Positions 1 through 64,000 of a stretch of DNA of 64,000 nt are shown one piece after another (position 1 is the first letter of the stretch; the number at the start of each line of letters is the position of its first letter). A model generated the notes under the pieces. It was not told the DNA's origin and searched no databases. It worked only from the letters and a program-made list of their open reading frames with translations. The stretch comes from Hysterangium stoloniferum (Eukaryota; Basidiomycota; Agaricomycetes; Hysterangiales; Hysterangiaceae): NCBI GenBank assembly GCA_015178975.1, contig WHVD01000039.1:62001-126000 (forward strand), in the 5' to 3' direction. Position numbers and translations under genes: made by a program.

Positions 1-221
1 AGTTTGTGTCTTACGAGTGGTGGTTCTTGGGTTAAAGTGTGTCTGAGTTCTAATTGGTGCTGAGTGCACCCACAAGTATACACAATGCTTCGAACTAATG
101 AAATATGCAATATTCGAAGAATATGAAAGATAGAAAAATATGAATAGAATATGTAAAATATAAATAAAATAAAAGGAGTGTTTTACCACAATGAAACTGT
201 GGTAAAAGCATACCCTTCACA
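1..221 (+). repeat. Family E LTR-like repeat, 3' part
   Basis: The first 221 bases match 36754-37725 once the solo LTR inside that copy is set aside. The family E copy at 36.7 kb begins TGTGATAG and ends TCACA, so the termini are inverted repeats as in an LTR. Here only the part up to the terminal TCACA is in the window. A perfect 10-bp stem lies at about 181-207 (TTTTACCACA against TGTGGTAAAA). Orientation and element type are not certain. Confidence 0.5.
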
Positions 222-562
222 ATCATGTTATGTCACATTATTTCCCAGCAATATAGTGGCTCGGGGTTCTAGCTGGCTGTATCTAAATCTATGTGAATGT
301 ATTTACTCTTTCTCAAAGCCTCTGGGAGCTAGTGCCTATCCTCTATAGCCTATTGAATAAGACAAATAAGGAAGAGATCTCAGGTTCCAAGTAATGAAAC
401 TCTGTTATATTTCTGCTTTAAATACTCTAGAAGTGATATTGGTACATTATCTGTTGTAAAATAATACATATTATTTATGTTTTGTACTTTAAGCACTCTG
501 AGAGCCTCTGGGAGTCAGCCCCTATCCTCTACAGCCAAAAACAGGGATGGGAGCAAACCAGA
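222..562. other. AT-rich stretch, no gene seen
   Basis: No open frame, RNA gene or recognisable repeat was found. A phrase, gagcctctgggag, occurs twice (about 315 and 502), which hints at old duplicated repeat DNA. Confidence 0.4.
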
Positions 563-1136
563 TCATGGCCAGCAGCTCCAGCGGCTAAACCACTTTACTG
601 ATGCAAGACACTGGGCGAGGTCCATTGCAAATGTGCAAAAATCACACTTGCCTTGAGAACAGGAATAGAACTGTTCCAACACATCAATTTTCCAATTGAC
701 TGGCAAGAAACAATCTTTTACCTTTTTGACAAATGACTCCCAGGAAGGCAGTGCTAAAAACTCCACCTTCCCCAATGCCCACCATTCCACCATCTGAGGT
801 TTGGTGAGAATGGCACCAGTAAGGCAGATGTGAGTCTTGGGCACAAGCTTCTTGTCATGTGTGTCTTCATAATTTTCGAACCCATCTTCACAGGATCCAA
901 GCCAAACTTTCAAGCTGTTGGCTGTCAGGGGGCCAGCAAAAGGTGAAACAATTTTGCTTAACATTTTGGACACTGATGGAGAAGTCAGATGATGAATGTG
1001 CTGAGGTGAGAGTCATGAGATAAGTGGAAGATGAGGGATTCAGTGATAGGATGGCCACAGGAATGTGGATGAGTTGAAGGGCTTCGGCCTGATGAGTCCA
1101 AATCTGAGTCCAAGACAGTGGATGTCCGTTGATCAC
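563..1136 (-). pseudogene. Retroelement Gag-like fossil
   Basis: Two overlapping minus-strand stretches read like a retrotransposon Gag core, with a pattern of spaced tryptophans (VEWWALGKVEF, ALPSWESF, LPVNWKIDVLEQFY) seen in Gag proteins of basidiomycete LTR elements. No protease or reverse transcriptase follows nearby. It is a broken remnant with a few breaks, and the family is not fixed. A gene of another transposon class is possible. Confidence 0.45.
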
Positions 1137-1798
1137 AATGTCAGTGATGTGGTTCTATATAAGGGCCCAAGAATTGGGAACTTGAATTGAGTCGTGGTGT
1201 TCCTTGTGAAGTGAACAGTTGATGGATCCAGTGCAAAGCAGGAAGGTGACGAGCTGGTAGCAAAAATAAGAAAAGTCGGTATCAAAAAAAAAAGTGTAAG
1301 GCTGCTGTCAATTGCAGCCTCACTGAGTCTCAGTCCAACATTGATAGGACTTGAGTATATTTGTCTAAGAACAGTGACAGCAGGTAAAAATGATAATGAA
1401 AAAACTACTATGTGCATTTATCCTAATTATCTAAGGAAGCGGATACTAAATATTAAAGGTCCGTTATGGTAAGCTTCACCAGGCTTACAACTGCAATGGA
1501 TGTTCCTCCCCCAGAGGTGACAACACTCAGCATAACTTGCACTATCAAATTTGCTAAGGAGGGGAGCATAATTATAGTGAGAAGAACATATTGACCAAAG
1601 GTCTTTAGTTTCCAATAGATCAGCTTCTCGAACTAGACTACTTTGAATATTGAGAACTGGAGTTTCTGATCATTGATACGGAAAACCTCTTCAACCAGGC
1701 AGGTAAAAGGGCTTGTTAGAATTGCTCTCGCTGGTCTGCTCAGACTCCTGACTCCATTCAATGCAAACCTTTTTGGATATTGGTGATCAGCAGCCAAT

Positions 1799-1847
1799 CC
1801 AGCTTCATTATAGGAGGACATCCAGCTTCATTATAGGAGGACATCCA
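1799..1847. repeat. Short tandem duplication, about 25 bp x 2
   Basis: The phrase ccagcttcattatagga followed by ggacat is present twice head to tail. It sits in minus-strand coding-like DNA (1633-1821) that I could not assign to a family. Confidence 0.6.
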
Positions 1848-2552
1848 TCTTCATAGTATACTCCAAATTCTTCAAAGTAGGCTGCTCCAACCATGCTATA
1901 GAAGTGCCTAGCAGCCTCGTCACATCACTAACTGGGAAGCCATAGATATGAGAGTCATATGTACAGAATCCATCCAATGGAACAGTGACCACTGTCGTAT
2001 TTGACTTCTCCGTTTACTTTCTTAGAAAGTGGGACCTGGAAAGCCACTTATATGCTTTGTTTGAGATGATAAACGCCTTGTTTTCAGCGATTTTGAAGTT
2101 GAAAAGTGCAATATGCCTCTTTAAAGACAAGATCCCCAGCAGCCTGGCTCAACAGACTGAAGGAAGGGAGCAACTAATGGTGTGGGAGTTGGATATGATC
2201 AACGTGTCCAATTTATGATATCTTGTCATAAATTCATCAACCAACCTGTGCTATTGGTGAGAATATCAAGAGTGGCAGCTGCGGGAATATGCTTGAGAAT
2301 AAAGAATGTTTGACATCATAGTCACGATCCTCAAAAACTATAGTGGAATGTTTTCCAAGTTGGGCCACAGGTTCCCTGCCGAACAATTCCTCATTCTGTC
2401 TCAATATATGGGCATATATAAGCAAAAGCAGGAGCTTTGGAATGACTTAGCTAATTTTGTTTCTATGCCTGTAGTCTAAGTCTACCACTCCACTGGGCCC
2501 TACCTCCTCAGGAAGCAAGTATGCAGCAAAGTCGGCAGCAAACACAAGAGAG

Positions 2553-2796
2553 TGTTAGATTATATAATACCAACCATTGTTCCAACTGGGTCCATATGGT
2601 GTACAGCTCTGAGTTTAGTGTGTATATGATCTAATAGGAATGGCACTTAGGGTTATATCCTTAAGTACAGTGTAAGATAAAACCTATCCAAGGTCAGATG
2701 GTGTAGTGGTTAACATCTTTGTTATGTAATTGAGAGATCCTGGGTTCAATCCCCAGTCTGGCTATTCATTTTCTACGTTACTTATGTTCTCTAACA
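2553..2796 (+). mobile_element. Solo LTR of a miniature LTR element, tRNA-like insert
   Basis: The unit starts TGTTAGATT and ends TCTAACA, giving TGTTA/TAACA inverted termini. It is flanked by identical 5-bp repeats, GAGAG at 2548-2552 and 2797-2801, which marks a solo LTR. It shares its last 100 bases with the two LTRs of the nested miniature element (ending 4849, and 14726-14851). Near its 3' end it contains a tRNA-like segment, listed separately. It is 244 bp, against 126 bp for 14726-14851, so the 5' portion differs between copies. Confidence 0.75.
2693..2762 (+). other. tRNA-like sequence with Pol III A and B boxes, inside an LTR
   Basis: A 70-nt stretch can form a 7-bp acceptor-like stem (GTCAGAT with GTCTGGC, some G-T pairs), a D-arm region containing the A box TGGTGTAGTGG, an anticodon-like stem with an oversized 11-nt loop, and a perfect T arm (CTGGG/CCCAG around TTCAATC) containing the B box GGTTCAATCC. 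The large loop and the repetition within LTRs argue against a working tRNA gene. The two promoter boxes look intact, so Pol III could recognise it. No CCA is encoded. The parent tRNA is not identified; Asp/Glu-type D arms look closest. Confidence 0.65.
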
Positions 2797-3566
2797 GAGA
2801 GAAATTTAATGAGTCGACTAATAGTGATGGTATTTTCCTCATTATCAATGCATTGATAATGAAAATATCGTAAAGGGCATCATTCAGCATGACATGATGC
2901 CCAATAATGGTAAGCCTCCCCAGATGAATCCACCTTGATGCCGACACAGGATAGCCTGACTTTCAACACATGGTGTGGTCCATTACATATGTATAATTTC
3001 CACCGTGGTGTCAATGGATTTCCCTGGATGTAGAGGGCAAGAGAGCACACGTATGATATATGGCTTTGTAGTGACCTGCTTTACTACGGCCATTGCAACA
3101 ATTAAAAAGTCATTATGCACCATGACAACAAACACATACACTTTGCTATCAAGGTCCCAAGCGTAGGTGGTAGTGATCAGGTGAAATACTCAAATTTCAC
3201 TGGTGGCATTCTTTCACACCCAATTGCGGAAGCACTTGTAAAGTGTATGTCAATGGTGTCCTTCATCCCAGGTCAATGCTCTTTTATCCCCATGCTTTCT
3301 GGTGACAACTCCATTCTGTACTTTCCATCGGTGAGCATTTGCATGCATCTCCATTTGTAGGTTCCACCTGATTGACCTGAGTGTCGTGTCAGCAGTGTCA
3401 AAGTAAATCTCAACTGCTCAAATGTTTTGGAAGGCATTAATCATTATCGAAAAGGACATGATAGCATCTTCCACATGGCTATTGCTTTCCCGATCACCAT
3501 CACTTTCCCTATTACCATTGCCCCCCTGGCTGTAATAGGAGACTTAGTCTCAACATCACTTTCAGT

Positions 3567-4790
3567 CACATTCTCACTTTGCTCAATAAGGGGAAGTCTG
3601 CTTCTCAGATCTCTGCAAACACTGGCAGAGGCCTGTTCACTATATCCAGAATTTGCTGTACCCATTGCCTATCACTTGCCAAAGTACCTGATGGCCATCC
3701 ATACAAGCTTTTTCCCTCAGATATTCATTATTCCATCCAACAAACCACTTCTCAGAAGGTAGAACATGCCACTGAGGTCACCAAAATCCTTCAAAATATG
3801 AGTGGAGAGTCCAATTCAGTGAAAACTGTTCATAGAGCACTCAAGAAGGCTGGAATGAGGGCTGTGGTGAAAATAAAAAGGCCTTTACTCACTAAGAGGC
3901 ATAGGAAGGCAAGGATGGACTTTGCTCTGACACACAAGGACTGGACCATGGATAATTGGAAGAGGGTTTTTTGGTCAGATGAGACAAAAATCAATCATTT
4001 GGGGTCACATGGGAGGAAGTGGGTGTGGAAAAGGGCAGGAGGGGCTCAGTGATAGGCTGGTTGAGGATACAGTCAAGTTGGAGGAGGAAATCTGATGTTG
4101 TGGGGCTGTACATATGTTGTGGGAAGGACCAGGATATTCCACCAAGATTGATGGAAGGATGGATACTGACCTTTATGTTAGCATTCTGGAAGATGAACTT
4201 CAAGTAACCATGGAGTATTATGGCAAGAATACAGAAGATGTGGTCTTTCAGCAAGACAATGACCCTAAACACAAGAGCAAGAAGGCCACCAATTGGTTTA
4301 AAGACAATGGATTTGTGGTTATGGTATGGCCACCTCAGTCTGCTGACCTTAATCCAATTGAACACCTCTGGTATTACCTCAAAAAGAGGCTGGGAGAGTA
4401 TGAAGTGGCACCCAAGAGTATTCATGAGTTGTAGGAGAGGGTTCAGACAGAGTGGGAGAAGATCCCTGCCTCTACTTGTCAGAACTTGATAGAGAGTATG
4501 CCTAGAAGGGTTGAGGCTGTTTTGAAGGCCAAGGGAGGCCATACCAAGTACTAGATTGTTTGATTTGTGTTCTTTTTATACCAGGGACAAAACCCTTCCA
4601 ATGTGATTTTATTAGTGTTTTGTTTATAGTGTGGGAAATACTGATGTTTATGTCATAATATTTTAAGGGCATAGATAACATATAGACCTTACCAACCACC
4701 AAATTTCAGGTCTGTATCTACAGTGGTTCTTGAGTTATTCAAGAATCTTTGCACAACTAAAAATCATTGGAAGGGTTTTGTCCCTCACTC
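3567..4790 (+). mobile_element. Tc1/mariner element, family Tc1-2, 5'-truncated copy
   Basis: Homology to the copy at 39080-40373 starts near 3567, so the left inverted repeat and promoter are gone. The right end keeps the full terminal region (inner core about 4581, outer core about 4766, ending CCCTCACT next to TA at 4791-4792). The transposase pieces show a DD34E catalytic set: FWSDETKIN, FQQDNDPKH and LNPIEHLW. The frame is interrupted at least twice: it breaks near 4050 and has a stop after IHEL near 4434 where the sister copy reads IHELWERV. Defective. Its right end lies inside the tRNA-like part of the miniature element's 5' LTR. Confidence 0.85.
3579..4551 (+). pseudogene. Tc1-2 transposase, broken
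   Basis: The transposase cuts and pastes at TA sites. The visible order is a helix-turn-helix region (LNKGKSASQISANTGRG), then a second DNA-binding part ending KAGMRAVVKIKRPLL, then the DDE domain. The first Asp is in WSDETKIN (about 3980), the second in QQDNDPKH (about 4253) and the Glu in LNPIEHLW (about 4355). The C-terminus MPRRVEAVLKAKGGHTKY ends at about 4551. A frameshift near 4050 and a stop near 4434 inactivate it. Tc1 transposases are about 340 aa; the pieces together cover about that length. Confidence 0.8.
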
Positions 4791-5468
4791 TATGCAGAAG
4801 CCCTGGGTTCAATCCCCAGTCTGGTCATTCATTTTCTACACCCATAACAGGTTATGGGCCCCATTGTGCTATAGGGCATGGTTCCTGTGTGTAGAGTGAA
4901 CAGTTATGTATATTTATGTATGGTACAGTTGGACAAAAGAGCCAGAGAGGACCTATACAGTGACTCACAAAACCTTTCCAATGTTTGGAGTTTGCATATT
5001 GGCAGACTACTACCAGGGGAGAGAAAATAGCAAAAAATATCAACAATTCACACTAGATAGCTAAACATGTATAGAATCATGGTCTAGAATATTATTACAT
5101 AATATGCATTTTTGGGCATGCTAAAAATAATTTAGTCAGGCCTTCTCATTGGAAAGGTTTGGTGGCTGATGATTTTGATACAATATATACTATATTAGCT
5201 GGCCAAATCACATGTCTTTGTTGATTCTATTCAATATGGTCACATGAATTGCTGATCTATAGTCAATTTTGATATTACTATCTCTTCACATTGCCAGCAA
5301 TCCATCATGCACTCCCTCTCTCCTGCTCAACAACAATACATTATCTCTCTACTTGAAGCTGGCCATTCCACCCCATCCATTGGCTCAATTACTGGTTTTA
5401 GCATTGGTACTATCTCCAGACTTCACTCTAAGTCCCTTCCTACCCTTCCCAAATCAACTGGAGGTCAT

Positions 5469-6291
5469 TGTTACGACTGGAAAATCCTGCCGGACTCTGG
5501 GCATTAACTTGTATGCACCCATGCCCTAGATGCACCAAATGTCAGTTTACAGGAATTCCCACCCGGACTCCGTATGTCAGACTTGTCTACATTCAACCTT
5601 CATTACGTCACGTATCAGTCACTGGAATACCCCCGGACTCCAATCCCTGTCTATGTCTGTCCTCATCCCACGCATCAGTCACCGGACCCCACTCAGAATC
5701 CCGTCATCACTCTAACTGAGCCCCATTCCCGTTTTAGTCAAATGACCTGTCACGATTAGGACTCCGCTCCCACTCCGTTTCCCATTATGGGTTATGCTTT
5801 GTCATGATTCAGACTCTGCTCCATTCCGTCCCGTTCCTAACACCAAATTTGGTGTTTACTATTCTCGTTTTATGTTTTGTTAGTTTCATTTCATCATTAC
5901 TGGATTTGGTATGTCATTCACTCCATGGTTAAACTGGCAGATGTTGTACATACAATCCAGTCAGAAAATCGGCTTAGATTCCCCCCAGTAATCTAATACA
6001 TTTTCCGCTCTAAACTCCTACTTGAATCACACCACTCACACTAGTCGGAGCCCACGGGCTCCAGCGCATCTATCTCTCTCACCTATCCCACCTCACAACC
6101 TCTCGACCCACAACCTCTGACCTATGACCCCTCAACCCACGAACCCCACCCAGACTCCCTGGGATTCCCGTCCGCCTGTCTGAAATTGGACAACACGATC
6201 TCGTGAGGGCGCAGCCTATAAGCTGAAGCCAAGTCCTACCGGATATTCCATGGGTTTCTCCAGAGACCCACCTTGTACGTGTATCCTAACA
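5469..6291 (+). repeat. 5' LTR of gypsy A
   Basis: It begins TGTTACGACTGG and ends GTATCCTAACA. It contains a perfect 18-bp palindrome AACACCAAATTTGGTGTT (5839-5856), a CGG-ACT-CCG site (5564-5572) among several related triplet pairs, and the shared LTR core CTATAAGCTGAAGCCAAG at about 6215. The related LTRs at 36915, 38022, 52656 and 63650 confirm the boundaries. Confidence 0.95.
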
Positions 6292-6327
6292 GTATTTTCT
6301 GACTAAGACTCACAGATTGTTTTCAAT

Positions 6328-7320
6328 ATGCCACCAAGGAGAAAAGTGCACACACAGGCATCATTACCTGGACTGTCGACTCCTCATTCCCCGTTAACTT
6401 TGTATACCAGTCAGACACTCTTGGACCAGCCGGAACCCATGGAAGAAGCCTGTATCGAAGAAGTCCCGGAAAACCAGGTTGAATCCGAGCACGAGGACAA
6501 ATCCATAGCACCCAAGAAGGGAAAAGGTGTCGAAAATCCTCCGCCTAACCAACGACCGCACTTGGGGGATCCTACTTCTGAATTTTTAGCAGGTAATATA
6601 GATAAATTTATGCTGCACCTGCTAGAAGAATGAAAGAAAAAGGAACAAGAACCTCCATGGTCAAAAGTCAATGCTCCAGAACCCTTCATGGGTTCCAACC
6701 CAAACAAACTCTCTACTTTCCTCATGCAACGTCACTTCAATTTCCACAATCGAGCCACCGCATTCTCCACAGACTCCCGAAAAGTCAATTACACACTTTC
6801 ATACTTGTCAGGATCCACGTTGAAATGGTTTGAACCGGCTTTTAGTGGACTTTCCGAGGAAGAGCTGCTTTGGCTCGAAGATTGGGATGCTTTTGTTTTG
6901 GAGCTTGAAACCAACTTTGGCCCATATGACCCAACAGGAGAAGCTAAGAACAGTCTCACAAATCTTCATATGAAGGACATGCAGCACATCACAGACTACA
7001 TCGTCCAATTCAATAATCTTGCAGCTCGTTGTCAGTGGGGCGATCCCGCTCTCCACCACCAATTCTACACTGGTCTACTGTCCCACCTTAAAGACGAAGT
7101 CTCCAAAGGAGAAGATGGCAAGCCAAAAACCCTGTCCCATATGCGCCTCAAGGCTCAAAATGCAGACACACATTATTGGGAATGTTGCATGGAAGTTGCC
7201 CACAAGACCTCCGCGGACAAAGTAAACAAGTCCATGGCCAATAAAAACAACAACAACAATTTGTCAACCAGCAACCAAAACTCCACACAATCCAACAAGA
7301 AGAATGATAAAAAGTCTTAA
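6328..7320 (+). pseudogene. gypsy A gag region (fossil)
   Basis: This is the structural-protein region of the chromovirus. It includes the Gag core pattern (LSTFLMQRHFNFHN, SGSTLKWFEPAF, WDAFVLELETNFGPYDP, ARCQWGDPALHHQFYTGL) that matches Ty3/gypsy Gag proteins, followed by an Asn/Lys-rich tail. A zinc-knuckle-like patch (about 7420-7470) follows downstream. Broken. Confidence 0.85.
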
Positions 7321-7489
7321 AACAACAACAACAACAAGGACAATAACAAGGGTCAACAGTCCGGCAAGCAAACCAGAAAACCCGACCTCTCAGGCAAACT
7401 TGGACCTGATGGCAAATTGACCCCACAGGAAAGACAATGTCATATGGACAATAACCTCTGTCTCTTGTGCCCAGTCATCAAGTTCCAGA

Positions 7490-10400
7490 ATGTCCACTGG
7501 CAAAAGCAAACTCTTCAAAGGGACAAACAGCCAAGGCCTCCATGGAAACCCAATCAAAGGACAAACCGGCTTCCGACTCGAAAAAAGAGTAAGCAACCCT
7601 GTGGACTCCATGCGGGTTGGGGGTTGCATTGCCTCTCCACGCATTCAAGAGTTTACCTGTCTCAACGCATCTGCTCTTTCACGTTCTAATTCATTTTTCG
7701 TTAAACTTATGTCTAATATGATCCCGAAATTCATTTTTTCAGCTCTTATAGATTCTGGCTCAACTCATTGTTTTTTAGATACAAAATTCACACAAAAGAA
7801 TATGTTGTCAACTTATCCGATTAATCCCATTGGCCTCGGCCTCTTTGATGGCACAAGTAATTCGGTTGTCACCCAAGCTTGTGATTTATCCATCTGTTTC
7901 CCTTGTGGAACTTCTCAGTTGGTCACTTTCTATGTGACCCAGTTAGACTCAAGTTGCTCGGTGGTCCTAGGACACAACTGGCTTACCCACTACAATCCAT
8001 TGATTGACTGGATAGCTAACAGTATAACATTCCGGACACCCGCAGCAGCCGAGGAAACTGCACCTGACCCAGCCTCCACGGCACCCATGGCCTTCCCGGC
8101 ACCTGCAGTCTCGAGGACTCCTGTGATCCCTACGGCACCCATGGCTTCCCTGGAACCCATGGCACCTCTGTCTATTTCTCTGATTAATGCTGCAGCTTTT
8201 ATTAGGGCTACAAAAATGGATGGGTCCCAGGCGTTCACTATCAACTTAAAAATTGATGAAGCAACTGGACATTTTTCAACTCCAGTATCCGCATCTGAGC
8301 AAGCCGCTGACCTAGAAGGTGTCCCGGAGAAATATCATGACTTCGCAGATGTTTTTACCAAGAAAAAAGCTGACTGGCTTCTGCCCCACAGAGAATACGA
8401 CTTAAAAATTGACCTTGAAGATGGCGCACAGCCACCCCTAGGACATATTTACCCGCTCTCGTCCACAGAACTTTCTGCAATCTGCAATTTCCTGGATGAA
8501 CATTTGTCCATAGGTTTCATCAGACCCTCAAAGTCTCCTTTTGGAGCACCTGTTCTCTTTGTCAGAAAAAAGGATGGATCCCTTAGACTATGTGTTGATT
8601 TTAGAGGCCTCAATGCTGTCACCAAAAAGGATAAGTATCCACTTCCACTCATATCTGATCTGCTTGATGCTCTGCAGAATGCCCGGATTTACACCAAAAT
8701 AGATCTCAAACACGCCTATCATTTGGTCCAGATTGCTGTGGGTGGCGAATGGAAAACCACTTTTAGAACCAATTATGGGGCCTTTGAGTGGTTGGTGATG
8801 CCCTTTGGACTCACCAATGCTCCTTCTGTTTTTCAGCATTTTATCAACAACATGTTCTCGGACATGCTCAATGTATGCGTTATTGTTTACTTGGATGACA
8901 TTCTTATCTACTCTGAGGACCCCGTGGAACACAACAAACAAGTCCGTGAAGTTCTCCGGAGACTCAGACAACATGGTTTATTCATGAACAGTAAAAAATG
9001 TACTTTTGACACAGACTCTGTGGAATACCTAGGTTTCATTATGGGACCCAACAGACTCCGCATGGACAAAACTAAAGTGCAAGTCATCAAATATTGGCCT
9101 GAACCCCAAAAAGTTAAAGATATACAATCCTTCCTCAGCTTTGCCAATTTTTACAGACGGTTTATCTGTGGATATTCCAACCTCACGGTTCCCCTCACCC
9201 ATCTTACATGTAAGGATACTCTGTGGAATTTAACGATAAGTGTCAAAAAGCTGTCAATCTTTTAAAAAATTCTTTTTCTTCAGCTCCTGTTCTGTCACAT
9301 TGGAAACTGGACTTCCCGCTCATTGTTGAAATGGATGCCTCAGACTATGCACTTGGAGCCATTCTGTCTATCCAGGACTCTGACGGAGAAGTCTATCCAT
9401 GGCTTTTCTGTCCCAGACTTTCACTGGAGCAGAGCTCAACTATGACATTCATAATAAGGAACTCCTGGCAATTTTTTCAGCTTTCAAAGTGTGGTGACAC
9501 TATTTGGAAGGCTCAGGAACTTCAATTGACATTGTAACAGATCACAAAAACCTGGAATACTTTTCTACTACAAAACTTTTGACCCGTTGGTAGGCCCGCT
9601 GGTCTGAATATCTATCTGCCTTCAATATGATCATCCATTTTCGACCTGGCCATCTTGGCGGCAAACCCGACGCTTTAACTAGACGATGGGACATCTATCC
9701 TAAAGAGGGGAGCAATGACTATACCACAGTAAACCCGCACAACCTGAAACCTATTTTCATGAATCAGCAACTTACCGCATCAGTCTGTGCAACTTTCCTC
9801 GTGCATCCCATTGTCCGTGGAATTATCATTATGGATATCAAGAAGTTACATCAAGATATTCTATTGGCAATTCCACTAGACCCGATAACTAAAGCTCACC
9901 TTGACAATCCCGTGGACCCCGATCAACCTTGGTGGTCTCTTGATCAGCATGGTTTCATTAGACTTGACAATAGGATCTATGTACTGGACTCCGCCAGCCT
10001 CCGCCTCAGGGTCCTTCAATACAAACATGATCATCCACTCTCAGGACATTTTGGGTACAACAAAACTCTATCACTAATAAGAAGAGAATATACTTGGCCC
10101 GGACTCCGTGGATTCATTAAGCATTATTGTACATCTTGCACTACTTGTCCCCACTCGAAATCTCAGTGACACAAGCCATACGGCCTTTTGAAACAACTCC
10201 CAGTACTGGAACACCCGTGGAATTCTATCTCAATGGATTTCATTGAACACCTACTGGACTCTGAAGGCTTTTCCGCCATTCTAGTCGTTGTTGACAGATT
10301 CTCAAAACAAGGTACATTCATCCCTACACATGATACAATTACATATGTGCAGTTAGCGGAACATTTCATTATCCACGTATTTTCCAAGCACGGAGTTCCG

Positions 10401-11290
10401 TCCCACATAACTTCCGATCGAGGATCAGAGTTCATGTCTCACTTCTGTAGATCCCTCAGGAAATCCTTGGACATGAAGTTACATTTCATGTCCAGACACC
10501 ACCCGGAAGGTGACGGACAAACTGAACACGTCAATCAGACATTGGAACAATATCTCCATGTATATTGCAACTACCAACAGGACAATTGGAAATCTTTGTT
10601 ACCACTTGCAGAGTTTGCTTACAACAATGCACCATCGGCCACTACTGGCATTTCCCTGTTCTTTGCAAATAAAGGATATAATCCAAATATTACAGTACAT
10701 CCAGAATGAAATCTTACCTCTGCTCACGCTCAAGAGTTCACCATGGACCTCCACGAGCTCCACAAGGAACTCCAGACTGCAATAAAGTCCGCCCAAGAGC
10801 AATACCAACTTTCAGCGGACAGACACCGGATCCCGCCACCCAACTTCAAAATTGGCGATCGTGTTTTTGTCAAAGCTCAATTCTTTAGGACTACCCATCC
10901 ATCAAAAAAGCTTGCTGAAAAATATTTAGGTCCATTTGAAATTATCACACAAATAGGTTCGGTCTCTTGGACCCTACAGCTTCCGGATAGCATGTGTGCG
11001 GTACACCCGGTATTTCATGTTTCTATGTTAGAACCTTGTACTGCTAACACTATCCCGGATTGCATGCAATCTCTGCCTCCTCCGGTCATCATTGACGGAG
11101 AATCCGAGTTTGAAATCTCAGAAATTTTAGATTCGAAAATTGACAAGCGTTGACGCACTTGTAAACTGCTTTACTTGGTCAAGTGGGTGGGTTACGAGGG
11201 CACCAATGAAGAAACCTCATGGATTTTGGCCACAGAATTCAGTAATGCCATGGATCTCATCACTGACTTTCATACAGCTTACCCACTCAA
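7490..11290 (+). pseudogene. gypsy A pol region (fossil)
   Basis: The parts in order are: aspartic protease with ALIDSGSTHCFLD (about 7740-7780); a Pro/Ala-rich linker; reverse transcriptase with IRPSKSPFGAPVLFV and VIVYLDDILIYSED; RNase H with VEMDASDYALGAIL; integrase HHCC finger ending CTSCTTCPH; integrase catalytic core with SMDFIEHL, TSDRGSEFMS and HPEGDGQTEHVNQ; the GPF-type VHPVFHVSMLEP stretch; and a chromodomain-like end that includes YLVKWVGYE. This is the Tf1/sushi-like chromovirus order. It is not intact. Confidence 0.9.
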
Positions 11291-11533
11291 ACCTGGGCCA
11301 CTATCATCTCTCTGACCACACTCTGTGGACCACATGTTATGTTTGGACTCATTTTCATTATTCCCTGTCGCCCTATGTCTCTCTTTGCTTTTACAGGTTC
11401 TGACATGTCCTTCAAGTCCTTAAGCGGATTCTCCATGGACTTTGACTTTGACTTTGACCTTCACTTTGATTCTTATGTTTTTTCACGCTTTACTTTTAAG
11501 TTCAAGATTATTATCAAGTTTTATTATATTTTT

Positions 11534-12550
11534 TCAGTCTACATTTATGGGGCTATCTTTTTTCCCCGCCTCCTTCATCTCCTCAGGGAGCTCTGCTACC
11601 TCCGCATCAGAACTCCCGGCCTCTGGCTTCTCATATACAAAGCCGGCGTACTCCACTAGGAACTTGTAATGGTCCGAGTGGAGTGCATGGAGATCCTTTG
11701 CCATTATCACGCTTACCTTGTTGCTCTTCTGGAGCAACTCATTCTGGGCTTCAATGCCCTCGGCGATCTGTCCCAAGGCCTCCTCCAAACCGGAATACCC
11801 ATCCGACCTGCTAATGACCTGCATCCCGGATCCCGTGGCCTGCTCATGCACAAGCGAGCACCTCGCTTTGAGGTGTATGCACTGGTAACAGCCCGGTCCC
11901 TGCCTGGACTTTCGATTGCATTCAGTGTTCTGGTCATTACAACCAGAACACCGCAGGTTGTTCCGTACAGGAAGATGGACTAGCACCACTTTCCTTGCTT
12001 TCTGTTGATATGGTTAGTTTCCCCAGTTATCCCACGGACCTGAGACATACCTTCTGGGGGCTCTCCGGCTCCCCCTTGGACTCCGATTCAACCTCTGTTG
12101 CCTTGCGCTGAAAATACCAAGTCAGTTCAAAAAAAACGACAAGTTAAAGGGACTTATGTTTCCCGTGACCACCATGGCCCTCTCAGCAGCCACCCTGGCT
12201 TTCTCTGCAGCTACCCGGGCCTTCTCTGCGGCCACCCACGCAGCCTCCTCCTCATCTCTTTGCCTCTGCCTCGCAGCCTCCTCCTCATCTCTTTGCCTCT
12301 GCCTCGCAGCCTCTTCCTCATCTCTTTGCCTCTGCCTCACAGCCTCTTCCTCTGCAGCCAATGCCACCTGGTACTCCCCGTCCAATGCCTCCTTGACCTC
12401 CCTCACCTCCTTCTCTGCCTCTTCCCATTGACAATGCTGTTCTTCTCACTGTGCCAAAATCTGCACCACACTGAGAGGCACACAATATGGAGAGCCCATG
12501 GATGGCCTGATGGTTGGCATTGGCCTGCATGGTTTTGGTTTTGGTCCCAT
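11534..12550 (-). pseudogene. Antisense accessory gene of gypsy A, coiled coil plus Zn2Cys6
   Basis: It lies between pol and the 3' LTR on the opposite strand, tail to tail with pol. From 12550 it encodes a short head (MGPKPKPCRPMPT), a charged repeat rich in EEEAARQRQRD (likely coiled coil, about 12240-12360), and at about 11840-11980 a cysteine cluster with spacing C-2-C-6-C-9-C-2-C-6-C, the fungal Zn2Cys6 pattern. The tail includes KFLVEYAGFVYE. Intron-like gaps separate the blocks at the same places as in the relative at 62917. A TATA-like stretch (TATATATAAA, about 12602-12611) lies upstream toward the 3' LTR. It is a fossil with at least one break. Its role is unknown; DNA binding is inferred from the cluster. 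Confidence 0.7.
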
Positions 12551-12759
12551 TATGGCAAGATGGGGGTAATAAAGAAGAAGAAATTTCTATTTCTTCAAAT
12601 TTATATATAGGCTCATCGTGTTTGAACCTTACCTTCCAGATCACATGACTCTTTGACACATACGTGTAACTGACATGACTTTTGACACATGCGTGTAGCT
12701 GACAAGAACCTTATCTAGGTCTAGAGCCTCTTTGGGACTTCGGCATAAAGGGAGTGTGC

Positions 12760-13587
12760 TGTTATGACCAGCAAATCCCACCGGACTCCAGGCATTAACT
12801 CATACGCACCCACACCCTAGACACACCAAATGTCAGTTTACAGGAATTCCCACCCAGACTCTGTACATCAGACTTGTCTATGTTTGACCTTCATTACATC
12901 ACGTATCAGTCACCAGAATACCCCCAGACTCCATTCCCTGTCTATGTCCATCCTCATCTCACACATCAGTCACCAGACCCCACTCAGAATCCCATCATCA
13001 CTCTAACTGAGCCCCATTCCCGTTTTAGTCAAATGACCTGTCACGATTAGGACTCTGCTCCCACTCTGTTTCCCGTTATGGGTTATGCTTTGTCACGATT
13101 CAGACTCCACTCTGTTCCGTCCCATTCCTAACACCAAATTTGGTGTTTACTATTCTCATTTTATGTTTTGTTAGTTTCATTTCATCATTATGGATTTGGT
13201 ATGTCATTCACTCCACGGTCTATTTAAACTGGCAGATGTTGTACATACAATCCAGTCACAAAAATTGGCTTAAATTCCCCCCAGTAATCTAATACATTTT
13301 CTGCTCTAAACTCCTACTTGAATCACACCGCTCACACTAGTCAGAGCCCACAGGCTCTGGTGCATCTATCTCTCTCACCTATCCCAACTCACGACCTCTT
13401 GACCCACAACCTCCGACCTCTGACCCCTCAACCCACGAACCCCACCTGGACTCCCCGGGATTCCCGTCCACCTGTCTGAAATTGGACAACATGATCTTGT
13501 GAGGGTGCAGCCTATAAGCTGAAGCCAAGTCCTACCGGATATTCCGTGGGTTTCTCTGGAGACCCGCCTTGTACATGTATCCTAACA
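12760..13587 (+). repeat. 3' LTR of gypsy A
   Basis: It begins TGTTATGACC and ends GTATCCTAACA, followed by the GTCAT duplication. It matches the 5' LTR over its whole length. Most differences sit at former CpG sites, often TG in one copy and CA in the other. The palindrome (13130-13147) and the core (13507-13532) are kept. Confidence 0.95.
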
Positions 13588-14725
13588 GTCATCCCAAGAA
13601 GCTCTCTGCTACCAACATCCATCATGCAGTCCATCTAATCACATCTGGAAAGGCTGAAACTGCAGTTGACATAGCCCAGAGAATTCAGACCATCACCAAC
13701 CACCCTATTTCAGCTGAGACAGTTCAGAGGAGCTTGAAGAAAGCAGGGATGAAAGCAGTTGTGAAGAAGAAGAAGCCACTTTTGTCCAAGAGATATATGA
13801 AGGAGAGGCTTGACTTTGCTTTGGCCCACCACTGGACTTTAGATGACTGGAGGAGGGTTGTGTGGTCTGATGAGACTAAAATAAATTGCCTTGGCTCAGA
13901 TGGGAGGAAGTGGGCATGGAAAAAGATTGGGGAAGGCCTGAATAAGAGGCTTGCTCAAGGAACAGTGAAGTTTGGTGGAGGGTCTGTCATGGTTTGGGGG
14001 TGTTTCATGTGGGAGGGTGTGGGATATGCCACCAGGATTGAGGGTAGAATGGATGGGGAGCTTTACAGGAGTATCTTGGATGAAGAGCTGCAACAAAGCA
14101 TCAGGTATTATCAGCTGTCCCCTGATAAAATCATTTTTCAGCAGGACAATGATCCAAAACATACCTGTAAAAAGGCAAAGGAATGGTTTGAAGAGCATGA
14201 ATGACTGTTCTAAAATGGCCTGCCCAGTCCCCCAATCTCAATCCAATTGAGCATCTATGGGATCACTTGAAGAGAAAGCTGGGACAGTATGCCACTGCAC
14301 CAAGTGGGATTCTGGAGTTGTGGGAGAGGATAGAGAAGGAGTGGGAAGATATACCAGCTTCTGAGTGTCAGAAGTTAATTGAAAGCATGCCAAGAAGGGT
14401 TGAGGAAGTAATAAAGGCCAAGGGAGGGTATACCAAGTATTAAAATATAGCCAAAATATAGTATACATTGCATCAAAATCATCAGCCACAAAACCTTTCC
14501 AATGAGCAGGCCTGACTAAATTATTTTTAGCATGCATATTATGTAATAATATTCTAGACCATAATTCTATACATGTTTAGCTATCTAGTGTGAGTTTTTG
14601 CTATTTTTTGCTATTTTTTCGCCCCTGGTAGCAGTCTGCCAATATGCAAACTCCAAACATTGGAAAGGTTTTGTGAGTCACTGTATCTGCATATAATATT
14701 ATTGAGTGCTAACATTAAGGGAGTG

Positions 14726-14851
14726 TGTTAGATTGAGTAATGCTAACAGTGTTTCCCAGGGTCAGGTAGTGTAATGGTTAACATCTGCTATATATACAGA
14801 AGCCCTGGGTTCAATCCCAGTCTGGCCATTCATTTTCTACACTTTTTAACA
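14726..14851 (+). repeat. 3' LTR of the miniature element with tRNA-like segment
   Basis: Termini TGTTA/TAACA, preceded by the polypurine tract. The tRNA-like segment is 14761-14826 (66 nt): acceptor-like GTCAGGT/GTCTGGC, A box TAGTGTAATGG, a TCTG/CAGA anticodon-like stem and B box GGTTCAATCC. The T stem has lost one C compared with 2693-2762. Confidence 0.7.
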
Positions 14852-14879
14852 GTTTTTGTGATTGTAGTCATTCAGCACT

Positions 14880-17791
14880 GTCCTAGAGTCTTTAATTGCA
14901 CAGTCAAGTCATGCACCCAAAGAGTGTAATCCCACCATGGTATGTACAATTGGAATGCCGAAGTGCAGATGAGTTGGGTGGTAGTATGTCCACCAATTCA
15001 GGGGAGTTACATGAATCCAGGATTGGGGGAGTGTCACAGGTAGGTTCATGAGGATGTAGATCATAAGAAGCATGTGACAGGTCCATAGAAATGGTCATGT
15101 TTTGGACAGGGTCAATGGTGGGAATGTGGGAATGGCCATTGTGACTTTCAAGAAAACAGATGTGATAGGAGCTGTAGATTTGATGTGTTTTGGGGTCGTA
15201 ACACTGATAAGTTTTAAAATGACCATTATATCTGATGAGGATACATTCAATAGATCTCTCAAAAAATTTTGGATTCACCTTGTTTTGGATTAATACAAAT
15301 GCATGACAACCAATTTCACACATGTATGAGTAATCTGGTTTTGGCCATACCACATTTCCCAAGGTGTTTTGCCCAGTAAGGATTTAGTGAGGGTTTTAAT
15401 GTGTAAGTGAGCAGCAGTTTGATATAATTCATCCCATAGGTATGCAGGTAATTCTGCATAAATCTGCATGGTTTGTGCCTTGGCCATTAGAGTGTGGTGT
15501 AATCATTCCACATGTCTGATATGTGCTGATGTATATGGGGCAGTAAATTGATGATCAGTTCCTCCTGAATTGAGCCAGTTAGCCATTCAAAGCTCTTAAG
15601 TTCCCCATTATCTGTTCTGTATATACTAACTTTTAAGCCAGTTTCAACTTCTTGGGCATGTTCCCAATTTTGAAGTTGTGGGAAGGCATCACTTTTAAAT
15701 TTGAGTAAGATTGTCCAGCAGAAGCTGGAATAATCATCTACAATATTCATAATGTAACTGTATCCCATGCATGAGATAATGGGACTAGGTCCAGAAAGAT
15801 TGATCCACACTTTTTCAAGCCTCCTCATTGCTCTATGTATATCCCACTCCTTCCCCCAGTTTTTTGGGAACAGGCATTTTGGTCTGTTTTCTGAGAATAC
15901 AGGAAACAAATTCAGGAGGGGAATTCATAGAAGAGGTTGGGGTCACACCTTTGAGAAGGTCAGTATTGATCATATCACAATAGCTTGGTAATTGGTGTGT
16001 CCAAGATGGCAGTGCCAAGTTTCGAGTATGGGTAAACAATGAGTGATGAAAGCATGTTCACCTTGAGTGGAGTAAACATCTAGAGAATAGAGGTGTTTTT
16101 GTGGAAGTAGGCTTCCCCAAGCAATTGTCATTCCAGAAGATTTTGTACTTAGCCAACAAGACATATTGTTGAAGTGTGTGATAATGTTTGAGTCCCTTGT
16201 GAGGCAGTGAATTGATATTAACCTTACTGTGGTATCTGGAATATAGAGGACATTCTGTAAAATGATGTATACCATGACTGATCTGAAGTTTTATATCACC
16301 AATCCCTATTGCCCATACCAAGGAGCCACCCAATCCTTTAACAGAGCAGGGAGTAACAGCTTGTAAAATCAAGAAGTCAGTGTGATTGGGAGATATGTGG
16401 ATGGAGGCACCACTGTCCATCCAGAACAGATGCAAGTCAGTGGAAATAGGTGTACAGTTGGATTGGGATATAGGTGTAATGTCAGTAGTGTTAATGGTGG
16501 CCAAGGTGGATTGGCTGTGCATGGACCAATCAATATTAGTTACCAACTCCTCCTCAATGACAAGCCATCCATCATATTTGATCATGTCCTGTGATGACAT
16601 AGGGATGGATGCAGGGGAAGAAATGGTGACATTGACAGTAGGTGTTTCCAAAGAGGAGAAATCCAATGAGTCCACATTGACAACATAAATATGGCCATCA
16701 GCTCCCTGTAATTTAATAGGAACTTTGGGTGCAGAAGAGGCAGGGGTAGTTGGATTGGCAGTTGGCAAAGTGGGAGTTCCTGACTTCAAACCATGGGCCA
16801 GGTGATGAGCCTGTTGGATTCATCAAGAGTCTTACCTGCCATGCCCCCACCAGGATGGATACAAAACTCCACCTCATGGTAGCTGCATTTGCAGTTAGAG
16901 CAGATAACAGAGGACTTTGAGGGATTTTGGGCAGACAGGGGTGACCAACTTAGTAGGTTGCACCTTGTCAGAATTAAGAAGGTTTTGCTCATTATCCAAA
17001 TAGGCATGAATCAATAGAGGCAGAGATATCCCAAGTGATAATGGAGTGCACATTGCCAAGAGAGCCTAGGAGAGCAATGCATTTCAAAAGGTCTTTAGAA
17101 ATGTCACCCATTTCATATGCATGATCAATTAGGGAATGAATCTTTATGGCAGTTATGGGTAAGGGAGTGGTACAAGCACAGCAAGTTGTGAGGGCTTCCT
17201 GCACTAACTGCACTAGGCAAATGGGACCCTCACTCTGGTGTCTTTGTTGGATAGCCTCCCAACAGGCCTTCACACCCAGTTTGCAATTGATATATTCCTG
17301 TTCAGAAGTCTCAATGGTGGAGGCAATAAGTGTGGCAGCCAGGGAGTTGTTTGCCAACCAGTTAACCTTGGCACAAGGCTCACTGGATTCTGGGATGTGC
17401 CATCAATATAGCCAGAAAGTCCAGTAAGGGCAATAAAAAGGTCTGCAGCACAGAACCAAGGATGATAGTTTGACTTGAGTTTGTCAAGTTTAAGTCCTGT
17501 GTAAGTAATATTGGTACAGACAAGGGTGATGGAAGATGCAAAAGCATCTGTGGAAGTTGGAGTAGTCATGGTTAAGGAAGATGTCGACTATAGAGATCTT
17601 ACTCAGAAAGATAGGCCCATAACCTGTTAGAAAGCAAGACCTAATAACAATATAACTCAGCTTGTATATTGTATAATGGACTATGTATTTCATGTACCTA
17701 ATAACAATATAACTAATGGATGGTTATTAGTTACATTGTGTGTGAATACATGATGATCTTGACTCACCTCAGTCTCACATATTATATAACA
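14880..17791 (-). mobile_element. Ty1/copia element, 3'-truncated fossil
   Basis: It reads on the minus strand. An LTR remnant (17625 to about 17790, ending TTTCTAACA) is followed by primer site GGTTATGGGCC (17614-17624), complementary to the initiator tRNA-Met anticodon arm as in Drosophila copia. Next come Gag (about 16790-17569) with a CCHC knuckle (CSNCKCSYHEVEFC), protease with FWMDSGASIHIS (about 16410), the pre-integrase and integrase region (MNIVDDYSSFCW about 15740; ELPAYLWDELYQTAAHL about 15440), and the linker toward reverse transcriptase, where homology stops near 14880. Reverse transcriptase, RNase H and the 3' LTR are absent. Several breaks; old. Confidence 0.85.
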
Positions 17792-17949
17792 GACTGAGGG
17801 TGATACTACCATGGTCCTCTAGTTTATATATTTTACCACATATATTACTAGGCACCATCAAAGGTCCGTTAGTGATACCGGGTACCCATGCCCGAGTTAG
17901 GTGGTCTTGGGTCAGTCCATTTCGGCCGGGTGGGTTTCAATGGTGTTAT

Positions 17950-18561
17950 TCAACAAACAGTCCTGTCGTCACTGTGATCACGACTTCTCGAAATTGCGAG
18001 ATGCACTGGCATGTCAATCGCTAAGTTAGGGAGGATTGTTATTGGTCCACCTTCAAACATAATTGTCCAGGAGCGGACACGAGACCACGTCGTTGTAGAA
18101 TAGACATGAACAGAGTGGTGTTGTTCGCCAGCTTGTAGGAAGAAAATGTGATTATCGTCGTTGGAAATATCCTCATCAGAGTTGTATTTGAGTGTCCACG
18201 GGAAAGGTGCCCAGGTACGACCTCGGCCGGACGTGGTAATTGAATACCAAAGTAATTTGGCGGCGGAAAAACTGATGCAATACCTGACCATCATCCTCAT
18301 TCCATCACATGATATCCAGCGGATTGAAATGAACCTTCTGTCCCACATCGGCATAAATTTGAGGTGTTCATAATTGTCTTTGAAAGGCACGGAGGTCCAC
18401 TCTTGATAGAGTAAATTTGCCTTGCTGGTGCGATAGACCATGATTTCGACAGAATGTGTGCGTGTGGACAAGGAGGAGATGGAGGCGTTATCTTGGGATG
18501 CGATGAGCATCGAGGCATACTGTGGGCTGTGCCCTTCCGCAACTGGGGAGGGCGAGGCCAT
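17950..18561 (-). CDS. Hypothetical host protein, 203 aa
   Basis: An uninterrupted 203-codon frame starts with ATG at 18561 (MASPSPVAEGHSPQYASML). I do not recognise a family. It has many Trp, Ser and His residues (LYQEWTSVPFKDNYE, GRTWAPFPWTLKY, STTTWSRVRSW), no signal peptide and no obvious membrane segment. It is the first host-like gene next to the copia, whose LTR remnant lies about 160 bp beyond the stop, so its 3' end could be cut short. Spacing of aromatic residues loosely recalls a repeated beta-sheet protein, but that is a guess. Introns up- or downstream are possible. Confidence 0.5.
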   Translation of the reverse strand: MASPSPVAEGHSPQYASMLIASQDNASISSLSTRTHSVEIMVYRTSKANLLYQEWTSVPFKDNYEHLKFMPMWDRRFISIRWISCDGMRMMVRYCISFSAAKLLWYSITTSGRGRTWAPFPWTLKYNSDEDISNDDNHIFFLQAGEQHHSVHVYSTTTWSRVRSWTIMFEGGPITILPNLAIDMPVHLAISRSRDHSDDRTVC

Positions 18562-18619
18562 TTTCTGCGAGGAGAGGCAACATCAAGAATTTGGGAATCT
18601 CTACACCCATTATGTAGAC

Positions 18620-19545
18620 TCCCTAGATCTATAGTAAGCTTTTATACCGACTAATAAATAGGGATCTCGCGAAAGTAGTGTGTCTAGCCGAGCTAGCTAG
18701 CTCTCCTAGATGGCTCTAGACAATATAGACGGCATACTTACTGATCTTCCCACTTTCCTGATGAAGTCTGTGAGGGTAGCACTGATGATACTGTAACAAG
18801 GGCTCTGCACTACCTCGGCACTAGATTCGCGGTGGCGGAGTATGGAGATAGATATTATTAGTGCACTTTGCTCTGCTGTTAATTGCTCTGTTATCAAGGT
18901 CACTATGCTCATAAAATGAAATTCTTATCAATTATTGGCGAAATTTGTCAGTCAACCTGCTGCGAAGCTGTTTTATAGGAAAGGGAGGATTCTATCGTTC
19001 TATCTAGGACTACACGAATATTTTTCACGTCACCCGCCACCCCCTTCTGACCCCCACCGAACTCATTATAACAAATTATGCGGACTTTGCAAGCCCCAAC
19101 CACGCTGAACAAGCAACCGAAACTTTACAGTAGTATTCATTGTGACCTGAAGGATCGCAGTTCGGAGCACCAGTTGTTGTCGCGAGGGTGCTGCCCCAAA
19201 TCCAACAGACTCAGTTACATATCACAGGATAAACAATGTTTCAAAATCTACAAGGGTGTAGGAGTTGTATTTGTACTCACAATAATGGAATCAGTAAATG
19301 CGTCTGTTATTACTGAATTTGGAACTTCAACTAATGTAAGCAAGAATAATACACTACGCGCTAGACATTTGAACAAGTGTCTTTATTTTTTGAAAATTGC
19401 GCGTGGTGCCAATCTACCGCTGATTTTATGAAGACGAAACCGCTGTGATTCTAAAACGTCGAACGCATCATAGAAGAAAAGCGGTCCATGAACAGTAAAA
19501 CGTACACCACGTACACCGGCACTCGTCCCTTCTGACTTGTCAGAT
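18620..19545. other. Intergenic host DNA, nothing firm
   Basis: No convincing gene or RNA was found. The short frame at 19078-19431 lacks domains and codon structure, and I read it as chance. Confidence 0.4.
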
Positions 19546-19571
19546 ATTGTCGGCCATTAACCAGGCTTAAT

Positions 19572-20094
19572 ACCAATTCCCATTCGTGGATCCTCGACAG
19601 CAAATCATGCGGTGACTCCATTGACCAACGCCACATTATACCCGCCAACATCGATTTATCGATTTGCTGGAGATTATTATTTTAGTCACCCCCGTCATAC
19701 ACCACTCGCACTTCATCCTTTCTCTCAACCCCGACTACTGAAACTGTTACAACCCACTGAGATCATCATCATGCTCATCAAAGCTATGGCTTGCAACATT
19801 GGACCTTGGGCTAATGTCGTTATTCTCCTTCTTGGAGTCTTATATTTTGATCACATAAAACACTTCAAGCAGGAGAATAACAACACTGGCCCAAGGTCAA
19901 ATGTTGTGAACCAATGGCGATGATTTCAGTGGGTTGTAAGAATTTCAGTAGTCGGGGTTGAGAGCAAGGATGAGCTGTGAGTGGAATATGACAGGCGTGA
20001 CCAAAATAATAATCTCCGACAAACGATCATGGCGGGCGTCTAATGTGGCGTTTGTCAATACCCCCTAATTTGTTGTTGAGGATCGGGAATTGGT
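19572..20094. repeat. Long imperfect hairpin (foldback element)
   Basis: The left half (19572-19833) is the reverse complement of the right half (19867-20094), with small gaps and mismatches around a loop of about 33 nt. Matched landmarks are accaattccc/gggaattggt, aacgccacatta/taatgtggcgtt, tcaaccccgactactgaaa/tttcagtagtcggggttga and ttattctcct/aggagaataa. The left arm carries an extra piece of about 20 nt. No gene is encoded and no clear target duplication is visible. It could be a foldback MITE, and its transcript would form a long double-stranded RNA. Confidence 0.8.
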
Positions 20095-20573
20095 GGTGAA
20101 TGTCCGACGGAGCATTGATGGTGGCTGTTTATATGAGAATACCTAACAAATTGCATTTTGCTTTGTAACATGTTTCTCTGTACTCCCTCTCACTGTTAAC
20201 TGTCTTCCTGATGTATACATAATGGGTCTCTTCCAGTCAGGCTATGCGATTAAGGGAGGGGTAAACTTGCATTTCAATTTTCGCATGCACGGATAGTGCT
20301 TACAACAATTTCATCCTCGGCTATACGACAATGAGTAGGAAAAATCCAAATAGTAAGATCTGAATGGATGATACAGTATTAAGTACATCTGCTCGAAAAA
20401 AAAAACAAAAAGGAAAAAGAAAGGAAGAAAACATTGGAACCATTCACTGTATCAACGGACGCTCCTGCGATCCAATTTTTGGGAGTAGTCCAACCAAGCC
20501 TAGGAAGCCCAGCCTTCTCATAACCGAACCCTATGAAGACTTTTGCCAACCATTTTCTTCGGGAGAGGCGAAA

Positions 20574-23500
20574 TCAAATGTTCATGTCAATGTCCACATC
20601 GATGTCCGCGTCCGCGTTGGTATGTACTTCTGCTTCTGCTTCCGCTTCTTCGTCGACGTCGACGTCTGCATCGTCCACGTGTGCTTCTTCTTCTACGTCT
20701 GCGTCGGCCCCGTCCGCATCTTGCTCGTCGCCATCGGCCCCGTCAACATCTGCTTCCTCTGCATCCGGCTCGTCGACATCTTCGCCTTCTGCATCGCCTT
20801 CCTCGTCTGCGGTACCTAGTTGGGACTGGGACTGGGCTTGCGAGTGCGACTGGGACGGTGAGGCGTGCAACGCAACAGCAGCCTTCGTTTTGGGTCTAGC
20901 CTTGGACTTGGACTTGACCTTGGGAGAGGATGGTGTGATGATGGTTTTGAAGGACGTGGATGATGATGATGATGTCCCCGGAGCTGGACCAGCTCGGCTG
21001 TGACCCTCCTTCTCCTTCTCCTTCTCGGTCTCCTTCTCTTTCCCACCACCCATAACGTTAACCATACTCCCCACACCACCCACACCCACACCCGTACCCA
21101 CACCCGCACTCGCACTCGCACCCGCACCCGCACCCGCACTACCACCACCACCACCACCACCAACGCTCGCCAAACTCGGCCCAACACTCCCAAAGCTCGG
21201 CCCACCCGCGACACTCATACTCCCAAAGCTAGCCCCTCCAGCAACACCTCCGCCATTCGCAATCATCGCGGCTCTGCGTTCCCCCGCAGCCTGCGCCTGA
21301 GCCTGCGCGAGCATCGTGGCATTCGCATCTCCCCGCCGTTCCACGCGCTTCATCTTTTTGCGGCATCTGGAGGGAGGGAGCGGTTAACGCCGGTCGTCGA
21401 GAGTTGAAAGATGAAAGATGGAGCAAGGAGAGAAAAAGTAGGACCATACATGAATGGCAATATAACGTGAATTTATATACGGATCCACAAATGAAAAAGA
21501 AAAGAAAAAAAGAACCAAAAACACAAAAAATAAATAAAATAAAAAGATAAAGATACTCACCGATCACAGACCGTGCCCGGCCCTTCTGGCCCCGGCCCCC
21601 ACTTCTCGACACACTTCCCGTCCTTGTACCGCCCAGGCTGCCCACACTGCCTGCACGTCCTCTGCCCCGCCGCGTTCGTCGCAGGGAACCCACCGGGAGG
21701 CAGCCCCGCCGCCGCGAAGAGCGTCGACGCCGACGTGGTCGGTGTGATCAGAGAAAGTGTACTGGAGCCCGAGCCCGCGCCCGCGCCCGCACCTGCGCTT
21801 GCGTTTGCGGCCGAGACGGAGGCTGGGACCGAGAGAGAGGTGGTGCCCGTCACGAGGAGCACAGACGTAGCCGTGGATTTTAGGGCGGAGGTGGGTGTCG
21901 GCGTCGGCGTCGGCGTTTGAGTTTGCGATTGAGATTGGGATTGGGATAATGTTGCCAAGGGGAGAGCTAGGGGAAGCGAGAGTGTTTGCGGTTGGTGAGA
22001 AGGGGACACGGATGACGACGATGACGTGAATGATTTTTTCGACGCGGTGGTGGTGGCTGCGGTGGCATGTTCGAAGGAAAGCAGGGGCTTCATCCCTGAT
22101 CCCGGCTCCTGGAACGACTTGACATTTGCACCTGTCCCAGACCCAGACCCAAGGGATATATGGTGCTGCACTGGTCCGGATGTCGCCGATCCTCCCGCTC
22201 CTCCAGAATTATTCACAGTCCCTCTCAGCTCGGACCCCGTGCCCTTCCCACCACTTTCACCCGCACCCGCACTCAACGCAGCGACCCTCCCCCGCTTCAG
22301 ACCCACCCCCAGAGCGTCTGAAGAGGAAGACTGATACCCCCTCCCACCACGTCTCCCCGCCCCGGACGCATGACTCGAATGAGAATGCTCGCGGTCGCGG
22401 TCGCGATCACGGTCACGATCACGATCACTTCCTCCACCCCGCTCCCTGTCTCGCTCCCTGTCTCGCTCCCTATCCCGCTCCCTATCCCGCTCCCGCTCCC
22501 TCTCCCGCTCACCCCCACTCCTCTCCTTCTCCCTCTCCCGCTCCCGCTCCCCACCAGCACCAGCCACCTCCAACAGCAAATCATCAATCTCAATACTCGC
22601 ATTGCTCCTCAACTCGTCCTCCTCGCCTTCCGCATCGAGGTCTATATCCGTATAGCTCAGGTGCTGGTGCTGGTGCTGGCCATGGTGCTGGTTCGGGTGG
22701 TACGGGTGTTGACCCGGGACATGCTGCGAGTGCGCATGATTCTGCGTCTGGGAATGCGAGTGGTGCGAGGACGACGACGGGCGGGAGTGGGAATGGGACG
22801 AGGGGCGGGAGGACGACGAGGGGCGGTGTGTGTGTTGTTGGTGCGATTGCGAGGGCGGTCCGCGCGCGCCCGTGTTAGTGTTCGTGTTCGTGTTCGTATT
22901 TTGCGTCTGGGTCGGAAGAAACAGGGACTGCGACTGCGACGGTACAGATATGGCCCCGTGTCCGCCTTGGTGCGGGGATTGGGACCGGGCCTTGACATGC
23001 ACCTGCGAGTGCGGGTGCGACAGCGGGACATGTGCCGACGGGTGCCCGCCGTCCCGAGTTTGCGCATGAGACGGCGATGGATGGCTCCCGCCATGGGGAA
23101 GATACGCAGTACCATGTGCCCCGGCGGTCGAGGGACTTGGATACGGGTGATAGCGCTGCGCGTGCAAGTGCGAGGAGTGTGAGCCAGGGCCTATCAAGTG
23201 ATGGTGACGCTGTGAGAGAGGAGAGAGGGTGGGCGAGTCAGCCAAGCGAATAATGAATGAAATTATAGAGAACAATGATAGAGATAGGGATAGGGATGGG
23301 GATGGGGATGAAAGAAAGACACACCTCATCGCTCGCCACACCATTCCCGTTGAGACTAGCACTCCCCGCTCTCATCCTCTTCGAAGGGGGCAACGACTCC
23401 ATATCTGTATCTGACGTGCGCCGTTGGCGGATGCGGGTGTTCGTGCTCGTCGCACCAGCATTAGGATTAACATTCGAGGTGGCATTCGCCGCATTCAGAT

Positions 23501-24587
23501 TGAGACTGGTGGGCTGCTGCACGGGCGAATAATGGCCCTGGCCCTGCCCCCCGGGGGAGTGCGCTTGCTGATGTACATATGGCACTGGTGTTGAGCCTCG
23601 TCCCGGCCCCGGGCCCGAGCTTGCGCCTGAGCCCGCACCTGAACCTGGCGGCAGAAGTGGGCGAGAGAACGGACGTCGATACTCGCCATCGAGCGGATGC
23701 CCGTTCACGGCAGACGGAGACATCAACGCCGCACTGGAAGAGGAAACGGAGAGACGATGTGCACGGGAGCGAGGGCGGGAGTGCGAGTGGGCGTACGATG
23801 TCGACGGGGCGGGGAGCGGGAGGTTGTTCGAATGGGAATAGGACGAGTGGAGGAATGGGATGGGCGTGGATTCGCTGCGTATTATGCCGTATTGTCGACG
23901 CTCTCTGTCTCTGTCTCGATCTCTGTCTCTGTCTCTGTCTCTATCTCGGTCTCGGTCTCGGTCTCGGTCTCTGTCTCTGTCTCTGTCTCTGTCTCTGTCT
24001 TTTTCCCGCTCCCTGCTCCCAACATCGGCAGCCACACCCCTTTCCACATCCTGCACGATCCTCCTCCTCTCCTCCCCCGCACGGTCCTCAAGCCTGTACC
24101 GCTCCTCCCCCATGCGGTCCTCGAGACGGACGAGGTCGGCCCATGCGTCGAGGATGGCGGATAGACGGGCTTCGGCAGCCGTTGCGCGGGATTCGGCGGC
24201 GAGGAGAGTGGAGAGGGCGAGGGGGTGGATTTTCGGGGGTGGGGTGCCGGATGGGGAGTGGCCTGTTATGCCGGCGCTGGCATTGGGATTGGACGTGGGT
24301 GGACCTGTGGCTGCTGTTGTGCCAGCCGTTGCGGCTGCCGTCGTGGTCGTGGCGGTCGTGGCGGTCGTGGTGTTCGTCGCGGCGAACGGTTCGCTCGGAT
24401 CACCTTCAGAAGGGACGAGTTTCTGCAACAAGGACTCTGCAGCAACAGCACGTTTGGTGACAGCATCGAGGTCGATTTTGAGTCTGTCGAGGTCGGCGAG
24501 TGCGGTGGTGAGGAGAGAGGCTAGGGTGGCAGCGGAGGTTGAGGAGGACGGTATTGGGGACGACGAGAAGGGCTGTTGGGAGGACAT
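20574..24587 (-). CDS. Large low-complexity protein with Cys4 zinc motif, 1234 aa
   Basis: Three exons join in frame: 24587-23325, 23209-21561 and 21366-20574, giving 1234 residues. Intron 1 (115 nt, GTGTGT...ACAG) is phase 0; intron 2 (194 nt, GTGAGT...CCAG) splits an Arg codon inside the zinc motif. The N-terminus has two likely coiled coils (LASLLTTALADLDRLKIDL; AAESRATAAEARLSAILDAW), then Arg-Asp and Arg-Glu repeats, Ser/His-rich and Gln-Ser stretches. A compact motif at about residues 939-985 has C940xxC943, C954 and C969xxC972 followed by RKKMKRVERRG. The tail is acidic (residues about 1150-1234). I recall no named family; the Cys4 motif plus basic patch suggests a nuclear nucleic-acid-binding or regulatory protein, which is inference. 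Confidence 0.8.
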
Positions 24588-24699
24588 GTCGGTGGAGTTG
24601 AGAGTGAGTGATAGTGATAGGCCCGCCTTGGCTATCTACCCTTTACACGAGGATGGGGCGCCGGCAACACGAGGCTGAATCCGAAATCTGAAATCTGAC

Positions 24700-27600
24700 A
24701 AGTTTCGTGTATGTTACGGTACGGTGACCGGCGCCGGCGCCGGCGCGGAGGGGGGGCGGTCACGAAGTGTCACGCAGCTGCGGGTTCGGTACGGGAAGCC
24801 GTAGGTGGAAGCGAGGAACAGGGTGGAACTCAAAGATTAAAATTAAAATAAAGAGAAAATGAACCAATCGCGTTGTCGGCATCGCCGCATCCCGTATGGA
24901 GAGGGTGCTTAATTCGGACTAGTGCGTTGTACGCGGGCGCGCCCGGTTCCCGACCAAGTGACCGAATTGCAAATACAGTGTTAATTTTGTCACGAACGAT
25001 GCGTGCGATGGGTATATGCGCCCCAAGGCTGGGTCCCTCCAGTCAATCGTCTAACGATGATATCGAAATTCTGTGCCTAGCGTATTCCGAAGTTCTCACG
25101 AAACGCTATCCAACCTAGCCCGGTGCTGTCGCGTGACGTGGGGGTCGCCTCAGCCTCAGCCTCCCCACCGCCGGCTTTGATTGCCCTTCCCCATCAACTA
25201 TTTCGCTAGCCGTAATCTGATGCCCATCACCCGACCGACGCCATACATATCCCCATTCCCACGCCTCCATCACCCATGACACATGTTACGTGATCTAGCA
25301 TCTATGGCGCCGCCAAACTGCGCCAGTGGCGCGGTCCACTAGTATCACTTGCGTATGACAGAGAACAAACAGCGACAAACAGCGACAACACCAACCTGTC
25401 AAGAAGCCAAGTCTATTGTCACCCTGTGACAGGTCGGTCGTGAGCGCCAGCCCTGGCCAAGCCTAAGTGTAACCGCACAATCAAGATCAAGTCGTCAAGT
25501 GGCTGTGAGTACTCCATAATGCTTCGACTTCCCATGTTGAAAATAACAAACCTTAAACACTACCCCCAGCAACGTGGGCTCCTGCCCGCCAGTGAGATCG
25601 AGAGCTGTAATCTACAGTTGTAAATCGCACACATGTAAATCGTACAATCCCCTAAGGATGTAAACATCATCATCACCGATCCCATCTACATCGAAAGAAC
25701 GGAACCTATGTTATCCCACTGAATCGTAAATTTGGATCAGTACCAAACTCTGCCATTTATAAACTCAGGTCGCGCTTCAAACACATACCTCGCGCCTTAT
25801 CTTGCACGTGTATTATTATACCATATTGCATCTCGATACCCACAAGCCACACCGAATAGCACTCATCCCCCAAAAGCCGTAATACCGACGTGGATGACGG
25901 CAAGATATGTGGTACCCATGCGTACTAACCCTGCACACTCGCTCGCCCCCGAATTCGAAGATAAACACCACACGTGGCACGCATGTTCCATGCTTTTCTG
26001 CGCACGCCGACCGTGACTGCCAGGCTCGGGGGCACATTGGTGGACCGTTATGACCTATACTGAGATCCCACATCACCACCACAATCACGGGCGCTGGCAC
26101 GCACTCATCTGAAATCACGATCTTGTCAACGTTATCATCAACTCGTAGTAGTGGCCCTAACGTAACGCGCTTCGTGCCCTGCAGCAGTGTGCCTCCCATG
26201 CGGGGTAGCAAGAAGGACCGTAACCAGTTTGGGTAACTACTATGTGCCAACGCTCTCCCGCCCCTGCCCTGCCATCACGGATCACAACCGTCATAATGAC
26301 CCGGTCAGGTCCTACACACTAAGATCTACCTAGCAGCACTGTGACATCTATCACTATCCGCGCACTCCCACAGCCCCGGAGTCCCGCATACCCGGAAGTC
26401 CCGGCGCCAGCGCCGTCCAGAATTCGAAAAGCAGTCGCCCTCTCACACAATCGCCGCCATGAAAGGATAAATTAACTTCCATGGCCACAAAACTCAAACC
26501 GCCGCTAATAAACCTGAAAAAGCGGTCAGTAGTTTACGTTGAAGCCAGGCCAAGTACTACGGTTTGGGACTTTCACTTCGAAGCGCCGCCGCGAACAAAC
26601 GCGAAATAGTCACTCGTTTTGTTTACTCGCAGTTTAGCCTCCCCCAAGTACTACGGTTTGAGAATTCAATTCGATTCGCCACCATGCGCCACAGCGGAAG
26701 CTGCGGTGCCAGTAGCCTGCGCGTCCATAGAAACATCGAAGCTGTAATATCGTAACCAGACGTCCACAGAGAAGGGAAGAAAGCTTCATGACCATGGTTC
26801 CACGAGGGACGCATGTGCATGCCATCAGGAGTGACTGGGCATATGGTCTGAGGCGGGTCTATTACTATAGGGCGTCAGGCCTTTAGTTAGTCGCCAATGG
26901 CGTTTGTTTCGACAGCAGATGGAACAAAGTGAGGCATGGCGCAATGCATCGTGACAGAACGTGATTCCTATTCATGGGAAAAGTCTTGGAGAAAAGGAAA
27001 CGCGGCGAGTCTTGGATCTTGGTCATTGTTGTTCTCTGTCGTTTTGTTATTTTTACTGTGGGCGGCTCGGGATACATGATCACCCGTTGCCTGTGCAATA
27101 AAAAATTGTCGATTCGCAGTGCGCTCCCTCACCGTGAAGTTGTATTGGTACTCACGAATCATTATTACCACCGAAAAAATTAAAGGTGACATATGGTGAA
27201 TCCGACTCCCAGGTCTGTGTTTAGAATGTCAAATACCGACTCAAGTGAGACGTCCACGCATTTAATTCATGTTCGTGCATGCACGCAGACGGATGGATCC
27301 TCCAAAAATGTGAATAAGCACGTTAATACTTCAACAGCGCCCGCTCGCCAGGATTCAATGACTCCGATCTAGGCTAATAGACTAATCTTACGAAGCCCTA
27401 AAACAAAGAACTCCATTTCCGCGATGCCATGCAAAGCCTACCGTTTGAAGTACTACCCGCCGTCCGTCGTCTTCATATGGTATCTAATAAACAGGGCCCG
27501 GAGCGGCGACCCCCGTGTCTTTGCACATATAGGAACGAGGACCGAGAGGCATGAGGGCTCGGCAATCGGCAATCATCGGCACTCTGGAACGAGGTGGTCT

Positions 27601-28780
27601 TGTATGCGGGTCAACCATGTCGGATATATTAAATGAGCATGAGGTGGAGATATATAAATAGAGAGCGCCAGCCCGAGTATCAATGGAAAGGAAGGAGGCA
27701 CGAGAATCCAGCATGCTACTCAGCACACCTCCCATGACATCATATTGCCGCGTCCTTGTTAAATTCATAAGAGTTATTTTATTAATACCGTGATGGGGTT
27801 CAGGTATTCCAATAGATATCATATATCAAGAGAACACTGCGAGCTCTTCATATCACGTCGCTGTTCAGACCGTGCACACAGCATGTTCATCGATTAATGA
27901 ATTGTTTCCTTAGAAGAAAGGCTAGTAAGAACTGGCTTTAACGCACTGGAATGCTTGCTGGCAGAGAAGCTACATAGTTAAACTTCGATGCACACCAATT
28001 GAGAGACTCGGAAAACATTACCCGTCGTCTGCAAATAGTAAATAGCCGGATGATTTCTCGGTTACGTTCAGCGTGGGCCTGTGGCGTCCCGGGACGCCTG
28101 TCATAGCGTTTGAGGTCTTCTATCTAGCTACTCAGCAGCTGTAGATAGGATGAGGCATGCGTCAAAGTTAATTGCCCTAAGTTAACACCGTTTGGCATGT
28201 GGGGTGAAAAGCTAGTGACGAAAGATATTTACATATTTAATTAGATTTATTGACACCTCTTATCACCTAACCAGATGCATTTTTGATCCCCTGTGGCAAT
28301 TATGTGTGAATTGGTTTATAGACGTTGCGCCACATCTCGCCATCTTCCGAAGACTTTGTGCTAGGGGGAGTTCCAGAACGACTTGACGCTTTATCTTATA
28401 ACCTCCAGTAGTGTTCAGAGTGGACGAAGGGTTCCAAGGTCCTGGGTTCAGCTGGACCTCCTTTGATGGCTCTTCTCGTACGTCTGCATATCTGTAACAA
28501 TTTCTGACATGTACTCCTACAAGCTTATAGAAGTAAAGATTTCAAGAGGCGGTAAGCAACGTGGTCAGAGGGTATTTTTGACAGGCTATACTAACACACA
28601 GTCAGTTCATGGTCTGTTAATCTATTTGGCACTTGGTAAGGCACTGATGGCATTCATTTTGTTCTAGCAACCACTTGCATTCTAAAATCAACCCGTATAC
28701 CTTCCCATCATTATTCTACTCATCATGGGATTAAATCGAGGTGCCAAAGGTATGGTTGACCAACCCAAAGCCTCGTGACA
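24700..28780. other. Long intergenic host stretch without a supported gene
   Basis: Scattered short frames (for example 25816-26250, 27484-27822) show no domain or intron pattern that I trust. A GC-rich run of GGCGCC units lies at 24729-24747, upstream of the zinc-motif gene. A 45-bp imperfect direct repeat lies at about 26549-26690. Confidence 0.4.
26549..26690. repeat. Imperfect direct repeat, about 45 bp x 2
   Basis: The phrase ccaagtactacggtttg followed by ga-tt-caattcgaagcgcc-type sequence occurs at about 26549 and again at about 26646, separated by about 50 bp. Function unknown. Confidence 0.55.
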
Positions 28781-28782
28781 TC

Positions 28783-29582
28783 CTATTCATGCCCCATTAA
28801 CCAGGTCGACGCAGTGCCACCCCAGGGAACAACCTCAACGACCAACTCTTTCGAACGGATCCAGTGGAGCTTCTCTGCCTTCACCCGATGAATGCCAATT
28901 TTCCCAAACGCCACCGCTACCTCCCCGTTTCCCCCGCTCGTCTGTCCATTAACATCTGCCCCCGCCACTGGAATTCCCGTCGAACCATTCGTCACCGTCA
29001 ATACCACGGGTTGATTGGCAAGTGCAATGCTTGGTCCCTCAAGCCTCAACGCGCTTGTAAATATATCGCTTGAATACGCAACCGAAAGCGAAAAGAACAT
29101 CGTCGGATGCCTTCACCTCTTCTTGGCAGCCCCCTAGGTTAGTAGCGGTGAGATTGATAAAGATTTTCCAAAAATTATTCCCTGTCGCCAGTTCGCCATG
29201 AATAAAATTGATAAAGAAATCATCACAGGGCTCGAAAAATGCCCTAATACAGTCCTGTCAGCAGAACTACATACCTAGGAAAGACGGACTCACCCATCAA
29301 TACCAAAACCATATATTTTGGCAGCATCATCTAATGCACTGGTGCATGTCGCAACTGGCAACTCATGTGTGCTATTATTTGTTCCATCGCAGTGGTGATT
29401 CCCTCCAGACACGGTCGTAACATTGTGACCTCGGGTGAAAACAGGGCCGTCGAGCAGTGTCTTGTTTTCCCCCTCAATTCGTAGGTTCACCACCACCCAT
29501 GGATTTGGTGTTGGGGTTGCGTCTACATGTGCTAAATTGAACGCGGCGAGGAGCAAAAGGCTACGAGGAAGTGGAAATGCAT
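28783..29582 (-). pseudogene. DUF4430-type secreted protein, decayed duplicate
   Basis: It parallels the intact gene at 30500-31251: same secretory start (ATGCATTTCCACTTCC at 29582), same VVNLRIEGENKT block, same intron with donor after FGIDG (about 29294) and a CTGAC branch-like site, and the same C-terminal NQPVVLTVTNGSTGIPVAGADVNGQTS domain. Compared with its neighbour it lacks one C in the signal-peptide codons (near 29555), so the ATG frame stops early, and it has 10 extra bases before RLEGPSIALANQ (near 29060), which shift the frame again. No in-frame upstream ATG was seen. A tandem duplicate that has become a pseudogene is the simplest reading. Confidence 0.75.
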
Positions 29583-29609
29583 GCTGAACGACGGGGACTG
29601 TCAAGTCAG

Positions 29610-30480
29610 GCCAGTCGACAATACACAGACTTTTAACATAAAGGACTTTAACTATCAGGTTAGGGTATGCCCTCGGCCATGGTGCGTCTCTTGACGCGTA
29701 CGCCTATTTAGGATAGGTCCGCTGATTGTAGGACTCATCGAATTCTAAAGGGTTTTTTTTCTTAATTCGACTCTCCGTAGAGACATCCATCTCAATTTGA
29801 ACCTCATCTACTTGACTTCGGGGGGGGAGCACTCGTGAGATTATACTAGTGATAGAAGCACTGCTTATTACATTCCTGTCAGTTCCCTAGATCAGGATGT
29901 ACAGTGGGGAATAAAATGTTCATTTTGGAGAGCTGATATAATCAAACTGTACATGTCCTCCATACTGAAAACATGCGCTTGGTTGCCCTTGGTTCCATAA
30001 TGTACTCACTCCATCATTAACCTTCGAACCGAACGTTGCAGGGCGTCACCCAATATTATTGAAAATATTTCTCGAAGGTTCGCTTGAGGTAGTCACCAGA
30101 AGACCTTTGAGAAATGTGGACTAAGTCCCCTTAGTTGGGATATTTTCATATGTTTTTGTTGTTTTATTTTATTTTTATTCTTTTTTTTCCGGTAAGTCTG
30201 ACAACTGGCGGTCATTTACCCAGCGCAACGAGGGCTCGTTCAAACCTCGCATGAAAGTCGTCGGGATCCTTCATTGGTATACTATGAATGAAATACCAGT
30301 CACCTTGTGCTGGAAAATATTCTATCAACTTTCCCACCTGAATAGCTAAGGCTCGATCTGCCCAGATCAACGCTGACAATAGAATAGAAACTTAACCTAT
30401 TCAAGTAAAAGCTCCGAAAAAGTTTTAATTATCAGGCTACACCTTCAGGTGTAGCAAAATTTCATGACATCTTATTGTGG
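29610..30480. other. Spacer between the two DUF4430 genes
   Basis: No gene seen. It probably holds the promoter of the decayed copy and the 3' region of the intact one. Confidence 0.4.
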
Positions 30481-30499
30481 GTCTGGTTGAAGCAGTACG

Positions 30500-31251
30500 T
30501 TAAATGACAACGAGAACGGACAACTTGTTTGAACGAATCGAATCAGACTTCTCGGCTTTTACCCCATGAGTGCCGATTTGCCCGAATGTCACCGACACCT
30601 GCCCGTTAGCATCGCTCGTCTGTCCATTAACGTCTGCTCCGGACACCGGACTTCCCGACAAACCATCAGTCACCGTCAACACCACGGGCTGGTTAACATG
30701 TGCGATTTCTTGGCCTGCAAGCTTCAAGAAATGTACTTTCGAAAATGCATCGAAAGCAAAAAGGACATTATCGGCTATCTTCACCTCTTGTTGGCAACCG
30801 CCTACAGGGGTGAACTGGAAATTGAGAAGGATACCCCAGAACTGTGTCGCTGTCTGCGTCTCGCCACCAATGGAAGTGATGAAGAAGTCATCGAACTCGG
30901 CATCAAATGTCCTAATAATCCCCTGTCAGCAATACCACATACTTAGGACGGAGGTACACACCCATCGAAACTAAAACCATGGCTCCTGGCAGCATCATCT
31001 AACGCACTGGTGCATGTCGCACCTGGGAATGCATTTATGCCATTGTTTGTTCCGTCGCAGTGGTGGTTCCCTCCTGATGCAGTAGTAACATTGTGACCCC
31101 GGGTGAAAATAGGGCCTTCGAATATTGTCGTATTTTCCCCCTCAATTCGTAGGTTCACCACCAACTCTGGATTCGGTGTTGGTATTGCATCTGCATGCGC
31201 TACATTAAACGTGGTGAGGAGGCAAAAGGCTACGAGGAAATGGAAATGCAT
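30500..31251 (-). CDS. Secreted DUF4430 domain protein, 233 aa
   Basis: Exon 1 is 31251-30962 and exon 2 is 30911-30500; the 50-nt intron (GTGTGT...TTAG, with GCTGAC branch-like site) restores GGG. The protein starts MHFHFLVAFCLLTTFNVAHA, a clear signal peptide with likely cleavage after AHA or ADA. The DUF4430 part covers about residues 28-150: VVNLRIEGENTTIFEGPI, GGNHHCDGTNN, ATCTSALDDAA, FDDFFITSIGGE, FWGILLNF, VGGCQQEV and NVLFAFDAF. This fold resembles transcobalamin-like/SLBB ligand-binding domains. A C-terminal Ig-like domain (NQPVVLTVTDG, VSGADVNGQT, IGTHGVKAEK) ends at VLVVI. I chose the ATG in MHFHF because the longer frame starts at TTG. Role: secreted or wall-associated, ligand unknown. 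Confidence 0.85.
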
Positions 31252-31259
31252 CCTAAACA

Positions 31260-32130
31260 ACTAGCGTTATTGCGATGGTCAAATGAGACAGCCAAAACTC
31301 CACAAGCTTTTAAAGTGAACGGTTTCGATTACTAAGTGGAAGGTACACCGTCGCACCTCTTCGCACGTCTGCCTATTCAGGCACAGTGAGTACTGCGTAT
31401 GATGCCTTCGGTTAGCCGTCTCGAACACGAAAGCTAGTTCCTCTTTTTTTACTTAGAATTCACGAGACTTTGTGCTATAGTGGCAGGTTAGTCTCCAATA
31501 GTAGTTTTGGTTGGTGGCAACTTAGACATGCTGCCTAAAGGTAGAAGCATTCAAGTTTAGTTGAACTGCGCCGCTTGACTTTAAATTCGGCTGTGCGCGA
31601 TGGTAATTTATTTGTTGATAGAAGCCCTGTTTTCCACGTCCCGTCAATACCAAGAGCATCAAGGACGTGTGCGTGAGTTAACAATGTCTGTATTGGATGG
31701 CGCCAATGTCATCAACCAGTCAATATCCTCACGCAGTAAACGTGCCCTTGGTTTTACAAAATCCAACAGTGGCCGCGTCATTGGGCAGCGAGTTCTGGGA
31801 AAATGCCACACGAGACTGGCAAGGTTTGTGTTATTGCGTGTTTTTTTAAGATTGGTTTATTGAAACCCCCTTTCCTCGAAAGAGAAGAAGTAATCTTTTT
31901 TTTGCACGAAATACAGAGCAATTTCGAGGCGATTTCAAGTTTATAAAGTACACCACCGCAGAGGAATATATCATAATTACTGAAAGCGCTCTATTCCCTT
32001 TATTTGTATTATATTTATGTATATATGAAATTTTTGATGGCCAAACACTACAATTTTACAATAATTTCCCGTCTCGTTCATACACCACAATCGTCAATTT
32101 TGAATCGCACCGTTCCGATCCACCAACGAT
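31260..32130. other. Intergenic, nothing firm
   Basis: It contains the upstream region of the DUF4430 gene (TATA-like TTTAAAAG at about 31300). The plus-strand frame 31600-31863 has no recognisable features. Confidence 0.4.
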
Positions 32131-32136
32131 CAAATA

Positions 32137-33029
32137 TTAGTGACATTTATGCGGCTCCCCATTGGCACACTTGTACTTTTCAGACAGCTCCCTACTGAGT
32201 TTTCCCTTTTCCCGTTTCTCTTCAGGAGTTTTGAGGTATTCCTTTCGAAATTCATTCATCCGACGACGGATATCAGACGACCTCCGTACCGTTGCGAAAA
32301 GGGTTTGTTGATGCGTTGGCATCCATCCCTCTGAGAACCGATTATCTTTGAGCCAGGTTTGTAGGAAGCGTGTGGCAATCTTTTCCTTGCTCTTCTTGCC
32401 AAAGATATCCAAGACAAGTGCCCATTCCCCTCTTGCTATCTCCTGATGCAAGGCATCTAACGGCGAGGCGTCCTCCAACTCCACTCTCCTCTGCACGACA
32501 TGCTCAATCGCGATGGAGTCAGGTTTCAAAAAGTCCTTGAGAAGAACTTGGTTGGTCTCGATGGGGGCAAATTTATGACCGGGGTTGGTGTTAAGATGGA
32601 CAACAGACGCGTCATGTTCGATGCAGTTGTGTCGGGCAAGCTCGTGGAGTGTTATTGGTTTTATCTTGAATCCGAGGTTACCAATGAGGAATAAGCCCCC
32701 ATATACGAGGACCCAGGATAATGGTGCGGAGATTCGGTAAGTATTTGGATGCTGAAGAGCGGTCAGCAAGTCCTGAGGTGTAATATCTCGACCGCTGCGG
32801 GGCCTGGAATCAAGTATTAACTTAGTATGACGAGAGATTGATATCACTTTGCTCACAGATACCCGTGGTTCGCCAGTGCATTTAATGCAGGACATGGTCC
32901 GCGTATATCCCCCTCAGTAGGAGGGTGGAACGCATGGGGGTTCATGCTTGAGTTCATGCCAAGCTTATGCCGGGGGCAACCTGACTCGGAGGTGACCTTG
33001 TCAGTCGAAGTTCTCGCCGAAGAAGACAT
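32137..33029 (-). CDS. Short heme-thiolate peroxygenase (family 2 peroxidase), 279 aa
   Basis: Exon 1 is 33029-32857 and exon 2 is 32803-32137; the 53-nt intron (GTGAGC...CCAG) joins to give NHGYLPRSGRDI. The family inserts oxygen from peroxide using a heme held by a cysteine. Visible hallmarks are the proximal ligand GPCPALNALANHGYLPR (about residues 45-60) and the distal acid motif EHDAS in HNCIEHDASVVHLN. EHD, rather than EGD, places it with the short (CPO/MroUPO-like) group. The C-terminus is Lys/Arg-rich. No signal peptide is seen from the first Met (MSSSARTSTDKV), unlike many secreted members, so it may be intracellular or a further 5' exon exists. A TATA box (CCTATATAAA, 33091-33100) lies about 62 bp upstream, supporting this start. 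Confidence 0.88.
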
Positions 33030-33090
33030 ATAAAAGACTCGTAGCAAGTGCTGGTTTGTGAGGTAAAGAATGTGGAGGTGTGCAGTTGGC

Positions 33091-33100
33091 TTTATATAGG
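33091..33100 (-). promoter_or_regulatory. TATA box of the peroxygenase gene
   Basis: Reads CCTATATAAA on the minus strand, 62 bp before the chosen ATG, a normal distance for a fungal core promoter with a short leader. Confidence 0.55.
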
Positions 33101-33109
33101 TAGAAAGCC

Positions 33110-34540
33110 TTGTGCCCGCTTTCCAAAAACAATTCCGGCACTTGAATTGCCAGGGCTTTCAATGGGCGCTGAGTTTATTCACGTCATTTGGTCGGGATTA
33201 CCGCTTTAGAATTGGCGCAACAGACTAAACTGGATATCTTCAGGGAAGAAATGCCATGAGGCATTGCATTTAAGGGAAGTCAGGTCCCAACGGCACACGG
33301 ATCTCCCCTTTTGCCGAGTTAAGCGACAATGTGTAATCCACGCGGAGACTTTGTATCTCCCAATTAAGACACTGCAAGTTGTTTGCGCGGATGTCAATAA
33401 CATCAGTTTTTGACAGTCTCGAAACTACTTATGATACCCATGAACATCGAGCTGACCAGTGTACCCGAGTCCCAAGTATAATCATAAAATCATCACAGTT
33501 GATTCCACAACGACATAGCGGTACGTCTGCAAATCTCCTGAGATCTGCAAGAGATCAGAAATCACGCCCCAAGTCTCCATCCGACGTGCCATGCATCCAA
33601 GTGCCCCTTCCCCTCGGTCCTGGAGGTACCAGATTGTGAGAGTATACCTTATATGTTGTCAGCGCATTGACAATAACCTTTCAGTATTTGGTGTATTATT
33701 TGACAACTTGGAGAGAGCTATAGTAAATAGTTTGTATGGTTGTGTGGTTGAAACAACCTAATGTGCACTAATGATACTAGCAATCCGGCGTTGGATCGCA
33801 TATCTTATGTAGTACTCTAACTGGTTTGAATCGATGTTTTTTGAAAGTCTCACGACTGTTCTGGTAATAGAAATGGGGCTGGTACTTAGTAAGCCACTGG
33901 CACATGATGGGCGGAAAAGATGCTTCCTGTACTGCCACTTTGACAGAAGATATCAAGGTAGATTGGACATAGAGGGCCAGACATTAGGTGTCTCGGTAAG
34001 TAATAAATATCTGTATTCCAGGTGGCCCTCAAATGTCATATCGCTTGAGGTACACGTGTTACGCGGGTCATACTTTTCCAACATGGCCCCACCATAATGT
34101 CGTTTGTGTATAACCTCTTGCAGACTCCACCATAGTTGCTTTAAAAGAACAGTTTCACTTCATGTGTTGAATTTGGCTGAACCAAATTGGTTCAGTGAAT
34201 ACTAAAGGAAGTGGAAAATCCTTATGACTCAGTAGTTAACACAACTCAAAAACTGAATAGACGTATCCCAACTCTCCCCCATAGTATAAATGACTAACAG
34301 AACAACTTCGAATGACTTCTTAACCCACTCATTATGAGTTGGTTCTTGCTTCACACGTGGCGTCCGCCATGACATATACGCGTCTCGGGCTTAGCAATAG
34401 TCTGCACTAGCAAAAACAAACCAGGCATCAATACTCTTCGTACTCTAAAGGAATGTTCACCTATCGGGGAAAGACTATCCGCTGTTTCCAAAACTTTCAT
34501 AAGCAGCCAAAGTATTTCCTTTGATCTCCCATTCTGATGA
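33110..34540. other. Intergenic, edge of the host island
   Basis: No supported gene. A near-perfect palindrome TGAACCAAATTGGTTCA lies at about 34178. Sequence becomes repeat-like after about 34300. Confidence 0.4.
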
Positions 34541-34603
34541 ATGAGTAGTGGGCCTCAATTCGTGACCAAAGCACCTGGGAAGGCTTTACCATTGGTAAGT
34601 CCT

Positions 34604-35800
34604 CTATTGGTGCATCAGTCTTGTGCAAAATTGGAACATGAAGAGTCTCGAGGTTCTAACTCTCATGTCCAAGGCCTTTTCTATCATCAAAACCATCATC
34701 TGATTTCTGTCCCCCAGTTCCCAAGCCTTTATCGCAGTCCCAATCATTTGAGCTATTGGATGACTCGTTGGAGGGTCCGCTTGGGGGAGTAAATGGGCTA
34801 GGATGGATAGGCAATGGATGGCAAGATTCATCAGGACACTGTGAATCTTGACCTGAGGCTTGTTCCAGGATGGGTGCAATTTGGTGTGATGTCCTGACCT
34901 GTTGCTCCATCTTGATCCTGTAGAGAAAATGGTGTGCTTAGCGCAGAGCATCAATAGGGGTGTTATCCACCTGCAGAATCAAGGGATGACCAGAGGATGA
35001 TGGGGAATGGGCATCAGAGGAACTTCTGATATTGGATGTGGCAAAGTCTGTCATAGAAACAGAGGGTGAGGGCACTTGTTTGGGCGCATTGAACTCGTTG
35101 AGCAATTCTGCCATCATCTTGTTATCTCTCTCCAGGTTGCACATCAGTCTTGCCTGGAGATTAAGGTAGGTGAAGGACACTGGCAATGCTCTTCCAACAT
35201 TCGAATGTTCATGAAATTTGTATTGACCTTAGGAATGGTATGACCATTTCTGAGCAATGCATGCAAGATTTGCAACATGTCGTCGTGTACACTGAGCAAG
35301 TCGATGAGTGTAACGAACAAATCTGTCCTGATGGCTCTCATTCCTTTCTTTCCAGGGATGGTTATGCTTTCTGACCATTCATGGATTGTGGCCATTAAGC
35401 TGTCAAGAGTTCCAGACTGGTCAAACAAAGTCCAAGTGGATATGATGCCATGGTACCTTCACAGCCAGATGGCTATTCTCGTAGGCATGGACAGGTACCT
35501 CATCTTGTAATCCTTCATGGCAGCGATGACCTTATCCCTTGAAACTCGAGAAGTGTAGTAAGAGTCCCACTTCACATTCACAGGCTCTGAATAAAGTAGT
35601 TGGCTATGATGTTGGAGCATAACTTGTCTCGGCAGGAAGACCAGGGTATCCTTCATGAAAGTGCAAGCATTTTGCCTTTCCAAGGGACTCAACTGCTTAA
35701 AGGTTGAGTTACCTTCCATTTGACCAGATTCGCAATGCTCAGCATACAAGGAGTTCTAGACAGTGTTTTGCAAGGTCGCAAATGTTGAAACCCTTATGGC
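34604..35800 (-). pseudogene. Unknown multi-exon gene, probably transposon-related, broken
   Basis: Several adjoining minus-strand stretches look coding (CESGQMEGNSTFKQLSPLER; VKWDSYYTSRVSRDKV; IHEWSESITIPGKKGMRAI; QARLMCNLERDNKMMAELL), with a likely 56-nt intron near 34918-34973 (GTGGAT...ACAG). A stop lies between the first two blocks (near 35459). The protein family is not recognised. Its upstream side is interrupted by the MITE at 35808. It could be the accessory gene of a transposon or a degraded host gene. Confidence 0.4.
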
Positions 35801-35807
35801 TATGTAG

Positions 35808-36483
35808 GGAGGATATCTGAAAACTATTAAGTATACCAAATTCTAATATAACTCTAAAGGTCATTTAAACATCTGGGATGTGATTCAAACATAATTTGGT
35901 TTTTAAAACTTTCAGAAAGTTTTAAACTCTCTTGTACATTACAAACTAAAGAATCTTTCCAGACATGAGTAGACAATGAAAAAAATTAGTAGTTTGAAAC
36001 ACTAATACTTTTAAAAAATAGATACCTTTAGATAGTCCATTCCATGCATATGTATATCATTGGTACCTCTAAATACATATGTATTACTTCAGAATGGATC
36101 TGTCAATCTGAACAGATTTCTATTTGATTCAACATACCCAGAATATATAGGTGGTTCCACTTAATAAAGAAGGCCATAGGATGAAAAATCTCCAATAACA
36201 TCTCATGTATTTTACTAGGAAATAACTACAGTTTAGCTTTTAAAAAACAAATTGCCAATGAAAGTATTAGGAAGTATTTACATAACTTGGAAAACCATAT
36301 ACAATAGGTTTTATTAATTGACTCTGAATTGTTTAGGATGTAATATGGAGAATTGTTTCTTATGGTTGGTGGTTAACAATATAATACTCTCAGAGGATAT
36401 ATCAATATTTAAAGATGGAGTTTTGTAGCAATATTGCTTTTATTAGTAAACATTTGATATTATAATGATTATGGACAACCTCC
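35808..36483 (+). mobile_element. AT-rich MITE-like element, copy 1 (short form)
   Basis: Ends GGAGGATATC and GACAACCTCC (about 10-bp imperfect inverted repeat), flanked by TAG/TAG (35805-35807, 36484-36486). The second half (36008-36483) matches 61398-61869 closely. The block 35858-36006 is present in copy 2 in the opposite direction. No coding capacity. Three-base duplications are typical of PIF/Harbinger-type elements, but the class is not proven. Confidence 0.7.
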
Positions 36484-36486
36484 TAG

Positions 36487-36753
36487 CTGGATTTAGAATT
36501 TGATAGTTGAATAAAAAAGATTTTCTTCATAGGGAAAGAATGGTCTGGCCCAGATCACCACTGTGAAGAGTCATGTAAGTTTGGACTGTTCTATATACAA
36601 AGTATATTGACCTTTTCAGTGCAATATTAGAGAGAGCGAGAGAGAGAGAGCACAAGATGATGCAGGAGTCGACAAGTGTGATGGATCGAATGGAGGCTTC
36701 AACTGTTACAGTTTGAGGCCAGAAGTGTTAGTCAGCTCAGATAATGCTACCTA
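36487..36753. other. Unassigned repeat-like DNA
   Basis: No gene. Contains a short GA microsatellite (about 36630-36650). Confidence 0.4.
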
Positions 36754-37725
36754 TGTGATAGCTGACACGTTACCCTGATCACCACTCACTGTAGACCTAG
36801 TTTATGTCTTACGAGTGGTGGTGCTTGAGTAAAAAGTGTGTCTATCCTTATTTGGTACTGAGTGTGCCCACAAGTATACACAGGGCTTCGAACTAATGAA
36901 ATGAAAGAAGTATTTGTTATGACCAGAAATCCTGCCAGACTCCGGGCACTACAGTAACTCATACGCACCCACGCCCTATACACACCCATTGTCAGTTCAC
37001 CAGAATTCCCACCGGACTCCATACGTCAGACTTGTCTACATTCGACTTCGTTACATTGTGTTTCAGTCACCGGAATACCCACCAGACTCCGTCCCTGTCT
37101 ATGTCCGACCTCGTCCTATGCGTCAGTCACCAGACCCCGCTCATAAAACCCATCATCCCTCTAACAGAGCCCCGTTCCCATTTTAGTCAAATGACCTGTC
37201 ACGATTCAGACTCCACTCTATTCCATCCCTTCCTAACACCAAATTTGGTATTTACTATTCCCATTTTATGTTTTGCTAGTTTCGTTTCATTATTACTGGA
37301 TTTGGTATGTCATTCATTCCATGGTCTATTTAGTCTGGCAGATGTTGTACATACAATCCAGTCAGAAAATCAGCTTAGATTCCTCCCAGTAATCTAATAC
37401 ATTTTCCGCTCTAAACTCCTACTTGAATCACACTGCTCATGCTAGTCGGAGCCCATGGGCTCCAGCGCATCTATCTCTCTTACCTATCTCAACTCACAAC
37501 CTCTCGACCCACGACCTCCGACCCCTCAACCCACAAACCCTGCCTGGACTCCCTGGGATTCCCGTCCGCCTGACTGAAATTGGACAACATGATCTTGCAA
37601 GGGTGCAGCCTATAAGCTGAAGCCAAGTCCTACCAGATATTCCACGGGTTTCTCTGGAAACCCGCCATGTACATACCCTAACAGTATTTTACTGTAGTGA
37701 AACTGATAAAAGCATACTCCTCACA
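36754..37725 (+). mobile_element. Family E LTR-like repeat interrupted by a gypsy A solo LTR
   Basis: Starts TGTGATAGCTGACACG and ends TCCTCACA, so TGTGA/TCACA are inverted termini. The part up to 36914 plus 37689-37725 (about 200 bp) matches window positions 1-221. The gypsy LTR 36915-37683 sits inside. Flanking bases (ACCTA, CCAAG) do not match, so it is not a clean solo LTR. Confidence 0.55.
36915..37683 (+). mobile_element. Solo LTR of gypsy A, copy 3
   Basis: 769 bp, TGTTATGACC...CCCTAACA, with identical duplications GTATT at 36910-36914 and 37684-37688. The repeat at positions 100-200 is the matching empty site, which confirms the insertion. It carries the AACACCAAATTTGGT palindrome (slightly decayed) and the LTR core at about 37605. 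Confidence 0.92.
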
Positions 37726-37980
37726 CCAAGGGAGGTCATACCAAGTACTAGAATTACAATTTTTAATATACACTTACAAAATTGTCCCAATGAGTTACTA
37801 TATTAAATTGCATATATCTCAATGAATATTGATGGGAATTACATAATTATTTTTTTGTGGTATAACCATAATCAAACACTATTGATACACCAACACTTTG
37901 TTTATATCTGTTGATGCTCTCAAGTTATTCATCAAACAATCAAAAAGTGTAAAACATTGGGACAATTTTGTGAGTCACTG
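37726..37980 (+). mobile_element. Tc1/mariner 3' end fragment, family Tc1-3
   Basis: Begins in the last codons of a transposase (the AAGGGAGGTCATACC... tail encodes GGHTKY-like residues) and ends with a terminal region: inner core ACAAAATTGTCCCAATG (about 37788) and outer core in reverse, CATTGGGACAATTTTGTGAG, then TCACTG at 37980. Same layout as Tc1-1 and Tc1-2 but a different core. The rest of the element is missing. Confidence 0.75.
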
Positions 37981-38021
37981 CAGAGTCAGACCTCCCGACA
38001 AGTACAATATCTATTGTCAGC

Positions 38022-38846
38022 CGTTACGACCCACAATCCCACCAGACTCCGGGCACTAACCCGTATGCCCCCACGTGCTACAAGCACCAATTGTCTGTTT
38101 ATAGGATTTCCTGCCCGGACTCCGTATGTCAAGACTCGTTACGTTCGACCTCATTACGACACATGTCAGTCACCGGACTTCCCCTGGACTCCGTCTCTGT
38201 CTATGTCCGTCTTTATCCCACGCATCAGTCACTGGACCCCGCTTAGAATCCTGTCACCACTCTAATCGAGCCCCGTTCCCATTTTAGTCAAATGACCTGT
38301 CACGATTTAGGACTCCGCTCCCGCTCCGTTTCCCGTTATGGGTTATGCTTTGTCACGATTCGGACTCCACTCCGTTCCATTCCGTTCCTAACACCAAACT
38401 TGGTGTTTATTATTCCCGTTTTATGTTTTGTTAGTTTCGTTTCATCATTACTGGATTTGGTATGTCATTCACTCCACGGTCTATATAAACTGGCAGATGT
38501 TGTACATACAATCCAGTCAGAAAATTAGCTTAGATTCCCCCCAGTAATCTAATAACATTTTCCGCTCTAAAACCTTACTTGATTCACACTGCTTGCACTA
38601 GTCGGAGCCCATGGGCTCCGGCGCATCTATCTCTCTCAACTATCTCGACTCACGACCTACGACCTACGACTCACGACCTACGACCTACGACCCACGAACC
38701 CCGCCCGGACTCCCCGGGACTCCCATCCGCCTGTTCGAAATTGGACAACACGATCTAGCGAGGGCACAGCCTATAAGCTGAAGCCAAGTCCTACTGGATA
38801 TCCCACAGGTTTCTCTGGAGACCCACCCTGTGTGTGTATTCTAACA
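38022..38846 (+). mobile_element. Solo LTR of gypsy A, copy 5
   Basis: 825 bp, ending ATTCTAACA, with duplications TCAGC at 38017-38021 and 38847-38851. The first base is C where other copies have T. It keeps an intact CGG-ACT-CCG site (38116-38124) and the core at about 38767. Confidence 0.9.
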
Positions 38847-39079
38847 TCAGCCCCCCAATTAACTCATTTCCCATCCTCGGCCCTCTGACTAGAGCATTCC
38901 CCCTCTTCCCAGCTTAGATCTTAACACTCAATAGTAGAGCAGCCAATTCACTTCACTATGTTGAGTTTCCAGAATTTTTCACATGGAATTTAAAAAACAG
39001 AAGATGGAATACAAGGAAAAGGGGACCTGCCATTGGATGTATTCATCCTGCACCCTCAAGTGGCCCAAGGTTCTTCTTA

Positions 39080-40373
39080 CAGTGAGGGGACAAAACCCTT
39101 CCAATGATTTTTAGTTGTGCAAGGATTCTTGAATAACTCAAGAATTACTGTAGATACAGACCTGAAATTTGGTGTTGGCTAGGTCTATATGTTATCTATA
39201 TGCCCTTGAAATATTATGATGTAAGCATTAGTATTTCCCATACTATAAATAAAATAATAACAAAATCACATTGGAAGGGTTTTGTTCCAGTCACATGATT
39301 AGCACAATTATTGATTATCTGCAAATAAGGTTTTGTTTAATCATGTGACCTGTCAAAATTAGATGCTGTTCACTTTCTAGTTCAATAACATTCCCACAAC
39401 TCAACATTCTACACTATGAAAGCTCTTACTAGCCACATTCTCACTTGCTCAATAAGGGCAAGTCTGCTTCTCAGATCTCTGCAATCACTGGCAGAGGTCT
39501 GTCTACTATATCCAGAATTTGCTTTACCCATTTCCCATCACTTGCCAAAGCACCTGGTGGCTATCCATGCAAGCTTTCTCCCTCAGATATTCATTATTCC
39601 ATCCAACAAATCAGTTCTCAGAAGGCAGAACATGCCACTGAGGTCACCAAATCCTTCAAAATATGACTGGAGAATCCATTTCAGTGAAGACTGTTCATAG
39701 AGCACTCAAGAAGGCTGGAATGAGGGCTTGGTGAAGAGAAAAAGGCCTTTACTCACTAAGAGGCATAGGAAGGCAAGGATGGACTTTGGATGGTTGGAAG
39801 AGGGTTATTTGGTCAGATGAGACAAAAATCAATTGTTTGGGGTCAGATGGGAGGAAGTGGGTGTGGAAAAGGGCAGAAGAGGGGCTCAGTGATAAGGTGG
39901 TTGAGGGTACAGTCAAGTTTGGAGGAGGAAATCTGATGTTGTAGGGCTGTATGTTGTGGGAAGGACCGGGATATTCCACCAAGACTGATGGAAGGATGGA
40001 TGCTGACCTTTATGTTAGCATTCTGGAAGATGAACATCAAGCAACCATGGAGTATTATGGCAAGAAAACAGAAGATGTGGTCTTTCAGCAAGACAATGAC
40101 CCCAAACAGAAGAGCAAGAAGGCCACCAATTGGTTTAAAGACAGTGGATTTGTGGTCATAGTATGGCCACCTCAGTCTGCTGACCTTAATCCAATTGAAC
40201 ACCTCTGGTATTACCTCAAAAAGAAGCTAGGAGAGTATGGAGTGGCACCCAAGAGTATTCATGAGTTGTGGGAGAGGGTTCAGTTCAGATCTGTACATAT
40301 CTACAGTGGTTCTTGAGTTATTCAAGAATCTTTGCACAACTAAAAATCATTGGAAGGGTTTTGTCCCTCACTG
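39080..40373 (+). mobile_element. Tc1/mariner element, family Tc1-2, copy inside the Helitron
   Basis: Both ends are present: CAGTGAGGGGACAAAACCC at 39080 and the complement ending CCCTCACTG at 40373, with TA on each side. Removing the element and one TA leaves the Helitron frame reading RFFLCTFLTVVKGA, so the insertion is precise. The transposase (39445 to about 40300) has frameshifts, a loss of about 27 bp near 39787, and a 3' deletion between two TTCAG repeats near 40285 that removed the C-terminus and inner repeat. Catalytic segments WSDETKIN, QQDNDPK and LNPIEHLW remain. Non-autonomous now. Confidence 0.9.
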
Positions 40374-42084
40374 TATGTACTTTTCTCACAGTTGTCAAGG
40401 GGGCAACTTCTTTTGAAGATCTCAGGACCTATGAAGGACAGATCTATCCTTCATTCCAAGCAGCCTGCATGGTACATGGTCTACTTGAAGATGATAAAGA
40501 ATGGAAGTTGTGTCTTCAAGAGGCAAAGGCTATGCAGACTGGATTTCAATTACGGAGACTGTTTGCTACTATTCTCAGCCAATGCTTTCCTTCCAATCCA
40601 GCTGCACTCTGGCATAAACTTAGAGTAGACATTTGTGATGACTTGAAATACATTCTTCAGACACATCTTCATCAGCCAAACCCATCTGATGAGACAGTCC
40701 ATGACTTTGGTCTCTTTAAGCTTGATGAAATTCTTTGTACAAGTGGGAAACCATTTAGAGTACTACCCTCATATGCCTTATATAGTGCCACGGGAAGAGA
40801 GAGTGGGAAATCAATTCATTAAGGAACAAAGGGCTTATGACCAGGCAAACTGAGCAAATGAAAGCAGATATAAATATTGAAAAGTTAGATGAGGGACAGA
40901 GGGTTGTATACAATGAAATCATGGATGCTGTCATTGCAAGGTATGAAACTGGAGTAGATGGAAAGCTTTTCTTTTTGAATGGACTTGGGGGTACTGGAAA
41001 ATCATTTGTTTAGATACTTTGGCATATGCCTGCCGAGGCAAAAGACTAATTGCTTTGTGTTGCCTCCTCTGGCATTGCTTCATTTATTCTGAGTGGTGGG
41101 TGGACATCTCATAGAATGTTTCAAATTCCCCTTGAGGTTGATGAGAAATCCATCTGTATAATGAAGAAAGGTTCAGATAAGGCCAATCTGATGAAAGAGG
41201 TCAGCCTTATTATTTGGAATGAGGTTCCAATGCAGAATCACTTTGCCTGTGAGACAGTAGATCAGAGCCTTAGAGATATTCTTAACAAGGATATTTCTTT
41301 TGGAGGCATTGCAGTAGCATGGGGTGGTGACTTTCAACAACAGACATTGTCTGTCATTCTTAAAGGTTCAAAAGAAGATATAATTGGTGCATGTATCTCA
41401 CAGTCTCACCTTTGGAACAATGTCAAGATTCTATTTTTGACTGAGAATATGCATATAGATCCTACTGATCAAGAGAGTGCTATTTTTTCTCAGTGGCTTT
41501 TGGATATTGGACATGGAAAGGACATGCCTCTCAATAATATGTTTAAAGTCCCTGAACACATGCTATATGGACCAACAGTGGATAATGTAGTCTCAACTAT
41601 TTATCCAAACATATATGATCCTGAGGTCTTACAGATGAGCTTTTCTTGGAGTGGACCATTCTCTGTCCTTGAAATTCAGATGTAGATCAAATCAACAATA
41701 TGCTCTTTAAAGAATTTCTAGGGATTCAGCAGACCTACTACAGTGCAGACAGTGTCAAAGATGGAGTCAATGAGACATCATATCCTCCTGAGTACTTAAA
41801 CTCAATCAACTTTGGAAGATTGTTACCAAGTAAATTGCATTTGAAACCTGGAGTGCCATTAATGCTTCTTTGAAACTTGGATCCAAAACAAGGACTCTGT
41901 AATGGAACAAGACTGCAGTTAATACAAGTGACTCACAGAGTACATCAAGTAAAGATCATTGTAGGACCTTCAGCAGGAGAGCTGGCATTCATCCCTCAAA
42001 TAACAATTATGCCAACTACCAAAAAAGTGCCATTTGAACTCCATTGTCAGCAGTTTCCAGTCAGCGTAGCATTTTCTATGACTA

Positions 42085-42259
42085 CAGTAGACTCCCTCCT
42101 AACCATACCTCAGATAACCCATACTCTCTAATAATGCATACAATTCCGGAGTAACCAAGTTGCTATGTGGGTTTTAATACCTTCCTAATAACCCATACTT
42201 CCTCATAACACATACTTCTGGGCCTATCCTGAGGGCATGTGTTATCAGGGAGTTGACTG
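42085..42259 (+). mobile_element. Pogo/Tigger-like MITE, 175 bp
   Basis: Ends CAGTAGACTCCCT and AGGGAGTTGACTG are inverted repeats (13 bp, two mismatches) and are flanked by TA/TA (42083-42084, 42260-42261). Removing it and one TA restores Helitron codons [13 protein letters not shown]. Non-coding. The CAGT...CTCCC end resembles pogo-type terminal repeats; the family call is tentative, the insertion is not. Confidence 0.8.
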
Positions 42260-42759
42260 TATCAATAAGTCACAGGGTCAATCTTTAAAATTAGTTGGTT
42301 TGGATCTGCATACTCCTGTGTTCTCACATGGAGTTTTATGTTGGTGTTTCAAGAGGGACAAATTGGGGAAGAGTGAAAATCCTACTCCATGACACTGATA
42401 TGATTGCAAATGTAGTGTTTAAGGATGTTATTATTGATCCATGAGTAAGTATTCAGCAAGGTTCCAAAAGGAGACTGACTTATGTTTTTTTGGTTCAGTG
42501 AATTTACAAAAGTATATAATGGATATAATATTCTGAATAATGTAACTTTAATCACTTTGAAAATAAGTCTCTAAATGAGAATAAATGGGAAGCTGGAATG
42601 TACAGAAGCCCTCAATATGATATGGTCACAGATGGTAATACAAAACTTATGTGATAAAGTATTTAAGAATATTATTCCAACAGATATGACTGCTGATGTA
42701 GTGTTTAAAGACATTATTATTGATCCACGAGGTCACAAAGTGACCAAGTAAAGTTGTGG

Positions 42760-45450
42760 AGTGGTACCATGGTGGGGGCTTGCCTCCCATGGAGGCTGTG
42801 CATAATCTGTAAGAGTTGAGTTGTCCTGTCCATTTAAGGAAGTTTGAATAATTAACTAAATATTATGTACATATTTCACAATCCTGCAATAAAAAAATTA
42901 AAATGGCTATTGGTTAGAACCAAGATTGAGAGGGCAGGTGGCAGGTGGAAACACAGGCAGGGAATTGGTGCACAGTCTAGATTGGAGGTAAGATAATAAA
43001 TGTTATAAGAAGATGGAGGTGGCTCCAGTTCAGGAGGGAGTGGTGTGTAGAAAAGCTTGGATGTGGGATGATGGGATGAAGAGGGTAAGGGTAGGATGAG
43101 TAAGGGAAATTTTCCTTTTTGGTGGATATTGCAACAACTGGTGTTGACAAGCCTTTCCCAGAAGCTTTGAGATCGATCCTCTTACCACTGGACACTTATT
43201 TCTTCTCAGTTCATAATTGATTCACATTTTCTATGGCTATCTTCTTTTCTTCTAATGCTGCTGCCAATTTTAATTCAAGATTAGTGACCTCCTTGGTATG
43301 TGATCAGCCCTCATTCAATACATAGTACATGATGTTTACACACTGTGTCACATGGATCACACATTTTGTTGTGATTTATTTATTTGTAAGCACTCACTGA
43401 GGTTAACAGATCAGGTGAGGGTTATCCATGTGAATGTGGGTGGTCATGCACATCATGTGCATGTAACATGACTCAACTCTTACTGAACATAGTATCAAGT
43501 GCCAAAGTACCACTGGTGCCCCCCACTATGACATTCCCAAAATGGTAGTGATTACAAATATGATGGGATAATTGATAAGATTTGTCTCTGTTGGAATGTA
43601 CATCATAGACAAGAAGACCACATCTATTTTTAGGACAACAAAGGAATCACATCACTTGACCAACTTCCCTTTGTTGCACTTTTCTTTGTTCTGCTGCCTA
43701 TTGTTCTAACTATCTCATTGTTCTACCAAAGATATATAAGCAGTAGATAATAGTTTACTTTACCGCAGTCTGTTATACTTCTTATACAAGACTGAGGTAA
43801 GCTTTCTTTTAGTATACATGGTATGCTTTATTCATGTATTTTATAGATGTTTTAGGTACTTAACATAGTCCGTTATACTTCTTATACAAGACTGAGATGT
43901 TTTAGGGTCTTGATTTTTTACAGTCTCAAGTGTTCCATCCAAGCCATTACTCCACTAAGCCAGATGCTTGACTATTCAAGTCAATTATGGGCACTATCAG
44001 TGGGTCATAGCACTTTTGAGATGATAGGCAATGGTTTCAGGGAGGTTGGGGAAGCAAGAAAATATGAAACTCTCAAAGAGCTTGGAAGGACATAGATAGA
44101 TACATGTATAGCATAGAGAACACAAAGAGTTGGACTAGAGGCCTCCCCTCCTCTTATCTGCATCCCCCCCAGGAATGTGTTCCTTCATTTTCATTTTCAT
44201 CCACACTTCTGGCTCGATAGTCACACATTAACTGAGAGCCCAGCTGAACACCAACATCCCACCTTCTTCATTATCTTCTTCTAGCTCATGCTTGCCTGAT
44301 GTATCATCCTACAATGGAACAGGGGCAAAGTTCTAGATGACAATGGTGCAGGTGTAACACTACATCGGGGATCGATTTCTGGCATCTGGCAAGGAAAGCA
44401 GCATATGTTCATGTTGCAATGATGTAAGTGATGGTTCTCTTGGGGCCAAGCTAGGAAATCTATAAATTGTTAACATTGGAATGACAGATGGAGCATGTGC
44501 ACCCGCCATCAGCCGTGGCCAAGGTTCTACTACCATACAGAGGCACCATTTGTAAAATCTTGAAATTCTAATGTGACTTTCATGGCCATCTTGGGCTTCT
44601 CTTTTTCAATGTTCTCTCTGTTGACATTGAAACCTTGGGGATGAAACAAAGCTTGATTCTGAGGAGAGGATCTTCACCCAGCATTGTTTATTCTTCTCTG
44701 ATGATATTCACCACTACATACATTTCATTTGGTCATTGCTATCTACTTGATACCTCACAGTTCTGGATCGATGGCAGTGTCAAGGTTCATGCTCTGAGTC
44801 ATTAGCAACTTCATTTGTAGGGTCTTCTATCTCAACTGAAGCCTTCTCTGTTGTATGCCTTTGCACAATTGTTGCAGTAGCCTTTTCACCTTTTTTTGCC
44901 CTTGCACATTTCCATTTATTGGAGTTACTGGGGGCTATCAACTCGGACTGTTGAGAATCTGATTGTACTGGCCTGGGTGTTGAGACAGGGGTGAAATTGC
45001 AAGTCTATGAAAATATTAACAGCCACAAGCTGGTACAGGATGTATGAACCACCTTTATGAGTACTGCGTGGGGCTCATTCTTCTAGAAAAAGAAGGAGAA
45101 TCAATAAGTACCTGTGAAATTTACAAGTTGGAAGTAGAGTAGGAAGCATTTCAGGGGACACCCACCTCCTCTGCTGCTGACTGAGACAGGTGCCCTGTTA
45201 GCTGTGGAAGATCCTTGCTCCTTGCTCCTCCTTGAGCTTGGGTCCTATCATGGAATGAGGTGAGTATGAACATACACTACACTGTGGACAAGAAGTTACA
45301 CAGGGCACAGATCATCGAGCACACGTTGTAGGGTGTCTATAGTATGTGAAAATGTAAGGTTGTGGTATCAGCCTCACTCAGTCAGTAACGGACAGGACAG
45401 AATTATCGTGTTTTGTTGTTCTTCTCCTTCATACATGTGTTTTTTCTAAC
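42760..45450. other. Repeat-like DNA, coding-like remnants, no firm gene
   Basis: Short minus-strand coding-like text exists at about 44770-45020 (NSNKWKCARAKKGEKATATIVQRHT), but I could not place it in a family. Includes the copia-like LTR at 43589. Confidence 0.35.
43589..43915 (+). repeat. Copia-like LTR remnant
   Basis: Starts TGTTGGAATGTAC and contains TATATAAGCAG (about 43733) followed by CAGTCTGTTATA and ACAAGACTGAGGTAAG, repeated again at about 43870. A similar phrase (CAGTCTGTTATATAATATG...GACTGAGG) is in the copia LTR remnant at 17770. The right boundary is uncertain. Confidence 0.4.
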
Positions 45451-45570
45451 TGCTATATAGGAATTGGAACCCTTGATCTAGATCCACCAGGAGGGGTGTA
45501 CAGAGAAAGTGATCTTGATTGAGTCTCATCTCGAGTTGGCTGGGTCAGGGGAATAATCGGAATGCAGTTG

Positions 45571-45672
45571 AGGTTGGCCATGGCAGTTGAGGTTGGCCAT
45601 GGCAGTTGAGGTTGGCCATGGCAGTTGAGGTTGGCCATGGCAGTTGTGGTTGGCCATGGCAGTTGTGGTTGG
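45571..45672. repeat. Minisatellite, 19-bp unit, about 5 copies
   Basis: The unit GGTTGGCCATGGCAGTTGA is repeated head to tail, with TTGT variants in the last copies. Each unit contains the palindrome TGGCCATGGCA. Since 19 is not a multiple of 3, it is unlikely to be a protein repeat. Confidence 0.9.
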
Positions 45673-46307
45673 CTGTGTCTGTGTGGTAAGCCTGCCAGGA
45701 TTACAAAAAACCACATAAATAATTGCATTAGTATTCTGATAATGTTGTGACAACACAAAGGACGAACAGTCAGACATCCAACATGTTGTTTGGTTGTTTG
45801 GTTCAGATAGTGTTTGTAGACGTGTTGTTTGGTTCAGATTGTTTAGATTTGTGATAATTTCTTTTTTTTGGCAAATGTCATAGTGGGGGGCACCTGTGTT
45901 TGTTCGAGTGCTGCACAATCCCTGTGTGCCGGGAGTAGTTTGGCACTCAACGTCCAGCTGAGCGTATGAAGGAATCACGTGCCTTTTGTTTTGCTATGAC
46001 ATCTCTGTCAGTACAGTATTTAAGAAATTGCATTCATTTACACTTTTCTCCTTAATTCTTTCTGTTTTAATTCACCTGCCCTTCCCTTGTGTCGAAGACT
46101 TGGACGTATTCAATTAATCAATTTATTATTTGTTAGATGACTAGTCTAAATATTAAATGAGAGTGAGAATTGTACTGTGGGAGAGGACCCACCGACCTGA
46201 GCGGTGAGTCTTCCCATGCATATGCAGTCCTCTTAGCATGACACATAGACGAGGCTGGATGTATATACTCCCCCCACGGGGTCCTACTATGGCCTTGTAT
46301 TACCAAA

Positions 46308-46855
46308 CACATCAGGAGTTACAACATTTAAGGCAGCACTAAAATATTATCTAAACCTGTTTACAAACTTTAAGTCCTAAAATGGATTTGAACTCAGTTA
46401 TTACTTCAATTTTAGATGTGATCTGAACTTGTTGTTTAGGACACACTTTTACCAGAGTTTTTATTCTAAGTCCAGACAAATGTTTACCCCTTATAGAAAC
46501 CTCAAGTTTGAACATAGGTTAAAAAATAAAATAAAACCCTAAGTTTTGTAATGACCTTAAACTAATTGCCTGCATGGGTGGGTGATGAATGGGCAAATAG
46601 TTTAAGGTCATTACAAAACTTAGGGTTTTATTTTATTTTTAAACCTATGTTCAAACTTGAGGTTTCTATAAGGGGTAAACATTTGTCTGGACTTAGAATA
46701 AAAACTCTGGTAAAAGTGTGTCCTAAACAACAAGTTCAGATCATGTCTAAAATTGAAGTAATAACTGAATTCATATCCATTTTAGGACTTAAAGTTTTGT
46801 AAACAGGTTTAGATAATATTTTAGTGCCGCCTTAAATGTTGTAACTCCTGATGTG
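46308..46855. repeat. Foldback element, near-perfect 257-bp arms
   Basis: Left arm 46308-46564 and right arm 46598-46855 are reverse complements with only about six differences by eye; loop 33 nt. The outer ends are CACATCAGGAGTTACAAC and its complement. No target duplication of 2-9 bp is obvious. The frame at 46566-46802 runs through the hairpin and is not a gene. High arm identity means recent formation or ongoing gene conversion. Confidence 0.9.
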
Positions 46856-46924
46856 GAAGATCGGAGGGCTGCGTTACGTCATCGATAAGATACCTTCAAT
46901 GATATGTTTTCCTCATTACTTCTT

Positions 46925-47290
46925 CACTCCACAGAGTTGAGGGTCTGATCGCATGGGTTACAGTTTGTTTCCATGGGATCCGTCTTATCACGGCGGAAGA
47001 TTGTCGTTGTGAAGAGGATAATTACTACTGTATCGGGGAATTCAAGGGAAGTGATTCTGCTCGTTTTCCCTGATGATAGAAACTTCCAAGATATTGTCAG
47101 AGAGGGAACTCACTCTGCTCAAACCAATTGAAGCTGATGACGCAGCGAACATGTGGAGATGTAAAGCGCGTCATGACACGGTCCTTCGAATTTCAACTCC
47201 ATTGCACATCTTTCTCATCCTAGGCAGGAATCAGACAAACCACAGGAACTAATTATCTACCTATTAGGCTTCCATATACGGGCTAGGATA
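46925..47290 (+). pseudogene. Remnant of a Dal5-type transporter, upstream copy
   Basis: The stretch at about 46980-47035 (CGGCGGAAGATTGTCG...) aligns with exon 6 of the intact gene (SWRKIFLVEGIITI). The phrase at about 47255 (TCTACCTATTAGGCTTCC) matches the 3' flank of the intact gene at about 50901. Most of the coding sequence is lost or scrambled. Confidence 0.55.
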
Positions 47291-47299
47291 CGTATTTGA

Positions 47300-48778
47300 C
47301 AGCATCTCCTTTCAAGGACTAACTTCAATTATTTCTTAGCGGATTGACCACTTCAGCGAGTTCCGCAGCTCGGTAAATATTACCTCACTCTATGCGCATG
47401 TCGAAGACCAGCTACGTACTTTTCGTTATTGCTGCCGTTCAGATGTCGCGAACTTTTATAAATCATGTCAATTATGTCAACTCAAGGCACAATGGATCTG
47501 AACTTAAGAGGTGTTACGTGATATTAGACATGTGGAAAGCATTGATTACTTTTGATTGATTGCTAAAACAACGCAAACAGATACCATTTATATATATATT
47601 GACTTTGTAGAGTAATTTCCTCAGTTCCTTCCCTGCAACGGTTTCAAGACGTAAGTAGTATTTTGTTCCATGGTAACTCATATCTCTATAAAATTGACTC
47701 AAAGTAAAACTTGTTTGTTGGCAAAATGCAATTTATGTCTTCTATTTTTTTTTTATAAACTATTTACTTATGTAACAATACAGATATAGATAGTGTGAAT
47801 ATAAGTATTAATCGACTTTTTTCTTTGTTTGCGCTTTTCCATAGAGCGGATTCAAGTGTTGCGAGAAGAAACTCAGAAATTTGAAGAAACCGATCCAGTG
47901 AATGTCTTGGAGAGTGGTACTAATACATCGCCTTTCATAGCAGGCTCTAGCTGGTGAGCATTCCGCCAGTGTCTTTCAATCAGAGGCTACCCAACCTAAC
48001 GTCCCACAGATGTTGCACATAATTTCGTCACCATCGCCAAGTTGATTATTGTAGTGATGTCAATTCAACCCCGTGTAAATATACAATGACGATGGTACAT
48101 ACAGATCTGGTTGAAGGCAGATTGTGGGAATAATTGTTATCTAAGTGATAAATGGTCAACAGCACATTCAGGCCGGGTCTCAGCTTACGGCTTTCCGAAT
48201 GTCGGGGGAGTTCTTCCTTATAATCCCAGTGATATGTAACTAAGCAACCACTAACATTCAGAATTTGGCCCACACATAGAGCAGACCAAAGGGGGTTTAC
48301 AGGTGAGATTTGAGACTTGGGGAAAGGTGTAGTGTTTTAGGAATAGGATTAAAGGTTAGAGATGAGGGATTAGGTCTTTCCAGTATCTGGTACGAAGGCT
48401 TTATTAAATAAATTACAATTATAGAAAAATCCTCTAAAACGGGAACGTTCCCCACCTCATGCCCGGAGATCTAAGTGTATCCTAATGAGTAAGGGCTTGA
48501 GAACTGGCACTTGACATACATATCTGGCACCCTGTCACTTGAATTTTGAATTAATCTTGAAGGAGACGTCATGTTCCCTCCTCCATGTGGAGGTGTGACG
48601 CTTGTCTGGTGCTGACAACAGAAGAACCCTTGCACCCCACCCACCAGGGGAGGACTACATATTGATGTGAGCTAATACTCCCACCCGTAATATGAGGCTC
48701 AATATATAATCCCATATAATATCTCTTCCTTCCCACTTTAACCCAGCCTGATTTTTCCTTCTTGTTCAATAGTCCACT
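47300..48778. other. Upstream region of the transporter gene
   Basis: No confirmed gene. A possible exon-like piece is at 47845-47950 (IQVLREETQKFEETDPVN) after a CATAG acceptor-like site. The last 200 bases before 48779 presumably hold the transporter promoter. Confidence 0.35.
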
Positions 48779-50790
48779 ATGCATCGACCAAAAGCGACGT
48801 TGGACTCCAACTTGACCAAGAAGCGTCTCCTTCGCAAGCTAGATATAACCCTCCTGCCTATGTTGGCGCTCCTATTTCTCCTTATGACCATGGACAAATC
48901 AGCAGTCGGTATGTATCGTCTTTTCAATCTTAGCTTGTGTATTAAAAGCAGTATTTCTATAGGGAATGCGAAAATAGCAGGCAAATTATGCACTTTCATG
49001 TCGTGAGAATTTTGATTAAAGCGTCTCCAAATATTAGGATTCGAGCACGACCTGGGCTTGAAAGGTCTTGACTTCAACATCGGGATTTCCCTATATTATG
49101 TCACTGTCAGTCTTCTCTCGCGTTTGATCGTCATCTAGCTTGCTATATGTTTTAGTATTTTGGGTGCCAACTTCCATCAAATCTTGTTTTAAGGCGGGTC
49201 GGTCCAGTTTGGCTTGCATTCTTAGTCATATCATTCGGGATCGTACAATTATCCACAGCGTTCATTGGTAATTATGCGGGGTTCCTGGCGACTCGTATAA
49301 TGTTGGGACTCACTGAAGGCGGTTTGGTCCCAGGGATCGCGTACGTACTCAGTCTTGTGAGTGTCATGCCTGAGATAGTAAATGGATAATGATATGATCA
49401 AAGTACTACCCAAGGTCCGAGGTGATGATGCGCATATCTATTTTCTTGCCATGTGGAGGTTCTCTGTCTGGCGCTTGTCAATCCCAAATTTCTCTCCACG
49501 TTTCCTTAGACTAACTTACTCTTGCTCCATAGTTGGCGGCCTCCTCGCATCAGGACTGTTATCTATTGATTCAATAGGGTCAGTTACCTCTTGGCGGAAG
49601 ATTTTTCTAGTGGAGGGGATCATTACCATCTCGATTGGGATACTCTGCGTGTTCTACATTCCAAATCGCCCTGAGAATTTCTGGCTATTGACGGAGGATG
49701 AACGCATACTTGTGGAAGAGACCGCAACAAATAGTAATTTAATAGATGCATTGTCCCACAGGAGAATTAACCCACGTCTCATCCTGCGTTCATTTACCTT
49801 TCACGTAAACTTCTTTTTTTCATCCTACATGGCGTGTCCTAATTTATAATTATCTACTGTAGGCTGGCATTTGCGCTTTGGGTTTCGGAATAGTCAATAT
49901 TTCATTGCAAGGATTTGTTATATTTTTGCCTACTATCATCGCAAGCCGTAAGTTGTTCCCAGTTACAAATATTATATTATATGGCCGACACTCTTCTGTC
50001 CTTTGCAGTTGGAAAATTCAGTGGGCTTTTTTCTAGATTTTGTCTTGCTCTTGCTCAATGATTAATTTTATTAGCGACCGTTGAAGCACAACTACGGACA
50101 GTCCCACCGCAACTCGTACAAGGTGCTTGTGCCGTTGGGAACGCGTATATGTCATACCGGCTACGACAACGCGGAATTTTTATTGCTATCGCGGCCATAG
50201 TCACCATCGTTGGCTATGGAATTCTTGTTGTGTCAGATAACTCTCATACCCGGTACGTCTCTCGCTATCTGCTTCAAGTTCTGAAGTTCGAGATTGAACC
50301 ATCCCAGATACGGAGCATGCTTCCTGGCTTTTGGGGGAACCGCGTCAACTGTCCCATTTTTCCTCTCTTGGGCTGTTGAAAATTCAGCTCCAGAGCCAGT
50401 GCGTGCCGCGAACATCGCTATCGTAGCTGGAGCAGGTGGTATCGGTTCTCTTATAAGGTAACGTATTCGTATCCTTGGCTTTATTTTCGCTGAAAGAACG
50501 TTATATGCGCCAGTGTTTGGGCGTATTTGCCAAGTGATGCTCCAAAATAGTATGTCGTCTGTTCTTTGCGACCTTGCATTATCTAACAATTTGCTAGTCG
50601 TCATGGCTTTTCCCTGAATCTGGCGTGGGCGTGTATTTCTTTCATTCTGGCCATCATTGGAGTACTGTACGTTCACTGGGAGAATGCGAAAAGAGAGCGC
50701 GGCGAGCGCGATGATCGATTAATTGGGAAATCGCAGACTGAGCTCGACGAGCTTGGCTCACAGCATCCTGAATATCGGTTTCAACCATAA
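48779..50790 (+). CDS. Dal5-type anion:cation symporter (MFS), 471 aa, 12 exons
   Basis: Exons 48779-48908, 48963-48980, 49038-49105, 49156-49356, 49404-49476, 49533-49804, 49863-49947, 50009-50020, 50075-50252, 50308-50459, 50516-50549 and 50598-50790 total 1416 nt and read without a stop. The family (allantoate/vitamin/nicotinate permeases) imports organic anions across the plasma membrane. Visible marks: first helix LPMLALLFLLMTMDKSAVGNAK, then FEHDLGLKG, PSNLVLRRVGP, RIMLGLTEGGLVPG, SWRKIFLVEGIITI, IPNRPENFWLLTEDER, TVEAQLRTVPP and MSYRLRQRGIFI. Introns are 47-61 nt; intron 2 starts GC rather than GT, and exon 8 is only 12 nt. The last fact is inferred from the frame and family. The substrate cannot be told. 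Confidence 0.9.
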
Positions 50791-50959
50791 CTCACATGTC
50801 GTATCGTTGTAAAATTATAGTGTATGTAACTCCTTCTCCTCAACCTTATTTGTATCTTTCTGCTCCAAAGGTTCCGGATAATCCATGGGAACCAAATCTC
50901 TACTTATTAGGCTTCCCTGTGCGGGCTGCGAAACATTATAGAAATGCATTAAGAACTAA

Positions 50960-51545
50960 GTGTATCCATCCCACTATCACCCAAACAACTCCCGGTTACT
51001 GAGAGAGGAACAACGTACACTTGTATTGAAAGGGACCACCAACAATAATACTTTGTCAGATGGATCGTGCCAAAGGAGTATTCACCCACGTCTCATCCTG
51101 CGTTCATGTAATTTTTACATAAACTACATTCCCCACGCTAAATGACATACTAATAATTAGTAGATCTGTTCCTTGTAGTTTGGCCTTTACGCGTTGGATC
51201 ATTTCAATCAATACTCTTTCATTGCGGGGATTAGTCATTTTTTTTATCTACCGTCGTACATTATTACGAATTGCCCATTATTATATTATATGGGCGACAC
51301 CCCATCTTTCGCAGTCGGCAAATTTAGTGAGCGTCTTGATCGTCTATCTTTATCTTTCTCAGAAAGTACTGTACATTAACTGGGAGTATGCTTTCAGAGA
51401 CAATAAGGTCTCACTCCTACCGGAAACTCTTGACAAAAGTCCCAAATCCTCGGTCCTGGAAAACATAAGGGAAATAGGAAATAGATACAAACCAACTAAG
51501 TCACAGTACGCATGCCCGGCCCATATGTGTGCTAAGATACCATAG
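50960..51545 (+). pseudogene. Decayed duplicate of the Dal5-type transporter
   Basis: Pieces match consecutive exons of the upstream gene: RLLREEQRTLVLKGTTNNNTLSDG...IHPRLILRS (exon 6), a stretch after a TTGTAG acceptor-like site at about 51180 (exon 7-like), and VLYINWEYAFRDN (exon 12). Intervening exons are missing and the frames do not join. Together with 46925-47290 it shows an old tandem array of this gene. Confidence 0.7.
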
Positions 51546-51792
51546 CTAGCCTTCTCTCTCTTGGGTACATGGACCCTTTTCATCTCTCTACATTCTCCTC
51601 CGATCCCCCTTTTAGTCATCCCTCCCATCTCCATCCTGACACTCTCCTGTCACCCATTTGACTGTATGTTTTATTTTCCACCTCACAAGAATACTTGTGT
51701 TTCATCATGTTAAGTTCTGAACATAAAGGATAAGTTCTGAGGAAGTCCTGTGGAGGTTTCCAGTAATTTATTCTGAACACACTTTTTCCCGG

Positions 51793-52528
51793 TGTTATGA
51801 CCATGTCGCAGCCATTCGGCCCTGAGGTTATCGCCACCTATCGACGATTCAAGTTATTGCTCAAGTCACCACATCAGAAACCATCGCCCCCGATGCTGAC
51901 GTATGCTTTTGCAGTGATCAAACTCCGTTTACGCCCATGTCAAAATATACTCGTATTATCTGGTTAAACTTTTGATACGTCCCTTTTATTATGTTGATCC
52001 ATTCTATCCTATGTTTCACATATGTCTATCTATATTTGTAGTCCTCAAACTATTTCCTTTAACTGTAATTCCGCTCTCGGTTATCATCGGCCTCCGAACT
52101 AATCATAAACTTCCCGTTCCTAGTCGAGCTTATTGTCAGTACCCTGTTCCACTCTCCTCCTAGTTAGTATTTCCTAGACACTTGATACTTGTATATGAAC
52201 CCGCTGTAGTTGTAGTTACTAGGCAATCAGAATATTGACTCAGAATACCCTCATACGTCTGTAACAGTCTCATACTAAGGATCCCCTCATCTGCCTTCGC
52301 GTGCACTCACCCACTCCCGGCCCCGACCCCTTGGCCCGACACTCGACTTATCCTTCGGTCCCGATCGGTATCTTGCTGAAAGGAACTCTTTGGGATTAGT
52401 CTTCGCCCGTCCGAAATTTAAGGACACACTATGGATATTTGCGAGGGTGCAGCACATAAGCTGAAGCCAAGTCCTTCCGATCGGTCCCTGTCAGCCACCA
52501 ACATTAGTCAGTTCTCAGTTCTTAACAC
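51793..52528 (+). mobile_element. Family C solo LTR, copy 1
   Basis: 736 bp, TGTTATGACC...GTTCTTAACA, flanked by CCCGG and CCTGG, the same site after one CpG transition. It has CCGATCGG at 52361-52368 and 52477-52484, and the core CATAAGCTGAAGCCAAG at about 52455. Inserted in the family D LTR. Confidence 0.88.
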
Positions 52529-52655
52529 CTGGGAACTGTCCCATGGAGTCCCTGGGTAATAGGTCTGGGGATTAGTAGTACAAGGAGTGTGGTATCAGAA
52601 TAATTACCAGAAGAGGTACTGCTGAGATGGACTTGGCTTCAGCTTATGGGCTGCG

Positions 52656-53449
52656 TGTTATGACCGGAAATCCTGCCGGACTCCAGGCACTAATTTATAT
52701 GCACCTGCGCCCTATATGCACCCATTATCAGTTTACCGGAATTCCCACTGGACTCCACACATCAGACTTGTCTACATTTGACTTCGTTACATTGCACTGG
52801 ACTCCGTCCCTGTCTATATCCGACCTCATCCCGCGTGTCAGTCACCAGACCCCACTCAGAAAACCCGTCATCCCTCTAACAGAGCCTGTTCCCATTTTAG
52901 TCAAATGACCTGTCACGATTTGGACTCCACTCCCACTCCATTTCCCATTATGGTTTATGATTTGTCACTATTCAGACTCCGCTCGGTTCCGTCCCATTCC
53001 TAACACCAAATTTGGTGTTTACTATTCCCACTTTATGTTTTGCTTGTTTCGTTTCATCATTACTGGGTTTGGTATGTCATTCACTCCACGGTCTATTTAA
53101 ACTGGCAGATGTTGTACATACAATCCAGTCAGAAAATTGGCTTAGATTCCCCCCAGTAATCTAATACATTTTCCACTCTAAACTTCTACTTAAATCACAC
53201 TGCTCACACTAGTTGGAGCCCACGGGCTCTGGTGCATCTATCTCTCTCACCTATCTCAACTCACGACCCATGACCTCCGACCTACGACCCCTTGACCCAC
53301 GACCCCCGCCCAGACTCCCCGGGATTTCCATCTGCCTGTCTGAAATTGGACAACACGATCTAGCGAGGGTGCAGCCTATAAGCTGAAGCCAAGTCCTACT
53401 GGATATCCCGCAGGTTTCTCTGGAAACCCACCCTGTACGTATCCTAACA
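52656..53449 (+). mobile_element. Solo LTR of gypsy A, copy 4
   Basis: 794 bp, TGTTATGACC...GTATCCTAACA. Flanks CTGCG and CTGTA are a decayed 5-bp duplication; the interrupted family D sequence suggests the original was CTGCA. It landed inside the conserved LTR core of family D. Confidence 0.85.
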
Positions 53450-54489
53450 CTGTACCCTCGTACACTCATTTGGATGTCCATATTTTGAGCTGACAGAATG
53501 CATACAAGGAAGATGTAGATTCTGGAGTTCCCATGGGAGGTCCGGGAATCAAGCGTGCAGACAGGCAAGAGCACTAGAGACTGGATCAGGATGAGGGTGT
53601 AACTTGTTCGAGGGTCAAACTTGTTCGAGATTCAAACTGGATTCTAAGTACATGAATATAGGAGAATTATATAGACTGTGAAATGTAATAATACCAAATC
53701 TGGTATTAATGAGGGGCAGAACTATTCAACATAAAATAAAACAAGTGAATACCAAACTAGGTATTAGGGATGGAATGGAACGGGAATGGGGTCCGAAACA
53801 TGACAGGTCATTTAACCATAACTGGAGCGGGGCTCAGTTAGAGCGGTTCCGGGGATTCCGGTCAGAGTCCGGTGACTGGTCCATGAGATACAGAGTGTCG
53901 GGTGTATATAGGGTGGAGTTCAGAGTCCGGTGGAGTCCGATGACTGCTACATGGGACACATGACAGAGCCTTTGATCATAATGGGAGCAGGGTTCTATGC
54001 TCTGTTAGAGAGGTTCCGGAAGTCCAGTGACTTGGTGCACAGGATAGTGTTGGGTATGGACAGGTTTAATGTGCAGGAGGTCTGGCAGAGTCCGAGGACT
54101 GGTGTATGAGACACAGAGTGTCAGGTACAGACAGGTATGGGTACAGACATGTCAGGTACAGACAGGTGTGATGGGTGGGTCCCAGCAGGAACTCTGGTTG
54201 TGACTGTATGTTAGGTTCCATACAGCAGGTTGGGTGCATATAGGGCAGAGTCTGGGTCCCGGCAGGTTGTCCAGTAGTGGGTATAGAGAGTTGGGTGCAG
54301 ATAGGGTGGGGTGCATACAGAGAGTCAGGCATAAACAAGTTGATGTGCAGGCTCCGGCAGGAACTCCGGTTGTAACTATACAATATAGATGGTCGGGAGC
54401 ATGTAGGACGGGGTCCGGGAGGCCGGAGGCCGGCGGGTTTTCCAGTTCCTGACACATCACAAACTTCCTGCTTCCTTGATCAGCTTACC

Positions 54490-54870
54490 AATCATCCATA
54501 ATAATTTTGTATAAATGCCCTATCATGTATGCTATGGTTCTTCAGTTTGAATATCAACTTATATCACCCCTTTTGTGTTTAAGCCCCTTTGTTTGCTCCT
54601 AATGCTCTTGAAGACATTGTTGGCCAGCAGTGACTCTTATCCCCACAAGACCCTTGGCATTTCAGCCTTCTGGTTGATTCAGCTAAGTATTGTCTTCAGT
54701 CTAAAAACCATACATAGTACTTGCTCTTCTGAAATACTGGAGCACTTACTAGTTCATGTGAGGGTGCAACACATAAGTTGAAACCAAGCTCCACTTGTTT
54801 TGTAGAATCAGACCTCCTGATTGAGTATGAAATACCTGTCAGCCCTCTGACACCATTGCCCTTTTGTTTT
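54490..54870 (+). repeat. Family F LTR remnant, plus orientation
   Basis: Contains CTTATCCCCAC, CATTTCAGCC and the LTR core variant CACATAAGTTGAAACCAAG (about 54770). The same run of landmarks appears reversed at about 55530-55900. Boundaries not resolved. Confidence 0.55.
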
Positions 54871-55089
54871 TCGACTTGAGATATTAACATCCAACTCAAT
54901 CCATCCACTCCTTTAGTTCTTTCAACTGTTCCCTTGTCTTTAGTACTTTGCATCTATGTTTAGCATTACAGCTTTTAGCTCTAGCTCTACTGGTTGACAT
55001 CGTCTCCCTCCAAACTCTTTGATGACACTAGCATCAGTATCATCACTCTGACAAAAAACCCCTTTTTTGGTCACCCTTCCTTATGGAAC

Positions 55090-55460
55090 TCTTTAGGTCA
55101 TTATAACACAGTTGGCTTTTGTTTGTGCAGTCATCCTTGGGTACAACTGTCTCACCCACCTACAATCCATTGATTGACTGGGTATTGGGTCATCATCCTT
55201 TCTGGGCTCCTGACATTTGATTTTCTTCTTCTTTATGTTTCAGCCAGGACTGCAGAGGCTCCACTGGCCACCCCTTTTCCTGCCAACAACCTCTCACCTC
55301 GGTGGCTTGCACATGCAACCTGCTCTTCAGATGTCCACATCAAACACCCCTCAGTCCAGCACCTCCATGCATGTGACTACCCCTTTAGAAGCAACTGTTA
55401 TCCTCAATAGCATCTCAAGAATTCTCATGACTTTGTGGAATGTTCAGACAACAGCAAGCT
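55090..55460 (+). pseudogene. Gypsy protease-region fragment (fossil)
   Basis: The text ILGYNCLTHLQSID matches VLGHNWLTHYNPLIDW of gypsy A (about 7965-8010), the end of the protease region, and is followed by a short linker-like stretch. It lies between the two inverted family F LTR remnants. Broken; small. Confidence 0.55.
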
Positions 55461-55529
55461 AACACTTAGAACCTTTCTGGCTATTCCAACATCTTGTTAA
55501 GATCTAAGCAAGTGGGAAAAGGGGGCTCT

Positions 55530-55900
55530 ATGTTGGGGGGCCAATGATAGAGATTGTACTAGTCAGGAGGCCTAACTCTATAAAACAGGTGGAGCTTGGC
55601 TTCAACTTACATATGTGCTGTGCATTCATACAAACTGTGAAGGTGTTCTGTATTTCAAGCAGAGCAGATAGTATGATAAAGACTAACAACAACATTTAGC
55701 TCAATTGACTGGAGGGCTGAAATACTAAGAGTTGCAGGTAAAGAGTCACAGCTTGCCAACAATGTCTTTGAGGGTATTAGAGAGAGAGCAATGTGGCTGA
55801 GGACTAAATGGGGGTAATCTAAGTCAATATTAGAACTAAAGAATAGTAAATACATGGTAGGAAGTTTATACAAAGGTGTAACAGATGATGGGAAGGCAGA
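55530..55900 (-). repeat. Family F LTR remnant, minus orientation
   Basis: Reverse complement of the family F landmarks at 54490-54870, including the core (about 55592-55623 reads TTGGCTTCAACTTAC) and the AGGCCTCCTGACTAG phrase. Confidence 0.5.
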
Positions 55901-55904
55901 TCAA

Positions 55905-56711
55905 GAGGCAAACTGTGATGACAGGTCAAAGGAAGCATGGGAAGGAGGAAGGATCAAACTGAAAACTAAATATGATGTAACAAAAGTATTCTGAGAGATC
56001 TGAGGTGGAAAATATGTACACATATAATGGGTAATAGGAGAGTGTTGGGATGGAGATGGGATGGAGTTCCAAAGGGGTGATCTATAGCAAAACAAGTGTC
56101 AGGGTGCCACAGACAGTGACACCATGGTTGGGGGTGCCAAGAGCAGGATGCTGGAGGGTGAGGATGTTAAATGAGGTTGCAGGGGGCTAAATGACAAACA
56201 CCTGCCATAAGCATCAAGCCTAACACTTGTAAACATGAGAGAAAGACTCTAAGTGGCATTCTTGTTAATATCAAATCTAAGAGTAGTAGAGTACAGGATG
56301 GGGACATTGTGCACTCCTGCACACCAACTCCTCATGGTTCCTTTCTTATGTGAATCAGATCAAATCCATATAAAGGAATATGCTCCATCAATTTGTGTCT
56401 GACAGAAAGCCTATGATAAATGGACTACCACTATGCATAAGCTTCCACACTTACCTCAGGACCAATTGAAACCCAATGCATAATGACATTTCCAATTCAT
56501 TCAGAAACAAATGGGAAAACCAGATGAAGATAGTCCTCCAATTAGTGGGTTTTGCTAATGAAGCCTGGAGAGGAGTTCCCGAAATTCATCAGGAGTTTGC
56601 ATAACATGACCCCTTGAACTGAGGGGCAAGGTGAGGGAGTAGGTACTACCTTCTCCTTTATGGTACCTCTGTTTCTTTGGAACATTTAATATACTTTTGA
56701 TAGTATATTTT
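55905..56711. other. Repeat-like DNA, nothing firm
   Basis: No gene or bounded repeat recognised. Confidence 0.35.
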
Positions 56712-56716
56712 CCATG

Positions 56717-57454
56717 TGTTATGACCGTGTCGCAGCCATTCGGCCCCGAGGTTAGCGCCACCTATCGACAATTTAAGTTATCGCTCAAGTCACCACATCG
56801 GAAACCATCGCCCCCGATGCTGATGTATGCTTTTGCGGTGATCAAACTCCGTTTATGCCCACGTCAAAATATACTTGTACTATCTGGTTAAACTTTTGAT
56901 ACGTCCCTTTTATTATCATGATCTGTTCTATTCTATGTTTCACATATGTCTATATATACTTGTAACCCTCAAACTATTTCCTTTTCCCGTAATTCTGCTC
57001 TCGGTTATCTCTTTGGCCTCCGAACTAATCATAAACCTCCCGTTCCTAGTCAAGCTTATTGTCAATACCTTGTTCCGCTCTTCTCCTAGTTAGTATTTTC
57101 TAGATGCCTGATACTTGTATATGAACCCGCTGTAGTTGTAGTTATTAGGCAATCAGAATATCGACTCAGAATACCCTCTTAAGCCTCTAGCAGTCTTGTA
57201 CTAAGAATCCCCTCATCTGCCTTCGCGTGCGCTCGTCCACTCTCAGTGACCGACCCTTGGCCCAACACTCAACTTAACCTTCGGTCCCGATCGGTATCTC
57301 GCCAAAAGGAACTTGTTAGGATTAGTCTTCGCCCGCCCGAAATTTAAGGACACTCAACAGACATTTGCAAGGGCGCAGCACATAAGCTGAAGCCAAGTCC
57401 TTCCGATCGGTCCCTGTCAGCCAACTGACATCAGTCAGTTTTCAGTTCTTAACA
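56717..57454 (+). mobile_element. Family C solo LTR, copy 2
   Basis: 738 bp, TGTTATGACC...GTTCTTAACA, with perfect duplications CCATG at 56712-56716 and 57455-57459. CCGATCGG at 57287-57294 and 57403-57410. Core at about 57375. Confidence 0.93.
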
Positions 57455-57459
57455 CCATG

Positions 57460-59640
57460 GTATTTTCCTTATATTTTTCTACATTTCATTTCATTTTCCT
57501 AAATATTTTAACTTAATATATTCACTGCCTACACTTAGTATGTAGTGTCATGTATACTTGTTGGCACATTACACACAAAAGAAGAAACCTTTTACCCTTA
57601 AACCCTGACATAGAAAATAGTGCAAGTTGAGGTTTAGGGATTGTCCCACCTGTTTTGGACTGCTTCAATGTGCAGTGACTCCTTAGATTGCTGACCTTGT
57701 ACCTCAAGGGTTGAGACTCATGTTCTACTCAAGTCCACTCATCAACTTCAATCTCTCATTGCATCACTCTACTCAATCCACTCAATGATGCCATACCCTC
57801 TTTGCATCTCTCTTGAGTATAATCCACTATGAGTAAACCTTCCCTTATTTTTAGATTGTGATCTACTAGAGAATCAAACCATTAAGGTCAATTCCTGGCT
57901 TGAATCCCTACAACCTTACTCATCAAGCAACTATGCAGTTACTCTCAACTGTGACCAACTATAGTTTGTTTCTTTTCCTCTTTCTCTCTATAATTGGTAT
58001 TGTATTTTAATCAGTCAATACAACTTATATTGCACTTCAAGAGTCAATATTCTTTGTACACAGAGTAGCTATTTACACAACTCTTCACACTGAGTCTGAG
58101 ATGTAAATCTCTGCCACCAAGGAGAATGAAACCACTAAAGTCTTGAGATGATCAGGGGGCTGATAAGTCATTTGGGTTGTCAAGGTGGGAGCTAGTGATT
58201 GAATTGTCTCAGAGGGCTGATAGGATATCTTGATGTAATTTCTCAACATCCACAATAGTGATGCTGCAGAGTATGGTTCGGCTCAAAGGGATGCTGTGAG
58301 TTGTTCAGAGGTGAAGATTGGCTTGAAGATATATGGATTGACTACAGCATAATTTCCTTTCCCCTCTTCAAGGTAGATGGCCCATCATCTTATGTATATC
58401 AGAAATATTACAGCACTTTGGTGCATGGCAGTGTTGATTTAAGGGGTTGTGAGACATTCTCATGATAAGTTTGAAACCATCAGTGTTGAAATGGTGCATA
58501 CTGAGTGAATGTTGTTTATACATTTTTATTTTATTTTATTCCTACTTTTATTATTCTTGGAGGCTAAGGGACCTTGACATTTGTAAAATACATAAATTAT
58601 TTCATCTTCCCACATACCACCATTGAACTTCCCTCCTTCTAATGAGAGTCAAACTATCAACTATAAAGCTCAGGAAATGAGGTCAGCCAAAACACAACCA
58701 CTACTGAAAATGAGTGAGAGTTGGCTTCAGCTTACATGTGCTGCACCCTCACAAATCTATTCTGTTGTCCTAATTTCAAAAAGAGAAATACAGTACTTCA
58801 CATCTTCTCAGTTCCAATGACAGACCAACACTAGAGGTCAAGTTGGGATATTGTTGAATGTGACAAGTAACTTACTGTGACACACTGAAGTCTGAGGAAA
58901 GTTGGTACTACTCAGGTAACTAACTATGTACAAGCTTATACAGTATATATTAAAGATCAGTAAGCTTGACAGCTGGTTGACAGCTGGATGTTACAACCTG
59001 TTCCCAGATACTTCAACATCTGATATTGTCCAAAACATCTGACCTCTGCCCCAAGTCTCTGATCCGACTTCCCATCTCAATATCCAATCCCAACTTCCAA
59101 CTACAGAACATTTATAGTTCCTGTACTTCCAGATCTCATCCTTGTTCTGCATTTGGTAACTTGTTGGTTGACAAGTATTCACTTGTTTGCTTATTGTATT
59201 CCCATTTCAGAATACTACCAATTCCATCTTATTGTGATCTTAGTTTGTAGTACAATAATGAGAGAACTTATACTAGTTTCCACAAATTTGTACTTTACAT
59301 TAGATCTGATATCGACCTAGTTTCTTATTCCTTCCTTCTCTCTGTATGCTCAATATTTGGAACTCTTTGGAACTCTGAATATCCATATTCTCTGGTGTAA
59401 ACCCCATCTCTGAAATTAAGGACTTCTGAGTGTTTGCATAGAGGCGCAGCACATAAGCTGAAGCTGACTCCTGACTCTATTTGAAAGTTTCTGAGTTCCT
59501 GGTCACTTTCTGATAGTTCTAGAATAAGTTCCTGACATGGCACTTAACACTGGAATAGAAACTGACAGCTGATTGACAGCTGTCATGGGAAATGAAACTA
59601 AGAATACTCTGGAATATGCTAGAAGGATCTGGAAGGTTCT
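57460..59640. other. Degenerate repeats, LTR-like pieces
   Basis: No gene. The LTR core occurs at about 58721-58750 (minus) and 59446-59470 (plus), so pieces of LTRs are present. A doubled CAGCTG phrase occurs at about 58968-58987 and 59564-59583. Confidence 0.4.
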
Positions 59641-60120
59641 GAAACAACTTGGAGACAGTGGAGGCAGTTTTAACAGACCCCCCTGATCTCACATATCTCC
59701 AAAGAAAAAGAGAGAAGAGAGAAGAGAGATTTCTAAACTACAAAGAGTAAGAAAAGAGAAAAATAAAGTAAGTCCTGATCAGCATTTTATTATGGCAAAA
59801 TTGAACCTTGGGAGAGGACAGAGGCTTGGTTAAAATATCTGCAATTTGTTCTGCAGTAGGGATATACATAGGAAGGAGTAATACATTTGGCATTGACGGC
59901 ATCTCTAAGCCAATAGTAACAAAGGTCAAGATGTTTCATCCTCCCATGATGCTCAGGGTTCTTAGACACACTGATGGCAGACTGGTTGTCAATGTGTAGA
60001 GTGGAGAGCTGATTAAGTTGGCGGCCAAATTCACCTAGGATGTTCTGCATCCAGGGAATCTCCTTGACAGCTTCTACAGTAGAGACAAATTCTGCCTCTG
60101 TTGTAGAAAGTGTGACAATG
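59540..60120 (-). pseudogene. Copia 3' end: RNase H, polypurine tract, start of 3' LTR (fossil)
   Basis: On the minus strand, TLSTTEAEFVSTVEAVKEIPW (split here: TLSTTEAEF, EAVKEIPW), then IDNQSAISVSKNPEHHGRMK and LCYYWLRDAV match the end of copia RNase H. A polypurine tract GATCAGGGGGGTC (59676-59688) precedes an LTR start TGTTAAAACTGCC at 59675. The upstream part was cut off by the family D LTR at 60121. Broken remnant. Confidence 0.8.
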
Positions 60121-61992
60121 TGTTAGGACCAGAAAACCTGCCAGGACCAGGACCCCACCCTATGTATATGCACCTGACTCTCTATATTGTACCCAAGGTA
60201 CAGTTACAACCAGAATACCCACCAGGACCTGCACATAACCCTATATGCACCAGTCATCAGACTCCACTGGACCCACATGTCAACCTGCCTATATCCAACA
60301 CTGTGTCTCATGTACCAGTCGTCAGACTCTGCTGGACCCACATGTCAACCTGTTTATACCTGACTCTCAGTGCCCATTGCCGGTCTCTGACTGGACTCCC
60401 AGAACCCCTCTAACAGAGCATAGAACCCCAGTCCCATTATGGTCAAATTTGACCTGTCATGATTCATCCTCCATTTACATTCTGTTCTGTCCCTAATACC
60501 CAGTTCAGTATTTGCTCATCTCATTTTATGTTTACTTGTTTTGCACTTCATTATTACCAGATTTGGTATTGCATATAATTCAAAGTCTATGGAGGATATC
60601 TGAAAACTATTAAGTATACAAAATTCTAATATACTCTAAGGAGAAATAGTCTCACTTAAAAATATGAGGAGTTTTTCATAACATTTTGTGTATTCAATGA
60701 ATTGTGACTATCCTCCTATTAGTGTTTCAAACAATTAATTTTTTTATTGTCTACTCATGTCCGGAAAGATTCTTTAGTTTGTAATGTATGAAAGAGTTTA
60801 AAACTTTTTGAAAGTTTTAAAAACCAAATTATGTTTGAATCACATCCCAGATGTTTAAATGACCTGGCTATGATTACATGTTTTAGGGATTTATATTTCA
60901 TTAACCCAAAACTTCATCTTTAAGACTTGTACACTCCCTTAAAATATGCACAAATGTCATGGTTATACAAGATTATCTGGGTTGTTACCTAATCTTTGGG
61001 ATAAAATGCATTCTCTAGTATCTCCATGACTTTTAAAATGTCCACAAACATTATAGTTAACCAAAATTATTTGGGTTATGACTTAATCTTTGGGATGAGA
61101 TGCATTCTCTTGTATATTATACAAACTTTCAAATGTAGTTCATATAATTTAAATTTATTTGGTTAAGAAAGTTAACCAGAACTATCTGGCCAACCAATCC
61201 TTGTTGTGGAATTTATCCCCAAAAGGATAATCTATATATGTTTGTTTGACTAACTTTTGTCAGATACAAGATAAATACTAATATTTCCTTATTCTCCAGA
61301 ATATTATCTGATAGGCTGAATTTGATTAAATATTAATTTTACAACAAACAATATAAATATATAAATAACTTTTAAAGTTTTGGGTTATCCTCCATACTTT
61401 TAAAAAATAGATACCTTTAGATAGTCCATTCCATGCATACATATGTATATCATTGGTACCTCTAAATACATATGTATTACTTCGGAATGGATCTGTCAAT
61501 CTGAACAGATTTCTACTTGATTCAACATACCCAGAATATATAGGTGGTTTCACTTAATCAAGAAAGCTGTGGTATGAAAAATCTCCAATGACATCTCATA
61601 TATTTTACATGGAAATAACTACAGTTTATCTTTTAAAAAACAAATTAACAACAAAAGTATTAGCAAGTATTTACATAACTTGGAAAACAATAGGTTCTAT
61701 TAATTGACTCTGAATTGTTTAGGATGTAATATGGAGAATTGTTTCTCATGGTTGGTGGTTAACAATATAATAGTCTCAGAATAGATACTGCTATTTAAAG
61801 ATGGAGTTTTGTAAAAATAAGGCTTTTATTAGTAGACATTTGATATTATAATGATTACGGACAACCTCCTATATAGTCTCCCATACTTGTGTACTTACAA
61901 TCCAGTTGGAATCTCAAACTAGTTACACCACAAATACATCCTGATCCAGCCTCTACTCCTCTTGTCTGTCTGCATGCTCGATTCCTGGAACC
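60121..61992 (+). mobile_element. Family D LTR, interrupted
   Basis: Begins TGTTAGGACCAG right after CAATG (60116-60120). Follows the family D LTR at 51708-54454 in reverse, including GATTTGGTATTGC before the MITE and the leader phrase CAGACAAGAGGAG-like (minus) after it. The MITE 60591-61869 sits at its GTCTATATAG; the uninterrupted site is seen in the other copy (GTCTATATAATTC). The end is cut by the family C element at 61993. Confidence 0.8.
60591..61869 (+). mobile_element. AT-rich MITE-like element, copy 2 (long form)
   Basis: Ends GGAGGATATC/GACAACCTCC as in copy 1, flanked by TAT (60588-60590, 61870-61872). At 1279 bp it holds about 530 bp (60870-61395) absent from copy 1. The block 60718-60865 is inverted compared with copy 1. 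Two near-repeats with ATCTTTGGGATRARATGCATT occur at about 60995 and 61090. Non-coding. Confidence 0.8.
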
Positions 61993-62916
61993 TGTTAAGA
62001 ACTGAAAACTGACTAATGTCAGTAGGCTGACAGGGACCAATCGGAAGGACTTGGCTTCAGCTTATATATGTGCTGTGCCCTTGCAATTATCCATTGGGTG
62101 TCCTTAAATTTCGGATGGGCAAAGACTAGTCCTAATGAGTACCTCTCGGCGAGTTACTGATTGGAACCGAAGGATAAGTCAAGTGTCGGGCCAAGGGGTC
62201 GGGAACTGAGAGTGGGCGAGCGCATGTGAAGGTGGATAGCGGGATACTTAGTATGAGACTTCTAGAGGTGTGAGACGATATTCTGAGATGATATTCTGAT
62301 TACCTAGTAACTACAACTACAGTGGGTTCATATACAAATATTCAGCATCTAGAAAATATTAACTAGGATAAGAGTGGAAAGTGGTATTGACAAATAAGCT
62401 TGACTAGGAATGGGAAGGTTATGATTAGTTCGGAGGCTGTGAAATAACCGAGAGTGGGATTATGAGAAAAGGAAATAGTCCAAGGGCTACAAGTATATAT
62501 AGACATATGTGAAACATAGAGTAGAATGGATCATCATAATAAAAGGGATGTATCAGAGTTTAACCAGATAGTACATACAAGTATATTTTGATGTGGGAAT
62601 AAATGGAGTTTGATCACCGCAAAAGCATACATCAGCATCGGGAGACCAACAGTTTCTGATGTGATGACTTGAACAATGACTTGAATCATCGATAGGTGGC
62701 GATAATCTCGGGGACCATCGAGTTGTGACACGGTCATAACAGTATCCCCCCATTTGGCTGAAATCCCAAGGAGGCCAAAAATCTAGATTCCATACGTAAA
62801 AACTTGTCAGGTGCGGTTGGTGTGTCAAAACATCATGTGACTCGGTAAAAATTTACATATAAAAATTCAAGGGGTACTGGCACTTGATTTTTTTCACTTC
62901 TGTTCCCTTGACCACC

Positions 62917-63661
62917 ATGACCATAGGTTTGGGGTCGAAGCCATACCCAGTTCAGTTGATGGTCACTCCCATGTCAGTTCTGTGTGGGCCATCTAGTGTG
63001 CAAGAACATCAACAGCTGCTCGAGGAGAAAAGGAAGGTGTGCCAGGAGGAGGAGTGGAAGGAGAAGGAGGAGCTGGTGGCCATAGAGGCCGAGGAAAAGA
63101 AACTGGCAGTGGAAGAGGCTGCGTGCAAGCACTGGGATGCAGTGCTTGCAAAGAAGAAGCAGCAGGAGGCCCATCGGGCACGAGAGGAGGTGGCGAAGAA
63201 GAAGCGAGAGGGAAAGGTAAGTGGGTTCCCATTTCTTTTGTGAACTTTGCTGATTTTTTGTTTTCAGTGCAAGGCCATGACACCTTCAGAGTCCAATGAC
63301 AAAGAGGAAGAGGAGGACGAGGAGGATGTACTGGGGCCGTCAAGCCCCAAGGTGGGTTCGGGTTCCTAATTTTTACATTTTTTCTAAGTTTTTTTGATTA
63401 TAGAAACAAAAACTGGCCCCCAAAGTGGGGCCCAAAAATGACCCAAAGTGCAACCGGTGCACTAAACGGGGTCAGACTTGCCATCCACAGGCAAGTGGTT
63501 GGGGCCGCATCTGTCAAGAGTGTGCCAACCAAAAACTTGGGTGTGTATTCCTGGATGCCGATGGCAATGGGTCCTGCCAAGAACAGCAGGCCAATGCATT
63601 AGAGGAACAAAACCACCTCATGCGCACCTACTTCTCAGAGACGACTGGTTGGAGGTTGTGA
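62917..63661 (+). pseudogene. Antisense accessory gene of family C, coiled coil plus Zn2Cys6
   Basis: Starts with ATG at 62917, running away from the 3' LTR and opposite to the element's own direction. The first block (to about 63216) has a head like that of the 12550 relative (LGSKPYPVQLMVTPMS against MGPKPKPCRPMPT) and a Glu/Lys-rich coiled coil. Intron-like gaps with GT...AG ends lie at about 63217-63267 and 63352-63403. The last block has C-2-C-6-C-10-C-2-C-6-C spacing (CNRCTKRGQTC, CQECANQKLGC), the Zn2Cys6 pattern. The C-terminus runs into the family A LTR and is cut. TATA-like ACATATAAAAA lies at about 62855. Function is inferred from the domain only. Confidence 0.65.
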
Positions 63662-64000
63662 GTCGTGAGGTTGTGAGTCAAGATAGGTAAGAGAGATAGA
63701 TGCGCCGGAGCCTGTGGGCTCTGACTAGTGTGAGCGGTGTGATTCAGGTAGGAGTTTAGAGCGGAAAATGGATTAGATTACTGGGGGGAATCTAAACCAA
63801 TTTTCTGACTGGATTGTATGTACAACATCTGCCAGTTTAAATAGACCGTGGAGTGAATGTCATACCAAATCCAGTAATGATGAAACGAAATGAGCAAAAC
63901 ATAAAACAGGAATAGTATACACCAAATTGGTGTTAGGAATGGGATGGAATGGAGCGGAGTCCAAATAGTGACAAATCATAAACCATAACGGGAAATGGAG
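63650..64000 (-). mobile_element. Gypsy A LTR, partial, runs off the window
   Basis: Matches gypsy A LTR in reverse, from the GGTTGTGAGTC repeats through the AGAGATAGATGCGCCGGAGCC phrase (split as AGATAGATGCGCC) to the palindrome region (about 63920 ACACCAAATTGGTGT). The last roughly 180 bp of the LTR's 3' end are missing at this junction. Confidence 0.8.

Follow-up and report, generated by a model that had tools for sequence, protein, structure and literature searches.

We suggest that a Ty3/gypsy lineage of LTR retrotransposons carries an accessory gene, located antisense to gag-pol beside the 3′ LTR, which would encode a nuclear regulator feeding back on the element. The reading draws on the analogy of known antisense genes, and we put its probability at about 0.5. 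The evidence for the gene comes from two copies, both damaged, found in the window, that is, the whole 64-kb stretch of fungal DNA that was analysed, which is rich in mobile elements. The position and strand of the gene, the boundaries of the first element (A), the spacing of six cysteines in the product, the matching intron-like gaps and the shared leader are read directly from the DNA. All coordinates are those of the window.

Element A has the following parts.

5469-13587: element A, Ty3/gypsy, with paired LTRs and target-site duplication
5469-6291, plus strand: 5′ LTR of A, with target-site duplication GTCAT at 5464-5468
6634-7320, plus strand: gag ORF (Pfam Retrotrans_gag, E 9.1e-11)
7421-9265, plus strand: protease/reverse transcriptase ORF (Pfam RVP_2, E 1e-6; RVT_1, E 2.8e-36)
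9594-10709, plus strand: integrase region in two stop-separated pieces (Integrase_H2C2, E 2.3e-19; rve, E 9.4e-11)
10710-11315, plus strand: pol tail (SH3_Tf2-1, E 8.6e-22), with a chromodomain-like stretch past a stop
12760-13587, plus strand: 3′ LTR of A, with target-site duplication GTCAT at 13588-13592

The LTRs of A have TGTTA...TAACA ends, of the TG..CA type, and are 90.5% identical to each other. Since the short GTCAT duplication flanks the LTR pair on both sides, A is a real insertion. The Pfam domains follow the order gag, protease, reverse transcriptase (RT), integrase and SH3_Tf2-1, as is characteristic of Ty3/gypsy. Chromo matches weakly at the end of pol (E 0.0014, 18.9 bits; the cut-off is 25.1), and judged by its sequence A probably belongs to the chromoviruses within Ty3/gypsy. 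The gag-pol is broken into pieces, hence this copy is dead. Between the two LTRs, 827 aligned positions show 71 transitions, 33 of them at CpG, and 4 transversions, and the CpG observed/expected ratio is 0.52 in A and 0.56 in the whole window, against 0.97 and 0.91 in two gene-like stretches. With LTR divergence so rich in transitions and CpG so depleted, transition-type decay would be a sufficient cause for the lesions of A.

Inverted repeats of about 240 bp, 91% alike, enclose A at 4955-5196 and 14455-14686, and a transposase match (Pfam) is found at 13518-14201. By these sequences A apparently was inserted into, and split, a probable Tc1/mariner-type transposon (4955-14686). marY1 of Tricholoma was considered as a counterpart of A and rejected, as its LTR is given as 426 bp in a passage of PMC10627285, versus 823 and 828 bp in A. 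The Rfam scan of 11300-13600 gave no match, the sigma-70 scan was uninformative, and the tRNA scan gave one tRNA of undetermined type at 2692-2764, which is uninformative for the antisense gene. Elsewhere in the window, a PIF1-like helicase fragment at 41050-41682 (E 1.1e-46) is probably a Helitron relic. A direct duplication (28837-29589 and 30515-31258, 76% identity) lies around a DUF4430 match, with a Peroxidase_2 match past it at 32137-32910.

The antisense gene of A is arranged as follows.

11534-12550, minus strand: antisense gene of A, between pol (which ends at about 11315) and the 3′ LTR
12551-12759, minus strand: leader, with a TATA-like match at 12609-12603 and the shared block at 12659-12641
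12550-12158, minus strand: exon 1
12157-12108, minus strand: intron 1, 50 bases, placed by comparison with the second copy (C); begins with AT
12107-12051, minus strand: exon 2
12050-12002, minus strand: intron 2, 49 bases
12001-11534, minus strand: exon 3
11858-11950, minus strand: six-cysteine cluster in exon 3, spaced C-2-C-6-C-9-C-2-C-6-C
11520-11525, minus strand: AATAAA just past the stop codon

The original prediction had an antisense gene between gag-pol and the 3′ LTR of A, and the mapped exons, together with the LTR pair and its GTCAT duplications, bear this out. As the LTR pair that encloses the gene has matching target-site duplications, the gene travelled with the element. Exon 1 codes for a Lys-Pro head, followed by a Glu/Arg/Lys-rich stretch that consists partly of 33-base tandem repeats. 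The introns have branch-like sites (CTGAC/CTAAC), and the LTR end of the leader, as we read the sequence, includes the polypurine-like stretch of the element.

The second copy is located near the end of the window, beside an LTR of another family (C).

61993-62741, minus strand: LTR of family C, adjoining the second gene copy
62742-62916, plus strand: leader of the C gene, with the shared block at 62822-62840 and a TATA-like match at 62858-62864
62917-63661, plus strand: second gene copy (C), natural 3′ end lost
62917-63216, plus strand: exon 1, 300 bases
63217-63267, plus strand: intron 1, 51 bases
63268-63351, plus strand: exon 2, 84 bases
63352-63403, plus strand: intron 2, 52 bases
63404-63661, plus strand: exon 3, 258 bases, ending at the ORF stop
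63449-63544, plus strand: six-cysteine cluster, spaced C-2-C-6-C-10-C-2-C-6-C
63647-64000, minus strand: truncated A-type LTR, interrupting the C gene and continuing past the window edge

The antisense placement of the C gene is seen beside its single adjoining LTR. The A-type LTR at 63647 lacks its last ~170 bases, and its similarity begins before the C ORF stop at 63661. Past 63647 it replaces the internal region, and the C gag-pol is absent from the window. The predicted extents of the gene hold for the exons in both copies but not for intact genes: A has an in-frame TGA (12448-12446) in exon 1 and an intron 1 that starts with AT, and C has lost its 3′ end. The claim of two gypsy families also stands in part. 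A is gypsy, and its LTRs have no blastn match to those of C (at least 80 bp, E 1e-5). However, we infer the gypsy type of C, since its gag-pol is outside the window, and the LTRs of A and C share end and U5 words, for example ATAAGCTGAAGCCAAGTCCT, so the two families are related.

Five solo LTRs of the A and C families are present in the window, at 36914, 38023, 51793, 52652 and 56719. An exact target-site duplication flanks the LTRs at 36914, 38023 and 56719, the one at 51793 is one base off, and 52652 has no clear-cut duplication. At 51793-53450 two of the solo LTRs share one orientation, the C-family copy first and the A-family copy ~120 bases past it. Both places in the window where internal sequence survives beside an A- or C-family LTR carry the gene (2/2), a count that leaves out the truncated LTR at 63647, which runs off the window.

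The two copies hold the same type of gene, as originally predicted. A search of the six frames of the 64 kb for C-X2-C-X6-C-X5-14-C-X2-C-X6-9-C gives exactly two places, which are the A and C genes, and the same pattern is found in 0 of 60 random first-order Markov windows. The proteins of exons 2-3 align with a score of 72 (maximum of 500 shuffles, 53) and those of exon 1 with 71 (maximum of 500 shuffles, 65), with exon 3 identity of ~25%. Both introns are in phase 0 in A and in C, at matching places, in line with the intron-like gaps that had been noted there.

The predicted promoter-like landmarks are found as well. The distance from the start of the TATA-like match to the ATG is 59 bp in both leaders. 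The leaders also have a common block, GTGTCAAA-N3-TCATGTGA, a pattern that occurs nowhere else in the window. Within this block, which was picked after looking, 16 of 19 bases are equal, and none of 60 shuffles reaches that. We cite only this fixed 19-base block, because the Smith-Waterman score of the leaders, 25, merely equals the maximum of 300 shuffles. GTGTCAAA is present twice in A (12681-12688 and 12652-12659), 29 bases apart.

Chance reading frames within decayed repeat DNA are a highly improbable source of these features. They would fit the weak ORF statistics, with antisense open runs of at least 159 codons arising in 21 of 1000 simulations, so that ORF length is weak alone, and they would fit the codon usage. 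Trained on the gag-pol of A, codon usage prefers another frame to that of the gene in three of the four exons and ties for best in exon 3 of C; as the gene frame is not singled out, we rejected it as support. Chance does not account for the location of both cysteine clusters of the window at the same position in an element, the 0 of 60 random windows and the matching gaps. In all four exons tested, GC reaches its minimum at codon position 2. When all six frames of exon 3 are compared, the gene frame comes first by a thin margin, 61 vs 53 for an opposite-strand pair. The same comparison over the whole region was rejected as support, since an opposite-strand low-complexity pair (93) outscores the gene frames (78 and 72).

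Could the antisense transcript itself be active, as double-stranded RNA or a silencing trigger, with the reading frame of little matter? The possibility is raised for plant antisense ORFs in a passage of PMC7264820, and the unconvincing codon usage would agree with it. However, the cysteine spacing, the phase-0 gaps and the protein similarity outlast the DNA similarity, which is absent from exons 2-3 (score 18; shuffle mean 20.1). Conservation of the protein without similarity of the DNA favours a selected protein, and we regard an active transcript as improbable.

The protein-level similarity could also stem from a host gene, which was transduced or trapped in an ancestral element and stays there as passenger DNA, while free-standing host relatives do the real work. 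An antisense, intron-bearing captured gene would persist likewise, and both copies are decayed. Hypothetical proteins that combine charged stretches with six-cysteine clusters are numerous in mushroom proteomes, which we count in favour of capture. We nevertheless hold passenger DNA to be rather unlikely, as the gene sits next to LTRs of two families in an identical slot and orientation, the gaps match, the leader block is common to both copies, and exon 3 has diverged to ~25% identity. The slot shared by two families and this divergence suggest long residence in the elements and not a recent capture. This alternative is not fully exclusive of an accessory gene, since an old capture may later gain a use; the odds given for the alternatives likewise overlap in part. 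The same slot and strand, the promoter-like leader, the intron positions and the long divergence are marks of a resident accessory gene.

The nature of the product depends on the cysteine cluster. Zn2Cys6 domains (PF00172) have the spacing C-X2-C-X6-C-X5-12-C-X2-C-X6-8-C with basic residues between Cys 2 and Cys 3, and they bind two zinc ions and CGG-type sites. The A and C clusters satisfy this cysteine spacing, and to that extent the Zn2Cys6 DNA-binding domain of the original prediction stands; the profile comparisons do not back it. With an E limit of 10, Pfam gives no PF00172 match in A exons 2-3 or in the complete C protein. For the trimmed clusters PF00172 is the best family, with E 0.23 and 12.0 bits for A and E 0.042 and 14.4 bits for C, both below its cut-off of 21 bits; the GAL4 control gives E 4.8e-13 and 49.4 bits. 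When the cysteines are fixed and the other residues shuffled, 5 of 10 sequences match PF00172 (E 0.013-1.6; 9.3-16.0 bits), and one of them (E 0.013) beats both real clusters. The Pfam Zn_clus match is thus explained by the cysteine spacing, and we rejected it as support. The residues between Cys 2 and Cys 3 are NDQNTE in A, with no basic residue, and TKRGQT in C, with two.

In searches of solved structures, the two-sequence profile of exon 3 gives five matches at E up to 10. Three are fungal regulator chains, Pho7, C27B12.11c (which we take to be another Pho7 chain) and PPR1, at E 0.87-1.2, and two are unrelated gp41 constructs at 0.36 and 1.6, the former ranking ahead of the regulators. As a single sequence, C exon 3 finds three unrelated chains in the PDB, and A exon 3 has no match there. 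A exon 3, C exon 3 and C exon 1 have no match in NCBIfam. The AlphaFold models are unusable, with mean pLDDT of 50.8 and 33.1. As the spacing fits, and PF00172, the shuffles and the models give no support, we call it a six-cysteine cluster that is Zn2Cys6-like in its spacing.

The stretch preceding the cluster was predicted to be a coiled coil, for which the analysis gives no support. Exon 1 codes for a charged stretch, with Glu/Lys/Arg making up 34-37%, and a crude heptad score of four stretches is matched by 133, 500, 297 and 83 of 500 shuffles. An alternative product, charged and zinc-binding, with the genomic RNA or Gag assembly as its target and no role as a DNA-binding regulator, would suit a zinc-cluster likeness limited to spacing, an A cluster without a basic residue between Cys 2 and Cys 3, and a charged repeat (33-nt units in A) that is not of the leucine heptad type by this score. 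The listing of Pho7, C27B12.11c and PPR1 by the exon 3 profile speaks against such a role, albeit with weak E values and behind a gp41 construct, and we likewise consider it rather unlikely.

Hence, we return to the accessory gene with a regulatory product and propose the following mechanism, in which we infer transcription, splicing, zinc binding, nuclear action and feedback. Transcription would start at a promoter belonging to the gene, immediately internal to the 3′ LTR, and proceed in the direction of pol, and the antisense transcript would be spliced in its own sense. The introns would persist through retrotransposition because the gene is opposite to the genomic RNA, in which its splice signals are not used; this explanation, offered originally for the survival of the introns, is sound from established retroelement biology. 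The product would be a protein of ~300 residues with a Lys/Pro-rich start, the charged Glu/Arg/Lys stretch and the six-cysteine cluster, which is probably zinc-binding. As a nuclear regulator, the protein would feed back on the transcription or the copy number of the element in an HBZ-like manner.

A candidate target is present in the LTRs. The five near-complete A-family LTRs (5469-6291, 12760-13587, 38022-38844, 36914-37683 and 52652-53450) contain the motif (C/T)(A/G)GACTC 5 or 6 times each (four with 5, one with 6), and a partial sixth contains it once. The expectation per near-complete LTR is ~0.3 (0.24-0.29), and none of 300 simulations exceeds 3. None of the three C-family LTRs contains the motif, and an LTR binding-site array as a common feature was rejected for this reason. 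Elsewhere in the window the longer form of the motif occurs 17 times, with several copies in the pol of A. We suggest that (C/T)(A/G)GACTC may be one candidate LTR site of the A-family regulator. The strongest form of the proposal, a spliced, promoter-driven, GAL4-like antisense regulator that binds its own LTR and sets the transposition rate as a counterpart of HBZ, is in our view unlikely.

Relatives of the gene were looked for in other sequences. IMG/VR gave no confirmed relative with the spliced C protein, the protease-RT ORF of A, an RT segment and A exon 3 as queries, nor with a degenerate RT DNA pattern. An RT segment found 32 gypsy loci in genome contigs of bacterial and archaeal species, which are probably eukaryotic contamination of these assemblies; 10 of the 32 come from one Trichormus assembly. 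When the 32 loci are searched by tblastn with A exon 1, A exons 2-3 and C as queries, the sole match has 21 residues (E 1.0), and the six-cysteine pattern gives just two cysteine-rich low-complexity matches (L029 and L030). The loci have no clear LTR pair, with the long terminal repeats of two of them (L020 and L023) overlapping the RT match, and therefore they say little on the presence of the gene. Among the matches listed from the open-licence literature, none is an antisense, intron-bearing retroelement gene with a six-cysteine cluster.

Should intact copies express the gene, the element would be an LTR retrotransposon maintaining an intron-bearing regulatory gene of its own. It would offer a tractable system in fungi for studying how elements control themselves through antisense genes. 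Some fungal six-cysteine ‘transcription factor’ annotations could then be genes of mobile elements.

Finally, we compare the gene with known systems. In classical Zn2Cys6 proteins the cluster comes first. GAL4 and PPR1 (Zn2Cys6, PF00172) share the six-cysteine spacing with the A and C clusters. Unlike them, A and C are below the PF00172 cut-off and have a charged region preceding the cluster, and A has no basic residue between Cys 2 and Cys 3.

The brtn gene of Boty-like Ty3/gypsy elements of Botrytis cinerea reportedly goes back to Zhao et al. 2011. The arrangement was originally thought to be without precedent, which is not the case: passages of PMC7264820 review antisense genes that occupy the interval from pol to the 3′ LTR in plant elements, name one for the fungal Boty (brtn), and term their function unknown. 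brtn is also mentioned in parts of PMC8365987, PMC4227169 and PMC5987419, the first of which states that it is absent from the latest B05.10 annotation. As described in PMC7264820, brtn resembles the A gene in its antisense slot between pol and the 3′ LTR of a fungal element. It differs from the A/C gene in its ascomycete host, whereas short introns and gene types suggest an Agaricomycete as the host of A and C. The passages on brtn mention neither introns nor a cysteine cluster.

Among plant Ty3/gypsy elements, Grande gene23, RIRE2 and Retand TRP28 share the position and strand of the A gene, according to passages of PMC7264820 and PMC11963269. The same passages describe a promoter upstream of gene23, a nuclear Grande protein and predicted DNA binding of TRP28. 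However, the proteins of the plant antisense ORFs differ from the A/C protein, and the words ‘intron’, ‘zinc’ and ‘transcription factor’ do not occur in PMC7264820 or PMC11963269. HBZ of HTLV-1 is encoded by a spliced antisense transcript on the 3′ LTR side, and this regulator inhibits Tax-mediated activation (passages of PMC3185765). HBZ is a bZIP factor, with its transcription and main ATG starting in the 3′ LTR (same source), whereas the A/C gene has its ATG and TATA-like box in the internal region. By analogy with HBZ, with the nuclear Grande protein and with the predicted DNA binding of TRP28, the A/C protein is probably a nuclear regulator. In position and strand, the antisense accessory-gene arrangement is of an already known kind, and the six-cysteine, intron-bearing version would be a variant of it.
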